From contig NZ_JARVSC010000009.1 of assembly GCF_030209375.1 (NCBI RefSeq), positions 124,001-188,000 of the forward strand: DNA of 64,000 bases, read 5' to 3'. Shown one piece after another: positions 1 to 64,000 of the stretch. Each line of letters opens with the position of its first letter. The stretch's first letter is position 1. The notes below the pieces were generated by a model that was given only the letters and a program-made list of their open reading frames with translations, ran no database searches and had not been told where the DNA came from. The stretch comes from Plantibacter sp. ME-Dv--P-122b. GTDB taxonomy: Bacteria; Actinomycetota; Actinomycetes; Actinomycetales; Microbacteriaceae. The position numbers and the translations under genes are program-made.

Positions 1-1
1 C

Positions 2-82
2 GCACACGGCAAGCAGGTCGTGTTCACCGGACTCGACGAACGCAGCTCCGCCTTCCACGGGAAGCTCACCGGCCACCTCTGA
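2..82 (+). CDS. C-terminal fragment of a SulP-type anion transporter (STAS domain end), cut by the window edge
   Basis: Only the last 26 residues and the stop are in the window; they read in the second frame and begin AHGKQVVFTGLDERS. The pattern of a small helix, then a VVF(T/S)GL strand and a short amphipathic helix resembles the end of the STAS domain that closes SulP sulfate/bicarbonate permeases. STAS domains are cytoplasmic and modulate transport. The membrane part is outside the window, so substrate and start cannot be judged. It could also be a stand-alone STAS protein. Confidence 0.45.
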   Translation, partial: AHGKQVVFTGLDERSSAFHGKLTGHL

Positions 83-103
83 GCCGGTCGACCCGGCACC
101 ACC

Positions 104-451
104 TCAGAGGTTCAGCACTCGACGGAGCCCCGCGTCCAGGTCCAGTGACAGGGTGACGGGCACCCTTCCGGCGGCCGGACCGAGGTCGTCCTCATCGAGG
201 GTGAGCAGCTGCGTGGTGTTCACGACCGAGTCCTTCGGCAGTCCGGAAGCCGTCGCAGGGAGGAACACGTTGCCCGGGAGCTCGGCGAGCGCTGTGTTCG
301 ACGTGACGACCGCGACGATCACGGTTCGGAGTGCGCTCCGCGTGTAGGCGTCATGTTGGACGACGACGACCGGGCGCCGCCCGGCGGGCGCACTCCCCCG
401 TTCGCGAGGGCCGAGATCGACCCACCGGATGTCACCGCGGCGGATCACCAA
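104..451 (-). CDS. mazF: MazF/PemK-family mRNA interferase toxin
   Basis: The product is 115 residues, the usual size for a PemK/MazF endoribonuclease that cleaves mRNA at short sites. The N-terminal RRGDIRWVDLGP strand, the conserved GRRPVVVVQ segment, the TSN turn around residue 51 and the LPKDSVVNTTQLLTLD segment follow the family fold. The conserved Ser/Thr region after LPKDS is where the family's catalytic residues lie. The start overlaps the end of the upstream antitoxin gene by 7 bases, so the two are translated as one unit. The activity and cleavage site are inferred from the family. Confidence 0.85.
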   Translation of the reverse strand: MVIRRGDIRWVDLGPRERGSAPAGRRPVVVVQHDAYTRSALRTVIVAVVTSNTALAELPGNVFLPATASGLPKDSVVNTTQLLTLDEDDLGPAAGRVPVTLSLDLDAGLRRVLNL

Positions 452-702
452 TCGTCACCCGCAGTGAGTGCGGCAAGGCGGTCGCGTCCGGCCGCGGCGA
501 CGCCCCGCACTTCCTCCGCCGAAGCGACTCCCGCGTGCCGCAGCGCGGTGTCCACTGCGGCAGTGAGACCGGCGGCATCGGTCTCGTCGAGATACCGACT
601 CGCCGCCGCTGCGAAGAATTCGGACCGGTTGACACCGAGCTCGGCGGCGCGAGCCTCGACGCGGGTGAACAGTTCATCGGGCAACGAGATGGCGGTCTTC
701 AC
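445..702 (-). CDS. mazE: Ribbon-helix-helix antitoxin of the MazEF-like pair
   Basis: The product is 85 residues. The first 45 residues (KTAISLPDELFTRVEARA, then LGVNRSEFFAAAASRYL) form a short beta strand followed by two helices, as in MetJ/Arc-type ribbon-helix-helix antitoxins. The C-terminal half is the likely toxin-neutralising tail. The start is GTG and lacks a ribosome binding site. A TATACT hexamer ends 7 bases upstream on the same strand, so the message is probably leaderless. The gene comes first in the operon, before the toxin, as is usual. Autoregulation through the direct repeat at 711-727 is inferred. Confidence 0.8.
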   Translation of the reverse strand: MKTAISLPDELFTRVEARAAELGVNRSEFFAAAASRYLDETDAAGLTAAVDTALRHAGVASAEEVRGVAAAGRDRLAALTAGDDW

Positions 703-709
703 AGGTCAG

Positions 710-727
710 AGTATAACCGGGTATAAC
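710..727 (-). promoter_or_regulatory. Promoter and probable autoregulatory repeat of the mazEF-like operon
   Basis: Two copies of GTATAAC (plus-strand reading) at 711-717 and 721-727 are separated by CGG. On the minus strand the first copy supplies the -10 hexamer TATACT (715-710), which ends 7 bases before the GTG start. A ribbon-helix-helix repressor bound to such a direct repeat would cover the promoter. No good -35 box was seen. Confidence 0.5.
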
Positions 728-904
728 TTTGGTTGCGACCCTGGGCTGAAGATGTCGACGGCGTGACTGGGCATGCGACCACGGTACGCAGCCCAGGTCG
801 GTCACGGCCTGGCCGGCGCAGCAGCGGTGGAGAGGAGCCCCCACAAGCCGGTCTGTGGAGGACTGAAGTCGCCGATTCGCAGGCCACCAGAGGATGATGG
901 AGTC

Positions 905-1990
905 ATGGCAGAAACCGGAACGCCCAGAGTCGCGGTCTACATCGACTTCGACAACATCGTCATCTCGCGCTACAACCAGCTCTACGGGAAGGCGGCGTTC
1001 AGCCGGGATCGCGCGCGGTCCCACGTGCCCTCCGCCGCACCCGAAGGCGACGAGATCTCCGAGCGTCTGCAGGCCGCGCGGGTCGACGTGGGCGCCATCC
1101 TCGACTACACCTCGTCGTTCGGGAACATCGTCATCAGCCGTTCCTACGCCGACTGGTCCGAGCCGGTCAACTCCGCGTACCAGAAGGACCTCGTGGACCG
1201 CGCGGTCGACCTGACGCAGATGTTCCCCACGACGAAGGCGATGAAGAACGGTGCCGACATCCGCCTCGCCGTCGACGTCGTCGAGGACCTCTTCCGCCTC
1301 CCCGACCTCACGCACATCGTGATCGTCGCCGGCGACTCGGACTACATCTCCCTCGCGCAGCGCTGCCGACGCCTCGGACGCCACGTGATCGGGATCGGTG
1401 TCGCCGGTGCGACGAGTCGTGCGCTCATGGCGGCGTGTGACGAGTTCTCCGACTACGACGACATCCCTGGGATCGTCCGCCCGGTCGTCACGCGCACGCC
1501 CCGGACCCCTGCCGCCGTCGAGAACACGGCTGAGGTCTCGGCTGAGGAGACACCGAAGTCCACGCCCAAGTCCGGCGGGCGTCGTCGCGCCTCGTCCGGG
1601 TCCACGCCGACGGCCGAAGCTCCGGTCGCCCAGACACCTCCGCGGATCGGCGGCCTCTTCACCGAGCCGGTCTTCAGCCACCGTGACGCCGACGACCTGG
1701 ACGACACCGACGACGAGACCGCGGACCCCTCCGGCCCCGACGCACAGCGTGCGGCGACCGAGCTCCTCGTGCGGGCGCTCCGCCTCGTGCACGCGAAGAA
1801 CGACGACGAGGACTGGCTGCTGAACGCCGAGGTGAAGAACCAGATGATCCGTATGGATCCGGCGTTCAAGGAGAAGCCGCTCGGCTACCGCTCGTTCAGC
1901 GACTTCATCAACTCGCGCTCGGACCTCGTCGAGGTGAACCCGGACGCGAGCCCCGACGGACGTCGTCTGCGGCTGCGCGAACTGGGCTGA
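905..1990 (+). CDS. NYN-domain (LabA/DUF88-like) protein with C-terminal OST-HTH/LOTUS domain
   Basis: The product is 361 residues. Residues about 9-170 form a PIN-like NYN nuclease domain: VYIDFDNIV gives D14, D16 and N17, ADIRLAVDV gives D118 and D124, and VAGDSDY gives D144 and D146. These acidic residues bind metal in the family. An acidic, low-complexity linker (about 190-285) leads to a C-terminal domain (about 288-361, GYRSFSDFINSR) that matches OST-HTH/LOTUS RNA-binding folds. An open frame extends upstream to 773, but it has no coding character and the NYN fold starts just after the ATG at 905. The role is inferred to be RNA processing or regulation; the target is unknown. Confidence 0.8.
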   Translation: MAETGTPRVAVYIDFDNIVISRYNQLYGKAAFSRDRARSHVPSAAPEGDEISERLQAARVDVGAILDYTSSFGNIVISRSYADWSEPVNSAYQKDLVDRAVDLTQMFPTTKAMKNGADIRLAVDVVEDLFRLPDLTHIVIVAGDSDYISLAQRCRRLGRHVIGIGVAGATSRALMAACDEFSDYDDIPGIVRPVVTRTPRTPAAVENTAEVSAEETPKSTPKSGGRRRASSGSTPTAEAPVAQTPPRIGGLFTEPVFSHRDADDLDDTDDETADPSGPDAQRAATELLVRALRLVHAKNDDEDWLLNAEVKNQMIRMDPAFKEKPLGYRSFSDFINSRSDLVEVNPDASPDGRRLRLRELG

Positions 1991-2081
1991 GCCCGGCCCC
2001 GCAGCAGGAGATCAGCGTCGCAGCAGGACCGTCCGCCTCGCGGCGTCCTGTTCCGACGCGGATCTCTCGCTGCGGCGTGGC

Positions 2082-3365
2082 TCAGGCGCCCCGGAAGAAC
2101 GCCTGGACCGCTGCGCTCAGAGCGGTCGGGTCGTCGATGTGGCACAGCTCGCGGGCGGAGTGCATCGACAGCAGCGGCGTCCCGACGTCGACCGTCCGGA
2201 TGCCGAGTCGCGTCGCAGTGAGCGGGCCGATGGTCGAGCCGCACGGCACCGTGTTGTTCGACACGAAGTCCTGCGAGACCACTCCGGCCGCGGCGCAGCT
2301 CCGCGCCCACAACGCGGCCCCGAGGGCGTCCGTGGCGTAGCACTGGTTCGCGTTGATCTTGAGCAGTGGACCACCACCGGCGATCGGCCGGTTGGCCGGG
2401 TCGTGGCGTTCCGGGTAGTTCGGGTGGATCGCGTGCCCGGCGTCGGCGGACAGGCACCAGGAGGCGGCGTACGCCTGGAGTCGTTCGGACGTCGTCGCGC
2501 CGAGCGACGCGCCGATGCGGGTGAGGACGTCGTCGAGGAACGGACCGCTGGCACCGGAGGTCGAGGCCGAACCGAGCTCCTCGTGGTCGAAGGCGGCGAA
2601 GACCGTGATGTGTCCGGCCTCGTCCGTCGCTCCCCCGTCGCTCGCGGCCAGCAACGCCACGAGTCCAGCGTGGACCGAGGTCAGGTTGTCCATCCGGCCG
2701 GCGGCGAACAACTGACCGTCGAGACCGAATCGCCGGGGCTCCTGGGTGTCGGCGACGAGCACGTCGTACCCGGCGACCATCGACGCGTCGATGCCGGCGA
2801 TCCCTGCAAGATGCGCGAGCACGTCGGCGCCGGCGAGGTCACCGACCCCGTAGACCGGCTGCAGGTGGCGCTGGCGATCGAGGACGAGGCCGTCGTTGGC
2901 GCTTCGATCGAGGTGCACGGCGAGCTGCGGGATACGGAGGAACGGACCGGTCCGGACGAGGTGCACGGTCCCGTCGAGCGTCACCAGGCGTCCGGCGAGT
3001 TCGAGCTCACGGTCGAGCCAGGAGTTGAGGAGCGGTCCGCCGTAGACCTCCACCCCGGCCTGCAGCCACCCGTGCGCGCCGGTCGTCGGCTTCGGCTTGA
3101 GTTTGAAGCTCGGCGAGTCCGTGTGCGAGCCGAGGATGCGGAACGGCGTCGTGGCGTGGGCTTGCGCGGGCTGCACCCAGGCGATCACCGCGCCCTCGCG
3201 TTCGACGAAGAACCGGCCGGCGCCACCGTCCCAGGACTCGGTCTCGAGCCGCCGGGTGAAGCCGGCCGCCGTGAGGCGCCGAGCACCCTCCGCGACCGCG
3301 TGATACGAGGTGGGCGAGGCGACGATGAAGTCGGCGAGGTCGGTGATGTGGGCGACGGAGTCCAT
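2082..3365 (-). CDS. apeB: M18-family aspartyl aminopeptidase
   Basis: The product is 427 residues, the usual length of bacterial M18 metallo-aminopeptidases (DAP/ApeB), which remove N-terminal acidic residues using two metal ions and form tetrahedral dodecamers in the cytoplasm. LGSHTDSPSFKLKP carries the first metal ligand (about H81) and the adjacent D83. GRMDNLTS and FAAFDHEELGS carry further metal ligands and the catalytic Glu, and SMHSARELCHIDD near the end carries the last His. The ATG at 3365 follows a GGAGG on the minus strand; a longer open frame upstream is not coding. The gene is convergent with the NYN gene and divergent from the LssY-like gene. Confidence 0.9.
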   Translation of the reverse strand: MDSVAHITDLADFIVASPTSYHAVAEGARRLTAAGFTRRLETESWDGGAGRFFVEREGAVIAWVQPAQAHATTPFRILGSHTDSPSFKLKPKPTTGAHGWLQAGVEVYGGPLLNSWLDRELELAGRLVTLDGTVHLVRTGPFLRIPQLAVHLDRSANDGLVLDRQRHLQPVYGVGDLAGADVLAHLAGIAGIDASMVAGYDVLVADTQEPRRFGLDGQLFAAGRMDNLTSVHAGLVALLAASDGGATDEAGHITVFAAFDHEELGSASTSGASGPFLDDVLTRIGASLGATTSERLQAYAASWCLSADAGHAIHPNYPERHDPANRPIAGGGPLLKINANQCYATDALGAALWARSCAAAGVVSQDFVSNNTVPCGSTIGPLTATRLGIRTVDVGTPLLSMHSARELCHIDDPTALSAAVQAFFRGA

Positions 3366-3428
3366 CCCACCATCCTCCCACCACCCACGCACCCGGCACG
3401 TGGATGCACCAGGCCCTACCCTGGACGG

Positions 3429-4793
3429 GTGACGAAGACCCGCAGCGACCTCATCGGGCCGGCAAGCGGCCTGTCCGAAGATCGTCGCGGTCGAATCGCA
3501 CGCATCGTCGACGGTTGGTTCTTCGCCTTCGGCACGGCTGCGGCCGTCTTCCTGGCGTACGTGTTGCTCACCGAGGCGTTCGCCCGCGGTTGGGCCCAGG
3601 CCTGGTTCATCCTCGTCATCTACCTCGTCATCGCCTACCTGATCCTCCCCCGCCTCCACACGGTGCTCTCCCGCGTCTATCTGCCCGACTACTTCATCGG
3701 GCGGACCCGCACGCGTGAAGGCATCCTCGGCGATCCCGTGAACCTCGGCCTCCGAGGTCGGGAGGAGCAGATCCACACGGCGATGCTCTCGGCGGGTTGG
3801 ACGCTCGCCGACGACCTCGGCCTCCGTGCGAACCTCCGGATCGTGACGTCGACGCTGACCAGGCGCAGCTACTCCGAGGCGCCCGTCTCGTCGCTCTACC
3901 TGTTCGGTCGTCGCCAGGCGTTCTGCTACCAGCAGGAGGTCGACGGGAGCCCGGGCAAGCGGCACCACGTCCGGTTCTGGCCGACCCCGGCGGGCTGGTT
4001 GCTCCCGGGCGGGTACCAGGCGGATTGGCTGGCCGCCGGGACGTACGACCGATCGGTCGGCATCAGCATCTTCACACTGCAGGTGACCCACCGGATCGCC
4101 GATGACGTCGACGACGAACGTGATCACATCGTCGCGTCCATCGAGGCTGCGGACCTCGGGGCGTCGAGGTCCGTGATCGACAACTTCTCCACTGGGTACC
4201 ACTCGCGGAACGGCGGAGGCGACGCGATCGTCACCGACGGCGACCTGCCGATCATCGATCTCAGCGCCGTGGTCGTGCCGCCCGCGGCGACCCTGCCGGC
4301 CGCCGACGCTCCCCCGACGCGCTCCCTCATCCGTGCCGGCGAGCCGCGACCCCTGGACACCACCGTCGGTGTGGTCCTCATGGTCGTCGCGGCACTGTCC
4401 ACCGTGCTCTCCGGCGTCCTCCTGGTCTCCGATTGGAAGCAGGTCATCGCGGAGGCCCGCGCGACGGCTGCGACGGCTGACGACGTCGTCCTCATCCCGT
4501 GGGTCGTCGGGGCCATACTGGCCCTGTCGGCCGTGGTGACGCTCTGTTACCTCGTCCTCGCCTGGCGGGTCCATCGTGGAGGCAACCTCGCGCGCCTGCT
4601 CGCCATGGCGTTCAGCTCGACGTCCATCGCCACGCTCGCTACGACCTACCTGGCGGGCGCCGGCGGATTGACGCTGCAGACCAACCTGATCGGCTTCGCG
4701 GTCGACTGTTCCATCATCCTCGCCCTCTCCGGAACCGAGGCCCGCGACTGGGCTCGTGGGCGACAACGACGCACCCGGAGGACGAAGGCATGA
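3429..4793 (+). CDS. LssY C-terminal-domain membrane protein
   Basis: The product is 454 residues. There are two membrane segments near residues 35-75, then a soluble domain (about 85-260) with motifs seen in LssY_C proteins, for example DPVNLGLRG, W.LADDL, SPVSSLYLFGR-like text and VTHRIADDVDDERD. A proline-rich stretch and three more membrane segments close the protein. The function is unknown; LssY_C domains occur with PAP2 phosphatase proteins. The GTG start at 3429 lies exactly 6 bases after TACCCT, suggesting a leaderless mRNA. The stop overlaps the next start as ATGA, so the two are translationally coupled. Confidence 0.7.
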   Translation: MTKTRSDLIGPASGLSEDRRGRIARIVDGWFFAFGTAAAVFLAYVLLTEAFARGWAQAWFILVIYLVIAYLILPRLHTVLSRVYLPDYFIGRTRTREGILGDPVNLGLRGREEQIHTAMLSAGWTLADDLGLRANLRIVTSTLTRRSYSEAPVSSLYLFGRRQAFCYQQEVDGSPGKRHHVRFWPTPAGWLLPGGYQADWLAAGTYDRSVGISIFTLQVTHRIADDVDDERDHIVASIEAADLGASRSVIDNFSTGYHSRNGGGDAIVTDGDLPIIDLSAVVVPPAATLPAADAPPTRSLIRAGEPRPLDTTVGVVLMVVAALSTVLSGVLLVSDWKQVIAEARATAATADDVVLIPWVVGAILALSAVVTLCYLVLAWRVHRGGNLARLLAMAFSSTSIATLATTYLAGAGGLTLQTNLIGFAVDCSIILALSGTEARDWARGRQRRTRRTKA

Positions 4794-5287
4794 CCGACGC
4801 ACCCGACCAGACGGACGAGGGGCCACGCCCCGCCACCTCGCTCAAGCGCGCGCTGCTCCTCGGCGCAGCCATCATCACGATCGTCGCCGGCCTGACGGTG
4901 CACTGGTCGGTGGCGGCAGCCTGGGCGAACCCCGTGACCAACGCGCTGTACACCGTGCTCGTCGCGCTCCTCCTGGCTTTCGCCGCCCCACGGCGTCCGC
5001 TGTGGCAGATCGCCCTCGGCGCCTTCGGCTTCTCGGCGGCGATCGAGTGCTTCCAGGCCACAGGGGTTCCCGCCGCACTCGCGGACCAGTGGCCGCCCTC
5101 GGCGCTCGTGCTCGGCACGACGTTCATCCCGACGGACTTCATCTCCTACGCCCTGGGCGCGGCGGCGTTCCTGTTCCTGTCCCTCGCCATGTCGCTGGTG
5201 ATCCGCTGGGTTCGCAACGACCTCCTCGAGCGACGCGCGCGCGCGGACCGCGAGACACGGCGCCGATCGGACTCAGGACCCGCCTGA
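4790..5287 (+). CDS. DUF2809-like small membrane protein
   Basis: The product is 165 residues with four predicted membrane helices (about 18-40, 45-65, 70-90 and 125-148). The segment IECFQATGVPA, followed by WPPSALVLGTTFIPTDFISYALGA, is the characteristic DUF2809 pattern of a Q.TG.PA loop and a D..(A/S)YA.G helix. Its function is unknown. It begins on the ATGA that ends the LssY-like gene, so the two probably work together in the membrane. A basic, arginine-rich tail follows the last helix. Confidence 0.65.
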   Translation: MTDAPDQTDEGPRPATSLKRALLLGAAIITIVAGLTVHWSVAAAWANPVTNALYTVLVALLLAFAAPRRPLWQIALGAFGFSAAIECFQATGVPAALADQWPPSALVLGTTFIPTDFISYALGAAAFLFLSLAMSLVIRWVRNDLLERRARADRETRRRSDSGPA

Positions 5288-5295
5288 CGGGTGCC

Positions 5296-6513
5296 CTAGC
5301 CCCGAGTCGTCTCGCCGTACTGGACGTGTTCGAGGTCGAAGACCGCTTCCGCAAGCGCGGACCTCGCAGCTTCGAACTCGACGTCGTCGGGGTGGCCCAC
5401 CACCCGGGCGTGTTCGAGGTGCCAGGTGGCACTGCGCAGGAGTTCGACGGTCGTCGGAGCGGGGGAGGGCGCTCGCGTCGAGGCCGCGGGTGACGCGTCG
5501 GCGTTCGCCGCTCCACCGGGGACGAACTCGATCGTGTTCGATTCCGCCGGAGCGTCGTTCTGGGCGTATTCCTTCTTCTTCATATGTCCTTCATCGAGAT
5601 CGTGAACTGTTGTGGCTTGCCGTGCGACCGGCTCCACTGGCTGCAAGGATGCCGGTTGTGGAGCCGAAGTGATATATGCCGATATGGGAATGTTCGGTTT
5701 CGAGCGCTGTTCGGCTCGCGCCATGGCGAGGAGCGACGGGACACGCCCACGGTCGTCCGGAGCATCCGAGGCGCCGAGGATCTGGAACCGTTCGAGCCCC
5801 CAGCAGAACCAGGCGGATGCCGTCCACGCGCAGATGGCAGCGTCGATGAGGTCCTCACGGTGCTTGTGCGCCGATTCCTTCAGCGGCGAGGGTTCCGCGA
5901 TGAGGTGCGCCGTCACCGGGTGGGTGTCGAGGTCGAGTGGTGGTGTGGCCGAAGTCAGCGCCTGCAGGCGCGAGACGAGGTCGTCGCAGACCTCCGCGCG
6001 GCGTCGCCGTCGCTCGGCGACAGGGAGACCGGGGTCGAGGCGTTTGTAGCGGGGCCGCGCATCCGGGTACCCGAACTCCTCGGCACCCACCAGCGTGGTG
6101 TGGGGATAGGCCTCGAAGAACACGACGGCGTCCGCCTCGGGCGTACTCAGGCCGTCGAAGTACTGGAACCCCGCCGCCTCCAGCGCCGTGAAGAGCGCGA
6201 CACCGCCGAGCGCGGGCAAGCGGAGGTTCGACGGGTAGGCCGAGACCTGCCAGCGCCCGTACCGCTGCCCGACCTCACGTTCACAGAGACGCATGCCGGT
6301 CTCGTTCCGAACGAGCAGCGGGGCATCGACCGCGATCACGGAGCCCGGTGAGGCGGTGGCGACGATCCAGGCGACGACGGCGTCGATCCCCACGGCCCAG
6401 CCCGCATCGATGACGGTGCCGGTCTCGTCGATGCAGACCAGTCCCGATTCGTTCGCCGCGCGGGAGTCGGTCCCCTCGCCCCAGGCGAGGTCGACTCCGA
6501 GGAAGCGGGTCAC
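5296..6513 (-). CDS. DUF429 (RNase H-like fold) protein with an unusual C-terminal extension
   Basis: The product is 405 residues. Residues 1-275 match DUF429 proteins: FLGVDLAWGEG at the N-terminus, VIAVDAPLLVRNETGMR, EAYPHTTLVG, and HKHREDLIDAAICAWTA, with Asp and Glu residues placed as in the RNase H fold. The GTG start has AAGGA 7 bases upstream. The family normally ends near residue 280. Here the frame runs on through an AT-richer stretch (5584-5700) and then a low-complexity Ala/Pro region. An internal ATG at 5583 with AAGGA in front could start a separate 95-residue protein in the same frame. A lost stop codon would explain both. The function is unknown. Confidence 0.7.
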   Translation of the reverse strand: MTRFLGVDLAWGEGTDSRAANESGLVCIDETGTVIDAGWAVGIDAVVAWIVATASPGSVIAVDAPLLVRNETGMRLCEREVGQRYGRWQVSAYPSNLRLPALGGVALFTALEAAGFQYFDGLSTPEADAVVFFEAYPHTTLVGAEEFGYPDARPRYKRLDPGLPVAERRRRRAEVCDDLVSRLQALTSATPPLDLDTHPVTAHLIAEPSPLKESAHKHREDLIDAAICAWTASAWFCWGLERFQILGASDAPDDRGRVPSLLAMARAEQRSKPNIPISAYITSAPQPASLQPVEPVARQATTVHDLDEGHMKKKEYAQNDAPAESNTIEFVPGGAANADASPAASTRAPSPAPTTVELLRSATWHLEHARVVGHPDDVEFEAARSALAEAVFDLEHVQYGETTRG

Positions 6514-6573
6514 GAGCGGTTCCTTCCGGTGGACGCGGCGAGGCGCCGCCTCCCGAGCCTACTGGGCAGATGT

Positions 6574-6620
6574 CGGCGACTCCTCGGATCCGACGGCGGG
6601 CCGGATCCGAGGAGCCGCCG
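6574..6620 (-). terminator. Strong hairpin after the HtrA-like protease gene
   Basis: A perfect 13-base stem (6580-6592 with 6602-6614) around a 9-base loop is extended by a further 5 pairs after one mismatch. It lies just past the stop of the minus-strand protease gene. There is no long T tract, as is common in high-GC genomes. Confidence 0.65.
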
Positions 6621-6638
6621 AGTGTCCCGAACGCCCGA

Positions 6639-8180
6639 TCAGGCGACCGGGCCCTCGATCAGCGTCACATCCGCGGTCTGGGAGGCACCCGTCGCCGTGG
6701 TCCAGGTGACGGACACCGTCTGGCCGGGCTGGAGCGTCGCCATGGTCGCGGTCAGGGTCTCGGCGGAGTCGATGGCGGCTCCGTTGAGGCCGGTGATGAC
6801 ATCGCCGACTGCGAGGCCGATCGACGCCGCCGGCGTGTTCTCGATCACCGAACCGACCACGGCGCCCGGCACGGTCTGGGCTGCGCCGGACGCGGCCAGA
6901 CCGATCCCGATGAAGGCCGGGTAGCCGATCGAGACCGTGTCGGTCTCGACGCCGGTGCGGATCTGATCGACGATGGACAACGCGTCGTCGATCGGGATGG
7001 CGAAGCCGTCGATGTCGGTCCCACCGGAGGAGGCAGCGGTGTCGACGCCGACGACCTCGCCCTCCGAGTCGTAGAGCGGCCCGCCGGAGTCGCCCGACTG
7101 GATGTCCGCGTCCGTCTGGATCAATCCGGTCAGCTGCTTGCCCGCCCCGGTCGTCTCATCCTGGACCGTGATGTCCTGGTCGAGGGCGGTGACGGACCCG
7201 TCCGCCGCGCTGGGCGTCCCACCCGTGCCGCCCGCGTTCCCGACCCCGGTGACGGCGTCACCGACGCCTGCGCCGCCGTCGTCGTCGATCGTGACGGTGT
7301 CCAGCCCTGAGGCGCCATCGAGCTGCAGGAGCGCGACGTCGTTCGTGGCATCCGTCCCGACGACGCGTGCGTCGTACTTCTCACCGGTCGCCACGACGGT
7401 CACGACGATGCTCGTCGCTCCCGCGACGACGTGGTTGTTGGTCAGGATCTGGCCGCCTGCGGTGAGGATCATCCCGGTTCCCGCGGCGGCGGCCCCCTGG
7501 TAGGCCAGCTCGGTGTCGATGTCGACGACGCCCACGGACTCCGCGGCGGTGGCACTCCGGGTGTTCGCCGTCGCGGCATCCGGCGTCGCCTGCTGCGGGC
7601 CAGGCTGACCGCCGGGCGCGCGGAAGCTCTGACCGCCCTCGTCCGGCACCGTCTCCGTCACCTGCGAGGAGGCGGCGACGCTCTGGAACGCGCCGGCCGC
7701 GAGCGAGGCGAGGCCGAGGCCACCGGTCACGAGGGACACGACCGTGGCGGCCGTCGCGGCGGCGATGATCCAGCCGATGGGCTGCCTCCTCGCCGGGGTG
7801 CCCGTGGTCGACGGCGGCTGGGGGATCGTCTGCTGTCCGTACGGTTGGGGCTGCCACGCGCCGGGCTGCGTGGAGGGGTGTCGGCCGTCGCCGAAGCGAC
7901 CGTACGGGCCGTGAGGTTCCTGGGGGTGACCGGACGGCTGCTGGCCGTGCATCGCGTGGGGAGCCGTTGCGTATCCGAAGGGAGTGGTGGGGTCGGGTCT
8001 CTGACCGCCGCCGGTCGTGTTGCCGGGGTAGCCGGGCGGGGGAGTGACATCCACCCCGGGCTGGGGCTGATACGAGCCGGTGGGCGGCTGGTACGGGTCG
8101 GGTGCGGGCGACGGCTGCGGTGCTTGCGTGCCGGCCGCGGGACGTGGCTCAGAGCGTTCTGGGTCTGGGGTGGTGTTCAC
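6639..8180 (-). CDS. Membrane-anchored HtrA/DegP-like trypsin-type protease with PDZ domain
   Basis: The product is 513 residues. Residues 1-130 are a Pro/Gln/Gly-rich cytoplasmic segment, about 135-165 a single membrane helix, 215-400 a trypsin-like domain and about 415-510 a PDZ domain (GSVIENTPAASIGLAVGDVI). The catalytic triad is readable as H250 (LTNNHVV), D281 (TNDVALL) and S365 (GDSGGPL). Actinobacterial proteins of this type sit in the membrane and act in envelope quality control. The GTG start at 8180 follows GAGAGGA; an in-frame ATG at 8213 has no comparable site. Substrates are unknown. Confidence 0.88.
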   Translation of the reverse strand: MNTTPDPERSEPRPAAGTQAPQPSPAPDPYQPPTGSYQPQPGVDVTPPPGYPGNTTGGGQRPDPTTPFGYATAPHAMHGQQPSGHPQEPHGPYGRFGDGRHPSTQPGAWQPQPYGQQTIPQPPSTTGTPARRQPIGWIIAAATAATVVSLVTGGLGLASLAAGAFQSVAASSQVTETVPDEGGQSFRAPGGQPGPQQATPDAATANTRSATAAESVGVVDIDTELAYQGAAAAGTGMILTAGGQILTNNHVVAGATSIVVTVVATGEKYDARVVGTDATNDVALLQLDGASGLDTVTIDDDGGAGVGDAVTGVGNAGGTGGTPSAADGSVTALDQDITVQDETTGAGKQLTGLIQTDADIQSGDSGGPLYDSEGEVVGVDTAASSGGTDIDGFAIPIDDALSIVDQIRTGVETDTVSIGYPAFIGIGLAASGAAQTVPGAVVGSVIENTPAASIGLAVGDVITGLNGAAIDSAETLTATMATLQPGQTVSVTWTTATGASQTADVTLIEGPVA

Positions 8181-8323
8181 GGGGATTCCTCTCGGCGGGG
8201 GTGCTGAGATCATCTGACTCCCGCAATCCGAGTGAATCGTCTGGTTCGGCCATGAACGACCTTTGAGCTTCCCGACCGTTTCCCGGATGAAGATCGTGTA
8301 CAGGCTCCATGCGAGACGCCACC

Positions 8324-8905
8324 TCAGGGTCGCGTGAGCAACGCCTCGAGCGCGGGGCGGGCCTCCACCTCGGAGATGTGTCCGGCGACGACGAGTTCCG
8401 CGAGCCCGTGGACCGCGGCCCATACCGCCGTGGTCAAGGCGGCGATGACCTGCGGATCGGCGCCGGGGGCCAGCGACGCCGTCGTCTCGGCGAGCAGCGC
8501 TTCGACGCCACCGATGAGTGGCGCCATAGCCTCGCTCGGTGAGCCGGGGACACAGACCTCGGGGTCGTAGATCAGGCGGAACCGCTCCGGATGCTGCGCC
8601 GCGTAGTGCACATACGTCGAACCGATCCGGACGGCCGCCTCCCGTGGGTCTCGACCCGCCGTCGCCTCCCGCTCCTCGCGCATGGCGTCCAAGAGCTCGG
8701 CCATGCCGCGTTCACTCAGCCGCTTCAGGAGCGCGGTCCGGTCGCCGAAGTGGTGGTACGGCGCGTTGTGACTGACCCCGGCACGGCGGGCGACCTCTCG
8801 CAGGCTCAGCGTGGCATGGCCCTGCGTCCGCATGAGTTCGAGCGCAGCGTCCTCGAGCGCCGGCCCGAGGTTGCCGTGGTGGTAAGCCGTCGTCGATCTT
8901 GACAC
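8324..8905 (-). CDS. TetR-family repressor, divergent from the flavodoxin-fold gene
   Basis: The product is about 193 residues. The TetR helix-turn-helix occupies residues about 10-55 (LSLREVARRAGVSHNAPYHHFGDRTALL reads as the recognition region), and the rest is the ligand-binding C-terminal domain of the TetR_C_33-like kind with HPERFRLIYD. The start is uncertain. GTG at 8905 lies 7 bases after TACGAT, a leaderless geometry common in this window, whereas ATG at 8914 has no ribosome binding site. It is divergent from the oxidoreductase gene at 8999 and probably represses it through the palindromes at 8945-8975. Confidence 0.82.
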   Translation of the reverse strand: MSRSTTAYHHGNLGPALEDAALELMRTQGHATLSLREVARRAGVSHNAPYHHFGDRTALLKRLSERGMAELLDAMREEREATAGRDPREAAVRIGSTYVHYAAQHPERFRLIYDPEVCVPGSPSEAMAPLIGGVEALLAETTASLAPGADPQVIAALTTAVWAAVHGLAELVVAGHISEVEARPALEALLTRP

Positions 8906-8928
8906 AAGCAACATCGTACCCGTACAGT
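8899..8928 (+). promoter_or_regulatory. Sigma-70-type promoter for the flavodoxin-fold gene
   Basis: TTGACA at 8899-8904 and TACAGT at 8923-8928 are separated by 18 bases. The predicted transcript start (about 8935) lies just before the palindrome at 8945, where a bound TetR repressor would block transcription. It overlaps the start of the divergent tetR gene. Confidence 0.65.
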
Positions 8929-8944
8929 CGGTTTCGGCCAGAAG

Positions 8945-8975
8945 TGGACAGTGTCCAGATTCTTGGCACTGTCCA
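8945..8975. promoter_or_regulatory. Probable TetR operator, one palindrome plus a second near-copy
   Basis: TGGACAGTGTCCA (8945-8957) is a perfect palindrome around a single central base. A second, partly palindromic copy, GGCACTGTCCA, lies at 8965-8975. Both are in the short divergent region between the tetR gene and the reductase gene, which is the normal place for a TetR operator. Confidence 0.6.
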
Positions 8976-8998
8976 GACCTACAACTGTTGGAGACCTC

Positions 8999-9622
8999 AT
9001 GCCCGCCCTCGTCATCGACGGCCATCCGAACCCCGGATCGCTGTGCGCCGCCCTCGCCACGAGCTATGCCGAGGCGCACGGCGACGCGACCGTCCTCGCG
9101 GTCCGCGACCTCGCGTTCGACACGAACCTCCGCCTCGGGTACACCCACCGACAGGACCTTGAACCCGACCTCGAACGCGCGTGGGAGCAGATCCTCGCCG
9201 CGGACCACATCGTGATCGTCGCTCCGGTCTGGTGGGGATCGGTACCGGCGCTGCTCAAGGGCTTCTTCGACCGACTGCTGCTGCCCCGCCGCGCCTATCA
9301 GACGAAGGCCAACGGTCTCCCCGAGGGTCTCCTCGCCGGCCGTTCGGGGCGGGTGATCGTCACGACCGACTCGCCGTGGTGGTACCTCCCGCTCGTCGGC
9401 GACACGACGGTGAAGCAACTCCGCACCACCACCCTCCGGTTCTGCGCGATCAAGCCGGTCGCAGCGAGCCGATTCGGTCCGGTGAAAGGCTCGACGGACG
9501 AGCAGCGGCGGCGATGGCTCGCGAAGGCGGCGCAGCACGGGCGCGCGGATGCGGCCCGCCGGAACCGCCGCCCCGCTGCCGCCTCGACCGAGCTCGTCAG
9601 AAGCCGTCGACCAACCGGATGA
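8999..9622 (+). CDS. NAD(P)H dehydrogenase/flavodoxin-fold oxidoreductase (Kef/MdaB-like)
   Basis: The product is 207 residues. It starts ALVIDGHPNPGSLCAALA, the FMN/FAD phosphate-binding turn of the flavodoxin_2 family (H.NP.S), and has the APVWWGSVPALLKGFFDR helix that is diagnostic of the family. The family reduces quinones or electrophiles using NAD(P)H in the cytoplasm. The ATG at 8999 has GGAG 6 bases in front; a GTG at 8951 would lie inside the operator. The divergent TetR gene suggests induction by a small toxic compound. The last 26 bases overlap the end of the convergent helicase gene. Confidence 0.85.
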   Translation: MPALVIDGHPNPGSLCAALATSYAEAHGDATVLAVRDLAFDTNLRLGYTHRQDLEPDLERAWEQILAADHIVIVAPVWWGSVPALLKGFFDRLLLPRRAYQTKANGLPEGLLAGRSGRVIVTTDSPWWYLPLVGDTTVKQLRTTTLRFCAIKPVAASRFGPVKGSTDEQRRRWLAKAAQHGRADAARRNRRPAAASTELVRSRRPTG

Positions 9623-12600
9623 AGGCGCTGAGCTCGGCGACACCCTCCGGCGTGACCGGCAGGTACTCGGTGAGTGCAGGGGAGTGCACGAGGTAGGCCG
9701 CCCACTGGGCACGGGAGATGCCGACGTTCAGCCGGTTCTTCATCAACAGGAAGGACATGCCCCGCGGGACGTCGGCGGGAGAGGACGCGGCCAGGGACAC
9801 GATCGCGATGACGGCCTCCTGTCCCTGGAACTTGTCGACGGTCCCGACGCGCACCGCGTCGAACCCCGCCGCGTCGAGCGTCGCTCGCACCGCGGCGACG
9901 TGGGCGTTGTAGGGACAGACGACGATGATGTCCTCCTGGCCCAGCGAATCGTCGACGCGTCCGCCGTCGGGGTCGGTCCAGCGGAGCCCGAGGCTCGCCC
10001 GGACGATGTCGGCGACGCGGTCGGCCTCCTCCTGCGAACTCGTGGCGTTTCCGACGTGATGGACCTCGACGACGTGTAGCCCCGGGGTGAGCCCGTCCAG
10101 ACGCCGCTTCGTCGTCGCTGCGGCGGACCGCAGCTCGCCACCGTACGACAATCGCGAGACCGGCTCGGTGACCGCGGCATCCATCCGCCAGGTCTCGTGG
10201 AGGAAGTAACCGAGTTCCGGAGGGAGGACGTCGCGACCGTCGGCCACGAATCCGAGGGCAGAGGTGTCGATCGGTTCGGGATGCGTCCCCTGGCTCACCT
10301 GCGGCAGCTGCTGCGGGTCGCCCAGGAGCAGGAGGTTCCGCGCGGCGACGCTCGCCGCGATCGTGTACGCGAGCGAGAACTGACCGGCTTCGTCGACGAC
10401 GAGCAGGTCGAGCGACCTCCGGTCGAACCGGTTGGGGTTGCTGAAGTCCCAGGCCGTCCCGCCGATGACGAAGCCGCTGGTCTGCTCGGCCATGAACGCG
10501 CCATGACCATTGGCCGGAAGGACCGTGTAGCCGCGCTCCGCATCCGGATCGGCACCGGATCGCAGGGTCTTCGCCACGAGCGCGGGGGAGAGCCCCGCCT
10601 TCACCACACGCTCGAGGAGGTTCTCGACGACGTCGTGCGACTGCGCCACGACCCCGATCCGCCAGCCGTGTTGCTGCACGAGGGCCGTGATGACGTGCGA
10701 GGCGACGTAGGTCTTGCCGGTTCCGGGCGGTCCCTGGACGGCGAGCGCCGAGTCGTCGAGGTCGAGCAACGCGGCGGTCACGTCCTCGATCGTCCGCCCG
10801 TCTCCGCGGTGGGGGAGCGGCTCACCCGAGCTGGTGCGGGGCGGCCGTCGCCGCAGGATGTCGACGACGCCGTCGTCCGGCCACCCTGGAGAGGCGTCGA
10901 GGACCGCTTGCCCCCACTCGGCGATCGCGTCGACCTGTGTTCCGGGTCGCGGGGGAGGAGACGGCGTGAGCGCGACCGGCAGCTCCGTGTAGGGCTCACG
11001 ATCCGTCTTGAGCGTCTCCTGGATGAGCAGGGAGTCGTCGTCGACCTCGAGGACCGTGATCTGCCCGGCCGGTCGTGAGCCGGGCTCGGCGCGGGGGAGC
11101 GTGTACGGTCCCGGGTGGTCGTAGACCGCGAACGGGTCGGCGCCGACCTTCACGCTGCTGCCGGGAGCCCATCGGCCGCGGAGTCGGACGTGACGGCGGT
11201 CGCTGCGCTGCCGTCCCTCGCGGAACCAGTCGCGCTCGACGACTCCCGAGGTGACGGTGAAGACGTTCCGGGTGTCCTCCCACTCGTCGCGCGCGGCGAT
11301 GAGTCGGGAGAAGTGCTCCTGCCAGAACGACTTGTGCTCGCGCCGGTGGTAGTCGATGGCGGCCGCCGCGAGCGCATACGCGGTGGCGTCGTCGGAGCGT
11401 TCGGGGTCGAGGGGGTCTCCGGCCAACGCCGTCAGCGCGTCGTGGAGCGGCGTCGGTTCGTCCACGAGGGGCTCGGGTGCGTCGGTGACGAAGGTGCCCG
11501 GCAGCACTCCCCGTTCCGCACCGAGGTCGAGCAACCAGTTCCGCAGCCGACGGGTCGACTCGCAGTCGTACGCGTTGTACTCGGCGATCTCGGCGAGCTT
11601 CCGTTCGCCTTCGGCGACGAGCTCCGGGTCGTCGCTCCGACTCAGCTCGCGCGCCTCCGCGTAGGCCGTGATGGATGCCGCGGCGTCGGTGACGTCGCTG
11701 TCGCGGTGCTCCTCACCCATGTAGAGCGGCTCGAGCTTCTTGATCGAGTAGGACCGCGATCCGACACGCACCGTCTTGCGGACGAACGGGTAGAGGTCGA
11801 ACAGCACGGCCTCGCGGAGGAGGTCGTCGATCGTGTCCTCCCCGACCCCGTGCCGGGCGGCCAGCGAGAGCAGGTGCGTCCGCTCATAGGCGGCGTAGTG
11901 GTACACGTGCATGCCCGGGAACTCGGCACGGCGGGCGGTGAGGTAGGCGAGGAAGTCGATGAGGGCCGTGCGCTCCTCATGGAAGTCGTGCGCCCACCAG
12001 GATCGGAACCGGCCGTCGGTGTCGACGAGACCGAACAGGTAGTCGATGCCCCATCTCGTGCGGTCGCCCCGGCGGGCGTCTCCCGGCTCGCCCTCGGTGT
12101 ACAGCGGGTCGCCCTCGAAGTCGAAGAAGACGTCGCCCGGATCGGGTTGCGGCAGGAGCCCGAGCGCCGTGGCGTCGTGCACGCGGAACGCCGGCACGCC
12201 GGCGGCGGGTGACGGCTCGAGCTGCAGGTGCGCCTGCTCGCGCAGCGCAGCGAGCGTGCTCTCGGCGATGCCGTCGACCGTCCCGCCGGCGCCACCCGAC
12301 GGCTCGTGCGGCCCTGGTCGCTCGGTCGATCCGGTGAGCGTGAGCGATGCCAGATCGTCGATCGTGGCGATGCCGGCCGCCAGCAGGCGGTCGCGCTGCG
12401 TCAACCGGAGCCCGGCCACCAGCAGGACGTCGCGTGAGGCCGTGATCTCGGCGTCGCACCACGCGCATCGTCCGCAGACGCTGTAGCGCTGAGCCCCCCA
12501 GGCCACCGGAGCGTCGGCTTCGAGCCGTTCGGCGACGATCCGCAGCAGGCGCGCACGACGGCGACGGTACACCGGCAGGATGTCGGCCACCGCGTGGGTG

Positions 12601-13130
12601 CTGACGGTGCCGTCTCCCAGGATGAGGTCGACGTCGTCGTCGACCGGGATCCCGGCCGTCTCCAGCTGCTCCACGTAGGCGGCGAGCTGGAGGAGGGCGG
12701 TGACCTTCGGTGAGCGCGCGAGTTTGGTGTCCTGCACGCGATACCGGCCGTCGGGCCGGCGAACGATGAAGTCGGCGAAGCCGATGAACGACCCGTCGAA
12801 GAACGCGGCCTGGAAGACGACCGGGGCTCCGTCGCGGAACGCCGTGATCGTCGACTCGACGGCTGCGGCGAGCGCCACCGCGTCTCGGACGTCGGGGCGG
12901 TCGAGCTCGACGACACCGGTGCCGAACTCGGCGCGGTACGACTCAAGGACGCGCAGCTCGTGCTGGTCGCCGAGCTTGGAGGTCCGCATGAGCATCTCGT
13001 CCTCGGGCTCGACGATCGGTTCGATCCGACCGAGCTTCGCGTCGACCGTGCGCAGGAAGGCGAACTCGCAGGAGGAGGCGTTGGAGAGGTCGCTGGCGCT
13101 CGTGATGGCGGAACCGTCGAGGAGGAACAT
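9597..13130 (-). CDS. TM0106-family RecB-like nuclease fused to a superfamily 1 helicase
   Basis: The product is 1177 residues. The N-terminus starts with GSAITSASDLSNASSCEFA and has a RecB-type PD-(D/E)xK nuclease domain with VQDTKLAR near residue 130 and a Cys-rich patch (CGRCAWCDAE) near 220. A predicted RNase H-like domain begins at about 333 (FFDFEGDPLY). The C-terminal part is an SF1 helicase: Walker A GPPGTGKT at about 800, VVDEAGQFSLA at about 910 and VGTVDKFQGQEA near the end. The family is linked to DNA or RNA end processing and its cellular role is not settled. The gene stands alone, convergent with the reductase gene. Confidence 0.85.
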   Translation of the reverse strand: MFLLDGSAITSASDLSNASSCEFAFLRTVDAKLGRIEPIVEPEDEMLMRTSKLGDQHELRVLESYRAEFGTGVVELDRPDVRDAVALAAAVESTITAFRDGAPVVFQAAFFDGSFIGFADFIVRRPDGRYRVQDTKLARSPKVTALLQLAAYVEQLETAGIPVDDDVDLILGDGTVSTHAVADILPVYRRRRARLLRIVAERLEADAPVAWGAQRYSVCGRCAWCDAEITASRDVLLVAGLRLTQRDRLLAAGIATIDDLASLTLTGSTERPGPHEPSGGAGGTVDGIAESTLAALREQAHLQLEPSPAAGVPAFRVHDATALGLLPQPDPGDVFFDFEGDPLYTEGEPGDARRGDRTRWGIDYLFGLVDTDGRFRSWWAHDFHEERTALIDFLAYLTARRAEFPGMHVYHYAAYERTHLLSLAARHGVGEDTIDDLLREAVLFDLYPFVRKTVRVGSRSYSIKKLEPLYMGEEHRDSDVTDAAASITAYAEARELSRSDDPELVAEGERKLAEIAEYNAYDCESTRRLRNWLLDLGAERGVLPGTFVTDAPEPLVDEPTPLHDALTALAGDPLDPERSDDATAYALAAAAIDYHRREHKSFWQEHFSRLIAARDEWEDTRNVFTVTSGVVERDWFREGRQRSDRRHVRLRGRWAPGSSVKVGADPFAVYDHPGPYTLPRAEPGSRPAGQITVLEVDDDSLLIQETLKTDREPYTELPVALTPSPPPRPGTQVDAIAEWGQAVLDASPGWPDDGVVDILRRRPPRTSSGEPLPHRGDGRTIEDVTAALLDLDDSALAVQGPPGTGKTYVASHVITALVQQHGWRIGVVAQSHDVVENLLERVVKAGLSPALVAKTLRSGADPDAERGYTVLPANGHGAFMAEQTSGFVIGGTAWDFSNPNRFDRRSLDLLVVDEAGQFSLAYTIAASVAARNLLLLGDPQQLPQVSQGTHPEPIDTSALGFVADGRDVLPPELGYFLHETWRMDAAVTEPVSRLSYGGELRSAAATTKRRLDGLTPGLHVVEVHHVGNATSSQEEADRVADIVRASLGLRWTDPDGGRVDDSLGQEDIIVVCPYNAHVAAVRATLDAAGFDAVRVGTVDKFQGQEAVIAIVSLAASSPADVPRGMSFLLMKNRLNVGISRAQWAAYLVHSPALTEYLPVTPEGVAELSAFIRLVDGF

Positions 13131-13344
13131 CGGTGCGGTGGGTGCCTTTCGAGACGACTGCTGCGGGGGCTGGTCCGCCTCCGATCGCTGTCAGTCTGGC
13201 ACGCACCACCGACCACAGCGCCGCCGCGGGACGCAGGCTGTCGTCAGCCGAGGGGGAGCCGCCTGTGGAGCGGCGCCGGGCGTCCTCGATCCCACGTCCC
13301 CTAGCCTGGACACCGACCACGACGCCATGGGACGGGAGCGCATC

Positions 13345-13737
13345 ATGACCACCACGATCCAGGTCGTCGCGGGTGTTGCCTCACGAGGCGACACCGTACT
13401 CGCGTGTCGACGGTCACCCGGGCGGGCGTCCGGTGGACTATGGGAGTTCCCCGGCGGCAAGGTCGAGCCCGGCGAGCAACCGCAGGACGCACTGACCCGC
13501 GAGCTGCGCGAGGAGCTCCACGCCGACGTCGCTGTGGGGGCGCTGCTGGACCGCTCCGCCGTCACCGTGGGCGAGCTCGTCATCGACCTCGCCTGCTATG
13601 AGGTCACCTTCCGCGGGGCGCCCCCGGTCCACAGCACGGACCACGACGAACTGCGCTGGGTCACGCGCGAGCAGCTCGGCGAACTCGACTGGGCGACCCC
13701 CGACCTCCCGATGGTCAGGCGACTCACCGCGAGCTGA
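13345..13737 (+). CDS. mutT: MutT-type NUDIX pyrophosphohydrolase
   Basis: The product is 130 residues, the size of MutT/8-oxo-dGTP diphosphatase. The Nudix box occupies residues 37-60 and carries all consensus residues (GGKVEPGE then RELREEL). WEFPGGKVE is typical of MutT proper, which cleanses oxidised dGTP from the nucleotide pool. The ATG at 13345 is preceded by GGGAG 7 bases upstream; a much longer open frame overlapping the helicase gene is not coding. The exact substrate is inferred. Confidence 0.85.
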   Translation: MTTTIQVVAGVASRGDTVLACRRSPGRASGGLWEFPGGKVEPGEQPQDALTRELREELHADVAVGALLDRSAVTVGELVIDLACYEVTFRGAPPVHSTDHDELRWVTREQLGELDWATPDLPMVRRLTAS

Positions 13738-13755
13738 CCCCGGAGACGCGGCGTG

Positions 13756-14631
13756 TCAATCGGCCGCGTGGAGCGGGATGCGCGCGAGCGTGCGTCCACT
13801 GAGCACGAGATCGTCGTTGGTCGAGGTGATCGCCAGCTCGGTGACCGTCCACTCGAACAGGGTGACGTCGCGCCAACGCTCGAGGAATGCGGCGAGCGCC
13901 GCGGTCTCGGCAGCGTCGAGCTCATCGCGGAAGTGGTGCAGGCCCACCCCGACGAGCGGTGCTGGACGGCCGCCGACGGCCCGCTGGATGGGGGCGAAGG
14001 CGTCCGCGATGGCGGGGAGGTAACAGCGTCCCCGGTTGAAGCCGCCGATGACGGGGCCCGCCAGCCTGACCCGGAAGGGCGTGAACGCGCCGACGCTCGT
14101 CCGCAGCCCGTCGAGGAACCCGGAGTCCGCGTCGATGGACGAGAGCGTCGCGTGCAAGCGGTGGGCGCGTCGGAGCTCGATGCCTCGGGCGAGTTTGGGG
14201 GCGAAGGGTGCCGAGGCGAGATCGGCCTCGTAGCTCAGGAAGATCGGATCGACGAACAGTCGTTCGATCGGGACGGGGACGACGACCGCCAGGCGCGCCT
14301 CGGCGTACCGCCCGCCACGGTAGACGCCGTCAGGACTTGCGGCGAGCGCGAGCGGGTGGTCGGCGTCGATCAGGGGGAGCTGGGCATACCGGTAGCGCTC
14401 GTCGAAAGTGAGTGCCTCACCTGGGCGGAAGGTGGAGCGGACGACGTCCCAGCTGCGGAGGGCGTCGTGCGAGTGCGCCGACGTGTCCGCAACGCTCGTG
14501 GCCGTTTCGGGGACATCGACCTCGAACGCCCGGTCGCCGGATCCCCCGGTCACCGTCCGGATCAGACCCGTCGCGACGCCGGTCGGCAGCGCACCGATCG
14601 TGTTTCCGGACGCACCGGCGGGAGAGGGCAT
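13756..14631 (-). CDS. Uncharacterised protein, possibly related to 2H phosphoesterases
   Basis: I do not recognise this 291-residue protein with certainty. The middle has RLHATLSSID, an H-x-T-hydrophobic motif like the first signature of 2H phosphoesterases (RNA ligase-like fold). About 80 residues later VGLHHFRDEL may stand in for the second motif, but the canonical H-x-T is not there. There is no signal peptide or membrane helix. Codon usage is normal for the window. It is convergent with mutT and lies downstream of the exporter gene on the same strand, with 126 bases between them. Confidence 0.45.
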   Translation of the reverse strand: MPSPAGASGNTIGALPTGVATGLIRTVTGGSGDRAFEVDVPETATSVADTSAHSHDALRSWDVVRSTFRPGEALTFDERYRYAQLPLIDADHPLALAASPDGVYRGGRYAEARLAVVVPVPIERLFVDPIFLSYEADLASAPFAPKLARGIELRRAHRLHATLSSIDADSGFLDGLRTSVGAFTPFRVRLAGPVIGGFNRGRCYLPAIADAFAPIQRAVGGRPAPLVGVGLHHFRDELDAAETAALAAFLERWRDVTLFEWTVTELAITSTNDDLVLSGRTLARIPLHAAD

Positions 14632-14757
14632 GTCGTGAGGTTAGTGGAGTGCTCGACGCAGCGCGTCGGGGACACCCCGAATTCGGGTGATCGACCCAAT
14701 TCTCGGCGCGGTCGATCAGAACGCCGACACCGAGGCTACCCCTGACTCAGGTCACTC

Positions 14758-16236
14758 CTACTTGGAGGAATCGGGTGAGGCGGCGGCGACCTTCCGCGAA
14801 CGGGCGTCGAGCAGCGCGAAGACGAGCGCCACGACCACGAAGCCGATCGTGACGAGGGTGCTGTTGCGATACGCGTCGTGATAGACGTCGAGCGACGCAC
14901 CCGAGGCACCGCCGTCGTTCTCGGAGTACACCGTCGCGTAGAACGTCGCCGTCGCGGCGGCGAGCCCCACCGCGGTGCCGATGCGCTGGCCGAGCTGACC
15001 GATCGATCCGGCGACACCACCGGAGGCCACGGGGATGTCCGCGAGCATCAGCGTCTGGTTGGGAGAGATCACCGCGCCGCCGCCGATGCCGGCGAGCAGC
15101 ATCGCGGCACCCATCGCGTACGGCGTGATCTCCGGGGGTGTGATGAACGCGAGGAGCGAGTTGAGACTGAACCCCACCACGACCAGCACGAGCCCGCCGA
15201 CGACCAGGGGGCGTCCGAGGCGGTCGACGACCCGCCCGCTCAACCACGAGCTGACGGCGGAGGCGAGAGCGAAGGGGATCGTGATCATGCCTGCGAAGAC
15301 CGGCTCGAGCCCCAGCCCCTGCTGCACGAACAGCGTGAGCGTGAGGAAGGTGGCCGGCATCGCCGCGAAGTACGTCGTGGAGATCAGCACACCGTTGCGA
15401 TAGCTGCCGAGCTTGAACAACGAGAAGTCGACGACGGGTGTCTTCCCGGCGCGTTGGTAGCGACCCTCCCACCAGGCGAAGAGACCGGCGAAGACGGCGA
15501 ACGCGACCAGGAGCCACCAGCGCGACGGGTCGTCGTCCGGGGAACCGGTCGTCAGGACGAACGGCAGCATGAGCGACAGCACGGCGAGACCGAGGAACAC
15601 GATGCCCACCGGGTCGAGCGACCCGGCACCCGCCTCGTGCGGCTGCTGCTTGGGCAGCAGTCGGGCGGCGATCGGCAACAGGATGATCGCGAGCGGGACG
15701 TTCATCCAGAACAGGAGTCGCCAGCCGTCCTCCGGGCCGCCGATGGCGATGAGCAGACCGCCGAGCGTCGGTCCGAACGCCGTCGAGAGGCCGATGATGG
15801 CTCCGAACAGACCGAAGGCGCGGCCACGCTCCTTGCCCACGAACAACTGCTGGATGAGCCCGATGACCTGCGGCATCAGCAGGCCGGCGGCGATGCCCTG
15901 GAGGATCCGACCGCCGATGAGGATCCCGACGCTCGGTGCGACGGCGCAGGCGAGACTGGCCGCGCCGAACACGCTGAGGCCGATCATGAACATGCGACGC
16001 CGCGAGTGCAGGTCGCCGTAGCGCCCGGCGGGCACGAGGATGAGACCGAAGGCCAGGGCGTACCCGGCGACGATCAGCTGCAGGGCGGTCGGGCCGGCGT
16101 CGAGCGCCTGCTCGATCGACGGCAGTCCGACGTTGACCTTCGAGAGGTCGAGGATCGTGAGGGCGGCGACCGACACGCAGATGGCGAACGCGCGCCACTT
16201 CGTCCGGTCGTCGGGGGCGGTTCGCTCGTCAGTCAT
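14758..16236 (-). CDS. MFS drug exporter, DHA2 (EmrB/QacA) type, 14 membrane helices
   Basis: The product is 492 residues, typical for the DHA2 family of proton-driven multidrug exporters. The first helix has LDLSKVNVGLPSIEQAL (motif D1-like), loop 2-3 has AGRYGDLHSRRRMFMIG (motif A), and GRILQGIAAGLLMPQ marks helix 4. The C-terminal half has the additional helices and VASGGVAGSIGQLGQRIG, the helix 13-14 signature. The ATG at 16236 sits 7 bases after TAGGCT on the minus strand, so its mRNA may be leaderless. It is divergent from the glycosylase-like gene. Substrate is unknown. Confidence 0.88.
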   Translation of the reverse strand: MTDERTAPDDRTKWRAFAICVSVAALTILDLSKVNVGLPSIEQALDAGPTALQLIVAGYALAFGLILVPAGRYGDLHSRRRMFMIGLSVFGAASLACAVAPSVGILIGGRILQGIAAGLLMPQVIGLIQQLFVGKERGRAFGLFGAIIGLSTAFGPTLGGLLIAIGGPEDGWRLLFWMNVPLAIILLPIAARLLPKQQPHEAGAGSLDPVGIVFLGLAVLSLMLPFVLTTGSPDDDPSRWWLLVAFAVFAGLFAWWEGRYQRAGKTPVVDFSLFKLGSYRNGVLISTTYFAAMPATFLTLTLFVQQGLGLEPVFAGMITIPFALASAVSSWLSGRVVDRLGRPLVVGGLVLVVVGFSLNSLLAFITPPEITPYAMGAAMLLAGIGGGAVISPNQTLMLADIPVASGGVAGSIGQLGQRIGTAVGLAAATATFYATVYSENDGGASGASLDVYHDAYRNSTLVTIGFVVVALVFALLDARSRKVAAASPDSSK

Positions 16237-16372
16237 CCTGGCCAGCCTAGGCCTGCGTCAACCCGGTCCGCCCCGGCTTGACGTGCACGAATCCACCGTC
16301 CTGTGCAGCACCTTCAGCCTCGGAACCGGCTCAGACGATGACGGAGCACCCGTCACGGGCTACGCTCGGAAG

Positions 16373-17008
16373 ATGCATATGGATGCCCCTCGCGGGCTGC
16401 AGGACCCCGACGAACTGGCCGAACGACACCGCATGCTGGCCGAGTCGCCGGCACTCGCGCCGCTGCGCGACTGGTCTGACGCGATGATGACCCGGCGAGG
16501 ACGGCGGCAGGCGGACCTCGTCCTCCCGCTCGTCGACCCGGCGGACGCGGCCGTCAACGCGAAGACGCTGATCCTCCTCGACGCTCCGGGAACGCTCGCT
16601 CCCGACAGCCTCGAGGCTCCAGGATCCGGCTTCGCCTCGGTCGACAACGACGACCCGATCGCCGAGAGCCTCTGGAATCTGCGGAACGACATCGGCTTCG
16701 ACGACGTCATGGTCTGGAACATCGTGCCGTGGTACCTGAGCGCCGGCCGGAAGAAGCCGAACGCACCCGAGGTCGCCCAAGGCGCGATGGAACTGCGTGC
16801 CCTCCTGCCCCTCCTCAAGAACCTGCGCGTCGTCGTCCTGTGCGGACCGCATGCGCAGGACGGCTGGTGGAAGCACGTCGAGCCACTGCTCGGCAACACC
16901 TACAGCGCCTTCAACGCTCCGCACCCCTCGCCGTTGTCGCTGAAGCAGCCGGGGCGACGCGAGGAGATCGAGAAGGTCTTCGCCCGCGCCAAACAGGTCG
17001 CCGGCTGA
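16373..17008 (+). CDS. Uracil-DNA glycosylase superfamily protein
   Basis: The product is 211 residues. The text LILLDAPGTLAP, DDVMVWNIVPWYL, VVVLCGPHAQ and FNAPHPSPLSL follows the order of the uracil-DNA glycosylase fold: a phosphate/uracil-binding loop, a WN(I/V)(V/I)P segment and a late HPSPLS loop that inserts into DNA. Activity on uracil is not certain, because the first motif differs from GQDPYH. The ATG at 16373 is exactly 6 bases after TACGCT (leaderless geometry); a second in-frame ATG at 16379 has GGAAG in front. A hairpin terminator follows directly. Confidence 0.7.
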   Translation: MHMDAPRGLQDPDELAERHRMLAESPALAPLRDWSDAMMTRRGRRQADLVLPLVDPADAAVNAKTLILLDAPGTLAPDSLEAPGSGFASVDNDDPIAESLWNLRNDIGFDDVMVWNIVPWYLSAGRKKPNAPEVAQGAMELRALLPLLKNLRVVVLCGPHAQDGWWKHVEPLLGNTYSAFNAPHPSPLSLKQPGRREEIEKVFARAKQVAG

Positions 17009-17026
17009 TCGCACACCCTCGTTCCG

Positions 17027-17057
17027 CAACCCCCTCGCCCGTCGGGCGAGGGGGTTG
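17027..17057 (+). terminator. Perfect 14-base-pair hairpin terminator
   Basis: The arms 17027-17040 and 17044-17057 pair without mismatch around a three-base loop. It lies 18 bases past the stop of the glycosylase-like gene. No T tract follows. Confidence 0.75.
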
Positions 17058-17107
17058 CGTGCATCCGAGGCCTCGTTAGGGTCGATGGACGAGGAGAGGA
17101 GCATCAC

Positions 17108-17320
17108 ATGGACATCGGCACCATCGTCATCCTCGCCGCGCTCGTCCTCCTGGCGATCGCGGCCGTCTGGTACGTGTCACGGCGCGACCGCGCCGCCCGC
17201 TCGGCCGACGAACACCACTCGCACGACAACGACGCGGAGGTCGAGCGCGAACGCGCCAGGGGCCTCGCGGAGGGCACCGGCGGCGTTCCGCGCCGTGGCG
17301 GCGGCCCGATGGGCATCTGA
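17108..17320 (+). CDS. Small single-pass membrane protein
   Basis: The product is 70 residues: a helix of hydrophobic residues from about 4 to 24 (IGTIVILAALVLLAIAAVWYV), a basic patch RRDRAAR, then a charged, His/Glu-rich tail ending in a Gly-rich segment. It is preceded by GAGGAGAGGAG at 8 or more bases from the ATG. I do not recognise the family. It stands between two terminators and so is its own transcription unit. A TAGGGT hexamer about 30 bases upstream could be its -10 box. Confidence 0.65.
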   Translation: MDIGTIVILAALVLLAIAAVWYVSRRDRAARSADEHHSHDNDAEVERERARGLAEGTGGVPRRGGGPMGI

Positions 17321-17325
17321 GCCCG

Positions 17326-17382
17326 CGAGAGCGCAGAAACGGTCGCCATCCATGAGGAATGGCGACCGTTTCTGCGCTCTCG
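17326..17382. terminator. Bidirectional terminator with a 24-base perfect inverted repeat
   Basis: The arms 17326-17349 and 17359-17382 are perfect complements around a 9-base loop, and flanking bases extend the pairing. It lies between the small membrane protein gene and the convergent catalase gene, so it can stop transcription from both sides. Confidence 0.8.
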
Positions 17383-17392
17383 GCGGCGGGCT

Positions 17393-18850
17393 CTAGACGA
17401 GCGGCGGGAGGCCCGCTGCGACGCGTGCGCCCAGCGTGCCGTCCACGGCGGTCCAGTAGGCGATGACCCGCGCACGGAGCTCGGGGCGCGTCACCTTCGA
17501 GACGTGACCGATGATGTTGCCGACGAGACGGTCGCGGGCGGCGTCGTCGAGCACCTCGCGCACGAGGGTCCCGGCCTGGCCGAAGTCGTCGTCCTCGGCG
17601 TGCAGCGTCGCGGCTGCCCGCACGAGCTCGCCGTCGGACTGCCAGCCGTTGGACTCAGCGGCACGCGCAGGGTCGGCGTGGGCGCCACCGACCGAGTTGG
17701 GTGCGTAGACCGGCGCGTTCGCATCGTTGAAGGTGTAGCGCATGGCGCCCTCCTTCGAGTACGTGTGCACCGGCGCGTGCGGCGCGTTGACCGGCAGCTG
17801 CGCGTGGTTGGTGCCCACGCGGTAGCGGTGTGCGTCCGCGTAGCTGAAGATGCGGGCGAGGAGCATCTTGTCGGGGCTCGCAGCGATTCCGGGGACGAAG
17901 TTCGAGGGCGCGAAGGTCGCCTGCTCGATCTGCGCGAAGTAGTTCTCCGGGTTGCGGTCGAGGGTCATCTTGCCGACCTCGATGAGCGGGTAGTCGCTGT
18001 GCGGCCAGACCTTGGTGAGGTCGAACGGGTTGAAGCGGTAGCCCGCGGCGTCGGCGTAGGGCATGACCTGCACGGACAGCGTCCAGCTCGGGTGCTCACC
18101 GCGGGTGATCGCCTCGGAGAGGTCGCGGATGTGGAAGTCGGCGTCCTCGCCGGCGATCTGGTCGGCCTGGTCCTGCGTGAGGATCTCGATGCCCTGGTCG
18201 GTCTTGAAGTGGTACTTCACCCAGAAGCGCTCGCCGGCGGCGTTGACCCACTGGTAGGTGTGCGACCCGAACCCGTCCATGTGCCGCCAGGAGCCCGGCA
18301 GGCCGCGGTCGCCCATGAGCCAGGTGACCTGGTGCGCGCTCTCGGGGGAGAGCGTCCAGAAGTCCCACTGCATGTCGTGGTCGCGCAGGTGCGAGCCCGG
18401 CAGACGCTTCTGCGAGCGGATGAAGTCGGGGAACTTGATGCCGTCGCGGATGAAGAACACCGGCGTGTTGTTGCCGACGAGGTCGTAGTTGCCCTCGCTC
18501 GTGTAGAACTTCAACGCGAAGCCGCGGGGGTCGCGCCAGGTGTCGGGGCTGCCCTGCTCACCGGCGACCGTCGAGAACCGTGCGAGCATCTCGGTCTCGA
18601 CGCCCGGCTGGAACAGCGCGGCGCGCGTGAACTGCGAGACGTCGCCGGTCGTGACGAAGCGTCCGAACGCGCCGCCGCCCTTGGCGTGGACGACGCGCTC
18701 CGGGACCCGTTCGCGGTTGAACTGCGCGAGCTTCTCGACCAGGTAGTGGTCGTGGAGCGCGATCGCTCCGTCTGCGCCGACGCTCTGGGAGTGCTCGTCG
18801 CTCGCGACGGGTGCTCCGCTGTTGGTGGTGGTGTAGCTGGTCTCGGACAT
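17393..18850 (-). CDS. katA: Monofunctional haem catalase, small-subunit clade
   Basis: The product is 485 residues, the small-subunit catalase size. It decomposes hydrogen peroxide in the cytoplasm. The distal His is H55 in [12 protein letters not shown], the distal Asn lies in [12 protein letters not shown] (about 127-128), and the proximal haem ligand Tyr is in [14 protein letters not shown] (about 337). The minus-strand ATG at 18850 is preceded by GAGGAGAGAC. A Fur-family gene lies directly upstream on the same strand with a 115-base gap, the usual furA-catalase arrangement of actinobacteria, which points to peroxide control. Confidence 0.95.
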
Positions 18851-18965
18851 GTCTCTCCTCGAGGGTGGGGCTGGTCGGACGGTCGGATGGATTCAGCACT
18901 GCCACCTTGGCGGTGACAGCTGACGATCGGCATGGAGGTGCCGTCGAGTGGTCTGTGGAACGGCG

Positions 18966-19412
18966 TCAGGCGGCATCCGCCTGGCACGCGGGGCACACTC
19001 CCCAGAACGTGATCTCGGCCGTGTCGATGACGTACCCCGCCGCGTCGTCGGGGTGCATGCACGGCGCCGCACCCTGTGTGCAGTCGACGTCGACGACGGC
19101 GCCGCATGAGCTGCAGACCAGGTGATGGTGGTTGTCGTCGACACGCAGCTCGTACCGGCCGGGATGGCCGTCCGGTTCGATCCTGCGCACGAGACCGGCT
19201 GCGACGAAGGCGTTGAGCACGCTGTACACGGCCTGTGGCGAGGTCTGCGGGGCGCGCGGTTTCAAGGACGCGACCACCTGCTCCACATCGGCATGCGGTG
19301 TCCGGGCGAGGATCTCGAGGACGGCGAGGCGTCCCGTGGTCACCCGGAGCCCGGCTGCCCGGATCTTCGTGTTGAAGTCGTTCGTCGCCGACTCCACCTC
19401 CGATCCGTTCAT
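18966..19412 (-). CDS. furA: Fur-family peroxide/iron regulator upstream of catalase
   Basis: The product is 148 residues. An N-terminal winged helix (residues about 15-85, LRVTTGRLAVLEILARTPHADVEQVV then QAVYSVLNAFVAAGLV) is followed by the metal-sensing dimer domain with HHHLVCSSCG and a second CPAC pair that make the structural zinc site. Position before katA suggests a FurA/PerR-type peroxide sensor. The ATG at 19412 is exactly 6 bases after TACGGT on the minus strand, a leaderless geometry, and a Fur-box-like palindrome covers the -35 region, so autoregulation is likely. Confidence 0.88.
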   Translation of the reverse strand: MNGSEVESATNDFNTKIRAAGLRVTTGRLAVLEILARTPHADVEQVVASLKPRAPQTSPQAVYSVLNAFVAAGLVRRIEPDGHPGRYELRVDDNHHHLVCSSCGAVVDVDCTQGAAPCMHPDDAAGYVIDTAEITFWGVCPACQADAA

Positions 19413-19432
19413 GCAGCCACCGTATCGAGTTG

Positions 19433-19449
19433 TTTTGAATTAGTCAAAA
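19433..19449. promoter_or_regulatory. Fur-type operator of the furA-katA unit
   Basis: TTTTGA at 19433-19438 and TCAAAA at 19444-19449 form an AT-rich inverted repeat with a five-base spacer, striking in this GC-rich surrounding. It spans about -21 to -37 relative to the predicted transcript start at 19412, where a repressor would exclude RNA polymerase. Confidence 0.65.
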
Positions 19450-19567
19450 TAAGGACTTCCCCTCCGCGTTGTCCCGCAGCCACCCCAACTCTAATATCAG
19501 ATATGAGTCGTGGACCGACGGGCGACGCGGATGTGGAGAACTCCCGGTCACGGCGGGGGAGTGCGGG

Positions 19568-20179
19568 CTACAGCTCGACGGTCAGCAGCGGCCGCAGCGA
19601 ACGGCGGGTCTCTTCGGCCATGTCCACCGAGTCGCGATCGAGCAGCCATTGCAACTGGAGGCCGTCCATCATCGCGATGAGCATACGCGCCGCACTCGCG
19701 GGCTCGACGCCGGCCACCAGCTGGCCCTCGCGCGCCATCACCTCGAAGGAGAGGGTCATCCCGTCGATCAACCAGCTGTACCGCCGGACGAAGTGCTCGT
19801 GCGCCGGGTGGTCCGGTGAGGTCGCCTCGGCGGACAGGACGCAGTGGAGCTCGACGAGACCGGGGACGCGCATGTTGTGCTCGACGAGGCGGAGGAGCCC
19901 GCGGATGCCTTCGATGCCGCTCCCGATCTCGATGCCGGACTCCTCGCGGTCCCGGTCGTCGCGGAAGTCGAGGATCGCAGCGAGCAGGTCGTTCTTGGTA
20001 GAGAAGTGGTGCAGGAGGCCGGCCTGGCTCATGCCCACGCGCTCCGCGACCTCACGGAGGGATCCACTGCGGAACCCCTGCTCGGCGAAGACGTCCATCC
20101 CCGCCTCGAGGATCTCCCGGCGTCTTGCCGCCGTCTTGGCGTAGCTGCCGCGCGAGCGGCCCGTCTGCGTCACCGTCAT
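19568..20179 (-). CDS. TetR-family repressor, divergent from the acyltransferase gene
   Basis: The product is 203 residues. The helix-turn-helix lies at about 20-65 (ILEAGMDVFAEQGFRSGSL, VAERVGMSQAGLLHHFSTK), and the remainder is a helical ligand domain with HCVLSAEATSPDHPAHEHF, as seen in regulators of the TetR_C_6/TetR_C_39 kind. The ATG at 20179 is 6 bases after TACGAT on the minus strand, so the mRNA is probably leaderless. The divergent acyltransferase gene is the most likely target, through the two 18-base repeats at 20237-20278. Confidence 0.85.
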   Translation of the reverse strand: MTVTQTGRSRGSYAKTAARRREILEAGMDVFAEQGFRSGSLREVAERVGMSQAGLLHHFSTKNDLLAAILDFRDDRDREESGIEIGSGIEGIRGLLRLVEHNMRVPGLVELHCVLSAEATSPDHPAHEHFVRRYSWLIDGMTLSFEVMAREGQLVAGVEPASAARMLIAMMDGLQLQWLLDRDSVDMAEETRRSLRPLLTVEL

Positions 20180-20236
20180 CCTGCGATCGTATCGGGCGTG
20201 TGGTCGGACGACGAAGGGGTTCCCGAAGCGCCCTAG

Positions 20237-20278
20237 CCCGGTGCTTCCCCGGGTGTCCACCCCGGTACTTCCCCAGGT
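20237..20278. repeat. Two direct 18-base repeats, candidate TetR operators
   Basis: CCCGGTGCTTCCCCGGGT (20237-20254) and CCCGGTACTTCCCCAGGT (20261-20278) match at 16 of 18 positions with a 24-base period. They lie between the divergent tetR and acyltransferase promoters and end just upstream of the acyltransferase -10 hexamer at 20287-20292. Confidence 0.5.
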
Positions 20279-20298
20279 CACTGTCGTACGGTGTCGCC

Positions 20299-21072
20299 AT
20301 GAGACGCCCCATCGAGCCCGTGTACGACACCGCTGTCGGTGTCGGTCGCTCCCTCTTCGGCTTCTGGCGCCTGCGCCGTCACACCACCGGCATCGAGCAC
20401 CTGCCCGACGAGGGAGGCGCGGTGATCGCGATGACCCACTTCGGCTACCTCGAGTTCGCACTCGTCGAGTGGGCGACCGTCCTCCACAACCGCCGCCGCA
20501 TCCGATTCATGGCCAAGCAGGGTGCCTTCGACCAGCCCATCGTGGGCCGCCTCCTCCGGAGTATGCGGCACATCGCGGTCGACATGCGTGCCGGTGCGGC
20601 CGCCTACGCCGACGCCGTCGCCGCATTGCGCAGCGGCGAGCTGGTCGGGGTCTTCCCCGAGGCCGGTGTCAGCGCCTCGTTCACCGTCCGCGACCTCAAG
20701 TCGGGCGCCGTCCGCCTCGCGCAGGAGGCCGGCGTGCCGATCATCCCCGTCGCGGTCTGGGGCGGTCATCGCCTCCTGACGAAGAACCACCGGGTCGGCT
20801 TCCGCGAGCGGTTCGGGGTCCCCGTGCACTTCTCGTTCGGCGAGCCGATCATCGTCGCGCCCGGTGATGACGTCGGCACGAGCACCGAGCAGCTCCGCGA
20901 CCGCCTGCAGGGCATGGTCGACGAACTGCAACGCGACTATCCCGTCGACGGCACCGGGGCGTGGTGGCAACCTCGCACCCTGGGCGGAACGGCACCGACA
21001 CCTGCCGAGGCTGCAACCGCGGACCTCGAACGCGAGCGCCGACGCGAGGCGCGTCGGCAGACGGCGAGCTGA
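20299..21072 (+). CDS. PlsC-like lysophospholipid/1-acylglycerol-3-phosphate acyltransferase
   Basis: The product is 257 residues. The order of motifs follows the LPLAT family: AMTHFGYLEF (motif I, about 45-53), MAKQGAF (motif II region), VFPEAGVS (motif III) and GVPIIPVAVWG (motif IV). Motif I normally reads NHxxxxD; here H47 is kept but the Asp is replaced by Glu (E52) and Asn by Thr. The protein should transfer an acyl chain to a lyso-lipid at the membrane, but this substitution makes the acceptor uncertain. The ATG at 20299 is 6 bases after TACGGT (leaderless geometry). The divergent TetR gene is the likely regulator. Confidence 0.75.
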   Translation: MRRPIEPVYDTAVGVGRSLFGFWRLRRHTTGIEHLPDEGGAVIAMTHFGYLEFALVEWATVLHNRRRIRFMAKQGAFDQPIVGRLLRSMRHIAVDMRAGAAAYADAVAALRSGELVGVFPEAGVSASFTVRDLKSGAVRLAQEAGVPIIPVAVWGGHRLLTKNHRVGFRERFGVPVHFSFGEPIIVAPGDDVGTSTEQLRDRLQGMVDELQRDYPVDGTGAWWQPRTLGGTAPTPAEAATADLERERRREARRQTAS

Positions 21073-21103
21073 GCGTACGTCCGCCGCGGTCTATCCTGTG
21101 GAG

Positions 21104-21187
21104 GTGCCACCTCTGACCTCGTCGACCCACCCCGCAGGGCATCGTCGCTCTGCCAGCCCGCGCTCCGATCGGAGCGTGGCGCAGTGA
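21104..21187 (+). CDS. Possible leaderless upstream mini-gene coupled to the next gene
   Basis: GTG at 21104 lies 6 bases after TATCCT and opens a 27-codon frame whose TGA overlaps the GTG start of the next gene as GTGA. The predicted peptide is basic and Ser-rich with no known similarity. Such a frame could load ribosomes for the downstream gene. It is equally possible that the downstream gene is translated from this transcript without the peptide mattering. Confidence 0.35.
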   Translation: MPPLTSSTHPAGHRRSASPRSDRSVAQ

Positions 21188-22062
21188 GTCGCGGGTGGAA
21201 CGGCTTCGTCGCGAAGTCGACCTGGCTCCCGAAGGCCTGGCGCGAACGCGCTGAACGTGCGCTCTCGGAGGACTCCGCGACGCCGGCCACACCGAATACG
21301 AACGACGCCGATCCCTCCGCGGACCACTCGCCGCGGCGCACGCCCGATCCGGCACCGCGGACGACGCCGACACCTCCTGCTCAGCAACCGACCGACTCGG
21401 AGTCACCGGACCCCGTCGACGAGGCATCGTCAACCGGCGAGCGCTCCGCGACCCGCCTGGTGGACCCGGTCGCACTCCCCGTCACCGCGTCGGCCCCGGT
21501 CGTCCCGCTGAGCGTCGCCATCACCGATTTCGAGCTCGCCGACGATTCCGTCATCGGCCCGGCATCGGTCCTCGACAACCTCGAGCTCACGAAGGCGGCC
21601 GTGACCCGCGTCGCGTCGACGATCCTCACGACCGAGGGCCCGATCGCCGTCCCGCGACTCGTGACCATCGTCGCCCGGCGCTTCGGCGTCGACCGACCGA
21701 CCGAGGAGTCGCGCACCGAGCTGTCAGCGCTGGTGACCGAGGCGTTCGTCGTCCAGAACGGCTTCGCCTGGCCCACCGGGCTCGACGTCGTCACCTGGCG
21801 AGGTGTCCGCCGGGTCGTGCACCGCGACCACCGCGCGGTCACCGACATCAGTCCCGCGGAGATCTGCAACGCCATGGAGCTCGTGATCACCGCGAGCCCC
21901 GAGCACGAGGTCGACCGCGAGCAACTGCCGATGCAGGCGGCGTCGGTGCTCGGCTACGGTCGCCTCGGTGAGACTGCTCGGCGTTGGCTCGACCTGACGC
22001 TCGCCCAGGCGGTGCTCCACGGTCGTCTCGTCGAGGACGGCGACCGCATCCGCCTTCCCTGA
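21184..22062 (+). CDS. DUF3320-like winged-helix protein
   Basis: The product is 292 residues. The first 100 residues are a disordered Pro/Thr/Ser-rich segment. The C-terminal half has TEGPIAVPRLVTIVARRFGVDR, TELSALVTEAFVV and FAWPTGLDVVTWRGVR, which resembles the DUF3320 domain normally found at the end of large DUF4011-type helicases. Here it stands alone, without helicase motifs. DISPAEICNAMELVI and a last helical region follow. The function is unknown; a DNA-associated role is inferred only from the domain. Start GTG at 21184 overlaps the stop of the mini-frame at 21104. Confidence 0.55.
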   Translation: MSRGWNGFVAKSTWLPKAWRERAERALSEDSATPATPNTNDADPSADHSPRRTPDPAPRTTPTPPAQQPTDSESPDPVDEASSTGERSATRLVDPVALPVTASAPVVPLSVAITDFELADDSVIGPASVLDNLELTKAAVTRVASTILTTEGPIAVPRLVTIVARRFGVDRPTEESRTELSALVTEAFVVQNGFAWPTGLDVVTWRGVRRVVHRDHRAVTDISPAEICNAMELVITASPEHEVDREQLPMQAASVLGYGRLGETARRWLDLTLAQAVLHGRLVEDGDRIRLP

Positions 22063-22072
22063 CACAGGGCAT

Positions 22073-23155
22073 TCAGCGGACGGGCGGACCCTGCTGCCCG
22101 AACGGCAGACTCGTATCGGTGACGCCGTCGATGAAGGCGTCCATGCGCTGGAGGTTGAACCGGCCCTGGTCGTTGAGCAGGAACTGGTACTCGTGCTCGA
22201 GCCCTGGACGGAAGTCCGGGTTGAAGATCATCGATTGCACGTCCACACCGAGACCCTGGAGCTTCGCCTTGAACTCGACCGACTGCGGGTAGAGCGGATC
22301 CCAGTTGCCGACCGTGATGTACGTGGGCGGGTACTTCGCCGTCAGGTAGTCGACGACGGACGCGGACGCCACCTCCGGTCGGGTCTTGTAGTCGCGCGCT
22401 CCGAAGTACGACCAGAGCACCGTGTCGAGGAACCACCCGAAGCTGCCCTCGGCGTTGACCAGGCTGAGGTCGTAGGCCCCGCACGCGAGGACCACCCCGG
22501 CGAGCTGCTCCGGTTCGATCGGCGATTCGACCTTGATGGAGCTCGCGTACTCGGAACTCGTGACCACGTTCGCGACCTGGGCGGCGATCTGCGCACCGGC
22601 GGAGTCGCCGGCGAGGATGAGCTTGGACGAATCCACGTTGAACGCGCGTGCGTTGGCGTCGAGATAGCCGAGCGAATCGGCGACCTGCTCGATGGGCAAC
22701 GGGTATTGCCCCTCCGGCGCGATCGTGTACTCGACCGCGACCGCCGTGTACCCCTCGCCCGCCAGCACACGCATGTAGTTGGAGATGAGTTCCTTGCTCC
22801 CGGAGATCCAAGCTCCGCCGTGCACCCACACGATCGTCGGGAGGGCGGCGCCACTGCCGCGGACGCCGTCGGGCGTGTAGACGTCGAGCAATGCGTCGGC
22901 GTCGCCGGAGCGGTACGGGATGTCCTGTCGGACGTCGACTCCGTCGGGTACGTACTTCACGAGATCGGACTGCACGACCTTCGCACGCTCGTCGAACGCC
23001 ATGCGGATGACCATCGAGCCCGGCCACGGGGTCAACTGCAACCAGACGAAGATCACCAGCGCGATGGCGAGGATCACGCCGATGATCCAGAACATCGTGT
23101 TGCGGACGACACGCAGGAAGCGCGCGAAGCCCGAGCGAGGGGATGCTGTCCTCAA
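22073..23155 (-). CDS. Membrane-anchored alpha/beta hydrolase (BD-FAE/esterase-lipase type)
   Basis: The product is about 360 residues. An N-terminal membrane helix (about 15-40, MFWIIGVILAIALVIFVWLQL) precedes an alpha/beta hydrolase domain with the oxyanion HGGAW near 113 and the nucleophile elbow GDSAG near 184; GNWDPLYP and EHEYQF near the end place the acid and His. The fold acts on esters; the substrate is unknown. TTG at 23155 is chosen because AGGAGGTGA lies 6-7 bases upstream, the strongest ribosome binding site in the region. An in-frame ATG at 23359 would overlap the csbD gene. Confidence 0.8.
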   Translation of the reverse strand: MRTASPRSGFARFLRVVRNTMFWIIGVILAIALVIFVWLQLTPWPGSMVIRMAFDERAKVVQSDLVKYVPDGVDVRQDIPYRSGDADALLDVYTPDGVRGSGAALPTIVWVHGGAWISGSKELISNYMRVLAGEGYTAVAVEYTIAPEGQYPLPIEQVADSLGYLDANARAFNVDSSKLILAGDSAGAQIAAQVANVVTSSEYASSIKVESPIEPEQLAGVVLACGAYDLSLVNAEGSFGWFLDTVLWSYFGARDYKTRPEVASASVVDYLTAKYPPTYITVGNWDPLYPQSVEFKAKLQGLGVDVQSMIFNPDFRPGLEHEYQFLLNDQGRFNLQRMDAFIDGVTDTSLPFGQQGPPVR

Positions 23156-23349
23156 GCGATTCACCTCCTGGCGGGTCTGGACGGCGGCGCTGCCTGGCTG
23201 AACACGAACCTCCAGTCTCGCATTCGATCGGTCACCGCCGACGCCCCGGAAGTTTTTCAACGGATTCCGTGACGAATGGTCGCGGAGCTGCGTCTTACCC
23301 GTTGACCGGACATCATCACCGGTTTCCAACGCAGACGAAGGAGAACGCC

Positions 23350-23523
23350 ATGAGTGCATCGGACAAGATCCAGAACGCCGCTGAGGACCTCGCGGGCAAG
23401 GCGAAGGAAGCCCTGGGCAAGGTCACCGGCGACGACAGCAAGGTCGCAGAGGGCAAGGCCGACCAGACGAAGGCTGACGCCAAGAAGGCCGGCGAGAATG
23501 TCAAGGACGCGTTCAAGCACTAG
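23350..23523 (+). CDS. CsbD-family stress protein
   Basis: The product is 57 residues, rich in Lys, Ala, Asp and Gly, with AAEDLAGKAKEALGKVTGDD followed by KADQTKADAKKAGENVKD, the CsbD signature. The family is induced by general stress in many bacteria and has no known biochemical activity. AAGGAG lies 7 bases before the ATG. The gene is followed closely by its own hairpin. It stands next to another small stress-type gene (GlsB/YeaQ type). Confidence 0.9.
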   Translation: MSASDKIQNAAEDLAGKAKEALGKVTGDDSKVAEGKADQTKADAKKAGENVKDAFKH

Positions 23524-23540
23524 TCCTCGCGATACAGTGG

Positions 23541-23566
23541 CTGCCCCCGCCCACCGGCGGGGGCAG
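23541..23566 (+). terminator. Hairpin terminator after the csbD-like gene
   Basis: An 11-base perfect stem (23541-23551 with 23556-23566) and a 4-base loop lie 17 bases past the stop. Confidence 0.75.
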
Positions 23567-23619
23567 TAACACGGTCGACCGGCACCCCGTTCGATCCAGC
23601 AATCACATTTGGAGACATC

Positions 23620-23883
23620 ATGAGTTTTCTCGGCTTCCTGTTGCTCGGCCTCATCGCCGGCGCCATCGCCAAGGCCATCCTTCCGGGCCGCCAGGGCGGC
23701 GGCTGGTTGATCACGCTGCTGCTCGGCGTCGTCGGCGCACTGCTCGGCGGCTGGCTCGGCGGCATCCTCTTCGGCGTGAACCTGCAGGAGTTCTTCTCGC
23801 TGCAGACGTGGCTCCTCGCCATCGGCGGATCCATCGTCGTGCTGCTCATCTACGGCGCACTGACCCGCAACAAGAAGGCGTAA
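23620..23883 (+). CDS. GlsB/YeaQ/YmgE-family small membrane protein
   Basis: The product is 87 residues with three membrane helices (about 3-20, 28-50 and 63-80). GLIAGAIAKAILPGRQGGGW followed by LLGVVGALLGGWLG is the transglycosylase-associated (YeaQ/GlsB) signature, where the Gly pattern packs helices. Members are stress-induced envelope proteins with no proven activity. GGAG stands about 7 bases before the ATG. A hairpin follows directly. Confidence 0.88.
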   Translation: MSFLGFLLLGLIAGAIAKAILPGRQGGGWLITLLLGVVGALLGGWLGGILFGVNLQEFFSLQTWLLAIGGSIVVLLIYGALTRNKKA

Positions 23884-23901
23884 GCGCCTCCACACAGCAC
23901 T

Positions 23902-23936
23902 CGAACGCCCGGTCCCTCCGAGGGGCCGGGCGTTCG
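23902..23936 (+). terminator. Long hairpin terminator after the GlsB-type gene
   Basis: A 16-pair stem with one G-T pair closes a three-base loop. Its outer arm CGAACGCCCGGTCC is shared with the terminator at 24126-24157. Confidence 0.75.
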
Positions 23937-24016
23937 TGCGCGTCGGACGGGCGAACGCCGACGGCATGTCCGCCGTTTCGGGGACTGTGTGACGACCTGC
24001 CTTCTGACAAGATTTC

Positions 24017-24044
24017 TCATGTTTCATTTCAGTGTTCAACATGA
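24017..24044. promoter_or_regulatory. Inverted repeat upstream of the putative short peptide gene
   Basis: TCATGTT (24017-24023) and AACATGA (24038-24044) are perfect complements separated by 14 bases within an AT-rich patch (about 24000-24045) that stands out from the surrounding GC content. It could be an operator or part of a promoter; no clear -35/-10 pair was found. Confidence 0.35.
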
Positions 24045-24058
24045 GAGGAGGGGGTCTC

Positions 24059-24115
24059 TTGGACTTCTACCGAAAGCTGCTCGAGCTGCTTCGCGCGATC
24101 TGCGGCTGGGTCTGA
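24059..24115 (+). CDS. Putative 18-residue amphipathic peptide gene
   Basis: TTG at 24059 has AGGAGG 7 bases in front, a very strong ribosome binding site, and opens an 18-codon frame reading MDFYRKLLELLRAICGWV. The peptide would be amphipathic, with Leu/Ile faces and Arg/Lys/Glu between, and a Cys-Gly-Trp end. It lies between two strong terminators, with an AT-rich upstream region, so it looks like a separate unit. An in-frame ATG at 24041 lacks its own binding site. I do not know a matching family. It could be a signalling or membrane-active peptide, or a leader. Confidence 0.45.
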   Translation: MDFYRKLLELLRAICGWV

Positions 24116-24125
24116 CCCGCACGGA

Positions 24126-24157
24126 CGAACGCCCGGTCCACCAGGACCGGGCGTTCG
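24126..24157 (+). terminator. Perfect 14-base-pair hairpin after the putative peptide gene
   Basis: The arms 24126-24139 and 24144-24157 are perfect complements around a 4-base loop, starting 10 bases past the peptide stop. It may also serve the convergent DJ-1/PfpI gene. Confidence 0.75.
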
Positions 24158-24178
24158 CGTGTCTCAGTGCAAGCGACG

Positions 24179-24730
24179 TCAGGCGTGCTGGCCGTCGTGC
24201 TCGCCCTCACCGATCTCCTCAACGAGCTTCGCGTTGAAGGCCGGGAGGTCGTCGGGCGTCCGGCTCGACACGAGTCCCTGGTCGACGACGACCTCCTCGT
24301 CCACCCAGGATGCACCCGCGTTCCGCAGATCCGTCTTGAGGCTCGGGTAGCTCGTCAGCTCACGCCCGCGGACGACATCCGCCTCGATGAGGATCCACGC
24401 GCCGTGGCAGATCACCCCGACCGGCTTGCCCTGCTCGAAGAACGCCTTCGCGAAGGCGACCGAGTTCTCGTCCACGCGGAGGTCGTCCGCATTGACGACG
24501 CCGCCCGGCAGCACGAGTGCGTGGAAGTCGTCGGAGGACGCCTCGGCGACCGCGACGTCGACGGGCTGGACGTGTCCGTTCTTCCCGGTCACGTCCTGGG
24601 TGGCGGGCGACACCAGTCGAGCGGTCGCTCCGGCTCCGGTGACCGCTTCCCAGGGGCTCGTCAGTTCACTGTCCTCGTAGCCGTCCGTGAGCAGGAAGGC
24701 CACCTGCTTGCCGTTGAGTTCTGCGCTCAT
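24179..24730 (-). CDS. DJ-1/PfpI-family protein
   Basis: The product is 183 residues. It has the class I glutamine amidotransferase-like fold with a GVICHGAW nucleophile elbow (Cys near 109, His next to it) and the conserved Glu in DGYEDSEL near residue 19. ALVLPGGVVNADDLR is the usual PfpI segment. Members act as glyoxalases, deglycases or chaperones; the activity here is inferred only. It has a ribosome binding site (GGAGCGACG) before the ATG. A stress role suits the neighbouring CsbD and GlsB-type genes. Confidence 0.88.
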   Translation of the reverse strand: MSAELNGKQVAFLLTDGYEDSELTSPWEAVTGAGATARLVSPATQDVTGKNGHVQPVDVAVAEASSDDFHALVLPGGVVNADDLRVDENSVAFAKAFFEQGKPVGVICHGAWILIEADVVRGRELTSYPSLKTDLRNAGASWVDEEVVVDQGLVSSRTPDDLPAFNAKLVEEIGEGEHDGQHA

Positions 24731-24851
24731 CGTCGCTCCAATCCGTCAGCGTCGAGGCACCGTCCGGCGCCTCGCCAGCGACGATACGCTCGGCCCCACC
24801 CTGTCGACCCGGCCTTCAGCCGAGGGCGAACGGGGTTGCTCGAGGGTCATG

Positions 24852-25796
24852 TCAGACTCCGACGAAGCGGATGGTCTGCTGCAGGCGCGTGCGGATGTCG
24901 AACAGTTGGTTGCCACCCATGCGGTCGACGCCCGGGAGACCGGTGCGGACGAGGTCGGCCAGCCGGGAGCGCTCGACGAGGACCGTGACCGGATGCTTGC
25001 GACCGATGAACTCCACCGACTCCGGGGTGGCGCCGTCCGGCACGACGATGACGGAAGCCGTGAACTTCACCCGGGCCGCCTTCGCGACGGTCCGCGCCGA
25101 GCGCACGATCGACCGGACGGGCTCCTCGCGAGGATCGAGCGTCTCACCGACGACCTCTCCGCGGTGCACCCGGACCGGGCCACCCCAGTCCTCCGATTTG
25201 ACCGCGAAGAGGCCGGTCGGGCCGAGGACGACGTGGTCGAGCTTCGCCTCGCCCGGCGCCAGGACGTCGTGCCAGACCGTGTATCCGATGCCGAGCGTCG
25301 CCACGGTGCGCGCCGTCTGCTCCTCGGCGAGCGCGTTGGCCAGCTGGTGCCGGATCTCGCGCGGAGCCGAGCGGACGAGCTTCGGGTCGTAGGGGTCGTC
25401 GAGCGGGACACCGCGGCCGACCCACTCGCGGATGAGCCCGAGGTAGGCCTCCCGCGAGTCTCCGCCGGGGTGCCCGTAGGCACGAGCGCGAGGTCGCGAG
25501 TCGGCGCGCTGCGTACCCGAACGACCGGTGGTCGACGCCGACCAGGTCGGAGCATCGTCGTCGCCTGCGTCGGAGGACGGCACGTTGCGCCCGCGGTCGT
25601 AGGCGGCCCGGTCCTGCTCGGTTCCGACGCGCTCCCAGGCGAGCTGGACGGCGTTGAACTGCCGCGCGCTTCCGCCGAGGTCGGGGTGGGTCTCGCGCAT
25701 GAGCCGTCGGTAGGCCCTCCGGAGCTCGTCCTGCGTCGCCGTCGTGCTCACGCCGAGCACCTCGTACGGGCTGGCTGAGAGTGGGCTCTCCGGCAT
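24852..25796 (-). CDS. J-domain protein with C-terminal NERD-like nuclease domain
   Basis: The product is 314 residues. Residues 8-70 are a J-domain with YEVLGVSTTATQDELRRAY and the HPD tripeptide at 37-39, which stimulates DnaK-type ATPases. A disordered Arg/Ser-rich linker follows. The C-terminal half has ATLGIGYTVWHDV, KLDHVVLGPTGLFAVKSEDW and VRVHRGEVVG, the pattern of NERD (nuclease-related) domains, with DHVV and KSEDW at the positions of the acidic and Lys active-site residues. The pairing suggests chaperone-guided nucleic acid processing, which is only an inference. The ATG at 25796 was chosen because the J-domain begins right after it. Confidence 0.75.
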   Translation of the reverse strand: MPESPLSASPYEVLGVSTTATQDELRRAYRRLMRETHPDLGGSARQFNAVQLAWERVGTEQDRAAYDRGRNVPSSDAGDDDAPTWSASTTGRSGTQRADSRPRARAYGHPGGDSREAYLGLIREWVGRGVPLDDPYDPKLVRSAPREIRHQLANALAEEQTARTVATLGIGYTVWHDVLAPGEAKLDHVVLGPTGLFAVKSEDWGGPVRVHRGEVVGETLDPREEPVRSIVRSARTVAKAARVKFTASVIVVPDGATPESVEFIGRKHPVTVLVERSRLADLVRTGLPGVDRMGGNQLFDIRTRLQQTIRFVGV

Positions 25797-25917
25797 GGAG
25801 GGTGGTCGCTTTCGTCGGCGGCGTCGGTCGGTCCGACACGGCAGACTATCGCCATCACCTGGAAGACCGCCCGAACCGGCACCCTGTCGGGGCTGTGGAC
25901 AACTCCAGCGAGCAGAC

Positions 25918-25933
25918 GTACAGTTTGTTGTAC
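25918..25933. promoter_or_regulatory. Probable YefM operator
   Basis: GTACA (25918-25922) and TGTAC (25929-25933) form an inverted repeat with a 6-base spacer, ending 13 bases before the antitoxin start. Known YefM operators are built on TGTACA-type palindromes, so autoregulation is likely. Confidence 0.55.
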
Positions 25934-25946
25934 TTGGAGGATGTTG

Positions 25947-26198
25947 ATGCGTACCCTCAGTTATTCGGAATCCCGCGCGAACTACGCGGCCACCCTCGAT
26001 TCGGTCCTCGACGACCGCGAGGAGGTGATCATCACCAGAGCGGGGCGCGACCCGGTCGTGATCGTCGCGCTCGACGACTACGAGTCCTTGAAGGAATCGG
26101 CGTATCTGCTCCGGACGCCGTCGAACGCGCGTCGGCTCATCCAGGCCATCGACGACCTCGAGGCCGGCGAGGGCTCCGAGCACGACCTGGTCGAGTAG
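25947..26198 (+). CDS. yefM: YefM/Phd-family antitoxin
   Basis: The product is 83 residues: RTLSYSESRANYAATLDSVLDD, then EEVIITRAGRDPVVIVALDDYESLKES, the classical Phd/YefM DNA-binding fold, and a C-terminal tail (about 60-83) that would wrap the toxin. The second of two adjacent ATG codons (25947) is chosen because GGAGG lies 6 bases before it and directly abuts the first. The toxin gene follows after 5 bases. Confidence 0.9.
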   Translation: MRTLSYSESRANYAATLDSVLDDREEVIITRAGRDPVVIVALDDYESLKESAYLLRTPSNARRLIQAIDDLEAGEGSEHDLVE

Positions 26199-26203
26199 TC
26201 GGC

Positions 26204-26461
26204 GTGCGGCTCATCTGGTCCGACGCCGCCAGGGAGGACTACTGCCACTGGCAGCAACAGGATCGGCGCATCGTCAAACGGATCAATCTCCTCCTGAAGG
26301 ACATCATCCGGAACGGCAACGAGGGCATCGGCAAACCTGAGGCGCTCAAGCACGGCTTCCAGGGATTCTGGTCGCGGCGGATCACCGACGAGCATCGACT
26401 GGTCTACCGCCTCACGGACGACGGCGTCCTCATCGCCCAGGCACGCTTTCACTACGAGTAG
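26204..26461 (+). CDS. yoeB: YoeB-family mRNA interferase toxin
   Basis: The product is 85 residues, the normal YoeB size. YoeB binds the ribosomal A site and cleaves mRNA there. The motifs RLIWSDAAREDYCHW, GKPEALKHGFQGFWSRRI, HRLVYR and the terminal ARFHYE contain the family's active-site residues: Glu in KPEAL, Arg in SRRI and the late His-Tyr. All appear intact, so the toxin should be active. It starts at GTG 26204, 5 bases after the antitoxin stop, and is convergent with the methyltransferase gene. Confidence 0.92.
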   Translation: MRLIWSDAAREDYCHWQQQDRRIVKRINLLLKDIIRNGNEGIGKPEALKHGFQGFWSRRITDEHRLVYRLTDDGVLIAQARFHYE

Positions 26462-26481
26462 GGCCAGCGTGCCGGAACGCC

Positions 26482-28020
26482 TCAGGAGCTCGGCAGGAGG
26501 ATGCCGTCGTCCAGCAGTGCGCGGACGCGGGGGAGGAGTTCGGCGCGGAGTTCCGACGCGTCGACCTCGACGAGCTGGGCGATCGCATCGATGATCGCCC
26601 CGAGGGTCAGCTCGCCGTCACAGGCGCCGACGAGCCCCGCCAGGCCGGTGTCGATCCCCACGGAGCGCGCCAAGCCGCCGCCCTGCCGCAGGGTCATCGC
26701 CGTCGGATCCTCGTCCCCGGGCCAGTAGTGGCGCTCCTCGGTGACGTCGCCCGCGAGGACGACGCGTTCGCCGAGCAGCTGTCCGTCGTCGAGCGCGGTC
26801 TGCCAGTCGTGAGCGAGGAGACACACGGCGAGGTGCGCACCCAGCCCGGCGGAGTTCGAGCCCGCCTGCCCGTGCAGCCGCTCGAATCGGCGTAGTGCAG
26901 TGGACGGGTCCGATCGACGGAGCAGCACGTACCCGAACCCGACGCCGGTCACCGCCCGGGCCGCGAAGTCGTCGAGCCAGGCTCCCGCCAAGCGCTCGAA
27001 CTCCGGCGTCCCGAGCCGTGTGCCACCGTCCCGGATCCAGGTCTCCGCGTATTCGGCGGGATCCTGCACCTCGCGCTCGATGACCCAGGCGTCGACCGGT
27101 TCCGGACTGCGCTCCACCCACCCGGCGACGCGCTCCAGCCCGTCGGCGCCGTCGCGGTACTCCCAGTTCCCGAGGAACTGCGCGACGCCGCCGGGCGTCA
27201 GATGCCGGGCGACCTCGAGGAACACGGACTCGACGAGCGCGTCACCGACGAGACCGCCGTCGCGGTACTCGTAGCTCGGCACGCCCTCGGCACGCGGGGT
27301 GATGACGAACGGCGGGTTGGAGACGATGCGGTCGAACCGTTCGCCGGCGACGGGTTCGAACATGCTGCCGTGGCGGAACTCGATCGAGTCGATGCCGTTG
27401 AGGCGCGCGTTGAGTGCCGCGAGCTCGAGGGCTCGCTCGGAGATGTCCGTCGCGACCACGTGATCCGCGATCCGCGACAGGTGGAGCGCCTGGATGCCGC
27501 ACCCGGTCCCGAGGTCGAGTGCCGTTCCGATCCGCTCAGGGAGGATGATGCCGCTCAAGGTCATCGACGCGCCGCCGACCCCGAGGACGTGCTCCTCGCC
27601 GAGCTCGTGACCCAGCGCGAGCTCGCCGAGGTCGGAGGCGATCCACCAGGCACCGCTCCCGTTGGCGTCGACCCAGGCGTAGGGGCGCAGGTCGATGGCC
27701 GGGACGACCGATCCGTCGTCGCCCAGGCCGAGAAGGCCGAGCGCCACCGCGCCGTCGAGACCGAGCGACGGCAGTGCACGCGTCGCATCGTCGGCCCCGA
27801 CGGCGACCCCGAGCACGAACAGCGTCGCCAGTGTCGCGAGCGGTTCCGCTCCCGCCGTCCGGCGGCGTTCGTCGAGCGAGCGGATCGCCACGACCCGGTT
27901 GGAGCGGTGGAGCGCGGCCTCCGCCGTCTCACCCCAGAGGCCGCGCACCCGTTCGACCGTGTACCCGGCCGCGTCGAGGTCGGAACGGAGGAGGTCGATC
28001 AGTCGCTGGTCCACGCCCAC
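26482..28020 (-). CDS. Class I SAM-dependent methyltransferase, RlmG/RsmC-like, with extra domains
   Basis: The product is 512 residues. Residues about 1-130 form an N-terminal helical domain of its own. The SAM-binding motif GTALDLGTGCGIQAL is near 165-180 and VSNPPFVITP (NPPF catalytic motif) near 235, as in N6-adenine and RsmC/RlmG-type methyltransferases. The last 170 residues contain a winged-helix-like part with LGAIIDAIAQLVEVD. The substrate is probably rRNA, tRNA or protein glutamine, but it cannot be decided. The start GTG at 28020 lacks a strong binding site; a GTG two codons downstream is an alternative. Confidence 0.75.
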   Translation of the reverse strand: MGVDQRLIDLLRSDLDAAGYTVERVRGLWGETAEAALHRSNRVVAIRSLDERRRTAGAEPLATLATLFVLGVAVGADDATRALPSLGLDGAVALGLLGLGDDGSVVPAIDLRPYAWVDANGSGAWWIASDLGELALGHELGEEHVLGVGGASMTLSGIILPERIGTALDLGTGCGIQALHLSRIADHVVATDISERALELAALNARLNGIDSIEFRHGSMFEPVAGERFDRIVSNPPFVITPRAEGVPSYEYRDGGLVGDALVESVFLEVARHLTPGGVAQFLGNWEYRDGADGLERVAGWVERSPEPVDAWVIEREVQDPAEYAETWIRDGGTRLGTPEFERLAGAWLDDFAARAVTGVGFGYVLLRRSDPSTALRRFERLHGQAGSNSAGLGAHLAVCLLAHDWQTALDDGQLLGERVVLAGDVTEERHYWPGDEDPTAMTLRQGGGLARSVGIDTGLAGLVGACDGELTLGAIIDAIAQLVEVDASELRAELLPRVRALLDDGILLPSS

Positions 28021-28069
28021 CAGTGTGCCAGCTGCGGGGTGGGCCGGATCGCCCGCCCCGCAGCCGTGG

Positions 28070-31000
28070 TCAGCGATCCGTGGTGAGGATCGCGTCCAGG
28101 TCCTCGTCGGTCTGCTCGTCGTGCTCCTCCGCCTCGTGCCGAGCGGCCTTCGCTTCGCGCTTCCGCTCGCGCTTCGCCAGGCGACGCTCGGTCCGGCGCT
28201 CCAGGAGCAGGTACAGCACGGGCACGAGGATGAGCGTCAGGAGGGTCGACGACACCAGGCCGCCGATCACGACGATCGCGAGCGACTGCGAGATGAACAC
28301 GCCACCGCCGGTGAGGCCGAGCGACATCGGCACGAGCGCGAAGATGGTCGCGCAGGCGGTCATGATGATCGGCCGGAGACGGAGCCTGGCCCCGTGCAAG
28401 ACCGCGTCGTCGATGCTGTCGCCTCGAGCCCGGTACGAGTTGACCAGGTCGATGAGGACGATCGCGTTCGTGACGACGATGCCGATGAGCATGAGGAGGC
28501 CGATCATCGACGGGATGCCGAGCGGCGTCCCCGTGATGAGCAGGGCCGCGATCGCGCCGGTCGCCGCGAAGGGCACGGAGACCAGCAGGATGAGCGGCTG
28601 CAGGAGGCTCCGGAACGTCGCCACCATGACGATGAAGACGAGCACGATCGCGATGAGCATCGCGAGGCCGAGCTGCGCGAACGACTCCTCCTGCTCTTGG
28701 GCGACACCACCGACCGAGGCCGTGACCCCGCTCGGCAGGTCCAGGCCGTCGAGGCCATCCCGGACAGCGAGCGTCGTCGCGCTGAGGTCGTCGCCCGTCG
28801 GCGTCGCCGACACGGTCACGGTCCGGACGCCGTCGATGCGCGTGATCGCCGCTGCGGCACGTTCCTCGCCGACCTGCGCGACGGCGCTGACCGGGATCGG
28901 GACGGCGCTGACGTTGGCGAGGTCCTTCTGCGCCTGGGTGAGGCGGTCAGCCTCCGCCTGCTGTTCGGCGGCCTCGGTCTCGGCATCCCGCATCGCGGTC
29001 AGCTGCTCGTCGATGGTCGTGATCGAGCCCTGGAGCTGGGAGATGGCGTCGCTCAACCCGGCGAGTTGGGCGGCGCGTGCCTCGTAGGCCTGTCGTGCCG
29101 CCTCCTCCTCCGGCGTCGTGGGCGTGACCGGCGGCACCTCGACGGGAGCCGCTTGCAGGGCGCTCAGCTGAGCCCGCAGGGCGTCGAGCTGCGACGCCGC
29201 GGTCGAGCGGGCCTCCTGGAGTTCGGAGCGCTGGGTCGCGGCCTGGGATGCCGCCTCGTCCTTCGCACGCTGGGTGGCCTCGTCCTGCTCGGCCGTGAGG
29301 GCGTCGCTCGCGGCCTTCTGGGCCGCGGCCTGCTGCAAGGCGCTGACCGGAAGGGGGAGCGCGGCGATCTCGGCCGGTGTCGTGCCGACCCGCTGCGAGC
29401 GCACGATGATGTCGCGAGACGCTCCCTCGAGGATGACGGAACCCATCGGTGTGCCTCGGAGCGCACTGGCGATGGCCTGGCCGACCTGTTCCTGCGTGAA
29501 GCCGTACCGGGCGGCGGCTGCGCGGTCGACGTTCACCTTGAGCAGGCCCTGCTCGTCGGCGAGGTCGCTCGTCGCATCGCGGAGACCGTCCGTACCGCCG
29601 AGCATGTCCTGCACCGCGGCCGCCGCCGTTGCGAGTGCCTCGGGGTCCTCACCCTGCAGCGTGACCTCCATGCCTCCTCCGCCACCGGTGAATCCACCGG
29701 CGGCGTCACCGACGGTGACCTCGCCGACGTCGTCGAGCTTCGCCACGGCCTTCCGGATGGTGTCGGCTACGCCCTCGCGTGAGCTCTCCTCACCGACGGT
29801 CACGCTGATCTGTGCCGTGTTGCTCGACCCGTTCCCACCGACGGTGGTCAGGTACCCGGAGACGCCCGCGGTCTTCGCGAGGACCGCTTCGACGGCGGCG
29901 GCCGCGTCGCTGGTCACGTCGAGGCTCGTCCCCTCCGGGAGCTCCTGCGTGACCGTGACGGTGTTCTCGCCCCCGATGTCGCCGAGGTAGTCGGTCTTCA
30001 GGAATCCGGCCGAGACGATCGTCCCGGCGAACACGACCGCCGCCACGAGCAAAGTGACGACCGGACGCTTCAGGGCGGTGCGCAGGACCGGCAGATAGGC
30101 CCGCTGGAGCTTGGAGTACGCCTCGGACTCGTCTTCGACCGCGGATGCCACGACGCCGGCCTCCCCGCCGTCGGCCATGCCCGCGGCCGGGGCGGACGAC
30201 CCACGCATGAACCAGTAGGCGAGCACGGGCACGATCGTGAGCGACACCACGAGGGACGCGATGAGCGCGACCGAAACGGTGACGGCGAACGGTCGGAACA
30301 GCTCGCCGACCGTCCCGCCGACGAAGGCGACCGGAAGGAACACGGCCACCGTCGTGATCGTCGACGCGGTCACGGCCCCGGCGACCTCGCGGACAGCTTC
30401 GACGACACTCGTGGTCGTCATCGCCCGCCCGGTGTGCCGACGTTTGATGTTCTCGATCACCACGATGGAGTCGTCGACCACCCGGCCGACGGCGACGGTC
30501 AGCGCTGCGAGCGTGAAGATGTTGAGCGAATAGTCGCCGATCCACAGTCCGATCATCGCGATGAGGAGGGAGAGCGGGATCGACACGGCCGTGATGATCG
30601 TGGACCGGATCGACAGCAGGAAGACCAGGATCACGATGATCGCGAACAACAGCCCGAGCCCGCCCTCGACGGAGAGGTCGTGGATGGACTGCTCGACCAT
30701 CGGCGACTGGTCGAAGACGACGGTGAAGGCCGCACCCGAGCCGAGTTCCTGCTCCAGCCCGGGGAGGGCGTCGCGGATGGTGTGGGCGAGTTGGACGGCG
30801 TTGGCCGACGGGTCCTTGAGGATCGTGAGCGACAGCGACGGGAGACCGTCCGCCCGGGCGATGGAGGTCTCGGCTGCGGGTACGAGCTCGACGTCCGCGA
30901 CGGCGGAGAGCGCGAAGGGCCCATCCTCGTGCTGGATGGGGAGTGCCTGTACCTCGGCCAGCGAGCCGACGGCCGAGCCGACCTCGATCGAGAGCTCCTT

Positions 31001-31666
31001 GCCCGCGTCGACACTCGTTCCGGCAGCCGTGATGACACCGCTCGCCTGGACGGCCGCCATGACCTCCTCGGCGGTCACCTTCTTGGCCGCGAGGTCGGCC
31101 GGACGCATCGTGATGACGAGCTGTGTGGCGTTCTCACCCGCGAGATCGACCTGGCGCACGCCGGCGATCCCACGGAGCGCGGGGAGCACGGTGGTCTCCA
31201 CTTTGCCTGCGAAGTCACCCGACTCGTCCTCGGACGCGACCGCGAGCTGAAGCACCGGGATGTCGTCGCTCCCGCCGGCGTAGACCTCGGTGGTCGTGTC
31301 GTTCGGGAGGGCGCTCTTCAGGCCGGCCAGAGCGCTGCGGATGTCGCCGACGATCTTCTCGTCGTCCTGGCCGAAGTCCCAGCTGACCTGCACGGACGTG
31401 GAACCGCTGACCGAGGTCGAGGTGACGCCGGTGACGCCTTTGACCCCCTGCACCGCCTGCTCGACGGGCTTCGTGACCTCGCGCTCCACCGACGACGGCG
31501 AGGCGCCGGGGTAGGTCGCGGCCACGACGGCACCCGGCTGCTGCACGGACGGCAGCAGTTCCTGCTTCAGGGAACCGACCGCGAAGAGTCCGAAGGCCAC
31601 GATCGCCGCGGTGATGAGGCCGACGATCAGTCGATTGGCGAGGCTGAGCCTCGTGAGGAATGACAT
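28070..31666 (-). CDS. RND-family transporter (HAE1/AcrB-like) with a coiled-coil insertion
   Basis: The product is 1198 residues. RND features include LANRLIVGLITAAIVAFGLFA as helix 1, PGASPSSVEREVTKPVE, the helix 4 proton-relay segment VGRVVDDSIVVIENIKRR (two Asp), and twelve helices in two halves. AcrB proteins are about 1050 residues. The extra 150 lie at about 775-935, in the second periplasmic loop, and are Ala/Gln/Glu-rich heptads predicted to form a long coiled coil. In a cell without a TolC-type outer membrane channel this insert may take the place of an adaptor; that is inference. The final 35 residues are charged. Substrate unknown. Confidence 0.85.
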   Translation of the reverse strand: MSFLTRLSLANRLIVGLITAAIVAFGLFAVGSLKQELLPSVQQPGAVVAATYPGASPSSVEREVTKPVEQAVQGVKGVTGVTSTSVSGSTSVQVSWDFGQDDEKIVGDIRSALAGLKSALPNDTTTEVYAGGSDDIPVLQLAVASEDESGDFAGKVETTVLPALRGIAGVRQVDLAGENATQLVITMRPADLAAKKVTAEEVMAAVQASGVITAAGTSVDAGKELSIEVGSAVGSLAEVQALPIQHEDGPFALSAVADVELVPAAETSIARADGLPSLSLTILKDPSANAVQLAHTIRDALPGLEQELGSGAAFTVVFDQSPMVEQSIHDLSVEGGLGLLFAIIVILVFLLSIRSTIITAVSIPLSLLIAMIGLWIGDYSLNIFTLAALTVAVGRVVDDSIVVIENIKRRHTGRAMTTTSVVEAVREVAGAVTASTITTVAVFLPVAFVGGTVGELFRPFAVTVSVALIASLVVSLTIVPVLAYWFMRGSSAPAAGMADGGEAGVVASAVEDESEAYSKLQRAYLPVLRTALKRPVVTLLVAAVVFAGTIVSAGFLKTDYLGDIGGENTVTVTQELPEGTSLDVTSDAAAAVEAVLAKTAGVSGYLTTVGGNGSSNTAQISVTVGEESSREGVADTIRKAVAKLDDVGEVTVGDAAGGFTGGGGGMEVTLQGEDPEALATAAAAVQDMLGGTDGLRDATSDLADEQGLLKVNVDRAAAARYGFTQEQVGQAIASALRGTPMGSVILEGASRDIIVRSQRVGTTPAEIAALPLPVSALQQAAAQKAASDALTAEQDEATQRAKDEAASQAATQRSELQEARSTAASQLDALRAQLSALQAAPVEVPPVTPTTPEEEAARQAYEARAAQLAGLSDAISQLQGSITTIDEQLTAMRDAETEAAEQQAEADRLTQAQKDLANVSAVPIPVSAVAQVGEERAAAAITRIDGVRTVTVSATPTGDDLSATTLAVRDGLDGLDLPSGVTASVGGVAQEQEESFAQLGLAMLIAIVLVFIVMVATFRSLLQPLILLVSVPFAATGAIAALLITGTPLGIPSMIGLLMLIGIVVTNAIVLIDLVNSYRARGDSIDDAVLHGARLRLRPIIMTACATIFALVPMSLGLTGGGVFISQSLAIVVIGGLVSSTLLTLILVPVLYLLLERRTERRLAKRERKREAKAARHEAEEHDEQTDEDLDAILTTDR

Positions 31667-31922
31667 GGACGGGCTGGCCTCTCGGTCGCGGTGCGGGCGT
31701 GATCGGCCCCACTCCACGCTATGGAGCGCTACGACCGGCCACATCCGCACGAGGACGGACCTCCTGCGACCCCGGCATCCGCCGATCGGACGACATCGGT
31801 GGTCCTGGGGTACCAGCCTCGGCCGCGAGGGAGCTGGGCCTTGACGGCACCACCCTCCGATACCGGGCGTACCCTTGATACCCGAGTGCGCGCCGCGGGG
31901 TGCGCCGGAGCGAGGAGGGTAC

Positions 31923-32303
31923 GTGGATCTGCAGGCCGTCGACCTCCCGAAGTTGCGCCGCGACGCACAGCTCGAACGCGAGGTGATCATCGAGCACCGC
32001 GCCCGCGACGGCGAGGACCCCTGGGACTTCCTGCCCTCGATGCCGACGGTCGACGAACTCGTCGTCGCCGTCCTCCGGGACGACGCACTGCACGCACGGG
32101 GTCTGGCCGCCCAGCACGCGATGGCGCGGCTGGCCGGGTACTCGTCACTCGACGACGCACAGGACCACCGCGACAACGCGGATCACCTGGAGTACGAGGT
32201 GCTCCGCGAGATCGCCCGCGTGCACCCCGAGTTGACCCGAGCGGTGTGGCGGATGTCCGGCAAGGTCGCCCGGCCGCCGTGGGAGGGCGACGACGCGGAG
32301 TAG
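31923..32303 (+). CDS. Uncharacterised soluble protein
   Basis: The product is 126 residues, starting DLQAVDLPKLRRDAQLEREV and rich in Asp, Glu, Arg and His, with no signal peptide or membrane helix. Helical content looks high. I do not recognise the family. The GTG at 31923 has AGGAGG about 4 bases upstream, and a TACCCT hexamer about 50 bases upstream may be the -10 box. It is divergent from the RND gene with a 256-base gap. Codon use is normal for the window, which supports it as a real gene. Confidence 0.6.
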   Translation: MDLQAVDLPKLRRDAQLEREVIIEHRARDGEDPWDFLPSMPTVDELVVAVLRDDALHARGLAAQHAMARLAGYSSLDDAQDHRDNADHLEYEVLREIARVHPELTRAVWRMSGKVARPPWEGDDAE

Positions 32304-32322
32304 ATCGACGCCGCCGCCCGGG

Positions 32323-32607
32323 TCACAGCGCCACGGCGGCCCCCAGGAGCACGGCGGGGAGGGCACTGGTCCCGGACGGATGTCCTGCCGGGTGTATACC
32401 TGATCCGGCATATATACTCCCGGCGGCATGACCCGCCATGGTGCACACGAGCGCCGCCATGATGACAAGACCGCCTGAGGTGTGCACGGCCATCGCCGCG
32501 CGGTGGCGCTTGACGGCGAGCGCCAGAGCGTCGTCGAACGGAGCCGGCAGCCCGGCGATGGACCGAAGCCGGACCGCCGAGGCGACAGCGAGAACGGTGC
32601 CCAGCAA
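32323..32607 (-). CDS. Possible small membrane protein
   Basis: The frame encodes 94 residues with two hydrophobic stretches (GGLVIMAALVCTMAGHAAGSIYAG and SALPAVLLGAAVAL). The only start is TTG at 32607, with GAGGAG too close in front (3 bases). The AT-rich tract with TGTATACC and CATATATAC at about 32392-32420 lies inside it and breaks the codon pattern. The frame may be a remnant or not a gene. Apart from this, 32304-32637 holds nothing I can identify. Confidence 0.3.
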   Translation of the reverse strand: MLGTVLAVASAVRLRSIAGLPAPFDDALALAVKRHRAAMAVHTSGGLVIMAALVCTMAGHAAGSIYAGSGIHPAGHPSGTSALPAVLLGAAVAL

Positions 32608-32637
32608 CCGCTCCTCGTCTAACCGCTGGATGCTCGT

Positions 32638-32666
32638 GTGACATCAGCCTCGAGCAGGCGCATAAT
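32638..32666 (+). promoter_or_regulatory. Promoter of the second MFS exporter
   Basis: GTGACA (32638-32643) and CATAAT (32661-32666) are separated by exactly 17 bases. The -10 hexamer ends 6 bases before the ATG of the nine-codon mini-frame at 32673, so the transcript should begin at that ATG. Confidence 0.55.
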
Positions 32667-32672
32667 CAGAAT

Positions 32673-32702
32673 ATGCAGCCAGCTGATCGTTTCCGCGCAT
32701 GA
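32673..32702 (+). CDS. Leaderless nine-codon mini-frame coupled to the exporter start
   Basis: ATG at 32673 opens MQPADRFRA and its TGA overlaps the exporter ATG as ATGA. The exporter itself has no ribosome binding site. A ribosome that reads the leaderless mini-frame would reach the exporter start and reinitiate. Such a frame could also regulate the exporter by stalling; that is speculation. Confidence 0.4.
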   Translation: MQPADRFRA

Positions 32703-34378
32703 CGGAGTCCACGCCTTCCGCGAAGCCTGAGCGCTCGCCGTCGGACCGTCGCAAATGGTTCGGTCTCGTCGTCATCAGCATCGCCGTCGCCCTCATCATC
32801 GTCGACTCGACGATCGTCAACGTGGCGATCCCGTCGATCGTCGACGACCTCGGGATCTCCTCGACCCAGGTGCAGTGGGTCCAGGAGTCCTACACGCTCG
32901 TCTTCGCCGCACTGCTCATCGTGTTCGGCACGCTCGCCGACCGGTTCGGCCGTCGTCGCATGCTGCTCGTCGGCATCGTGGTCTTCGCCGGAGCCTCCGT
33001 CTTCGCCGCCCTCGCGGCGACAGGCGACCTCCTGATCCTGTCCCGGGTCATCCAGGGCGTCGGCGGCGCGATGATCCTGCCGACGACCCTCTCGATCATC
33101 AACGCGACCTTCCGAGGTCGCGACCGTGCGATCGCCTTCGCGGTGTGGGGCTCCACGATCGGGGGCATGGTGGCGGTCGGTCCGCTCCTCGGCGGCTGGC
33201 TCACCACCGACTTCTCCTGGCGCTGGGCGTTCGGGATCAACGTGCCGCTCGGTGTCCTCATCATCGTCGGACTCCTCCTGTTCGTGGTGGAGTCACGGGA
33301 ACCCGCGACCGACCGCATCGACGTCGTCGGCGCCGTCCTGTCGATCCTGACGAGCGCGTCCCTCGTCTACGGACTCATCGAGGGCCGGAGTCTCGGGTGG
33401 TGGCTCACGGACAACCCGCTCGTCATCGGGGACTGGACCTGGCCGTTCAGCCTCTCCCCGGTACCCGTGGCACTCATGGTCACGGTCGTCGCAGGTCTTG
33501 CGTTCGTCCTCTGGGGACGCCACCGGATGCGCCAGGGGCGCAGCACGATCATCGCGTTCTCCCTGTTCTCGCTGCCGTCGTTCCGGAACGGCAACATCGC
33601 CGCCCTCATCGTCTCGCTGGGGGAGTTCGGCATCATCCTCTCGCTGCCGATCTGGCTCCAGTTCGTCCTCGGCTACAGCGCACTGCAGACCGGACTGATC
33701 CTCCTGGCGCTCGCGATCGGTTCCTTCGTCGCGAGCGGGTTCGCCGGCGCGTTCGGCAACCGGGTCGCGCCCGTCCTCATCGTCCGCGTCGGTATCGTCG
33801 CGGAGATCATCGGCGTCGCGGGCATCGGGCTGGTCGTCGGGCCGGCCACCGAATGGTTCGCGATCGTGCCGTTCCTGTTCGTCTACGGCTTCGGCGTCGG
33901 TCTCGCCACCGCACAGCTGACGGGCGTCGTCCTGAAGGACGTGCCCGTCGAGCAGAGCGGCCAGGGCTCCGGGACGCAGAGCACGGCCAGGCAGATCGGC
34001 TCGGCACTCGGTATCGCCGTCCTCGGGACCATCCTCTTCGTGAGCACGGCGTCGGTCCTCGACGGACGACTCGAGGACGCCGGTGTGCCGGCCGCGCAGC
34101 GCGACACCCTCGTGACGAGCGTCGTCGACAGCTCGGGTGCCGCCATCGCCGGTCTCGACGCGAACCCGGCGACGGCGACGGTGGCCGACGACGCCAGGAT
34201 CGCCCTGTCGGACGGCACCCGCTTCGCAGCGTTCGCGGCCGCAGGATTCCTGGCGGTCGGCTTCCTCGCCACCCTGTCGCTCGGCGCCGGGCGCCGGGAG
34301 GACCGACCGGGCGAAGCCGGAGCACGAGGGGACGGGACGGACTCCTCCGAGACGTACGACCCGACCCCGCGGACGTAG
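32699..34378 (+). CDS. MFS drug exporter, DHA2 (EmrB/QacA) type
   Basis: The product is 559 residues with 14 predicted helices. DSTIVNVAIPSIVDDLGIS (motif D1), FGTLADRFGRRRMLLVG (motif A), RVIQGVGGAMILPTTLS (motif B) and GSTIGGMVAVGPLLGGW (motif C, antiporter) are all readable. LKDVPVEQSGQGSGTQSTARQ marks the helix 13-14 region. A 40-residue charged tail closes the protein. It belongs to the proton-driven multidrug exporters; substrates cannot be read. The start at 32699 has no ribosome binding site and depends on the overlapping mini-frame. Confidence 0.88.
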   Translation: MTESTPSAKPERSPSDRRKWFGLVVISIAVALIIVDSTIVNVAIPSIVDDLGISSTQVQWVQESYTLVFAALLIVFGTLADRFGRRRMLLVGIVVFAGASVFAALAATGDLLILSRVIQGVGGAMILPTTLSIINATFRGRDRAIAFAVWGSTIGGMVAVGPLLGGWLTTDFSWRWAFGINVPLGVLIIVGLLLFVVESREPATDRIDVVGAVLSILTSASLVYGLIEGRSLGWWLTDNPLVIGDWTWPFSLSPVPVALMVTVVAGLAFVLWGRHRMRQGRSTIIAFSLFSLPSFRNGNIAALIVSLGEFGIILSLPIWLQFVLGYSALQTGLILLALAIGSFVASGFAGAFGNRVAPVLIVRVGIVAEIIGVAGIGLVVGPATEWFAIVPFLFVYGFGVGLATAQLTGVVLKDVPVEQSGQGSGTQSTARQIGSALGIAVLGTILFVSTASVLDGRLEDAGVPAAQRDTLVTSVVDSSGAAIAGLDANPATATVADDARIALSDGTRFAAFAAAGFLAVGFLATLSLGAGRREDRPGEAGARGDGTDSSETYDPTPRT

Positions 34379-34512
34379 GGGTCGAGGCCGCCTCACACCG
34401 TCGCCGGCGTCGCATCGGCCTCTCTAGGGACACAAGCACCCAGGTTCGACTGGGAGGCCCCCGTACAATCGTCACCGGACGGCTCCGCCCGAGCGGACCG
34501 TCCACACCGCCC

Positions 34513-36852
34513 ATGACACGCCACCGCCACCGCTCACGCCTCCTCAGCGCCCTCGCCGCAGCCGCGCTGTCGTTCGCCGTGGTGTCCGTCGGCGGCTGGT
34601 CCACGGGGTCCAGCGCGGTCGCCTCGCCCGAGCTGAGCGCGAACACGGCATCGACACCCGACGGCCTCGTGTCCGTGGAGGTGAGCCCGAGCGACGGGGG
34701 AGCGGTCGAACCCTCGTCCCTCACCTCGTTCGGCATCACGCTCACGAACGGCACCGACGCCGATCTCCCCGCCGGCTCCGTGTCCGTGGCGGTCACCACG
34801 GCGAGGATCACCGGCACGGCGACGCTCGACGCCTGGCTCGACACGACCGGGGCGGACGCGGCCGCGACGCCCGCCGGCACCACCGTGGTGCGGACGATCG
34901 ACATCCCCGAGCTCATCGCCGGACAGCAGTACGTCGTCAGCGGGCTCGACTTCACGCCTCCGGCGCTGGGGTTGGACGACACCGACGCGTGGGGCTCCTA
35001 CGGCGTCTCGGCCGGCTACGTCGCGGGTGACACCGCAGCCGGAGGTCGGACGGCGCTCGTCTGGCGGGCGCAAGGCCAACCCACGTCCGCCTCGGTCGCG
35101 CTCGTCGCTCCGCTCACCGTGCCCCTCAGCTACGGCGGACTCCTCGACGCGGACGAACTCACCGAGCTCACGGCCGACGACGGTGCGCTCACGACGGAGC
35201 TCGACGCACTCTTCGGCGAGCAGATCGCGCTCGGGATCGACCCACGCATCATCGCGTCCATCCGGGCGCTCGGCACGCGCGCACCGGAAAGCGCGGTCGC
35301 CTGGCTCGCCCGCCTCGAGGCCGCTCCGAACGAGACCTTCGCCCTCCAGTACGGCGACGCCGAACCCGCCGTGCAGGCCGAAGCCGGCCTCGACCGACTG
35401 CTGACCCCGAGCTCGTTCTCCTTCGCCCTGAACGTCGCCGACTTCCCCGTCGTGCAGCCGACCGAGACGCCCACCCCGACCGGGTCGCCGACCACCGGGC
35501 CCGACGACGTCCAGCCGACGCCGCAGGCCGGCTCCTCACCGGCCACGTCCACCGACCCGTCGGCGGCAGTCACTCCGTCGGAGGAACCGGCACCCACACC
35601 GAGCCCGTCCGGGACTCCCGGGCAGGCGGTGCCGACCGTTCCGACGATGGACGAGCTCCTCAGCTGGAGGTACTCGCTCCCCAGCATCGTGTGGGCGGGA
35701 GGTGCGGTGACCGATGCGGATCTCGCCGTCTTCGCAGCATCGGGTGGAACGGTCACGATGCTCGACTCCGCGAACACGACTGACACCGGACAGACCGTGC
35801 GCGCCTCGGCGACGGTCGGCACGGCGCAGACGCTGCTGTCCGACCACGGCCTCGCGGAGTCGCTGGGCGACGCCGCAGCCGCCACGACCGACGCCGCGTT
35901 CGAGAGCGCCATCGCCGACGTGAACGCGCGGGCGGCCGCCATCGGCACGGAGGGTTCGTCCGGCGGGACGGTCGTCGCCGTGCTGCCGCGCGGGGTGGAC
36001 GCGACCCTCCCCGCCCTCGGTGAAACCGTGAACGCGCTCCGCTCCCTGCCGGCCACGGCGCAGACCTCCCTGGCGGCGACGCTCGCCGAGCCCCCGGCCG
36101 CGGCGACGCTCGGGGCGATGGAACCCGACAGCGAACGCGTGTCCGACGTGCAGGTCCTCCTCGACGAGGAACAAGACGTCACCGCCTTCTCCTCGGTGCT
36201 CGACGAACCCGAGCTGCTGACCGGACGGGAGCGCGCCACCCTGCTCTCCAGCCTCGCGGCCGGCTGGCTGCGTGCGGAGGGCGACTGGGGATCGGCGGTC
36301 ACCGCGCAGCAGGAACGGACGAACACGGTCCTCGCGTCGGTGCGCGTCACCGACAGCAGTCGCATCAACATGGTCGGCGGCGAGGTGTCCCTGCCGTTCG
36401 CCGTGCGCAACGACCTGCCCTATCCCGTCACCGTGGTCATGGAGGCCTCACCGAGCAACGGTCGATTGAGCATCTCGGGTTCCGTGACGCAGGAGATCGC
36501 CGCGGACTCACGCGCCACCGTGCTCGTCCCGGTGCAGTCGCAGATCGGCAACGGCGACGTCACCCTCCGTCTGCAACTCTTCAGCACCAGCGGGCAGGCG
36601 ATCGGTGAGCAGTCCTTCGTGGGCGTGAACGTCCGCGCCGACTGGGAGGGCATCGGTGCCGTCGTCCTCGCCCTGCTCGTCGCCCTGCTGTTCGTCAGCG
36701 GTGTGGTCCGCATGGTGCTCAGCCGACGAGCCAAGCGACGCCGCTCGGGTGCCGCCTCCGCCGCCTCCGCGGATGCTCCGGACAGCGGTCAGCCCCCAGG
36801 CGGTGAGCCCCCGGTAGAGTCGTCACCCGGACGACAGGAGACGAATGGCTGA
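34513..36852 (+). CDS. DUF6049-family exported membrane protein, partner of MurJ
   Basis: The product is 779 residues: a signal peptide (about 1-38, LLSALAAAALSFAVVSVGGW), a large extracytoplasmic part with Ig-like beta domains, a Pro/Thr/Ser linker at about 315-376, and a single C-terminal helix (about 714-738) followed by a basic tail. Genes of this type precede murJ throughout actinobacteria, and here the two overlap by 8 bases, so a role in cell-wall precursor export is inferred. TACAAT at 34464-34469 is a likely -10 box. A long upstream open frame overlapping the exporter is not coding. Confidence 0.8.
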   Translation: MTRHRHRSRLLSALAAAALSFAVVSVGGWSTGSSAVASPELSANTASTPDGLVSVEVSPSDGGAVEPSSLTSFGITLTNGTDADLPAGSVSVAVTTARITGTATLDAWLDTTGADAAATPAGTTVVRTIDIPELIAGQQYVVSGLDFTPPALGLDDTDAWGSYGVSAGYVAGDTAAGGRTALVWRAQGQPTSASVALVAPLTVPLSYGGLLDADELTELTADDGALTTELDALFGEQIALGIDPRIIASIRALGTRAPESAVAWLARLEAAPNETFALQYGDAEPAVQAEAGLDRLLTPSSFSFALNVADFPVVQPTETPTPTGSPTTGPDDVQPTPQAGSSPATSTDPSAAVTPSEEPAPTPSPSGTPGQAVPTVPTMDELLSWRYSLPSIVWAGGAVTDADLAVFAASGGTVTMLDSANTTDTGQTVRASATVGTAQTLLSDHGLAESLGDAAAATTDAAFESAIADVNARAAAIGTEGSSGGTVVAVLPRGVDATLPALGETVNALRSLPATAQTSLAATLAEPPAAATLGAMEPDSERVSDVQVLLDEEQDVTAFSSVLDEPELLTGRERATLLSSLAAGWLRAEGDWGSAVTAQQERTNTVLASVRVTDSSRINMVGGEVSLPFAVRNDLPYPVTVVMEASPSNGRLSISGSVTQEIAADSRATVLVPVQSQIGNGDVTLRLQLFSTSGQAIGEQSFVGVNVRADWEGIGAVVLALLVALLFVSGVVRMVLSRRAKRRRSGAASAASADAPDSGQPPGGEPPVESSPGRQETNG

Positions 36853-38461
36853 CGGCATCGGCAGGGCGAGCGCGCTCCTCGCCTCGGGAACCCTCGTCTC
36901 CCGACTGCTCGGCTTCGTCAAGGCGATCCTCGTGGCTCAGGCCATCGGCGTCCTGGTCATCGGCGACACCTTCGCGATCGCCAACCAGCTCCCGAACACG
37001 ATCTACGTCATCATCGGTGGCGGCGTGCTGAGCGCGGTACTCGTGCCGCAGATCGTCCGTGCGGGGATCCATGCCGACGGTGGCAACGCGTACATCAACA
37101 AGCTCGTCACCATCACCCTCGTCTTCATCGGTGGGGCCACCGCGCTCATCACCCTGCTCGCACCCGTGTTCGTGTTCATCGTCGCCGCGACGCTGTCGCC
37201 TGAGCAGTTCGCGCTCGCGACGGCGTTCGCCTACTGGTGTCTCCCGCAGATCCTGTTCTACGCGCTCTACACCGTCCTCGGGGAGGTCCTGAACGCACGC
37301 AAGATGTTCGGGCCGTTCACCTGGGCACCGGTGCTCAACAACGTCATCGCGATCGCCGGGTTGATCGCCTTCATCACCCTGTACGGCAGCGGCGACCTCG
37401 CGGTCAGCGAGTGGACCGACGGCCGAACAGTGCTCCTCGCAGGCTCCGCCACCCTCGGCGTCGTCGTCCAGGCCGCCTTCCTCATGCTGTTCTGGCGTCG
37501 AGCCGGACTGCGTTTCCGACCGGACTTCCACTGGCGAGGCGTCGGCCTCCGCGCCACTGGGCGGATCGCCAGCTGGACCTTCGGCATGCTGCTCCTGACG
37601 ACCGGTGCGGGGATCGTCGAAACCCAGATCGTCGCTTCCGTGAGCAAGCAGGGACCCTCGGTCGCGATCCTCAACTACGCCTGGCTGATCTTCATGCTTC
37701 CGCACTCGATCATCACCGTCTCGATCGCGACGGCCTATTTCACGCGGATGAGCGAGCACGCGCAGGGCACACGCGATCGCGGACGGGACATCCAGCGGCT
37801 GCAGGCCGACATCTCCGGGGCCATCCGCGTCGTGAGCGTCCTCATCGTGCTCGCAGCGGCCGTGATCATGGTGGTCGCCGTGCCGTTCGGCAGTGTCTTC
37901 GCCGAGACGTTCGAACAGGCACAGGCGATGGGCGGCATCATCATCGCGTTCGTCATCGGACTCGTGCCCTTCTGCATCCTCTTCGTCCTCCAGCGCGCCT
38001 TCTACGCCCTCGGAGACACGAAGACGCCCTTCTTCTTCACCCTGTTCCAGACCCTCCTGTTCATCCTCCTGGCGCTGATCGTGCTCCTGGTCCTCCCGCC
38101 GCATCTGGTGGGCGCTGGCGTCGCACTCGCCATCACCATCGCGTGTATCGCGCAGACCGTGGTCGCCGCACTGCTGCTCCGTCGCCGGCTGGGGGGTCTC
38201 GACGGCCGGCGCATCGTCCTGAGCCTGGTGCGATTCATCGCGGCCGCCGTGCCTGCGGCCGTGGTCGGCGTCGTCGTGCTGCTGCTGCTCGGCGGTGTCA
38301 GCGAGGAGGGCTTCCCGACCGCCACGATCCCCGGCGCCATCGTCACCATGGCCGTCATCGGAGCGGTGATGGCCGCCGTGTACCTCGCGGTGCTGGCCCT
38401 CCTGCGCACACCGGAGCTCAAGGCTGCCTTGGCGCCGGTCCTCGCCCGGTTCGGGCGCTGA
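36845..38461 (+). CDS. murJ: Lipid II flippase MurJ (MviN)
   Basis: The product is 538 residues with 14 membrane helices of the MOP superfamily. ASGTLVSRLLGFVKAILVAQAIG at the N-terminus and the LPNTIYVIIGGGVLSAVLVPQIVR segment are the MurJ signatures; Arg in SRLLGF and in the PQIVR region line the lipid II cavity. The protein moves lipid II to the outer face of the membrane for peptidoglycan synthesis. It overlaps DUF6049 by 8 bases, so both are translated together. There is no pseudokinase extension of the mycobacterial MviN type. Confidence 0.93.
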   Translation: MADGIGRASALLASGTLVSRLLGFVKAILVAQAIGVLVIGDTFAIANQLPNTIYVIIGGGVLSAVLVPQIVRAGIHADGGNAYINKLVTITLVFIGGATALITLLAPVFVFIVAATLSPEQFALATAFAYWCLPQILFYALYTVLGEVLNARKMFGPFTWAPVLNNVIAIAGLIAFITLYGSGDLAVSEWTDGRTVLLAGSATLGVVVQAAFLMLFWRRAGLRFRPDFHWRGVGLRATGRIASWTFGMLLLTTGAGIVETQIVASVSKQGPSVAILNYAWLIFMLPHSIITVSIATAYFTRMSEHAQGTRDRGRDIQRLQADISGAIRVVSVLIVLAAAVIMVVAVPFGSVFAETFEQAQAMGGIIIAFVIGLVPFCILFVLQRAFYALGDTKTPFFFTLFQTLLFILLALIVLLVLPPHLVGAGVALAITIACIAQTVVAALLLRRRLGGLDGRRIVLSLVRFIAAAVPAAVVGVVVLLLLGGVSEEGFPTATIPGAIVTMAVIGAVMAAVYLAVLALLRTPELKAALAPVLARFGR

Positions 38462-38524
38462 CACCCACGCGTCGACACCACCTCATGCACACCGGCTGAG
38501 AGCTGCCCGAGGCCCCGGGGGAGC

Positions 38525-38550
38525 GGAATAGCGGCCGGTTAGGATGTGTT
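38525..38550 (+). promoter_or_regulatory. SigR-type (thiol-stress ECF sigma) promoter of trxBA
   Basis: GGAAT at 38525-38529 and GTT at 38548-38550 are separated by 18 bases, as in the GGAAT-N18/19-GTT promoters of SigR in streptomycetes and SigH in mycobacteria. In those organisms trxB is a direct target. A TAGGAT hexamer (38540-38545) inside it could give basal transcription. Confidence 0.6.
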
Positions 38551-38611
38551 ACACCACTCGGAACCCCGGAACCCACCTGGTCCGGGAGCCCACGAACCAC
38601 TGAGGAGCATC

Positions 38612-39622
38612 GTGCGTCAGGTCATCATCATCGGATCAGGACCCGCCGGCTACACCGCGGCGATCTACGCTGCCCGTGCCTCGCTGCAGCCGCTGCTCGT
38701 CGCGTCATCGGTCGAGGCCGGCGGCGAGCTCATGAACACCACCGAGATCGAGAACTTCCCCGGCTTCCCCGAGGGCATCCAGGGCCCCGAGCTCATGATG
38801 AAGCTCCAGGAACAGGCCGAGCGGTTCGGCACCGAGGTCCTCTACGACGACGTCACCGAGCTCAAGCTCGACGGCGACGTCAAGACGGTCACGCTCGGCA
38901 ACGGACAGGTGCACGAGGCACACACCGTGATCTTCGCCACCGGCTCCGCCTACCGCAAGCTCGGTCTGCACGACGAAGAGCGACTCTCCGGCCACGGTGT
39001 GTCCTGGTGCGCCACCTGCGACGGCTTCTTCTTCAAGGAGAAGACGATCGCGGTCATCGGCGGCGGCGACAGCGCCATGGAAGAGGCCACCTTCCTCACG
39101 CGGTTCGCGTCGAAGGTCTACGTCATCCACCGCAAGGACACCCTCCGCGCGTCGAAGATCATGCAGGACCGCGCGTTCGCGAATGAGAAGATCGAGTTCA
39201 TCTGGAACAGCGAAGTCGCCGGCATCACCGGTGCCGACGCGGTCGACGGCGTGACGCTGCGCTCGACCACCGACGGCACGGAGACCCATCTGCCGCTCGG
39301 TGGCCTGTTCATCGCGATCGGCAACGACCCGCGGACGCACCTCATCCACGGCCAGCTGGAGCTCGCGCCCGAGGGCACGATCGCCGTCAAGGGCCGCTCG
39401 TCGAAGACCAACCTCCCCGGCGTCTTCGCCGCGGGCGACGTCATCGACCCCACGTACCGACAGGCCATCACCGCGGCCGGCAGCGGCACCATCGCCGCCC
39501 TCGACGCGGAGCACTACCTCGCAGACCTCGAGCAGGCTGCCGGGGAAGCGTCGGCCATCGGCGAAGCACAGACGGCCGGTCGTCCGCAGCCGGCCGACCC
39601 CGTGCTCACCACCACCGTTTGA
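38612..39622 (+). CDS. trxB: Thioredoxin reductase
   Basis: The product is 336 residues. Motifs are: VIIIGSGPAGYTAA for FAD binding, WCATCDG (redox cysteines near 133 and 136), GGGDSAMEEA for NADPH binding and GVFAAGDVID for the second FAD motif. It reduces thioredoxin with NADPH. The GTG at 38612 has GAGGAG 6 bases in front; upstream codons do not belong to the family. trxA follows after 45 bases, so both share the SigR-type promoter. No sigma factor gene lies between murJ and trxB, unlike in some relatives. Confidence 0.95.
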   Translation: MRQVIIIGSGPAGYTAAIYAARASLQPLLVASSVEAGGELMNTTEIENFPGFPEGIQGPELMMKLQEQAERFGTEVLYDDVTELKLDGDVKTVTLGNGQVHEAHTVIFATGSAYRKLGLHDEERLSGHGVSWCATCDGFFFKEKTIAVIGGGDSAMEEATFLTRFASKVYVIHRKDTLRASKIMQDRAFANEKIEFIWNSEVAGITGADAVDGVTLRSTTDGTETHLPLGGLFIAIGNDPRTHLIHGQLELAPEGTIAVKGRSSKTNLPGVFAAGDVIDPTYRQAITAAGSGTIAALDAEHYLADLEQAAGEASAIGEAQTAGRPQPADPVLTTTV

Positions 39623-39667
39623 TCGACGGCCAGGCTGTCGGCCTGGCCACCACGAAGGAGAACACTC

Positions 39668-39988
39668 ATGTCAGATGCAGTCACCGAGGCCACGTTCGAC
39701 GAACTGGTCATCAACAGCGACAAGCCCGTCCTCGTCGACTTCTGGGCCGCCTGGTGCGGTCCGTGTCGCGCGGTCGGCCCGATCCTCGACACGATCGGCT
39801 CTGAGAACAGCGACAAGATCACCGTCCTCAAGCTGAACGTCGACGAGAACCCGAACCTGGCCATGAAGTACCAGATCACCTCCATCCCCGCGATGAAGGT
39901 CTTCAAGGGCGGCGAGGTCGTGCAGACCGTCATCGGCGCCAAGCCGAAGGCAGCACTCGAGAAGGATCTCGCAGCTTTCCTTGCCTGA
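39668..39988 (+). CDS. trxA: Thioredoxin
   Basis: The product is 106 residues with the WCGPC active site at 29-33 and the cis-Pro loop SIPAMKVFKGG. It is the electron carrier reduced by the TrxB encoded just upstream and delivers electrons to ribonucleotide reductase and stress enzymes. GAAGGAG precedes the ATG by about 8 bases. A strong hairpin 20 bases downstream ends the operon. Confidence 0.97.
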   Translation: MSDAVTEATFDELVINSDKPVLVDFWAAWCGPCRAVGPILDTIGSENSDKITVLKLNVDENPNLAMKYQITSIPAMKVFKGGEVVQTVIGAKPKAALEKDLAAFLA

Positions 39989-40008
39989 TCAGGTTTTTCT
40001 GAACCAAC

Positions 40009-40040
40009 GAACCGCCCGGCTCATCAGAGCCGGGCGGTTC
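40009..40040 (+). terminator. Terminator of the trxBA operon
   Basis: A perfect 14-base stem (40009-40022 with 40027-40040) and a 4-base loop lie between trxA and the convergent parB. Confidence 0.8.
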
Positions 40041-40053
40041 TTCGTGGTCTAGG

Positions 40054-40069
40054 CGTTCCACGTGAAACA
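40054..40069. promoter_or_regulatory. parS: parS-like site 1
   Basis: CGTTCCACGTGAAACA matches the 16-base parS consensus TGTTTCACGTGAAACA at 14 positions. It lies between the trxBA terminator and parB. Confidence 0.8.
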
Positions 40070-40123
40070 TCCTTGATGATGATTCTGATCAGGGATTGTC
40101 AGTCACAAATCGCGCGCGTGGCA

Positions 40124-40206
40124 CTTCGACAAGCTCAGTGACCGAGATGGGGCGAACGTCCGCCGATCCAAGGATCCCACCGCCTTGGTCCCTGAGCTGG
40201 TCGAAG
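40124..40206. repeat. Intergenic inverted repeat, copy 1 of the CTTCGACAAGCTCAG family
   Basis: CTTCGACAAGCTCAGTGACC (start 40124) and GGTCCCTGAGCTGGTCGAAG (40187-40206) are near-complementary arms about 42 bases apart. The element is intergenic, between trxA and parB. Confidence 0.7.
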
Positions 40207-40236
40207 GGCGGAGGATCCTCTGGGCGGGTACGCCCA

Positions 40237-40252
40237 TGTTTCACGTGAAACA
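40237..40252. promoter_or_regulatory. parS: parS site 2, perfect match
   Basis: TGTTTCACGTGAAACA matches the parS consensus at all 16 positions. It lies 3 bases beyond the stop codon of parB. Confidence 0.93.
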
Positions 40253-40255
40253 GGG

Positions 40256-41314
40256 TCAGGAGGTCTGACCGAATCCCGACTCGCCAAGCTCGCTCAGAAT
40301 GCGGTTGAGGTCGGCGATGGTCGCGAACTCCACGACCATTTGGCCCTTCTTCGCACCGAGCGTCACCTTCACGCGGGTGTTCAGACGGTCGCCGAGACGG
40401 TCTGCGATCTCATCGAGTTGCCCGCGTCGCGATCCGGCCACCGGCCGCGGCTTCTTCGCCTGGACACCCTGCGCCGCCGCGGCCTCGGCCGCGCGCACGG
40501 ACAGGTCCTCGTTCACGATCTTGTCGGCCAAACGCTGCTGTGCCTCAGGATCGGTCAGCGACAGGATGGCACGCGCGTGTCCGGCGCTCAGCACGCCGGC
40601 GGCGACACGCTGCTGCACGGCCGCCGGCAGCTTGAGCAGGCGGATGGTGTTGCTGATCTGGGGACGTGACCGCCCGATGCGGTTGGCGAGCTCGTCCTGG
40701 GTGATGCCGAAGTCTGCCAGGAGCTGCTGGTAGGCAGAAGCCTCCTCGAGCGGGTTCAGTTCCGAGCGGTGCAGGTTCTCGAGCAGCGCATCGCGCAGCA
40801 TGTCCTCGTCGGCGGTGTCCTTGATGATCGCGGGGATACGGTCGAGACCCACCTCCTTCGAGGCACGAAGACGCCGCTCACCCATGATGAGCTCGTATCG
40901 TTCGTCGTCGCCGGGAATCGGCCGAACCACGATCGGCTGCAGTACGCCGACCTCGCGGATGCTCGTGACGAGTTCAGCGAGGTGGTCCTCATCGAACACC
41001 GTGCGCGGCTGGTTGGCGTTCGGCACGATCAGTTCGGGGGAGAGGTACGCCAGACGGGCACCGGGAACGGCCACGAGCTGCGGTCCATCGGCTGCGGTGA
41101 CAGGAGCGTCCGGTCCGGTGGGGGCGTCGACCGCCGCCGCCTCTGCTGCGGCCGCGTCCGCGGCGGCGGTCGCAGCGTCTTTCGCCGCCTTGCGGGCAGT
41201 GCCCTGGTTGTCGGGGAAGAAGACGTCGACGGGACGGTTCGCCTGCGAGTCTGAACTCGTCGTCGGAATGAGTGCACCGATCCCGCGACCGAGTCCAGTT
41301 CGTTTCGTTGCCAT
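40256..41314 (-). CDS. parB: Chromosome-partitioning protein ParB
   Basis: The product is 352 residues. KRTGLGRGIGALIP opens the protein. The ParB/Srx nucleotide-binding (CTPase) domain has LSPELIVPNANQPR and IMGERRLRASKE (the GERRxRA motif), followed by ENLHRSELNPLEEA and a helix-turn-helix, FGITQDELANRIGRSRPQISN, that reads parS. The C-terminus carries the dimer domain. ParB loads at parS, slides as a CTP-bound clamp and recruits SMC and ParA. Its start overlaps the parA stop by one base (TGATG), so the two are coupled. Confidence 0.96.
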   Translation of the reverse strand: MATKRTGLGRGIGALIPTTSSDSQANRPVDVFFPDNQGTARKAAKDAATAAADAAAAEAAAVDAPTGPDAPVTAADGPQLVAVPGARLAYLSPELIVPNANQPRTVFDEDHLAELVTSIREVGVLQPIVVRPIPGDDERYELIMGERRLRASKEVGLDRIPAIIKDTADEDMLRDALLENLHRSELNPLEEASAYQQLLADFGITQDELANRIGRSRPQISNTIRLLKLPAAVQQRVAAGVLSAGHARAILSLTDPEAQQRLADKIVNEDLSVRAAEAAAAQGVQAKKPRPVAGSRRGQLDEIADRLGDRLNTRVKVTLGAKKGQMVVEFATIADLNRILSELGESGFGQTS

Positions 41315-42294
41315 CAGTGACTGACTCCCTCAGGGTGGTTCGTATCGGGTGTATCGGAGGAGCCTGCGGCCCATCGGTTGGCGATCTCCGCCGCTGCTTC
41401 GAGATAGGACACCGCGCCGAGCGACGTGGGGTCGTAGCTGATGACGCTCTGCCCGAAGCTGGGCGCCTCGGAGATGCGCACCGCTCGTGGGATGACGGAT
41501 TCGAGGACCTGTCCCGTGAAGTGGTCCCGGACGTCCTGGGCCACCTGCTGTGCAAGGTTGGTGCGGCCGTCGTACATCGTCAAGAGAATGGTGCTGACGG
41601 CGAGCCCGGGGTTCAGGTGCCGTTGGATCAGCTGGATGCTACTGAGGAGCTGACTCAAGCCCTCGAGCGCGTAGTACTCGCACTGGATGGGGATGAGCAC
41701 CTCTTTGGCCGCAACGAAAGCATTGATCGTCAGGAGCCCGAGCGACGGTGGGCAATCGATCAGGACGTAGTGGAACGGCTCCTCGGCGTCCTGGATGAAC
41801 TGCTCGAGCGCCGTGCGGAGTCGGTGCTCACGGGCAACCTGCGATACGAGTTCGATCTCCGCACCGGCGAGATGAATCGTCGAGGGCGCGCAGAACAGCG
41901 TGGGGAACTCAGGGCTCTGCTGGACGACATCGGCCAGGGGGAAGTCGTCGATCAGGACGTCGTAGACGCTCGGGACGTCGGAATGGTGTTCGACGCCAAG
42001 TGCGGTGGACGCGTTCCCCTGAGGGTCCAGATCGATTACCAGGACACGCGCGCCCGAACGAGCGAGCGCGGCGCCGATGTTGACGGTGGTGGTCGTCTTG
42101 CCGACTCCACCCTTCTGGTTGGAGACCGTGAAGACCCGAGTGTGGTCGGGCGTCGGCAGGGTTGCGTGAGCCAAGGCTTTACGCCTCTCAGTCAAATGGT
42201 GGAGCTCGCGAGCCAACGGCGTGGACGCGTCGAAGGCGCTACCAACGGAGTCGCGCTCGGGAGCCGCGGAATGCGTTGGTTCGGGTTGTTTCAC
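41314..42294 (-). CDS. parA: Chromosome-partitioning ATPase ParA
   Basis: The product is about 326 residues. The deviant Walker A motif QKGGVGKTTTT, the Walker A' LVIDLDPQGNAST and Walker B YVLIDCPPSLG define a chromosomal ParA/Soj. It moves ParB-bound origins. The start is placed at GTG 42294, inside a parS site: AGAAGG lies 6 bases upstream and a TACGGT hexamer at 42332-42327 would start transcription beyond the alternative ATG at 42324. The first 50 residues are a poorly conserved tail before the TPLAREL segment. Confidence 0.93.
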   Translation of the reverse strand: MKQPEPTHSAAPERDSVGSAFDASTPLARELHHLTERRKALAHATLPTPDHTRVFTVSNQKGGVGKTTTTVNIGAALARSGARVLVIDLDPQGNASTALGVEHHSDVPSVYDVLIDDFPLADVVQQSPEFPTLFCAPSTIHLAGAEIELVSQVAREHRLRTALEQFIQDAEEPFHYVLIDCPPSLGLLTINAFVAAKEVLIPIQCEYYALEGLSQLLSSIQLIQRHLNPGLAVSTILLTMYDGRTNLAQQVAQDVRDHFTGQVLESVIPRAVRISEAPSFGQSVISYDPTSLGAVSYLEAAAEIANRWAAGSSDTPDTNHPEGVSH

Positions 42295-42302
42295 GTGAAA
42301 CC
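42287..42302. promoter_or_regulatory. parS: parS site 3, overlapping the parA start
   Basis: TGTTTCACGTGAAACC matches parS at 15 of 16 positions. The GTG start codon of parA is formed by its central bases on the minus strand, so ParB bound here would cover the translation start and the leader region. Confidence 0.88.
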
Positions 42303-42488
42303 TTCTTGCTCGAAACGTGTACATCAACCGTACCAGCGTGGGCTGACGCCAGGGGAGCGATCTCCGACAGTGATCGGGGGAGTGCGGACGCGTCGCGTCC
42401 CTTGAGCGCCGTTTCGCGACACCCGCATCTCGTCGATCGCCCCGCATGATGCTCAGAAAGGAACCCGCGCCCTCCTTCTTCCACAGGG

Positions 42489-42497
42489 TTATCCACA
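42489..42497 (+). promoter_or_regulatory. DnaA box
   Basis: TTATCCACA is a perfect DnaA box. It lies upstream of parA in the gene-free region. Confidence 0.6.
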
Positions 42498-42806
42498 GGG
42501 CTCCGGGATGCCCGACGCCGCGTAACCGCGTGCGCCTCGGGTGTGCAGGTCGAAGCTGGTCAGATCAATACGAGACGAGGCCGACGGACGTGTGTTGACA
42601 ATGATGGATGAGAACCCTCTGTGATCAAGCAGAGATCCGCGTCTTTCCGCGGAAGTTTGCACCAGAAGGCCCCACTCCGGGTCCGGTAGGTCCAGGCTCT
42701 TGCCCCGGTGCGGGTTGCCCACAGTGCGGTGATACGCCGATTGGGGCCCGCTTCTTCACGGAGGATCACCAGTTCCTCCGGTTAAGCGCGAGAACTGTCC
42801 ACAGAG

Positions 42807-42815
42807 TTATCCACA
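42807..42815 (+). promoter_or_regulatory. DnaA box
   Basis: TTATCCACA is a perfect DnaA box; a second, weaker TGTCCACAG precedes it by about 12 bases. Confidence 0.6.
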
Positions 42816-42876
42816 GGCGCCATCTCGACACGCTCGGACGATGAAGAGGTGTACGACTGGCACAAGTTCGCGCCAG

Positions 42877-42892
42877 CGTTTCACGTGAAACC
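42877..42892. promoter_or_regulatory. parS: parS-like site 4
   Basis: CGTTTCACGTGAAACC matches parS at 14 of 16 positions, with the 14-base core intact. Confidence 0.85.
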
Positions 42893-43064
42893 TCGATTTC
42901 GCCCATGCCGAAGCGTCGAACAGCTCGCATCGATCTGCGGCCTTCCAGCCTCTAGTCACGGCCTGCTATCCGCCTCACCGGTGTGACCCGAAACCGGGGG
43001 AGCGGTAGCGACGAAGCATCACACAGTCGGCCCGATCCCACGCTCGGACCGACGTACCGGCCGC

Positions 43065-43080
43065 GGTTTCACGTGAAACA
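43065..43080. promoter_or_regulatory. parS: parS site 5
   Basis: GGTTTCACGTGAAACA matches parS at 15 of 16 positions. Confidence 0.88.
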
Positions 43081-43207
43081 CTCTCGACAGGACCAACACG
43101 ACCGATGGATGTGATCTCAAGCCAGCCTGCGACCGCGCACTGTGCTCGTTGAAGCTCACCTGTCTCCGCCACCGCGTTGCAGTCATGCCGGAGCGGACCG
43201 ACACCCA

Positions 43208-43223
43208 TGTTCCACGTGAAACT
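43208..43223. promoter_or_regulatory. parS: parS-like site 6
   Basis: TGTTCCACGTGAAACT matches parS at 14 of 16 positions; the core has one substitution. Confidence 0.75.
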
Positions 43224-43355
43224 TCGAAACCGTGTCGGTCCAGCTACACCGACCTCACTCGGGCGGGCATTCACTGAACGAACTGGGTCACACGAATCCA
43301 GGGCGACAAGAACCACCTCTGAGAACGAACAACTCAAGCAGGTGGCATCCTCCCA

Positions 43356-43371
43356 CGTTTCACGTGAAACG
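43356..43371. promoter_or_regulatory. parS: parS-like site 7
   Basis: CGTTTCACGTGAAACG is a perfect palindrome that matches parS at 14 of 16 positions, differing only at the outer bases. Confidence 0.87.
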
Positions 43372-43909
43372 TCGCTCGATCTCACACTTCAGGCAACAAG
43401 CGCCTTCCGCAGTGCCTATCTGGGCGCAGAATCATGCATCGTCAATAGGGAGTATGCCTGCTCCTTCCAAGCTGACAGGAGTCACGAGCACGACCTCCGC
43501 AGTGCCGACGCACTTCGACACATCGTTACGCCGAATGGCCGCCGTGCACCGCACGACGCTGCCCCGTCGGGGAGGGCGCTAGGAGCAGCAGGGTGCTCCA
43601 ATGTGACCGCACCGCACGGAGCCGGAATCTCCAAGAGGGGAGCGCCTTCGACGCACGCGATAGCGGCGGGCCGCCCATCCTCTCCTTCTTCGGCCGGCAG
43701 CTCACCCACCACCTCAGCCAACACCGACCCGCCGGTGGACATGAACCTGCCGACGGTCGCGCGCCAGTCGGCCTGCAGGCACATAAAGGAACTGGCGGAG
43801 TGCGCATCTCGCAGCGGGTGCCCAACGCGGTCCGCCACGTGATGCACCACCGCGAGTCAGTTGAACCTTTGGGACGGGGCGACGCATCTTGCAACCAAGG
43901 ACCGCCTTG

Positions 43910-43982
43910 GGACTTACCCGGGATTCGAACGAAGGCCTCAGATCCCTGACGAGCCCGACCGGATCACCAATCTGAGAGGTCC
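43910..43982 (-). pseudogene. tRNA-like remnant
   Basis: Read on the minus strand, the segment begins GGACCTCTCAGATTGGTGA (acceptor and D-arm-like) and ends GTTCGAATCCCGGGTAAGTCC (T-loop GTTCGAATC and a 3' strand). Only 5 of 7 acceptor pairs and little of the T stem can form, and no anticodon arm is convincing. It looks like a decayed tRNA or a tRNA-derived integration scar. Confidence 0.25.
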
Positions 43983-44397
43983 ACCGTTGCCACCCGCACT
44001 CGTCCGTCATCTCCGAAGGGGCAGCTAGCTGGCCGGCGACCGCGCATAGCATCGACGTCTGGGTGCGCCGACCACCGGAGCGCGGAGCATCGCCGCCCGT
44101 CGATGGCGGTGCCGGCGCCGCGTCACGAGACTGCAGCTATAGACCAAGTCAAGAACATATATGAGATACCAGGAGCAACACTGCTGGCAAACGTCAGAAA
44201 ACACCTGAATCCGGCCCGCCCAGCGCCCCAAATTCGTGTCCGAATGGAGCGGAGAATCGTTCCTGACGAACTCAGGACCTCTGAACTGGCCGCATGTTCC
44301 CGACCGGTTCGTCAGGAGCCATTCTCCCGCGAGCTCGCAAACCGCCAAATATCGGCCGAGGTGCGCACGCGGCTACTCCGAGAGCTCCCGACGGACT

Positions 44398-45039
44398 TCA
44401 GCCGCGGACGGTACCCACGATGACTCGGGTCGGCTCCGCGAGCACGCCCTCGCCGAGCGTTCGAACCTCGACGCCGGAGACCCGGTACTTGCGAAGCTCC
44501 TTGGTCGACGCGTCGACCTCCGCCTGCGCGCCGGCGCCCTTCATCAGAACCAGCTCTCCGCCGTCCTGAAGCAGGGGAGCGGTGAGGGGGAGCAACTTGC
44601 GGAGCGCGCTGACGGCTCGCGCGGTCACCTGGTCGAGGGGCTCATCGAGGCGAACCTCTTCAGCACGAGCTCGCACGACGTTGACGTTCTCAAGACCGAG
44701 GACACCGACCTGGTCGTTGAGCCAGGCGACCCGACGCTCCATCGGTTCGATGAGCACGAACTCGACGTCCGGCCGGGCGATCGCAAGGACCAGTCCAGGC
44801 AGCCCCGCACCAGTGCCGACGTCCCCGACACGTCCGGGACGAAGGAGTGGAGCCACGATCACGCTGTTGAGGATGTGTCGTGTCCAGAGACGCGGAAGCT
44901 CGAGAGGCCCGATCAGCCCGAGAGGTTCGCCGAACTCAGCCAGGTTCGCGGCGAAAGCACGACCGACATCGATGCGGTCGCCGAACAGCTCGGCTGCTTC
45001 CGCCGGTTCCGGCTCGAGTCCTGCAGGCACGTCAGTCAT
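44398..45039 (-). CDS. rsmG: 16S rRNA (guanine-527-N7)-methyltransferase RsmG (GidB)
   Basis: The product is 213 residues. LPRLWTRHILNS is the RsmG signature, VGDVGTGAGLPGLVLAI the SAM-binding motif and ARAVSALRKLLPL the late motif IV. It methylates G527 of 16S rRNA (E. coli numbering), and its loss gives low-level streptomycin resistance. The ATG is at 45039, just past a parS site, and jag lies 30 bases upstream on the same strand. The gene ends where the gene-free region begins. Confidence 0.93.
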   Translation of the reverse strand: MTDVPAGLEPEPAEAAELFGDRIDVGRAFAANLAEFGEPLGLIGPLELPRLWTRHILNSVIVAPLLRPGRVGDVGTGAGLPGLVLAIARPDVEFVLIEPMERRVAWLNDQVGVLGLENVNVVRARAEEVRLDEPLDQVTARAVSALRKLLPLTAPLLQDGGELVLMKGAGAQAEVDASTKELRKYRVSGVEVRTLGEGVLAEPTRVIVGTVRG

Positions 45040-45042
45040 CGC

Positions 45043-45058
45043 AGTTTCACGTGAAACG
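45043..45058. promoter_or_regulatory. parS: parS-like site 8
   Basis: AGTTTCACGTGAAACG matches parS at 14 of 16 positions. It fills the 30-base gap between jag and rsmG. Confidence 0.82.
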
Positions 45059-45069
45059 ATCAGGCCGCG

Positions 45070-45573
45070 TCAGCCGCGGGTGATGACGGTGTGACGGTCG
45101 CGGCCTTCACCGTGCGACTCGGACACGAAGCCGCGAGCCGACACGATGTCGTGGACGAGCTTGCGCTCGTAGCTCGACATCGGGGGGAGTGCCGCCTCGG
45201 TGGAACCGGCCTCGATGCGCTCGACCGCTCGCTCCACGAGGGCCCCGAGCTCCTGCTGACGGGCTTCGCGTGATCCGCCGATGTCGAGGATGAGGCGGGA
45301 GAAGCCACCGGTCCGGTTCTGAACAGCCAGGCGGGTCAGCTCCTGCAGCGCGTTGACGGTGTCAGGACGTGACAGGAGACGCAGGTTGCTCTCCGTGGGG
45401 GAGTCGATCGACACATAAGCACGACCATTGCGGGCATCGATGTCGATATCGCCATCGATATCGCAGATGTCGAGGAACTCCTCGATGTAGTCCGCTGCGA
45501 CGTCGCCCTCTTCTTCGAGCTGCGTGATGGTGGGTGCTTCGTCCTGGGCCGGGGCCAGTTCCTGGTCAGTCAC
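45070..45573 (-). CDS. jag: Jag/KhpB-type RNA-binding protein (KH-R3H)
   Basis: The product is 167 residues. An acidic N-terminus (about 1-45) is followed by a KH-like domain (IDIDARNGRAYVSID) and a C-terminal R3H domain with MSSYERKLVHDIVSARG and ESHGEGRDRHTVI, in which the Arg-His pair is visible. The Jag_N domain of firmicute proteins is absent, as is normal in actinobacteria. The protein binds RNA and is linked to cell elongation in other bacteria. GTG at 45573 lies 8 bases after the yidC stop, so the genes are coupled. Confidence 0.9.
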   Translation of the reverse strand: MTDQELAPAQDEAPTITQLEEEGDVAADYIEEFLDICDIDGDIDIDARNGRAYVSIDSPTESNLRLLSRPDTVNALQELTRLAVQNRTGGFSRLILDIGGSREARQQELGALVERAVERIEAGSTEAALPPMSSYERKLVHDIVSARGFVSESHGEGRDRHTVITRG

Positions 45574-45581
45574 CGATACTC

Positions 45582-46565
45582 CTACTTGTCTCGTCCGTCG
45601 GTCTGCTGCTTCTTCGCGCGCGCCTTGCCCATGGGCTGCTGGCGCTGCGTCGGGGTCTTCTTCTCGGGTACCGGCGCCTCGGAGATCGAGATGACGTCGC
45701 CGTTCGGCGTCATGAGCTTGCCCTTCCGCGCGAGACGCTCTTCACGAGCCTTCGCTGCGTCGGAACCGGGCGTCGGCATGTTCCGGATGACGAGGAACTG
45801 CTGCACCATCGTCCACGCGTTGGACGTCAGCCAGTAGAACATGACGCCGAGCGGGAAGGCGAAGCCGGAGAAGAGGAACACGAACGGCAGGATGTAGAGG
45901 AGGATCCGCTGCTGCTTGAACTGCGGGCTGGCCTTCGTCTCGGCCGACATGTTCTTCGACACGATCTGCAGCTGCGTGATGAACTGCGACGCGCACATGA
46001 GGATGACCATGACGGCGGCGATGATGACGACCGCCCAATTCACCGGGTTGCCGGCGAGTGCCGCCTGCATGCTCGTGTGCAACGGTGCGATCCCGAACAG
46101 GTTCGCGTCGCCGAACTGCACCGCGAGGGTCTCGTTCAGGGGGCCGACGCCGGCCTTGCTCTTCTGGGCGTCGTTGAGCACGGAGAACAGGGCGAAGAAG
46201 ATCGGCATCTGGACGAGCAGCGGCAGACATCCGCTGACGGGGGAGGTGCCGTGCTTCTTGTACAGCTCCATCGTCTCGCGGGACATCGCCTCGCGACTGG
46301 CCTGGTCGCGCTTGCCCTTGTACTTCTCCTGCACCTTCTTCATCTGCGGCGCGATCTCGAGCATCTTGCGCTGGCTCTTGATCTGCTTGATGAACAGGGG
46401 GATGAGCGCCGCACGGACGACGAGGACGAGCCCGACGATCGAGAGGACCCAGGTGAGACCGGCCGCAGGGTCGAGTCCGATGGCCGTCCACAGCAGGTGC
46501 CAGCCCACGAGGAGCAGCTCGACCGCCCACTTGAGCGGCCAGAGAATTGTGCCGATGATGTCCAT
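45582..46565 (-). CDS. yidC: Membrane protein insertase YidC
   Basis: The product is 327 residues with five membrane helices. The conserved hydrophilic Arg is in VVRAALIPLFIKQIKSQRKM, followed by a cytoplasmic coiled hairpin (LEIAPQMKKVQEKYKGKRD), SGCLPLLVQMPIFFALFSVL and a late FYWLTSNAWTMVQQFLV helix. A basic tail of about 60 residues can contact ribosomes. It inserts small membrane proteins alone or with SecYEG. It begins 9 bases after yidD. Confidence 0.95.
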   Translation of the reverse strand: MDIIGTILWPLKWAVELLLVGWHLLWTAIGLDPAAGLTWVLSIVGLVLVVRAALIPLFIKQIKSQRKMLEIAPQMKKVQEKYKGKRDQASREAMSRETMELYKKHGTSPVSGCLPLLVQMPIFFALFSVLNDAQKSKAGVGPLNETLAVQFGDANLFGIAPLHTSMQAALAGNPVNWAVVIIAAVMVILMCASQFITQLQIVSKNMSAETKASPQFKQQRILLYILPFVFLFSGFAFPLGVMFYWLTSNAWTMVQQFLVIRNMPTPGSDAAKAREERLARKGKLMTPNGDVISISEAPVPEKKTPTQRQQPMGKARAKKQQTDGRDK

Positions 46566-46574
46566 AGGTGCGGG

Positions 46575-46886
46575 TCAGCCCTTTCCGTGGCTCGGTTGCA
46601 CGACAAATCCGTGAGAAGTGACGCTGTACCGGAAGTTCTTCTTGGGTGGTACCTCGTCGAAACGAGGTGCTGCCCAGGGGTGGCATCTCGCGATGCGGGC
46701 CGCTGCCATCGCCGAACCGACAACGACACCGTGTTGCTGCACCGCTCCCAGAGCGTACGCGGAACAGCTGGGGTAATACCGGCAGACGTCCCCGTAGAGC
46801 GGCGAGATCGCGGCGCGGTACCCGCGAAGCGCCAACACCGCAGCATTGCGGGGCGCGAGGCAGGTGGCAGCGAGGACGCCGTTCAT
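46575..46886 (-). CDS. yidD: Membrane protein insertion efficiency factor YidD
   Basis: The product is 103 residues. RGYRAAISPLYGDVCRYYPSCS and RIARCHPW carry the family's conserved Cys and Arg residues. YidD acts at the inner face of the membrane next to YidC. Its ATG overlaps the rnpA stop as ATGA. The C-terminal 25 residues are variable, as is common. Confidence 0.92.
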   Translation of the reverse strand: MNGVLAATCLAPRNAAVLALRGYRAAISPLYGDVCRYYPSCSAYALGAVQQHGVVVGSAMAAARIARCHPWAAPRFDEVPPKKNFRYSVTSHGFVVQPSHGKG

Positions 46887-47245
46887 CGGTGCGCGTCCGA
46901 AGCCGGGGCGATGACGCCGCGTTTGGCGAAGGCGCGATCGACCTCGGCATGGAGCGAGGCGAACGGAGCCGTCGCTGCAGACGGCATCGCACGGATGACC
47001 ACGTCAGCCCCGCGGGCAGCGTGAACGACGCTGTCGTGGCAGATGGCCTTCAGGCGGCGTCTGACGAGATTGCGGGTCACTGCGTTTCCGACCGTTTTCG
47101 CAACGATGAACCCGAAGCGCGGCTGTCCGCCCTTCGGGTTCATGCGTACGTACGTGACCGTGTGCTCGCCGACGAACCGGGACCCGCGACGAACCACCCC
47201 TCGGTAGTCGTCGCCGGACGTGATCCGGCTCGCACGCTCGAGCAC
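46883..47245 (-). CDS. rnpA: Ribonuclease P protein component
   Basis: The product is about 120 residues. RFGFIVAKTVGNAVTRNLVRRRLKAI is the RNR signature that binds the RNase P RNA. The protein helps the RNA subunit mature tRNA 5' ends. GTG at 47245 (VLERASRITSGDDYR) is chosen because homologues start with this LxRxxRI(x)xxDD(Y/F) segment; a longer frame up to 47314 would overlap rpmH. It begins 7 bases after the rpmH stop. Confidence 0.92.
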   Translation of the reverse strand: MLERASRITSGDDYRGVVRRGSRFVGEHTVTYVRMNPKGGQPRFGFIVAKTVGNAVTRNLVRRRLKAICHDSVVHAARGADVVIRAMPSAATAPFASLHAEVDRAFAKRGVIAPASDAHR

Positions 47246-47252
47246 GACGGCT

Positions 47253-47390
47253 CTACGCGGAGAGTTCGGTGCGGCCCTTGGCGCGACGAGCCGACAGGAT
47301 GCCGCGGCCGGCACGCGTGCGCATGCGCAGACGGAAGCCGTGCTTCTTGGCGCGACGACGGTTGTTCGGCTGGAAGGTTCTCTTGCTCAT
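47253..47390 (-). CDS. rpmH: 50S ribosomal protein L34
   Basis: The product is 45 residues, [20 protein letters not shown] followed by [14 protein letters not shown], the complete L34 sequence pattern. It belongs to the large ribosomal subunit. GGAGA lies about 8 bases before the ATG on the minus strand. It heads the rpmH-rnpA-yidD-yidC-jag-rsmG operon and is divergent from dnaA. Confidence 0.97.
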
Positions 47391-47476
47391 AATTACGATC
47401 TCCGGATCATGACCCACCACTGCACAGGTGGCAGCAGGGTACGGAAGGGTGCCCGTGGGCAGAAGTCAACTGATTA

Positions 47477-47505
47477 AACCTACGGTCTACTCGCGCGAAG
47501 GTCAA
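47477..47505 (-). promoter_or_regulatory. Promoter of the rpmH operon
   Basis: On the minus strand TTGACC (47505-47500) and TAGGTT (47482-47477) are separated by exactly 17 bases, about 87 bases before the rpmH ATG. Confidence 0.65.
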
Positions 47506-47528
47506 ACCAGCGGCGCCCAAACGAATGA

Positions 47529-47691
47529 TTATCCACAGGATTCTCAGAAATTGTAGCAGTGACACGCAGGGCGGCCGTACAGTGATTTGGGACTGGGGCG
47601 ACGTGTTGTTAGCGTAAGCCCTCGGGTTATGCACAGCGTGTGGATAGCACCGCGCTCAGCCCCGAATACTCAGGGGAGAGCCTGTGGATGA
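47529..47691. promoter_or_regulatory. DnaA boxes upstream of dnaA
   Basis: One perfect box TTATCCACA (47529-47537) and three variants, TTATGCACA (47627), TGTGGATAG (47639) and TGTGGATGA (47683), lie in the 327-base rpmH-dnaA gap. They suggest autoregulation of dnaA and may be part of a bipartite origin. Confidence 0.6.
47587..47615 (+). promoter_or_regulatory. Candidate dnaA promoter
   Basis: TTGGGA (47587-47592) and TAGCGT (47610-47615) are separated by 17 bases. DnaA boxes stand just downstream. Confidence 0.45.
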
Positions 47692-47717
47692 ACCTGTGAG
47701 TATGTGTGGGGAGAACT

Positions 47718-49139
47718 ATGTCGGACGCCGACGATGCGATCGCTGAGACCTGGCAATCGGTGCTCGAGATCCTCTCCGTCGACGACCGCATCACCCCGCC
47801 ACTCCGCGGGTTCCTCAACCTCATCGTCCCCAAGGGCATCATGGGCGGCACCTTCTACCTGGAGGTGCCCAACGAGTTCACGATGGGCATGCTCAACCAG
47901 CGCATGCGGGCACCGATCCTCGCCGCACTCGCGTCCATCGTCGATGGTGGTCCCGTCGGCAACTACGCGATCGTCGTCAACCCCGACATCGTCGAGGAAC
48001 GATACGAGCAGACCGGCTTCCAGCACATCGACCCGGCACCGCTCGAGTCGCCGCAGCCGCAGCTGACCCCGACGCCCACGCTGCCGGCTCGCGAGAACGA
48101 CACCCGACTCAACCCGAAGTACAGCTTCGACAACTTCGTCATCGGCCAGTCCAACCGGTTCGCGCACGCGGCCGCGGTGGCCGTGGCTGAAGCGCCGGCC
48201 AAGGCCTACAACCCGTTGTTCGTGTACGGCGACTCCGGGCTCGGCAAGACCCACCTCCTCCACGCCATCGGCCACTACGCGATGAACCTCTACGCGGGGA
48301 TCCGCGTCCGGTACGTGTCCAGCGAGGAGTTCACGAACGACTTCATCAACTCGATCGCCAACAACCGTGGATCGTTCTTCCAGTCGCGGTACCGCGACAT
48401 CGACATCCTGCTGATCGACGACATCCAGTTCCTCCAGGGCAAGGCGGAGACGCAGGAGGCGTTCTTCCACACCTTCAACACCCTGCACGATCACAACAAG
48501 CAGGTGGTCATCACCAGCGACCTGCCGCCGAAAGCACTCACCGGCTTCGAGGAGCGGATGCGTTCACGCTTCGAGTGGGGGCTCATCACCGACGTCCAGG
48601 CCCCCGACCTCGAGACGCGCATCGCGATCCTGCGCAAGAAGGCGCAGAACGAGAAGCTGCACATCCCGGACGAGGTCCTCGAGTTCATCGCCACCAAGGT
48701 GTCGAGCAACATCCGTGAGCTGGAGGGCACGCTCATCCGGGTCGTCGCGTTCGCGAGCCTGAACCGGACGGCCGTCGACATGACGCTGGCCCAGACGGTG
48801 CTGAAGGACGTCATCAGCCTCGACGACGACAACGTCATCTCGCCGATCGACATCATCAACACGACAGCCGACTACTTCAAGCTCTCGGTCGACGACCTGT
48901 ACGGCTCGAGTCGGTCGCAGGCGGTGGCGACGGCGCGTCAGATCGCGATGTACCTCTGTCGCGAGCTCACGAACCTCTCGCTCCCGAAGATCGGTCAGCT
49001 GTTCGGCAACCGGGACCACACGACGGTCATGTACGCCAACCGGAAGATCACCGACCTCATGCAGGAGAAGCGTTCGATCTACAACCAGGTGACCGAGCTC
49101 ACGAGCCGCATCAAGCAGAACCTGCGCTACGGCGCCTGA
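47718..49139 (+). CDS. dnaA: Chromosomal replication initiator DnaA
   Basis: The product is 473 residues. The N-terminal domain (about 1-85) binds helicase. The AAA+ core has Walker A GDSGLGKTHLLHAIG at about 170 and Walker B LLIDDIQFLQGK. The C-terminal domain IV ends with LPKIGQLFGNRDHTTVMYANRKI, the DnaA-box recognition signature. The linker domain II is short. The ATG at 47718 has GGAG 5 bases upstream; an in-frame GTG at 47706 has none. A hairpin terminator follows at 49238. Confidence 0.98.
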   Translation: MSDADDAIAETWQSVLEILSVDDRITPPLRGFLNLIVPKGIMGGTFYLEVPNEFTMGMLNQRMRAPILAALASIVDGGPVGNYAIVVNPDIVEERYEQTGFQHIDPAPLESPQPQLTPTPTLPARENDTRLNPKYSFDNFVIGQSNRFAHAAAVAVAEAPAKAYNPLFVYGDSGLGKTHLLHAIGHYAMNLYAGIRVRYVSSEEFTNDFINSIANNRGSFFQSRYRDIDILLIDDIQFLQGKAETQEAFFHTFNTLHDHNKQVVITSDLPPKALTGFEERMRSRFEWGLITDVQAPDLETRIAILRKKAQNEKLHIPDEVLEFIATKVSSNIRELEGTLIRVVAFASLNRTAVDMTLAQTVLKDVISLDDDNVISPIDIINTTADYFKLSVDDLYGSSRSQAVATARQIAMYLCRELTNLSLPKIGQLFGNRDHTTVMYANRKITDLMQEKRSIYNQVTELTSRIKQNLRYGA

Positions 49140-49146
49140 CCCCTGT

Positions 49147-49197
49147 CCGGTCACTGAGCCTGTCGAAGTGCCGCCCCTCGACAGGCTCGGGGACCGG
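49147..49197. repeat. Intergenic inverted repeat, copy 2 of the CTTCGACAAGCTCAG family
   Basis: The arms CCGGTCACTGAGCCTGTCGA (from 49147) and TCGACAGGCTCGGGGACCGG (to 49197) face each other with about 9 bases between. It lies immediately after dnaA. Confidence 0.7.
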
Positions 49198-49237
49198 GGA
49201 ACCGCTACGGCGCCTGAGGCGTCCTGGTGAACGTTTC

Positions 49238-49273
49238 CGGCCCCTCGACGCACTCGGTGCGCTCGAGGGGCCG
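49238..49273 (+). terminator. dnaA terminator
   Basis: The stem CGGCCCCTCGA/TCGAGGGGCCG is continued by CGCAC/GTGCG with one bulged base and closes a three-base loop. Confidence 0.7.
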
Positions 49274-49685
49274 ATTTCGTTCATCAGGCGACGACGAGCG
49301 CACATTCCACGACATGATCCGCGACCGATCTCTCCACATTCCGACCTCGCAGCCCTGTGGATAACCTGTGGAGGGATGTGGAAGCTCCGGGCAGGCTTGT
49401 GAGTGAACATCGTTCACCGGCCTCCGCGTCCCACACCCTCGTGTCGTTCTCTCCACAGGCCACCACCAAGTTACACACATGTAGTTCCCTGTGTTCGAGC
49501 GGGTTCGGCGGACTTATCCACAGTTTCCACACCGGTTAAGACTGTTAACCGTTAATTCAATGATCTCTCCGCCAAACAACCTTTCCCCAGGCTCGCTTCT
49601 CCACAGCACCCCGTCCCACTCGACCCCGGAAGCGGACCCACTAGCATTGGTGACGTCATCGAGAGCCAGAGACAGGGGACTTGTC
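49274..49685. other. oriC: Probable replication origin (oriC) between dnaA and dnaN
   Basis: The gap holds perfect DnaA boxes TGTGGATAA (49356-49364) and TTATCCACA (49514-49522), the variant TTACACACA (49471-49479) and several CTGTGGAG or CTCCACAG half-like sites. The AT-rich tract at about 49533-49562 (GTTAAGACTGTTAACCGTTA) is a likely unwinding element near dnaN. dnaA-dnaN spacing and content match other actinobacterial origins. I see no gene in it. Confidence 0.8.
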
Positions 49686-50837
49686 GTGCGATTCAGCGTC
49701 AACCGGGATGTATTCAGCGAAGCCGTCTCGTTCGCAGTGAAGCTGCTCCCGCAGCGCCCGACGCTGCCGATCCTGAACGGCATCCTCATCGAAGCCGGTG
49801 ACGACGGTCTCATCCTGTCCTCCTTCGACTACGAGGTCTCCAGCCAGACCGGCATCGCGGCCGAGGTCGAGGAGGCCGGTACGGCACTCGTCAACGGTCG
49901 GCTCCTCTCGGAGATCGCCAGCCGACTCCCGAACGCGCCCGTCCGGTTCAGCAAGGTCGAGAACCGCATCGAGGTCACCTGTGGTTCGGCCCGCTTCACC
50001 CTCGGATCGATGCCCGTCGAGGAGTACCCGACGATCCCGCAGGTCGACGCCGACTTCGGCCTCGTCCCCGCCGACGAGTTCGCCACCGCAGTGAGCCAGG
50101 TCGCCGTCGCCGCCAGCCGCGACGACGTGACCCCGGTCATCACCGGCGTGCAGCTCGAGGTCTCCAAGACGAGCCTCAGCCTCGTCGCGACCGACCGCTA
50201 CCGGGTCGCGGTCCGCGAGATCGACTGGGATTCGGGCCAGGGCGACGGTTCCAGCGAGACGATCACGGCTCTCGTGCCGGCTCGCACCCTGCAGGAGGTC
50301 GGCAAGACCTTCGGCCACAGCGGCAACATCAACGTCGCGATCACGAATCGCGACGATCGCGAGCTCATCGCGTTCCGGGCTGACCGCAAGACGGTCACCT
50401 CGTTGCTGATCAAGGGCAACTTCCCGCCGGTCAAGCGGCTCTTCCCCGAGACGACCGACAACTACGCGATCATCAACACCGCGGAACTCATCGAGGCGAC
50501 CAGGCGTATGTCGCTCGTCCTCGAGCGCGAAGCGGCCCTCCGCTTCACCTTCACCATCGACGGCCTCACGCTCGAGGCCGTCGGATCCGAGCAGGCGCAG
50601 GCATCCGAGGGCATCGACGCCCTCCTCACCGGCGACGACATCGTGCTCTCCCTCAAGCCGCAGTTCCTGATCGACGGTCTGACCGCGGTCCGGAGCGAGT
50701 ACGTGCGGTTCTCGTTCACGAAGACGGAGAACACGAACAAGCCGGGACCCATGCTCATCACGAGCCAATCCTCCAAGGATCAGCCGGGTGCCGACAGCTA
50801 CAAGTACCTGCTGCAGCCGAACCTGCTGCTGCGCTGA
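49686..50837 (+). CDS. dnaN: DNA polymerase III sliding clamp (beta subunit)
   Basis: The product is 383 residues in the three-domain clamp fold. It starts RFSVNRDVFSEAVSFAVKLLPQRPTLPILNGI and ends with YKYLLQPNLLLR; the usual last MP(M/V)R(L/I) motif is replaced by LLLR. It forms a ring that holds the polymerase on DNA. The GTG at 49686 is the start used by homologues and has AGGGGA about 8 bases upstream. The frame extends to 49491 but that part belongs to the origin. Confidence 0.97.
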   Translation: MRFSVNRDVFSEAVSFAVKLLPQRPTLPILNGILIEAGDDGLILSSFDYEVSSQTGIAAEVEEAGTALVNGRLLSEIASRLPNAPVRFSKVENRIEVTCGSARFTLGSMPVEEYPTIPQVDADFGLVPADEFATAVSQVAVAASRDDVTPVITGVQLEVSKTSLSLVATDRYRVAVREIDWDSGQGDGSSETITALVPARTLQEVGKTFGHSGNINVAITNRDDRELIAFRADRKTVTSLLIKGNFPPVKRLFPETTDNYAIINTAELIEATRRMSLVLEREAALRFTFTIDGLTLEAVGSEQAQASEGIDALLTGDDIVLSLKPQFLIDGLTAVRSEYVRFSFTKTENTNKPGPMLITSQSSKDQPGADSYKYLLQPNLLLR

Positions 50838-50854
50838 CACGCAAAGGATCCACC

Positions 50855-51745
50855 ATGCACATCGGTCTCGTCGGTCTCGGCAAGATGGGCAACAACATGC
50901 GCACGCGTCTGCGTGCGAACGGCATCGAGGTCACCGGTTTCGACCGGAACCCCGATGTCACCGACGTCGCGACGATCAGCGACCTCGTCGCTGCGCTCCC
51001 GGCACCTCGCACGGTCTGGGTCATGGTCCCCGCCGGGGCCATCACCGACTCCGTCGTCGAGGAGCTGAACGGCCTGCTCGAGGCCGGCGACCTGATCATC
51101 GACGGCGGCAACAGCCGCTTCACGGACGACTTCAAACACGCTGAACTGCTGTCGGCGAAGGGCATCGACTACATCGATGCCGGCGTCTCCGGCGGTGTCT
51201 GGGGTGTCGACAACGGCTACGGCCTCATGGTCGGCGGTTCCAAGGAGCAGGTGGAGCGGGTCATGCCCGTCTTCGACGCCCTGCGCCCGGAAGGCCCGCG
51301 CGATGAGGGCTTCGTCCACGTCGGAGAGGTCGGCGCCGGCCACTACGCGAAGATGGTGCACAACGGCATCGAGTACGCGCTCATGCAGGCGTACGCCGAG
51401 GGCTTCGAGCTCCTCGACAAGCGCGAGGACATCATCAAGGACGTGCCCGGCACCTTCAAGGCCTGGCAGCGCGGCACCGTCGTGCGGTCCTGGCTGCTCG
51501 AGCTCCTCGTCCGCGCCCTCGAGGAGGACCCGGACTTCGAGCAGATCGAGGGCTACGTCGAGGACTCGGGTGAGGGCCGCTGGACGATCGAGGAGGCCAT
51601 CGCGAACGCGGTGCCCGTCCCGACCATCTCGGCATCGATCTTCGCCCGCTTCGTGTCGCGCCAGGAGGACTCACCGGCCATGAAGGCGGTCGCCGCACTC
51701 CGCAACCAGTTCGGCGGTCACGCGGTCAAGAAGGCCGACGACTGA
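50855..51745 (+). CDS. gnd: 6-phosphogluconate dehydrogenase (decarboxylating), short form
   Basis: The product is 296 residues. IGLVGLGKMGNNM is the Rossmann motif, IDGGNSRF and AGVSGGVWG the substrate-binding motifs and GHYAKMVHNGIEYALMQ the catalytic segment with Lys and Asn. This short form is usual in actinobacteria between dnaN and recF. It yields ribulose 5-phosphate in the pentose phosphate pathway; cofactor preference cannot be read. AAAGGA precedes the ATG. An 18-base-pair hairpin follows. Confidence 0.95.
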   Translation: MHIGLVGLGKMGNNMRTRLRANGIEVTGFDRNPDVTDVATISDLVAALPAPRTVWVMVPAGAITDSVVEELNGLLEAGDLIIDGGNSRFTDDFKHAELLSAKGIDYIDAGVSGGVWGVDNGYGLMVGGSKEQVERVMPVFDALRPEGPRDEGFVHVGEVGAGHYAKMVHNGIEYALMQAYAEGFELLDKREDIIKDVPGTFKAWQRGTVVRSWLLELLVRALEEDPDFEQIEGYVEDSGEGRWTIEEAIANAVPVPTISASIFARFVSRQEDSPAMKAVAALRNQFGGHAVKKADD

Positions 51746-51764
51746 CGACACGACGTCTTCTGAC

Positions 51765-51819
51765 GAACGAAATCGACCCTCCCGGAGCCTTCCGCTCCGC
51801 TGGAGGGTCGATTTCGTTC
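51765..51819 (+). terminator. gnd terminator
   Basis: The arms 51765-51782 and 51802-51819 are perfect complements over 18 bases, and the internal bases form a second CGGAG/CTCCG stem. Confidence 0.8.
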
Positions 51820-51905
51820 ACCCTGCGTCGGCGTGACGGGCACGCTCGGACGTCCGACGGCGCCCAGACCCGTTCGGCGTCAGGGCGAGGCGGTAGGGTG
51901 ACGTG

Positions 51906-53135
51906 GTGATCGTGCGGCACTTGAATCTCACCGACTACCGCAACTACGCGGTGGTCGACGTGGCGCTCGAACCTGGACCCAATCTGTTCGTAGGTCGCAA
52001 TGGCCAAGGCAAGACCAACCTCGTCGAGGCGATCGGATACCTCAGCAGCCTCGGGTCCCATCGGGTCTCCTCCGAACAGGCGCTCATCCGACACGGTGCC
52101 GACGCGGCGATCATCAGGGCGCGCATCGTGCACGACGGTCGTGAGCTGCTCGCCGAAGTGCAGCTCAACCGGGGTTCGGCCAACCGCGCGCAGGTGAACC
52201 GGTCCCAGATCAAGCCGCGCGAACTACCGCGGTACGTGTCCACCGTGCTGTTCGCCCCGGAAGACCTCTTGATCGTGCGCGGCGACCCGTCGGCGCGCCG
52301 GCGGTTCATCGACCAGCTCCTCGTGCAGCGGATCCCCCGGCTGGCCGGCGTGATGGCCGACTACGACCGCTCCCTGAAGCAGCGCAACTCGCTCCTCAAG
52401 TCGGCGAGGGCCCGAGGGCTGAAGTCCGGTCCGCTGGCGACGCTCGACCTCTGGGACGACCGACTCGTGCAGTACGGGACGGAGATCATCGCCGAACGTC
52501 TGCAGCTCCTGGCCATGCTCGGTGGGCCAATGCGTGCCGCGTACGAAGCCGTGGCCGGAGACGATCACCGACCGGTCCTCCTGCCCGTGCTCAGCATCGC
52601 CGGCACCGATGCCGAGGACGAGTCGGCAGCCGCCGATCCGACGGAGGGCGTCGAGCCGGGTGCGCCCGTCGATCTGGCGCGCATCGCGGACCGGTTCCGT
52701 GCGGCGCTCGCGCAGCGCCGGTCGGCCGAGCTCGAGCGGGGCCTGACGCTCGTCGGACCGCACCGCGACGACGTGTTCTTCGGTCTCAACGGGCTCCCGG
52801 TCAAGGGGTACGCGAGCCACGGCGAATCGTGGTCGTTCGCGCTGGCCGCCAAACTCGCGTCAGCCGAGCTCCTCCGCGCCGACTCGTCCCTCGGCGATCC
52901 GGTGCTCATCCTCGACGACGTCTTCGCCGAGCTGGATTCGCGTCGCCGGGAACGACTCGCGGCCGCGGTCGCGGAGTACGACCAGGTGATCATCACCGCA
53001 GCGGTGTTCGACGACGTCCCCGAACGCTTCACCGCGCACGTCGTGCGCATCGAGGCCGGTCGGATCGTGGACGGTCCGGACGAGGTGGCCGCCGCCGTGG
53101 GCGAGCCGCTCCCCGCGGAGTCGACGCATGACTGA
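51906..53135 (+). CDS. recF: DNA replication and repair protein RecF
   Basis: The product is 409 residues, an SMC-like ATPase. LNLTDYRNYAVVDVAL, Walker A VGRNGQGKTNLVEAI near 35, the signature GLTLVGPHRDDV and Walker B PVLILDDVFAELD are present. RecF loads RecA at gaps together with RecO and RecR. GTG at 51906 is chosen because it lies exactly 6 bases after TAGGGT (leaderless geometry); GTG at 51903 is an alternative. Its last 8 bases overlap the DUF721 gene. Confidence 0.95.
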   Translation: MIVRHLNLTDYRNYAVVDVALEPGPNLFVGRNGQGKTNLVEAIGYLSSLGSHRVSSEQALIRHGADAAIIRARIVHDGRELLAEVQLNRGSANRAQVNRSQIKPRELPRYVSTVLFAPEDLLIVRGDPSARRRFIDQLLVQRIPRLAGVMADYDRSLKQRNSLLKSARARGLKSGPLATLDLWDDRLVQYGTEIIAERLQLLAMLGGPMRAAYEAVAGDDHRPVLLPVLSIAGTDAEDESAAADPTEGVEPGAPVDLARIADRFRAALAQRRSAELERGLTLVGPHRDDVFFGLNGLPVKGYASHGESWSFALAAKLASAELLRADSSLGDPVLILDDVFAELDSRRRERLAAAVAEYDQVIITAAVFDDVPERFTAHVVRIEAGRIVDGPDEVAAAVGEPLPAESTHD

Positions 53136-53652
53136 GCCGCGTCGACTCGGACGGGATGCCGACCCCGCGGGGGAACTCTCCGCCACGGTGTACCTCCGGT
53201 TCAAGGAGATCTTCGGTGGCGAACGGGTCTCGCGTGATCGCAAACGCCGCGAGCGTTCGGCCGAGGGGCCACAGGATTCGGTGCCGTACGGTGTCGGTCG
53301 CGACCCCAAGGGCCTCGGGACGGTCATCGATTCACTGACCGCCGGCCTCGGTTGGAACTCGCCACTCGCCCAGCACGAGGTCCTCGGGAACTGGGCGGAG
53401 TTGTGCGGCGAGGACACCGCCAGATACTCCGAACCGGTGTCGATCGCGGACGGTGTGCTGCTCGTCCAATGCCAGTCGACGGCCTGGGCGACACAGCTGC
53501 GACACATGCGCCACGAGATCCTCGTCCGGATCGCCGAACGCTATCCCGACGCCGGTGTCGACACGATCCGTTTCCAGGGCCCCGGAGCACCCTCCTGGAA
53601 AAGAGGCCCCAGGTCGATCCCAGGGCGTGGTCCACGCGATACTTACGGCTAG
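53128..53652 (+). CDS. DUF721 (DciA-like) protein
   Basis: The product is 174 residues. The KH-like DUF721 domain occupies about 58-150, with LGWNSPLAQHEVLGNWAELCG and GVLLVQCQSTAWATQLRHM. The family is related to DciA, which loads the replicative helicase DnaB in many bacteria, and its place between recF and gyrB is conserved in actinobacteria. It overlaps recF by 8 bases. The N-terminal and C-terminal tails are basic and disordered. Confidence 0.9.
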   Translation: MTEPRRLGRDADPAGELSATVYLRFKEIFGGERVSRDRKRRERSAEGPQDSVPYGVGRDPKGLGTVIDSLTAGLGWNSPLAQHEVLGNWAELCGEDTARYSEPVSIADGVLLVQCQSTAWATQLRHMRHEILVRIAERYPDAGVDTIRFQGPGAPSWKRGPRSIPGRGPRDTYG

Positions 53653-53679
53653 GGAGGCAAATACGGCCTCCAGGCGTGA

Positions 53680-55785
<2,106 letters not shown>

Positions 55786-55808
55786 GTGGCACGAACCACC
55801 CTCATCCA

Positions 55809-55875
55809 CCGGTCACCGAGCTTGTCGACGTGATCCACCTCGCACCAGACAGGCCCTTCGACAAGCTCAGGGACC
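55809..55875. repeat. Intergenic inverted repeat, copy 3 of the CTTCGACAAGCTCAG family
   Basis: CCGGTCACCGAGCTTGTCGA (from 55809) and CTTCGACAAGCTCAGGGACC (55856-55875) form the two arms. It lies between gyrB and gyrA and is likely transcribed with them. Confidence 0.7.
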
Positions 55876-55892
55876 AGGAGAAGTAAGAGAAC

Positions 55893-58517
55893 ATGGCAGA
55901 CGAAACCAACGACGAGATCACGGTCCCGGACGAGGACCACGGCGTGCACGGACGGATCGACCAGGTCGACCTGCAGCTCGAGATGCAGCGCAGCTACCTC
56001 GACTACGCGATGAGTGTCATCGTCGGTCGTGCCCTGCCCGACGTCCGCGACGGCCTGAAGCCCGTCCACCGCCGCGTGATCTACGCGATGTACGACGGCG
56101 GCTACCGCCCCGACCGCTCGTTCTCCAAGTGCGCGCGCGTCGTCGGCGACGTCATGGGTCAGTTCCACCCGCACGGCGACTCGGCCATCTACGACGCGCT
56201 CGTGCGCCTCGTCCAGCCGTGGAGTCTGCGGTACCCGTTGGCGCTCGGCCAGGGCAACTTCGGCTCACCCGGCAACGACGGCGCGGCCGCCCCTCGATAC
56301 ACCGAGACCAAGATGGCCCCGCTCGCCATGGAGATGGTGCGCGACATCGACGAGGAGACCGTCGACTTCCAGCCCAACTACGACGGCGAGTCCCAGGAGC
56401 CGGTCGTCCTGCCGGCGCGCTTCCCGAACCTGCTCGTCAACGGGTCCGTCGGCATCGCGGTCGGCATGGCCACGAACATCCCGCCGCACAACCTCCGCGA
56501 GGTCGCCGACGGTGCCCTCTGGCACCTGGCGAACCCCGAGGCGAGCCGGGAAGAGCTCCTCGAGGCGCTCATGCAGCGCATCAAGGGGCCGGACTTCCCG
56601 ACCGGTGCGCAGATCCTCGGTGTCAAGGGCATCCAGGACGCGTACCGCACGGGTCGCGGTTCCATCACGATGCGTGCCGTCGTGAACGTCGAGGAGATCC
56701 AGGGCCGGACCTGCCTCGTCGTCACCGAGCTCCCATACCAGGTGAACCCCGACAACCTCGCGCTGAAGATCGCCGACCTCGTCAAGGAGGGTCGCCTCGG
56801 CGGCGTCGCCGACATCCGCGACGAGACCTCCGGTCGCACCGGCCAGCGGCTCGTCATCGTGCTGAAGCGCGATGCGGTCGCGAAGGTCGTCCTCAACAAC
56901 CTCTACAAGCACACGCAGCTGCAGGACAACTTCGGCGCGAACATGCTCGCGATCGTCGACGGCATCCCGCGCACGCTGCCGCTCGACGGCTTCATCACCA
57001 ACTGGGTGACGCACCAGGTCGAGGTCATCGTCCGCCGCACCGTGTTCCGCCTCCGCAAGAAGGAGGAGCGTGCACACATCCTCCGCGGTTACCTGAAGGC
57101 GCTCGACGCCCTGGACGAGGTCATCGCGCTCATCCGTCGCTCCCCGTCCGCCGATGAGGCACGCTCGGGCCTCATGGACCTCCTCGAGATCGACGAACTC
57201 CAGGCCAGCGCGATCCTCGACATGCAGCTGCGTCGCCTCGCGGCCCTCGAGCGTCAGAAGATCATCGACGAGGCCGCCGAGATCGAAGCGCAGATCGCCG
57301 ACCTCAAGGACATCCTCGCGAAGCCGGTCCGCCAGCGCGAGATCGTCAGCGAGGAACTGACCGCGATCGTCGACAAGTACGGCGACGACCGCCGCACCGA
57401 GATCATGTTCGGTTTCGACGGCGACATGAACATGGAAGACCTGATCCCCGAAGAGGAGATGGTCATCACCGTCACCCGCGGTGGGTACATCAAGCGCACG
57501 CGCAGCGACAACTACCGTCAGCAGCACCGCGGCGGCAAGGGCGTCAAGGGTGCCCAGCTGCGCGCGGACGACGTGGTCGACCACTTCTTCGTGACGACGA
57601 CGCACCACTGGCTCCTCTTCTTCACGACGAAGGGCCGCGTGTACCGCGCGAAGGCCTATGAGCTGCAGGAGGCCGGCCGCGACGCCAAGGGCCAGCACGT
57701 CGCCAACCTGCTCGCCATGCAGCCCGACGAGGAGATCGCCGAGATCCTCGACATCCGCGACTACGAGGCCGCGACGTACCTGGTCCTCGCGACGCACGAC
57801 GGCCTCGTCAAGAAGACGGCGCTCTCGGAGTACGACACGAACCGCTCGGGTGGCATCATCGCGATCAACCTGCGCGAGGGTGACGAGCTCACCTCCGCAC
57901 TGCTGGTGGAGAACGACAGCGACGTCCTGCTCGTGTCCCGCAAGGGCATGTCGATCCGCTTCACGGCGAGCGACGAGACGCTGCGGCCGATGGGACGCGC
58001 GACGAGCGGCGTCATCGGCATGCACTTCCGCGACGACGACAAGCTGCTCTCGGCGTCGGTGCTGCCGTCCGTCGAGGGCGAGGAACGCGAGGCGTACGTC
58101 TTCGTCGTCACCGAGGGCGGCTACGCGAAGCGCACCAACATCGACCAGTACCGCGGCCAGAACCGCGGCGGCCTGGGCATCAAGGTGGCCAAGCTGAACG
58201 ACGATCGAGGCACCCTCGCGGGCGCCCTGATCGTCGACGAGAGCGACGAGGTCCTTGTGGTTCTTGCCAGTGGCAAGGTGGTAAGGTCTGCCGTGGCCGA
58301 AGTTCCAGCGAAGGGGCGCGACACGATGGGCGTCGTCTTCGCACGTTTCGCGGAGAGCGACCGAATCATCGCGCTGGCCAAGAACAGTGACCGAAACCTT
58401 GAGACCCAGGATGTTCCGGAGACGGTTGCAGACGCAGCCGCCCCGGAGGGTGCAGCACCCGAGGCATCCGTGCCGGACGAGACTCCGGCGATGAAGGAAG
58501 AAGTAGATGAGCAGTAG
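55893..58517 (+). CDS. gyrA: DNA gyrase subunit A
   Basis: The product is 874 residues. The breakage-reunion domain has the catalytic Tyr at Y136 ([11 protein letters not shown]). The quinolone region reads [12 protein letters not shown] with Ser97 and Asp101, which correspond to E. coli S83 and D87, so the site looks fluoroquinolone-sensitive. The C-terminal beta-pinwheel has blades with GGxxxR-type repeats and the GyrA box [11 protein letters not shown]. The acidic tail ends at the overlap with the next gene. GAAGTAAGAGAAC precedes the ATG. Confidence 0.97.
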
Positions 58518-58914
58518 CGTCGCAGAGAAGTTGGCCAAGAAGTCGACCAAACGCACCAGCACCAAGCAGGTGCGCCTGAAGCTGGTGTACATCGACTTCT
58601 GGTCGGCGGTGAAGCTGTCGTTCCTGGCGGCGATCGCGGTCGCCGTGGTCATCGTGGTGTTCTTCTTCCTCGTCTACACGGTGCTCAACACCACCGGTGT
58701 CTTCACGAAGGTCGGTGGCCTGTTCACCGACATCGCCGGCCCGGGGAACAACATCCTCCAGTACGTCAACCTGCCGCAGGTCATGGCCTTCGCCGGCATC
58801 GTGGCGCTGCTCAACCTCATCGTCATCACGCTGATGGGGGCCCTCCTCGCGGGGCTCTACAACCTGAGCGTGAAGATCACGGGTGGCCTCCTCGTCGGGT
58901 TCACCAACAACTGA
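58507..58914 (+). CDS. DUF3566 transmembrane protein
   Basis: The product is 135 residues. A basic N-terminus (1-25) is followed by two membrane helices (about 40-60 and 92-118), with the [17 protein letters not shown] segment at the first. DUF3566 genes lie directly after gyrA in most actinobacteria. The function is not established; links to cell division and envelope have been suggested for relatives. The ATG overlaps gyrA by 11 bases. Confidence 0.88.
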
Positions 58915-58928
58915 CGCTCCGTCGGGTC

Positions 58929-58949
58929 GGCGCCGCCCCGTGCGGCGCC
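58929..58949 (+). terminator. Terminator of the gyrBA-DUF3566 unit
   Basis: An 8-base stem (GGCGCCGC with GCGGCGCC) and 5-base loop lie 14 bases past the stop. Confidence 0.6.
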
Positions 58950-59001
58950 GCTCGATTATGAGTTGCGGCGGGAATCGGGTAGTCTCAACAAGGTTCAAAA
59001 C

Positions 59002-59075
59002 GGGGCTATAGCTCAGGCGGTTAGAGCGCTTCGCTGATAACGAAGAGGTCCCAGGTTCAAGTCCTGGTAGCCCCA
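59002..59075 (+). tRNA. tRNA-Ile (GAT)
   Basis: The 74-base gene has the acceptor GGGGCTA pairing with TAGCCCC, a D-arm GCTCAGGCGGTTAGAGC, the anticodon loop CTGATAA with anticodon GAT, and the T-arm CCAGGTTCAAGTCCTGG. No 3' CCA is encoded. It is followed by tRNA-Ala, the usual pair after gyrA in actinobacteria. Confidence 0.97.
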
Positions 59076-59130
59076 CCCTGCACGACCAGCAACACACCGA
59101 TTGGATCGGATCTCCGGATCTGTTCCATCC

Positions 59131-59203
59131 GGGGCCTTAGCTCAGTTGGTAGAGCGCCTGCTTTGCAAGCAGGATGTCGGGAGTTCGATTCTCCCAGGCT
59201 CCA
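59131..59203 (+). tRNA. tRNA-Ala (TGC)
   Basis: The 73-base gene has the acceptor GGGGCCT pairing with AGGCTCC (one G-T pair), D-arm GCTCAGTTGGTAGAGC, anticodon loop TTTGCAA with anticodon TGC and T-arm GGGAGTTCGATTCTCCC. No 3' CCA is encoded. A terminator follows. Confidence 0.97.
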
Positions 59204-59212
59204 CAGTCCAGA

Positions 59213-59240
59213 AACGCCCTCGGCAGATGCCGGGGGCGTT
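59213..59240 (+). terminator. Terminator of the tRNA pair
   Basis: A 12-pair stem with one T-G pair (59213-59224 with 59229-59240) closes an AGAT loop 10 bases past tRNA-Ala. Confidence 0.75.
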
Positions 59241-59277
59241 CTCCGTTGTCGCAGGGACCGGCGGTTAGGCTGGCGGC

Positions 59278-59700
59278 ATGGATATCCGCGTCGCTGCATA
59301 TGCCGTCATCGTCGACGAACGGGGCATGCTCCTCTCCCACTGGAACGAGAGCGGACACAGCGGATGGACTCTCCCCGGTGGCGGGATCGACCCCGGTGAG
59401 GACCCGGCCGACGCGGCCGTCCGCGAGGTGTTCGAGGAGACCGGCTATCACGCGGAGCTCGACGACCTGATCGGCGTCGACTCGCAGCTCGTACCGGCGG
59501 AGCGCCGCCTCAGCACGACCGCAACGGGGCCGCTGCACACGCTGCGCATCGTCTATCGGGCGCACCTCACCGGCGGCACGCTGACCTACGAGGCCGACGG
59601 CAGCACGGATTACGCCGCGTGGTACCCGCTCGAGGAGGTCGGCTCACTCGACCGCGTCAGCCTCGTCGACGTCGGACGACGGTTCGCCGGCCTCATCTGA
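59278..59700 (+). CDS. NUDIX hydrolase
   Basis: The product is 140 residues. The Nudix box runs from about 34 to 57 and is complete (GGGIDPGEDPADAAVREV then EETGYHA). The protein belongs to the broad NUDIX group that hydrolyses nucleoside diphosphates linked to another moiety; the substrate is unknown. The ATG at 59278 lies exactly 6 bases after TAGGCT, so the mRNA is probably leaderless. It is convergent with the next gene. Confidence 0.85.
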   Translation: MDIRVAAYAVIVDERGMLLSHWNESGHSGWTLPGGGIDPGEDPADAAVREVFEETGYHAELDDLIGVDSQLVPAERRLSTTATGPLHTLRIVYRAHLTGGTLTYEADGSTDYAAWYPLEEVGSLDRVSLVDVGRRFAGLI

Positions 59701-59720
59701 GTACGGCCGCAACAACACGA

Positions 59721-59752
59721 AGCCCCTCCCCGGTCGGAACCGGCGAGGGGCT
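59721..59752. terminator. Bidirectional terminator
   Basis: AGCCCCTC/GAGGGGCT plus CCGGT/ACCGG with a single mismatch between them forms a stem-loop between two convergent genes. Confidence 0.7.
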
Positions 59753-59770
59753 GCGTCGTGCGAAGCGAGA

Positions 59771-60295
59771 TCAGGAAGCGGCGGGCTCCTCGTCGGAGAC
59801 CCACAGCTCGTCGTCTGCGCGGAACGTCTGCCAGACGGCGTAGGCGACACCGGCAGCGGCGAGGACGCCGAGGCCGATCGCGATGACGGTACCGGCGCTC
59901 GCGCCCTTCTTGGCGGGCAGCACCTGCTCGGGGACGTGGAGGCGGCGGAGCGCCGCCTGCACGCGGGTGTCCTTGGCGATGTCGCCGATGCTCAGCACCG
60001 TACCGACGACGCCACCGACAGCGGGGACGACGCCATCCGAGATGCCCTTGCGCACGCCGTCGACGGCGTGGCGGGAAACCTTGATCCCCCGGTCGACCGT
60101 GGGGACGACGCGGTGTTCGTAGGTGTCGCGCACGACGGGGACCACCTGCTCCTTCGAGAAGTTCCCGAGCTGACGGCTCACCTCACGAGCGACTTCGTTG
60201 GCGTGGTTCAGGACATCCTGCTGGGAGTCCCAGAGGTCGGCAGCGGAACCCTTGAGCTTCTTGAGCTCTTTCCGGCGCTTGCGTGACAGGCTCAT
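59771..60295 (-). CDS. Small membrane-anchored protein of unknown function
   Basis: The product is 174 residues. A basic N-terminus (SLSRKRRKELKKL) is followed by a helical region with many Val and Arg residues and then one membrane helix near the C-terminus (about 143-163, AGTVIAIGLGVLAAAGVAYAVW), ending in an acidic tail (DDELWVSDEEPA). I do not recognise a family. GGAG lies about 9 bases before the ATG at 60295. It is divergent from the cyclophilin gene and occupies a spot where actinobacteria often keep small envelope genes. Confidence 0.65.
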   Translation of the reverse strand: MSLSRKRRKELKKLKGSAADLWDSQQDVLNHANEVAREVSRQLGNFSKEQVVPVVRDTYEHRVVPTVDRGIKVSRHAVDGVRKGISDGVVPAVGGVVGTVLSIGDIAKDTRVQAALRRLHVPEQVLPAKKGASAGTVIAIGLGVLAAAGVAYAVWQTFRADDELWVSDEEPAAS

Positions 60296-60399
60296 GTGGT
60301 CATCTCCAATGATCGCGGCAACAACGTAACCTCCATCTTGCCACTTAGACCCCTGGATACCATCCGAGAGTCCCGAACCCTTGTGCAAGAATTGGGAGT

Positions 60400-60957
60400 A
60401 TGTCAAAGCACACCGCAGTCGCCACGTTGCACACCAACCACGGTGAGATCAAGGTCAACCTCTTCGGGGACCACGCTCCCAAGACGGTCAAGAACTTCAC
60501 CGACCTGGCGACCGGCGGGCGCGAGTGGACGGACTCGAAGACGGGCCAGACCCGGAACGACGCGCTGTACAGCGACCTCATCTTCCACCGCATCATCCCC
60601 GCGTTCATGATCCAGGGCGGCGACCCGCTCGGAACCGGCACCGGTGGCCCCGGCTACAACTTCGACGACGAGATCCACCCCGAGCTCAACTTCGACGAGC
60701 CCTACATCCTCGCCATGGCGAACGCCGGCAAGCGCCGCAACGCCATCACGGGTGCCGTCGAGGGCACGAACGGTTCGCAGTTCTTCATCACCACCGTTCC
60801 CACGCAGTGGCTCCAGGGCAAGCACACCATCTTCGGTGAGGTCGCCGACGCCGAGTCCCGCGCGGTCGTCGACGCCATCCAGGCCGTCCCGACCGGTGCC
60901 GGCGACAAGCCGATCGAGCCCGTCGTCCTCGAGAGCGTCACCATCTCCGAGGCCTAG
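60400..60957 (+). CDS. ppiA: Cyclophilin-type peptidyl-prolyl isomerase
   Basis: The product is 185 residues. FHRIIPAFMIQGGDP carries the catalytic Arg and the phenyl-binding residues, and NGSQFFITT and LQGKHTIFGEV complete the active-site groove. It catalyses cis-trans isomerisation of proline peptide bonds. No signal peptide is seen, so it acts in the cytoplasm. GGGAG stands close before the ATG at 60400. Position downstream of gyrA and before the rhomboid gene is conserved in actinobacteria. Confidence 0.95.
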   Translation: MSKHTAVATLHTNHGEIKVNLFGDHAPKTVKNFTDLATGGREWTDSKTGQTRNDALYSDLIFHRIIPAFMIQGGDPLGTGTGGPGYNFDDEIHPELNFDEPYILAMANAGKRRNAITGAVEGTNGSQFFITTVPTQWLQGKHTIFGEVADAESRAVVDAIQAVPTGAGDKPIEPVVLESVTISEA

Positions 60958-60978
60958 ACCCCGCTCGGAGGACAGACC

Positions 60979-61815
60979 GTGACCCTGCCCCGGGATCCGT
61001 CGGCCAACTTCTGCTATCGCCACCCCGACCGACAGAGCTTCGTGCTCTGCCAGCGTTGCGGTCGGACGATCTGCGGAGAGTGCCAGACGCCCGGGGCAGT
61101 CGGTTTCATCTGTCCGGAGGACATGAAGGCGCAACGACAGAGCGCCCCTCGCAACCGTCTGGGCGCGAGGATCAGCAACTCCTCCCCCATCGTCACGTAC
61201 GCGATCATCGCCGTGACGGCGTTCGTGTTCCTGCTGCAGTGGATCCCAGGTCTCGGTGTGACGAACGCGCTCCTCTACGCCGGCGTGTACTCCGATCCGT
61301 CGTACGGTGCCTTCCAACCCTGGCGGATGCTGACCGCCGTGTTCGTGCACTCGCAGGGGTTCATCTTCCACATCCTGCTGAACATGTACACACTCTGGAT
61401 CTTCGGCCGGATCCTCGAGACGATGCTCGGGCACTGGCGGTTCCTCGCGCTGTACCTGGTCGCCGGGTTCGCCGGCTCGGTCGGCGTCCTCTTCCTCGCC
61501 GACCCGCGGACGGCCGTCGTCGGCGCCTCGGGCGCGATCTTCGGTCTGCTCGGCGCGTTCCTGGTCATCCAGCGACGCATGGGTGCTGACACCCGCGGGC
61601 TGCTGGTGCTCCTGGGGATCAACCTCGTCATCGGCTTCATCCCCGGCGTGAACATCGCCTGGCAGGCCCACCTGGGCGGGCTCGTCGGCGGTGCGCTCAT
61701 CGGCCTCATCCTCGTCAACACCCGCAAGCGCACCCAGCAGCCACTCCAAGCGGTGCTGATCGGCGCCTTGAGCGTCGTCCTCGTCGGCGCCAGCCTGTTG
61801 CCCGCCCTGCTCTGA
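60979..61815 (+). CDS. Rhomboid-family intramembrane serine protease with N-terminal zinc finger
   Basis: The product is 278 residues. The first 50 residues contain a B-box-like zinc finger with Cys12, His15, Cys24, Cys27, Cys32, Cys35 and Cys45. Six membrane helices follow. The catalytic Ser is in GASGAIFGLLG at about 184 and the His in WQAHLGGLVGG near 228; HILLNMYTLW contains the conserved loop-1 Asn region. Rhomboids cleave single-pass membrane proteins. GGAGGA precedes the GTG start at 60979. The zinc finger could bind a partner; its role is unknown. Confidence 0.9.
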   Translation: MTLPRDPSANFCYRHPDRQSFVLCQRCGRTICGECQTPGAVGFICPEDMKAQRQSAPRNRLGARISNSSPIVTYAIIAVTAFVFLLQWIPGLGVTNALLYAGVYSDPSYGAFQPWRMLTAVFVHSQGFIFHILLNMYTLWIFGRILETMLGHWRFLALYLVAGFAGSVGVLFLADPRTAVVGASGAIFGLLGAFLVIQRRMGADTRGLLVLLGINLVIGFIPGVNIAWQAHLGGLVGGALIGLILVNTRKRTQQPLQAVLIGALSVVLVGASLLPALL

Positions 61816-61826
61816 GCGGGACCGCA

Positions 61827-61919
61827 CTTCGACAGGCTCAGTGACCGGGTTCGGCTCAGTGACCGGGTGTGGCTCGGTGTGCCGGCTCGGATCCGTGACC
61901 GGGTGCTGCCCGGTGACCT
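61827..61919. repeat. Intergenic repeat, copy 4 of the CTTCGACAAGCTCAG family, partly tandem
   Basis: CTTCGACAGGCTCAGTGACC starts at 61827, followed by further GGCTCAGTGACCGGG and CCGTGACCGGG copies up to 61919. It is a decayed or expanded version of the element, after the rhomboid gene. Confidence 0.6.
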
Positions 61920-61985
61920 GCGTCGACCAGTGGTGCGCCCGGCCAAGAGGCGCAACCATGCAGCAGACGTTGAAGGTTGCCGGAG

Positions 61986-62082
61986 TTATCCACAGAGTTA
62001 TGAACACTGGGGATAATTACACCGGTGTGGTTCCCCGTGTTTCCGGGGCTCCCCGCGGTTGTCCACACCAGCATGTGGATAA
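61986..62082. promoter_or_regulatory. Second DnaA-box cluster, outside the origin
   Basis: Three perfect or near-perfect boxes lie within 97 bases: TTATCCACA (61986-61994), TTGTCCACA (62059-62067) and TGTGGATAA (62074-62082). TTATGAACA and GGGGATAATTAC and a TCTCCACA-N-TGTGGAGA palindrome (to about 62112) stand around them. The 381-base gap between the rhomboid gene and crgA holds this and the repeat, but no gene. Confidence 0.6.
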
Positions 62083-62196
62083 CTGGGAAGTTCTCCACAT
62101 TCCTGTGGAGAACTCGATGCGACCGATGTCCGGTACAACGAAACAGCGGGCCGTCCGAGAGGACGACCCGCTGTGCACGACGTGAAGTGGGGGCGG

Positions 62197-62442
62197 CTAG
62201 CGCCACCTGGTGGTCATGAGGAAGCCGATGAAGGCGATACCGAAGCCGACGAGGATGTTCCACGGGCCGAGTGACTGGATCGGGAGCAGCGTGCCGCTCA
62301 GGTAGTAGACGACGATCCAGGCGAGGCCGAGCAGCATGAAGCCGAACATGACCGGCTTGAACCAGACCGCGTTCGGTGCGGGTTCGCCGCTCGTCTGCTC
62401 GGGTTCGCGGGACGGTTTGCTTCGTGACTTCGTGCGTGCCAT
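62197..62442 (-). CDS. crgA: Cell division protein CrgA
   Basis: The product is 81 residues: a basic, disordered N-terminus (RTKSRSKPSREPEQTSGEP), then two membrane helices (about 30-48 and 58-77) with PNAVWFKPVMFGFMLLG and WNILVGFGIAFIGFLMTTRW. CrgA binds FtsZ, FtsI and CwsA and helps place the septum in actinobacteria. The ATG at 62442 is 6 bases after TAGAAT on the minus strand, so the mRNA should be leaderless. It is divergent from the sortase gene. Confidence 0.93.
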   Translation of the reverse strand: MARTKSRSKPSREPEQTSGEPAPNAVWFKPVMFGFMLLGLAWIVVYYLSGTLLPIQSLGPWNILVGFGIAFIGFLMTTRWR

Positions 62443-62520
62443 GCCGACATTCTACCTGTTCACCCCAATCGGTGCCTTGGGGATCAGCCGATCCCCGGTT
62501 CTTCTCGGTAGAATCCATGC

Positions 62521-63327
62521 GTGACCGACGACCTACCTTCGCGAGCGAGCGCACGCGCCGCGGAGCGCAGAGCGCCGTCGAAGCACCGCATCAGCGTCTT
62601 CGGGGTCGCCGGCGAGCTCCTCATCACCGCTGGCATGGTGGTCCTGCTGTTCCTCGCCTGGCAGCTCTGGTGGAACGACATGATCATGGCCGGCAGCCAG
62701 GCGAACGCCGCGTCGAGCCAGTCGCAGGAGTGGATCAAGAACGCCGAGACCGCTCCCGCTCCCGAACCGACCGTCGACGCGAGTGGGGCGCCGAACTACG
62801 GCGAGCCGCCCGTGACCGCCCGGCCCGCGCCCGGCGACCCGTTCGCGGTGCTCTATGTGCCGCGGTACGGCGCCGACTACCGTCGCGTGGTCGCCGAGGG
62901 CGTCGACACCGCTACCGTCCTCAACAGCTTCGACCTCGGCGTCGGCCACTACCCGAGCACCCAGATGCCCGGAGAGGTCGGCAACTTCGTCGTCGCCGGT
63001 CACCGCAAGGCCTACGGCGGCGCGATGACCTTGATCAGCGACCTGCAGATCGGCGACAAGGTCTACGTCCAGACGGCCGACGGCTACTACACCTACGTGT
63101 TCCGGAACATCACCTACGTGCTGCCCACCCAGGTGGACGTCCTCAACCCCGTCCCCCAGGTCAACGGCGTCGCACCGACGCAGCGCATCCTCACCCTGAC
63201 CACCTGCAACCCGCTCTACTCGACGGCGGAACGCAGTATCGCTTACGCGGTGTACGAGTCCTGGCAGCCGCTGTCCGCCGGGCCACCCGCCGAGATCGCC
63301 GCGTCCGTCGCGGCCGCTGGAGGCTGA
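62521..63327 (+). CDS. Class E sortase
   Basis: The product is 268 residues. A basic N-terminus is followed by a membrane helix (about 28-50, GELLITAGMVVLLFLAWQLWW) and a disordered Pro-rich linker, then the sortase domain: FVVAGHRKAYGG (catalytic His), LTLTTCNPLYS (catalytic Cys) and TAERSIAYAVY (catalytic Arg). Class E sortases anchor secreted proteins with a LAXTG-type signal to the wall; substrates cannot be read from the window. GTG at 62521 is 6 bases after TAGAAT (leaderless geometry). Confidence 0.92.
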   Translation: MTDDLPSRASARAAERRAPSKHRISVFGVAGELLITAGMVVLLFLAWQLWWNDMIMAGSQANAASSQSQEWIKNAETAPAPEPTVDASGAPNYGEPPVTARPAPGDPFAVLYVPRYGADYRRVVAEGVDTATVLNSFDLGVGHYPSTQMPGEVGNFVVAGHRKAYGGAMTLISDLQIGDKVYVQTADGYYTYVFRNITYVLPTQVDVLNPVPQVNGVAPTQRILTLTTCNPLYSTAERSIAYAVYESWQPLSAGPPAEIAASVAAAGG

Positions 63328-63329
63328 CG

Positions 63330-63491
63330 ATGTACGGCGCACTCTGGAGGGTCCTGCCCGGACCCGTCTGGCTGAGGATCATCATCCTCGTCGTCCTGTT
63401 CGTGGCAGTCGTGGCCGCACTCTTCACCTGGGTGTTCCCCTACGTGGACTCGTTCATCGTCGACCAGAATGTGACCGTCGGCGACGAATGA
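63330..63491 (+). CDS. Small membrane protein downstream of the sortase
   Basis: The product is 53 residues with one membrane helix (about 15-37, IIILVVLFVAVVAALFTWVF) and a short extracytoplasmic tail (PYVDSFIVDQNVTVGDE). GGAGG lies about 7 bases before the ATG. It sits 2 bases after the sortase stop and its own stop overlaps the pabA start (ATGA), so all three genes are coupled. Similar 50-residue proteins are found at this place in relatives. Function unknown. Confidence 0.8.
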   Translation: MYGALWRVLPGPVWLRIIILVVLFVAVVAALFTWVFPYVDSFIVDQNVTVGDE

Positions 63492-64000
63492 CCCGCATCC
63501 TGGTCATCGACAACTACGACAGCTTCGTCTACACGCTGAACGGGTACGTCGAGCAGCTGGGTGCCGAGACCGTCGTGGTCCGGAACGACGACATCGTCCT
63601 CGACGATCTCGAGCAGTGGATCCGCGGGTTCGACGGCGTGCTCGTCTCGCCCGGACCTGGACGGCCCTCGGACGCCGGGATCTCACTGGCCAGCGTGCAC
63701 GCGGCGTACCGCAGCGGAACACCGCTGCTCGGGGTGTGCCTCGGACATCAGGCGATCGCGGAGGCGTTCGGCGCGACCGTGCACACCGCTGGCGAGCTCA
63801 TGCACGGGCAGAGCTCGCTCGTGGAACACGACGGCAGTGTCCTCTACCGTGGCATCCCGCAGCGGTTCAACGCCACGAGATACCACTCGCTCGCCGTCGT
63901 TGACCGCACCGTACCCGACGAACTCGTCGTGACGAGCCGGACCCCCGGTGGCGTGATCATGGGGCTCCGCCACCGTGACGCCTCGATCCACGGCGTCCAG
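63488..64000 (+). CDS. pabA: Glutamine amidotransferase of PABA/anthranilate synthase, cut by the window edge
   Basis: 171 residues are visible and the frame is open to the window edge. ILVIDNYDSFVYTLNGYVEQ starts the class I amidotransferase fold, SPGPGRP contains the oxyanion loop, and GVCLGHQAIAE the nucleophile Cys (near 81). MHGQSS and RYHSLAV are typical of TrpG/PabA. The protein hands ammonia to chorismate for anthranilate or aminodeoxychorismate. At this position in actinobacteria it is usually annotated pabA/trpG; the pathway cannot be decided without its partner. Confidence 0.88.
   Translation, partial: MTRILVIDNYDSFVYTLNGYVEQLGAETVVVRNDDIVLDDLEQWIRGFDGVLVSPGPGRPSDAGISLASVHAAYRSGTPLLGVCLGHQAIAEAFGATVHTAGELMHGQSSLVEHDGSVLYRGIPQRFNATRYHSLAVVDRTVPDELVVTSRTPGGVIMGLRHRDASIHGVQ

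Follow-up and report, generated by a model that had tools for sequence, protein, structure and literature searches.

In C. glutamicum, ten redundant parS sites, nine of them intergenic, serve both segregation and SMC loading, and a single site suffices (PMC7083940). For mycobacteria, another study places one parS inside parA and a second upstream of gidB, the latter reported to overlap a -10 box in M. bovis BCG; it also gives 20 of the 24 S. coelicolor sites as lying near oriC and bound by ParB (PMC2346475). In S. venezuelae, 16 ParB-bound sites near oriC (17 in a figure legend) are mentioned (PMC12511625). A DnaA-binding centromere, with DnaA boxes in the parS region near the origin, is cited for Caulobacter crescentus in a review, which also treats it as unanswered why a single parS is enough for some bacteria when others need several (PMC6399470). 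Our searches of the open-licence literature found no paper joining parS sites with Microbacteriaceae. Among open-licence papers on parS, ParB and Microbacterium no such array as described below appeared in the titles or the opening parts of the abstracts, and no account of a gene-free parS array or of a fixed DnaA-parS module was found in the texts so covered.

In this work we analysed a stretch of 64,000 nucleotides from a genome of Plantibacter, a member of the Microbacteriaceae (hereafter the window). Taken as a whole, the locus is best explained as a chromosomal ParABS centromere, in which a regional, gene-free platform is bounded on one side by a terminator-like hairpin and on the other by the parA promoter and probably receives an input from DnaA, an explanation that we consider highly probable.

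Genome samples and scoring

Four of the 80 loci of the family (L037, L052, L068 and L078) were dropped because no ParA was found in them. For the order, 40 of 69 genomes were chosen by hand for family spread and contig room, and 36 loci were kept after leaving out three genomes of our own family and locus L146, which is cut off before parA. Codon usage separated the open reading frames (ORFs) of the gap poorly; scores of known genes (mean 0.23) overlapped with those of wrong frames (95th percentile 0.27), and three-phase GC contrast was therefore used instead.

Eight parS sites beside a canonical parB

Scanning the window for TGTTTCACGTGAAACA with up to three mismatches yielded eight parS-like sites (Table 1), one without mismatch, two with one and five with two, and none in 100 dinucleotide-shuffled versions of the window. 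They are the same eight, matching at 14-16 positions, that had been reported in the initial annotation. A motif scan of the whole genome (14 contigs, 3.92 Mb), which had been proposed as a check, found exact GTTNCACGTGAAAC eight times, always within this same 5 kb. Allowing one mismatch adds four places. The two that were examined fall within coding frames (FHVEPG), and so do, for one of these two, its counterparts in two other genomes. In the six other Plantibacter genomes, GTTTCACGTGAAAC and GTTCCACGTGAAAC are, among the matches listed, all at the same locus. Two of the seven genomes (G005 and G006) also have sites of the form GTTGCACGTGAAAC at a distance of about 220 kb, which counts against the centromere reading. 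Sites of the form GTTCCACGTGGAAC, 80-110 kb away, were considered as outlying parS and rejected, those examined being in coding frames.

The initial annotation had placed four of the eight sites in a gene-free stretch. Sites 4 to 7 do occupy gene-free DNA, within 495 bp (500 had been given); sites 1, 2, 3 and 8 lie at or near gene borders.

Table 1. Coordinates of the features of the locus, numbered from the first nucleotide of the window
Feature	Position	Strand	Remarks
parS-like site 1	40054..40069	+	2 mismatches; about 190 bp beyond the parB stop
parS site 2	40237..40252	+	perfect 16-mer; 3 bp past the parB stop
parB	40256..41314	-	canonical ParB/Spo0J family; GERR motif, helix-turn-helix region
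parA	41314..42294	-	likely GTG start at 42294, inside parS site 3
parS site 3	42287..42302	+	overlaps the parA start codon; intact in 7/7 Plantibacter
Module	42287..42892		parS 3 - DnaA box 1 - DnaA box 2 - parS 4
Gene-free stretch between parA and rsmG	42295..44397		from ORF list, phase contrast, Pfam and divergence
Block upstream of parA	42303..42350	-	near-invariant in 7/7 Plantibacter
DnaA box 1 (predicted)	42480..42499	+	perfect TTATCCACA at 42489, half-box before it
Imperfect dyad TCCGCG...CGCGGA	42637..42658		inside the module; seen by eye in the alignment
DnaA box 2 (predicted)	42795..42817	+	doublet TGTCCACAGAGTTATCCACAGG
parS site 4	42877..42892	+	first in the four-site array
parS site 5	43065..43080	+	7/7 Plantibacter, one base changed in three
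parS site 6	43208..43223	+	7/7 Plantibacter, T/C allowed at one position
parS site 7	43356..43371	+	at this place in 5/7 Plantibacter
Hairpin	44251..44327	-	70 bp past the rsmG stop; inverted repeat
rsmG (gidB)	44398..45039	-	TIGR00138, 124 bits (cut-off 99.5)
parS site 8	45043..45058	+	just upstream of the rsmG start
dnaA-dnaN region (reference point)	49140..49610		several DnaA boxes; about 6 kb from the array

The ParB protein matches TIGR00180 with 205 bits (cut-off 58). Its score against the Noc model, 221 bits, is above the parB_part score and below the Noc cut-off of 315, and its structural matches are to Spo0J/ParB/Noc structures (6sdk, 7ng0, 6t1f). All eight sites carry GTTNCACGTGAAAC and are therefore taken as parS and not as Noc sites. 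ParA matches ParA-type NCBIfam models with scores below their cut-offs. As in a centromere, parA adjoins the canonical parB, several palindromes of the TGTTTCACGTGAAACA type lie near oriC, and the sites are conserved against the background in relatives. The dnaA-dnaN region, the place of oriC in actinobacteria, is the probable oriC.

The open frame of parA extends to 42447. The GTG taken as its start is present in all seven Plantibacter genomes and is preceded by an RBS-like AAGAAGG (42301-42307), found in all of them with one variable base beside it; an ATG at 42321 was rejected as the start, being missing from some relatives. Because the start is likely this GTG and not the frame end, the gap between parA and rsmG measures about 2.1 kb. 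The block just upstream of parA is probably its promoter, in which TACGGT may be the -10 element.

Across the seven Plantibacter genomes, identity is 80-95% in genes and 45-84% in the gap, where every genome keeps parS sites 3-6 together with both DnaA boxes, the block upstream of parA and the hairpin beside rsmG; most parS sites persist while the gap DNA around them changes freely. Six sites are found at the aligned place in all seven genomes, some with one changed base (site 4 in three genomes), and the 14-bp core of sites 2 and 8 is intact throughout. Sites 1 and 7 are each at their place in five, site 1 with a changed base in one of these; L092 and L093 have no site 7 there, but carry other sites in the gap. 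With a canonical ParB, every near-perfect parS that the genome has within 5 kb and most of these sites conserved in fast-evolving gene-free DNA in seven genomes, the dedicated centromere beside the origin that the initial annotation had proposed is well supported at the level of sequence.

The stretch between parA and rsmG

That these 2.1 kb hold no credible gene had also been claimed, and both the length and the lack of recognisable genes are borne out. Three-phase GC contrast in 300-nt bins starting at 42150-44250 was 0.03-0.20 (99th percentile of shuffles, 0.20), against mostly 0.25-0.6 in the flanking genes. Low bins also occur within genes (0.05 at the parB-parA junction and several at 46650-47250), so that the phase test alone is no proof of gene-freeness. 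Pfam gave no match above cut-off for any of the 12 ORFs of at least 60 amino acids that the gap fully contains or for 5 more that extend across its ends, Rfam had no match in the gap, and tRNA calling found none there.

It is very improbable that a decayed or fast-evolving gene, or a small RNA, fills the gap. ORFs wholly within it reach 221 amino acids, and a stretch resembling a tRNA T-arm was seen by eye at 43913-43940; but, besides these empty searches and the missing codon-phase signal, the stretch folds no better than its shuffles (z +1.54), and identity in the gap is 45% when species are compared. We likewise dropped the idea of a tRNA remnant at 43913-43999, with no tRNA call, no Rfam match and unremarkable T-arm folding.

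At the rsmG end, the hairpin has near-invariant arms, with few changes in the seven genomes, and a variable loop. It folds at -48.2 kcal/mol (z -2.76; 3 of 200 shuffles equally good) and lacks a T-run, and a search of its own genome found no other good copy (next best E 0.017). We infer that it is terminator-like. The array would then lie between the end of the rsmG operon and the parA promoter and would for this reason probably be little transcribed, which would spare ParB clamps from stripping by RNA polymerase and SMC from collisions.

A module of fixed length with two predicted DnaA boxes

DnaA box 1 is perfect in all seven Plantibacter genomes, with the preceding half-box altered in L088, L092 and L093, and it lies 201-202 bp from parS 3 in each; CTGTCCACAGA and TTATCCACAG of box 2 are likewise present in all seven. 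Measured from start to start, the module from parS 3 to parS 4 is 590-593 bp long in all seven, with internal spacings of about 201 (parS-DnaA), 318 (DnaA-DnaA) and 70 bp (DnaA-parS), while its interior is 44-47% identical to that of the two most distant Plantibacter. The boxes, the module and the hairpin were absent from the initial annotation.

In the four closer relatives, 4 gap openings were counted over 2103 aligned bp of the module and 68 over 5315 bp of the rest of the gap (Fisher p 2e-6); the module also had slightly fewer substitutions (77-88% identity against 68-83%). In L092 and L093 the densities per base are similar (12-14 openings over some 500 aligned bp of the module, 43-48 over some 1280 of the rest), and just the net length is kept, on an alignment that is unsure at 45% identity. 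The net length changes of 0, 2 or 3 bp show that the module is not a reading frame. In the family, a parS-to-DnaA-box spacing of about 200 bp occurs in 9 of 398 genomes, 7 of which are Plantibacter, and in 2 of 85 genera, the second genus having it in 2 of its 4 genomes.

Two perfect predicted DnaA boxes, one a full doublet, might suggest a second replication origin or a captured plasmid origin. We regard this as extremely improbable, as the module holds just two DnaA sites, 318 bp apart, at a G+C content of 0.61-0.63, no plasmid replication gene was recognised by eye in the ORF list, and the dnaA-dnaN region holds the usual DnaA-box cluster. It is possible, though we doubt it, that the 590 bp are just the upstream regulatory region of parA, served by DnaA and perhaps by a factor at the TCCGCG dyad, which may be a regulator site, and that the parS array is unrelated. 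The module abuts the probable parA promoter, and in two genera the distance between box 1 and the parS on the parA side stays at about 201-204 bp; against this, box 2 and parS 4 are also in register at the far end, 590 bp off, and such a length exceeds the usual promoter distance.

In all seven genomes the two perfect predicted boxes lie within the parS region, as in the DnaA-binding centromere reportedly described for Caulobacter crescentus by Mera et al. in 2014. We put forward only tentatively, and think rather unlikely, that the two boxes and the parS sites on either side, with spacings of about 201, 318 and 70 bp, form a ruler-like centromere module, free in sequence and fixed in length, in which a DnaA-ParB contact (loop or bridge) would tie oriC firing to centromere activation. 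The gap has the look of a dedicated centromere, and the sensing of replication may be a further role of it.

Gaps and parS arrays in the family and order

Most actinobacteria had been said to have shorter gaps at this place. This holds in the order outside the family, where 24 of 36 loci have at most 1 kb (median 467 bp), but not within the family, where 48 of 77 have at least 1 kb (median 1546 bp). In the family a parS precedes the ParA core by 60-190 bp at 65 of the 77 loci and lies near the rsmG start at 57, and the number of parS at the same intergenic position ranges from 0 to 14.

Many relatives, in both family and order, likewise have dense parS arrays in gene-free DNA, and the Plantibacter gap is thus not unique. 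Over 121 loci (the window and relatives), phase contrast was lower than in the surroundings for 61 of 62 parS clusters, and 6% of 701 parS sites looked coding against 63% of 6151 random windows. Not every gap of the family is wholly gene-free, as at least nine ORFs in the gaps of at least six relatives (L004, L011, L027, L030, L051 and L076) are gene-like by position-specific GC; gap ORFs are shared by L004 and L006 and by L030 and L031, with 87-95% protein identity.

Ordinary clustered parS in neutral filler, with copies that persist harmlessly and gene-freeness without function, would fit gap lengths from 85 bp to 7.3 kb that changed at least ten times on a quick family tree, the free evolution of most gap DNA, and relatives that get by on few sites in a short gap (21 of 77 loci below 300 bp, with a mean of 0.76 parS in the gap). 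As one parS is enough in C. glutamicum, the dense array may indeed be mere redundancy. Between independent pairs, gap length and parS number were not significantly related (median p 0.22). We nevertheless hold neutral filler to be somewhat unlikely: four loci with a short gap (L116, L128, L130 and L137) have a dense array without codon-phase signal downstream of parB, the module length and the hairpin are conserved, and non-coding DNA in bacteria usually shrinks.

Proposed function and significance

For the centromere that we favour, ParB-CTP dimers would load at the four parS within 0.5 kb and at the four at or near the borders of rsmG, parA and parB. The clamps would slide into the gene-free DNA between sites, giving a single large partition complex at some 6 kb from oriC, which would recruit SMC and be pulled by ParA. 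Where parS 3 overlaps the start codon of parA and parS 8 precedes rsmG, bound ParB would probably also repress these genes, and through the two predicted DnaA sites, at fixed distances between parS 3 and parS 4, the initiator would probably act on parA expression or on the centromere.

A natural series of 0 to 14 parS at one intergenic position is thus at hand in a family with many sequenced genomes. That dense arrays throughout an order lie where DNA has no codon-phase signal suggests that regional centromeres kept clear of genes may exist in bacteria, and the fixed-length module offers a direct and cheap test of initiator action at a centromere outside Caulobacter.

Comparison with known systems

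The gene order gidB-parA-parB is that of mycobacteria, whose gidB and parA sites are the positional counterparts of sites 8 and 3; there the gidB and parA codons overlap without a gap and two parS are reported (PMC2346475), whereas Plantibacter has 2.1 kb with four further parS between the genes. Streptomyces resembles it in clustering parS near oriC, and the accessible portions of the two papers describe neither a dense gene-free block nor a DnaA module (PMC12511625, PMC2346475). Caulobacter crescentus belongs to an unrelated phylum; the Caulobacter type is defined by DnaA that binds at the parS region and triggers segregation without replication, while Plantibacter has predicted DnaA boxes at fixed distances from parS. 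With C. glutamicum it shares the 16-bp site type, redundancy near the origin and, putatively, a platform for ParB and SMC; the ten sites of C. glutamicum, however, extend over 35 kb, 73 kb from oriC (PMC7083940), whereas the eight of Plantibacter lie in 5 kb, and four of them share 0.5 kb of gene-free DNA at a distance of about 6 kb from the probable oriC.

parS sites and gene-poor DNA at the locus

All eight parS-like sites described in the initial annotation were recovered at their stated coordinates. Matches to TGTTTCACGTGAAACA with at most three mismatches numbered exactly eight in the 64 kb and none in 100 shuffles. The motif scan of the whole genome that it had proposed gave eight GTTNCACGTGAAAC sites, every one of them at this locus. 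One-mismatch forms of GTTNCACGTGAAAC were present at four further places in the genome, and the two of these that were inspected both lay within coding frames. Among the matches listed, the six other Plantibacter genomes carried GTTTCACGTGAAAC and GTTCCACGTGAAAC sites at the par locus too, and two genomes (G005 and G006) had one GTTGCACGTGAAAC each about 220 kb away from it.

The open reading frames (ORFs) of the window form the row trxB, trxA (plus strand), parB, parA, the gap, rsmG, jag, yidC, yidD, rnpA (minus strand) and rpmH, dnaA, dnaN (plus strand). The names parA, parB and rsmG apart, we take these identities from the usual actinobacterial order. RsmG is 98% identical to that of Plantibacter flavus and of another Plantibacter strain, which places the window in Plantibacter (Microbacteriaceae); ParB is canonical by its sequence, and the dnaA-dnaN region, which holds several DnaA boxes, is probably oriC. 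At the start of parA, AAGAAGG is followed six bases on by a GTG within parS 3, an arrangement kept in relatives; an ATG at 42321 was rejected as the start, as relatives do not keep it.

Features at and near the par locus (positions within the window)
Feature	Position	Remarks
parS 1	40054	
parS 2	40237	3 bp beyond the parB stop
parS 3	42287	overlaps the parA start
parA-rsmG gap	42295-44397	
Two DnaA doublets, form TCCACAGNGTTATCCACAGG	42480 and 42798	inside the gap
parS 4-7	42877, 43065, 43208, 43356	four sites spanning 495 bp inside the 2.1-kb gap
Hairpin	44251-44327	strong; 70 bp beyond the rsmG stop; -48.2 kcal/mol, z -2.76
parS 8	45043	few bases ahead of the rsmG start
Dispersed palindrome, cttcgacaggctcagtgaccg type	40120-40210, 49150-49200, 61825-61870	between genes; by eye
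DnaA-box cluster	61986-62112	six boxes in 127 bp, of which two are perfect and four have a single mismatch; intergenic

The roughly 2.1 kb between parA and rsmG had been considered devoid of a credible gene, with four sites packed into 500 bases inside it, and both statements held. Three-phase GC contrast, taken in bins of 300 nt with starts between 42150 and 44250, was 0.03-0.20, the baseline from shuffled gap DNA having a mean of 0.08 and a 99th percentile of 0.20, and was mostly 0.25-0.6 in the flanking genes, within which some low bins occur as well. No Pfam match above cut-off was obtained for the 12 ORFs of at least 60 amino acids wholly in the gap or the five crossing its ends, and no Rfam match in the gap. 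A tRNA T-arm lookalike on the minus strand (43913-43940) was discarded, being called by neither ARAGORN nor Rfam and folding no better than shuffles.

The cluster of six DnaA boxes is 12 kb away from the dnaA-dnaN region, next to a gene that by eye encodes a rhomboid-like protein, and may serve to titrate or control DnaA.

Conservation among Plantibacter

The window was aligned with the loci of six other Plantibacter (L088-L093). Identity to the window was 80-95% in genes, and in the gap 71-84% for four relatives and 45% for two. Sites parS 3-6 are at their place in all seven genomes; parS 1 and parS 7 are missing at those places in L092 and L093, whose gaps hold other sites, so that individual parS sites turn over. 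Common to all seven are the two perfect DnaA boxes, the 5' block of parA that includes parS 3, and parS 4, 5 and 6 (parS 4 and parS 5 with one base changed in three genomes each). Both hairpin arms are also present in all seven with few changes, while the loop varies. All seven retain the half-box ahead of box 2; the one ahead of DnaA box 1 is changed in three of them.

parS arrays in the family and order

RsmG and ParA were found in 76 of 80 loci of named Microbacteriaceae relatives (77 with the window), and gap length was taken as the distance between the rsmG stop and the codons of the ParA core. It ranged from 85 bp to 7.3 kb, reaching at least 1 kb in 48/77; at least one parS was present in 70 and at least three in 49 of the 77 gaps. 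Gap length correlated with parS number (Spearman 0.81 over 77 loci, uncorrected for descent), an independent-pairs test of the same relation gave no significance (median p 0.22), and the long or short state changed at least 10 times on a quick tree. From a draw of 69 genomes of the order, 40 loci were chosen; the 36 usable ones outside the family had a median gap of 467 bp, with more than 1 kb in 12 and at least three sites in 12. Four loci from other families (L116, L128, L130, L137) combine a short rsmG-parA gap with a dense array of 12-14 parS (at most two mismatches) farther along. Every site, or every site except one, is beyond the end of the parB match, and the DNA that carries the array shows no codon-phase signal.

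Clusters were defined as at least four sites at no more than one mismatch with neighbours at most 700 bp apart. Over 121 loci, phase contrast was below that of the surroundings in 61 of 62 clusters (mean 0.11 vs 0.36). Five clusters had an inside median of at least 0.25 (L036, L071, L107, L119, L125), L107 being the one that exceeded its background. Coding-like windows accounted for 6% of 701 parS sites vs 63% of 6151 random windows. A dense parS array placed in gene-poor DNA is thus a design that recurs across this order, and the window is one case of it.

In one further locus (L140), five parS form a tandem array at exact 54-bp steps, 440-656 past the rsmG end. A palindrome of about 95 nt, in inverted copies, brackets the parS gap in 8/25 Microbacterium loci with a measured gap and in one MAG (L021, L042, L050, L055, L057, L066, L073, L074, L080). 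Its core is conserved and its stems vary freely yet stay paired, with double changes at 15/24 consensus pairs. Seven genomes searched held 20 copies, 1-8 in each of five Microbacterium and none in the window's own genome or one Agromyces genome; 15/20 are no more than about 41 kb from rsmG (hand count). Five loci gave no Rfam match for it.

A DnaA-parS module of fixed length

The segment from parS 3 through the two DnaA boxes to parS 4 has nearly constant spacings in all seven Plantibacter: 201-202 bp from parS 3 to box 1, 317-322 between the boxes and 69-71 from box 2 to parS 4, 590-593 in total. In L092 and L093 its interior is just 44-47% identical to the window, like the remainder of the gap, and outside it parS 8 is farther away by about 560-580 bp. 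Alignments with the four closer relatives contained 4 gap openings in 2103 bp of the module vs 68 in 5315 bp of the rest (Fisher p 2e-6, which is optimistic because the comparisons share ancestry), and identity was slightly higher in the module (77-88% vs 68-83%). For L092 and L093, openings were not clearly rarer (12-14 in about 500 bp vs 43-48 in about 1280, the alignment being unsure); net length is what is kept. Net length changes by 0, 2 or 3 bp, so the module is not a reading frame.

A search for parS-N(173-203)-TTATCCACA gave matches in 9 of 398 family genomes and 2 of 85 genera, namely the seven Plantibacter and 2/4 genomes of one other genus; the reversed control pattern gave no match in the family among the matches listed. 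In those two genomes (loci L147 and L148) a pair of facing DnaA boxes is enclosed by two parS sites with a spacing of 388-399 bp. A hand count puts the boxes 202 and 204 bp from the parS on the parA side, a distance matching Plantibacter. The second genus is probably Labedella, since its genome G185 shares parS spacings with the Labedella endophytica locus L047. When the 450 bp ahead of the parA-side parS were scanned for DnaA boxes (at most one mismatch) in the 65 family loci having such a parS, the boxes listed for gaps above 500 bp were only in four Plantibacter rows, L047 and another family locus, L028.

Elsewhere in the window's own genome TCCACANNGTTATCCACAGG recurs just once, outside the window at C9:77199 (about 1999 of locus L102), where an rplI-like and a dnaB-like gene (both identified by eye) flank it; locus L103 of genome G003 shows the same placement. 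On the parA side of the gap, 5/6 other Plantibacter genomes carry a copy at a distance of 74-99 kb, G004 being the exception.

Discussion

The system is by its genes and sites a ParABS centromere, a known kind. In Corynebacterium glutamicum, ten parS, nine of them intergenic, are described as nucleating ParB and loading SMC, one being sufficient (PMC7083940), and PMC8357415 describes RNA polymerase as an established obstacle to SMC in Bacillus subtilis. Given these accounts, a gene-free array set between the parA promoter and a hairpin resembling a terminator would keep transcription away from ParB clamps and SMC loading. By the precedent of Caulobacter, at whose centromere DnaA acts (Mera et al. 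2014, according to the review PMC6399470), the fixed DnaA sites may be an input from replication; it is at least as plausible that DnaA simply affects parA transcription.

Clustering itself is common, parS lying within 5-40 kb in most bacteria according to section 14 of PMC8357415. What appears new is the layout, which is regional and gene-free and includes a length-constrained DnaA-parS module that has to date been seen in two of the family's genera. In mycobacteria, as presented in PMC2346475, one parS lies upstream of gidB and one within parA, and the gidB and parA codons overlap. On that account Plantibacter has the same two border parS sites and the same gene row, but, with no direction of change implied, differs from mycobacteria by a parS-bearing block lying between gidB and parA.
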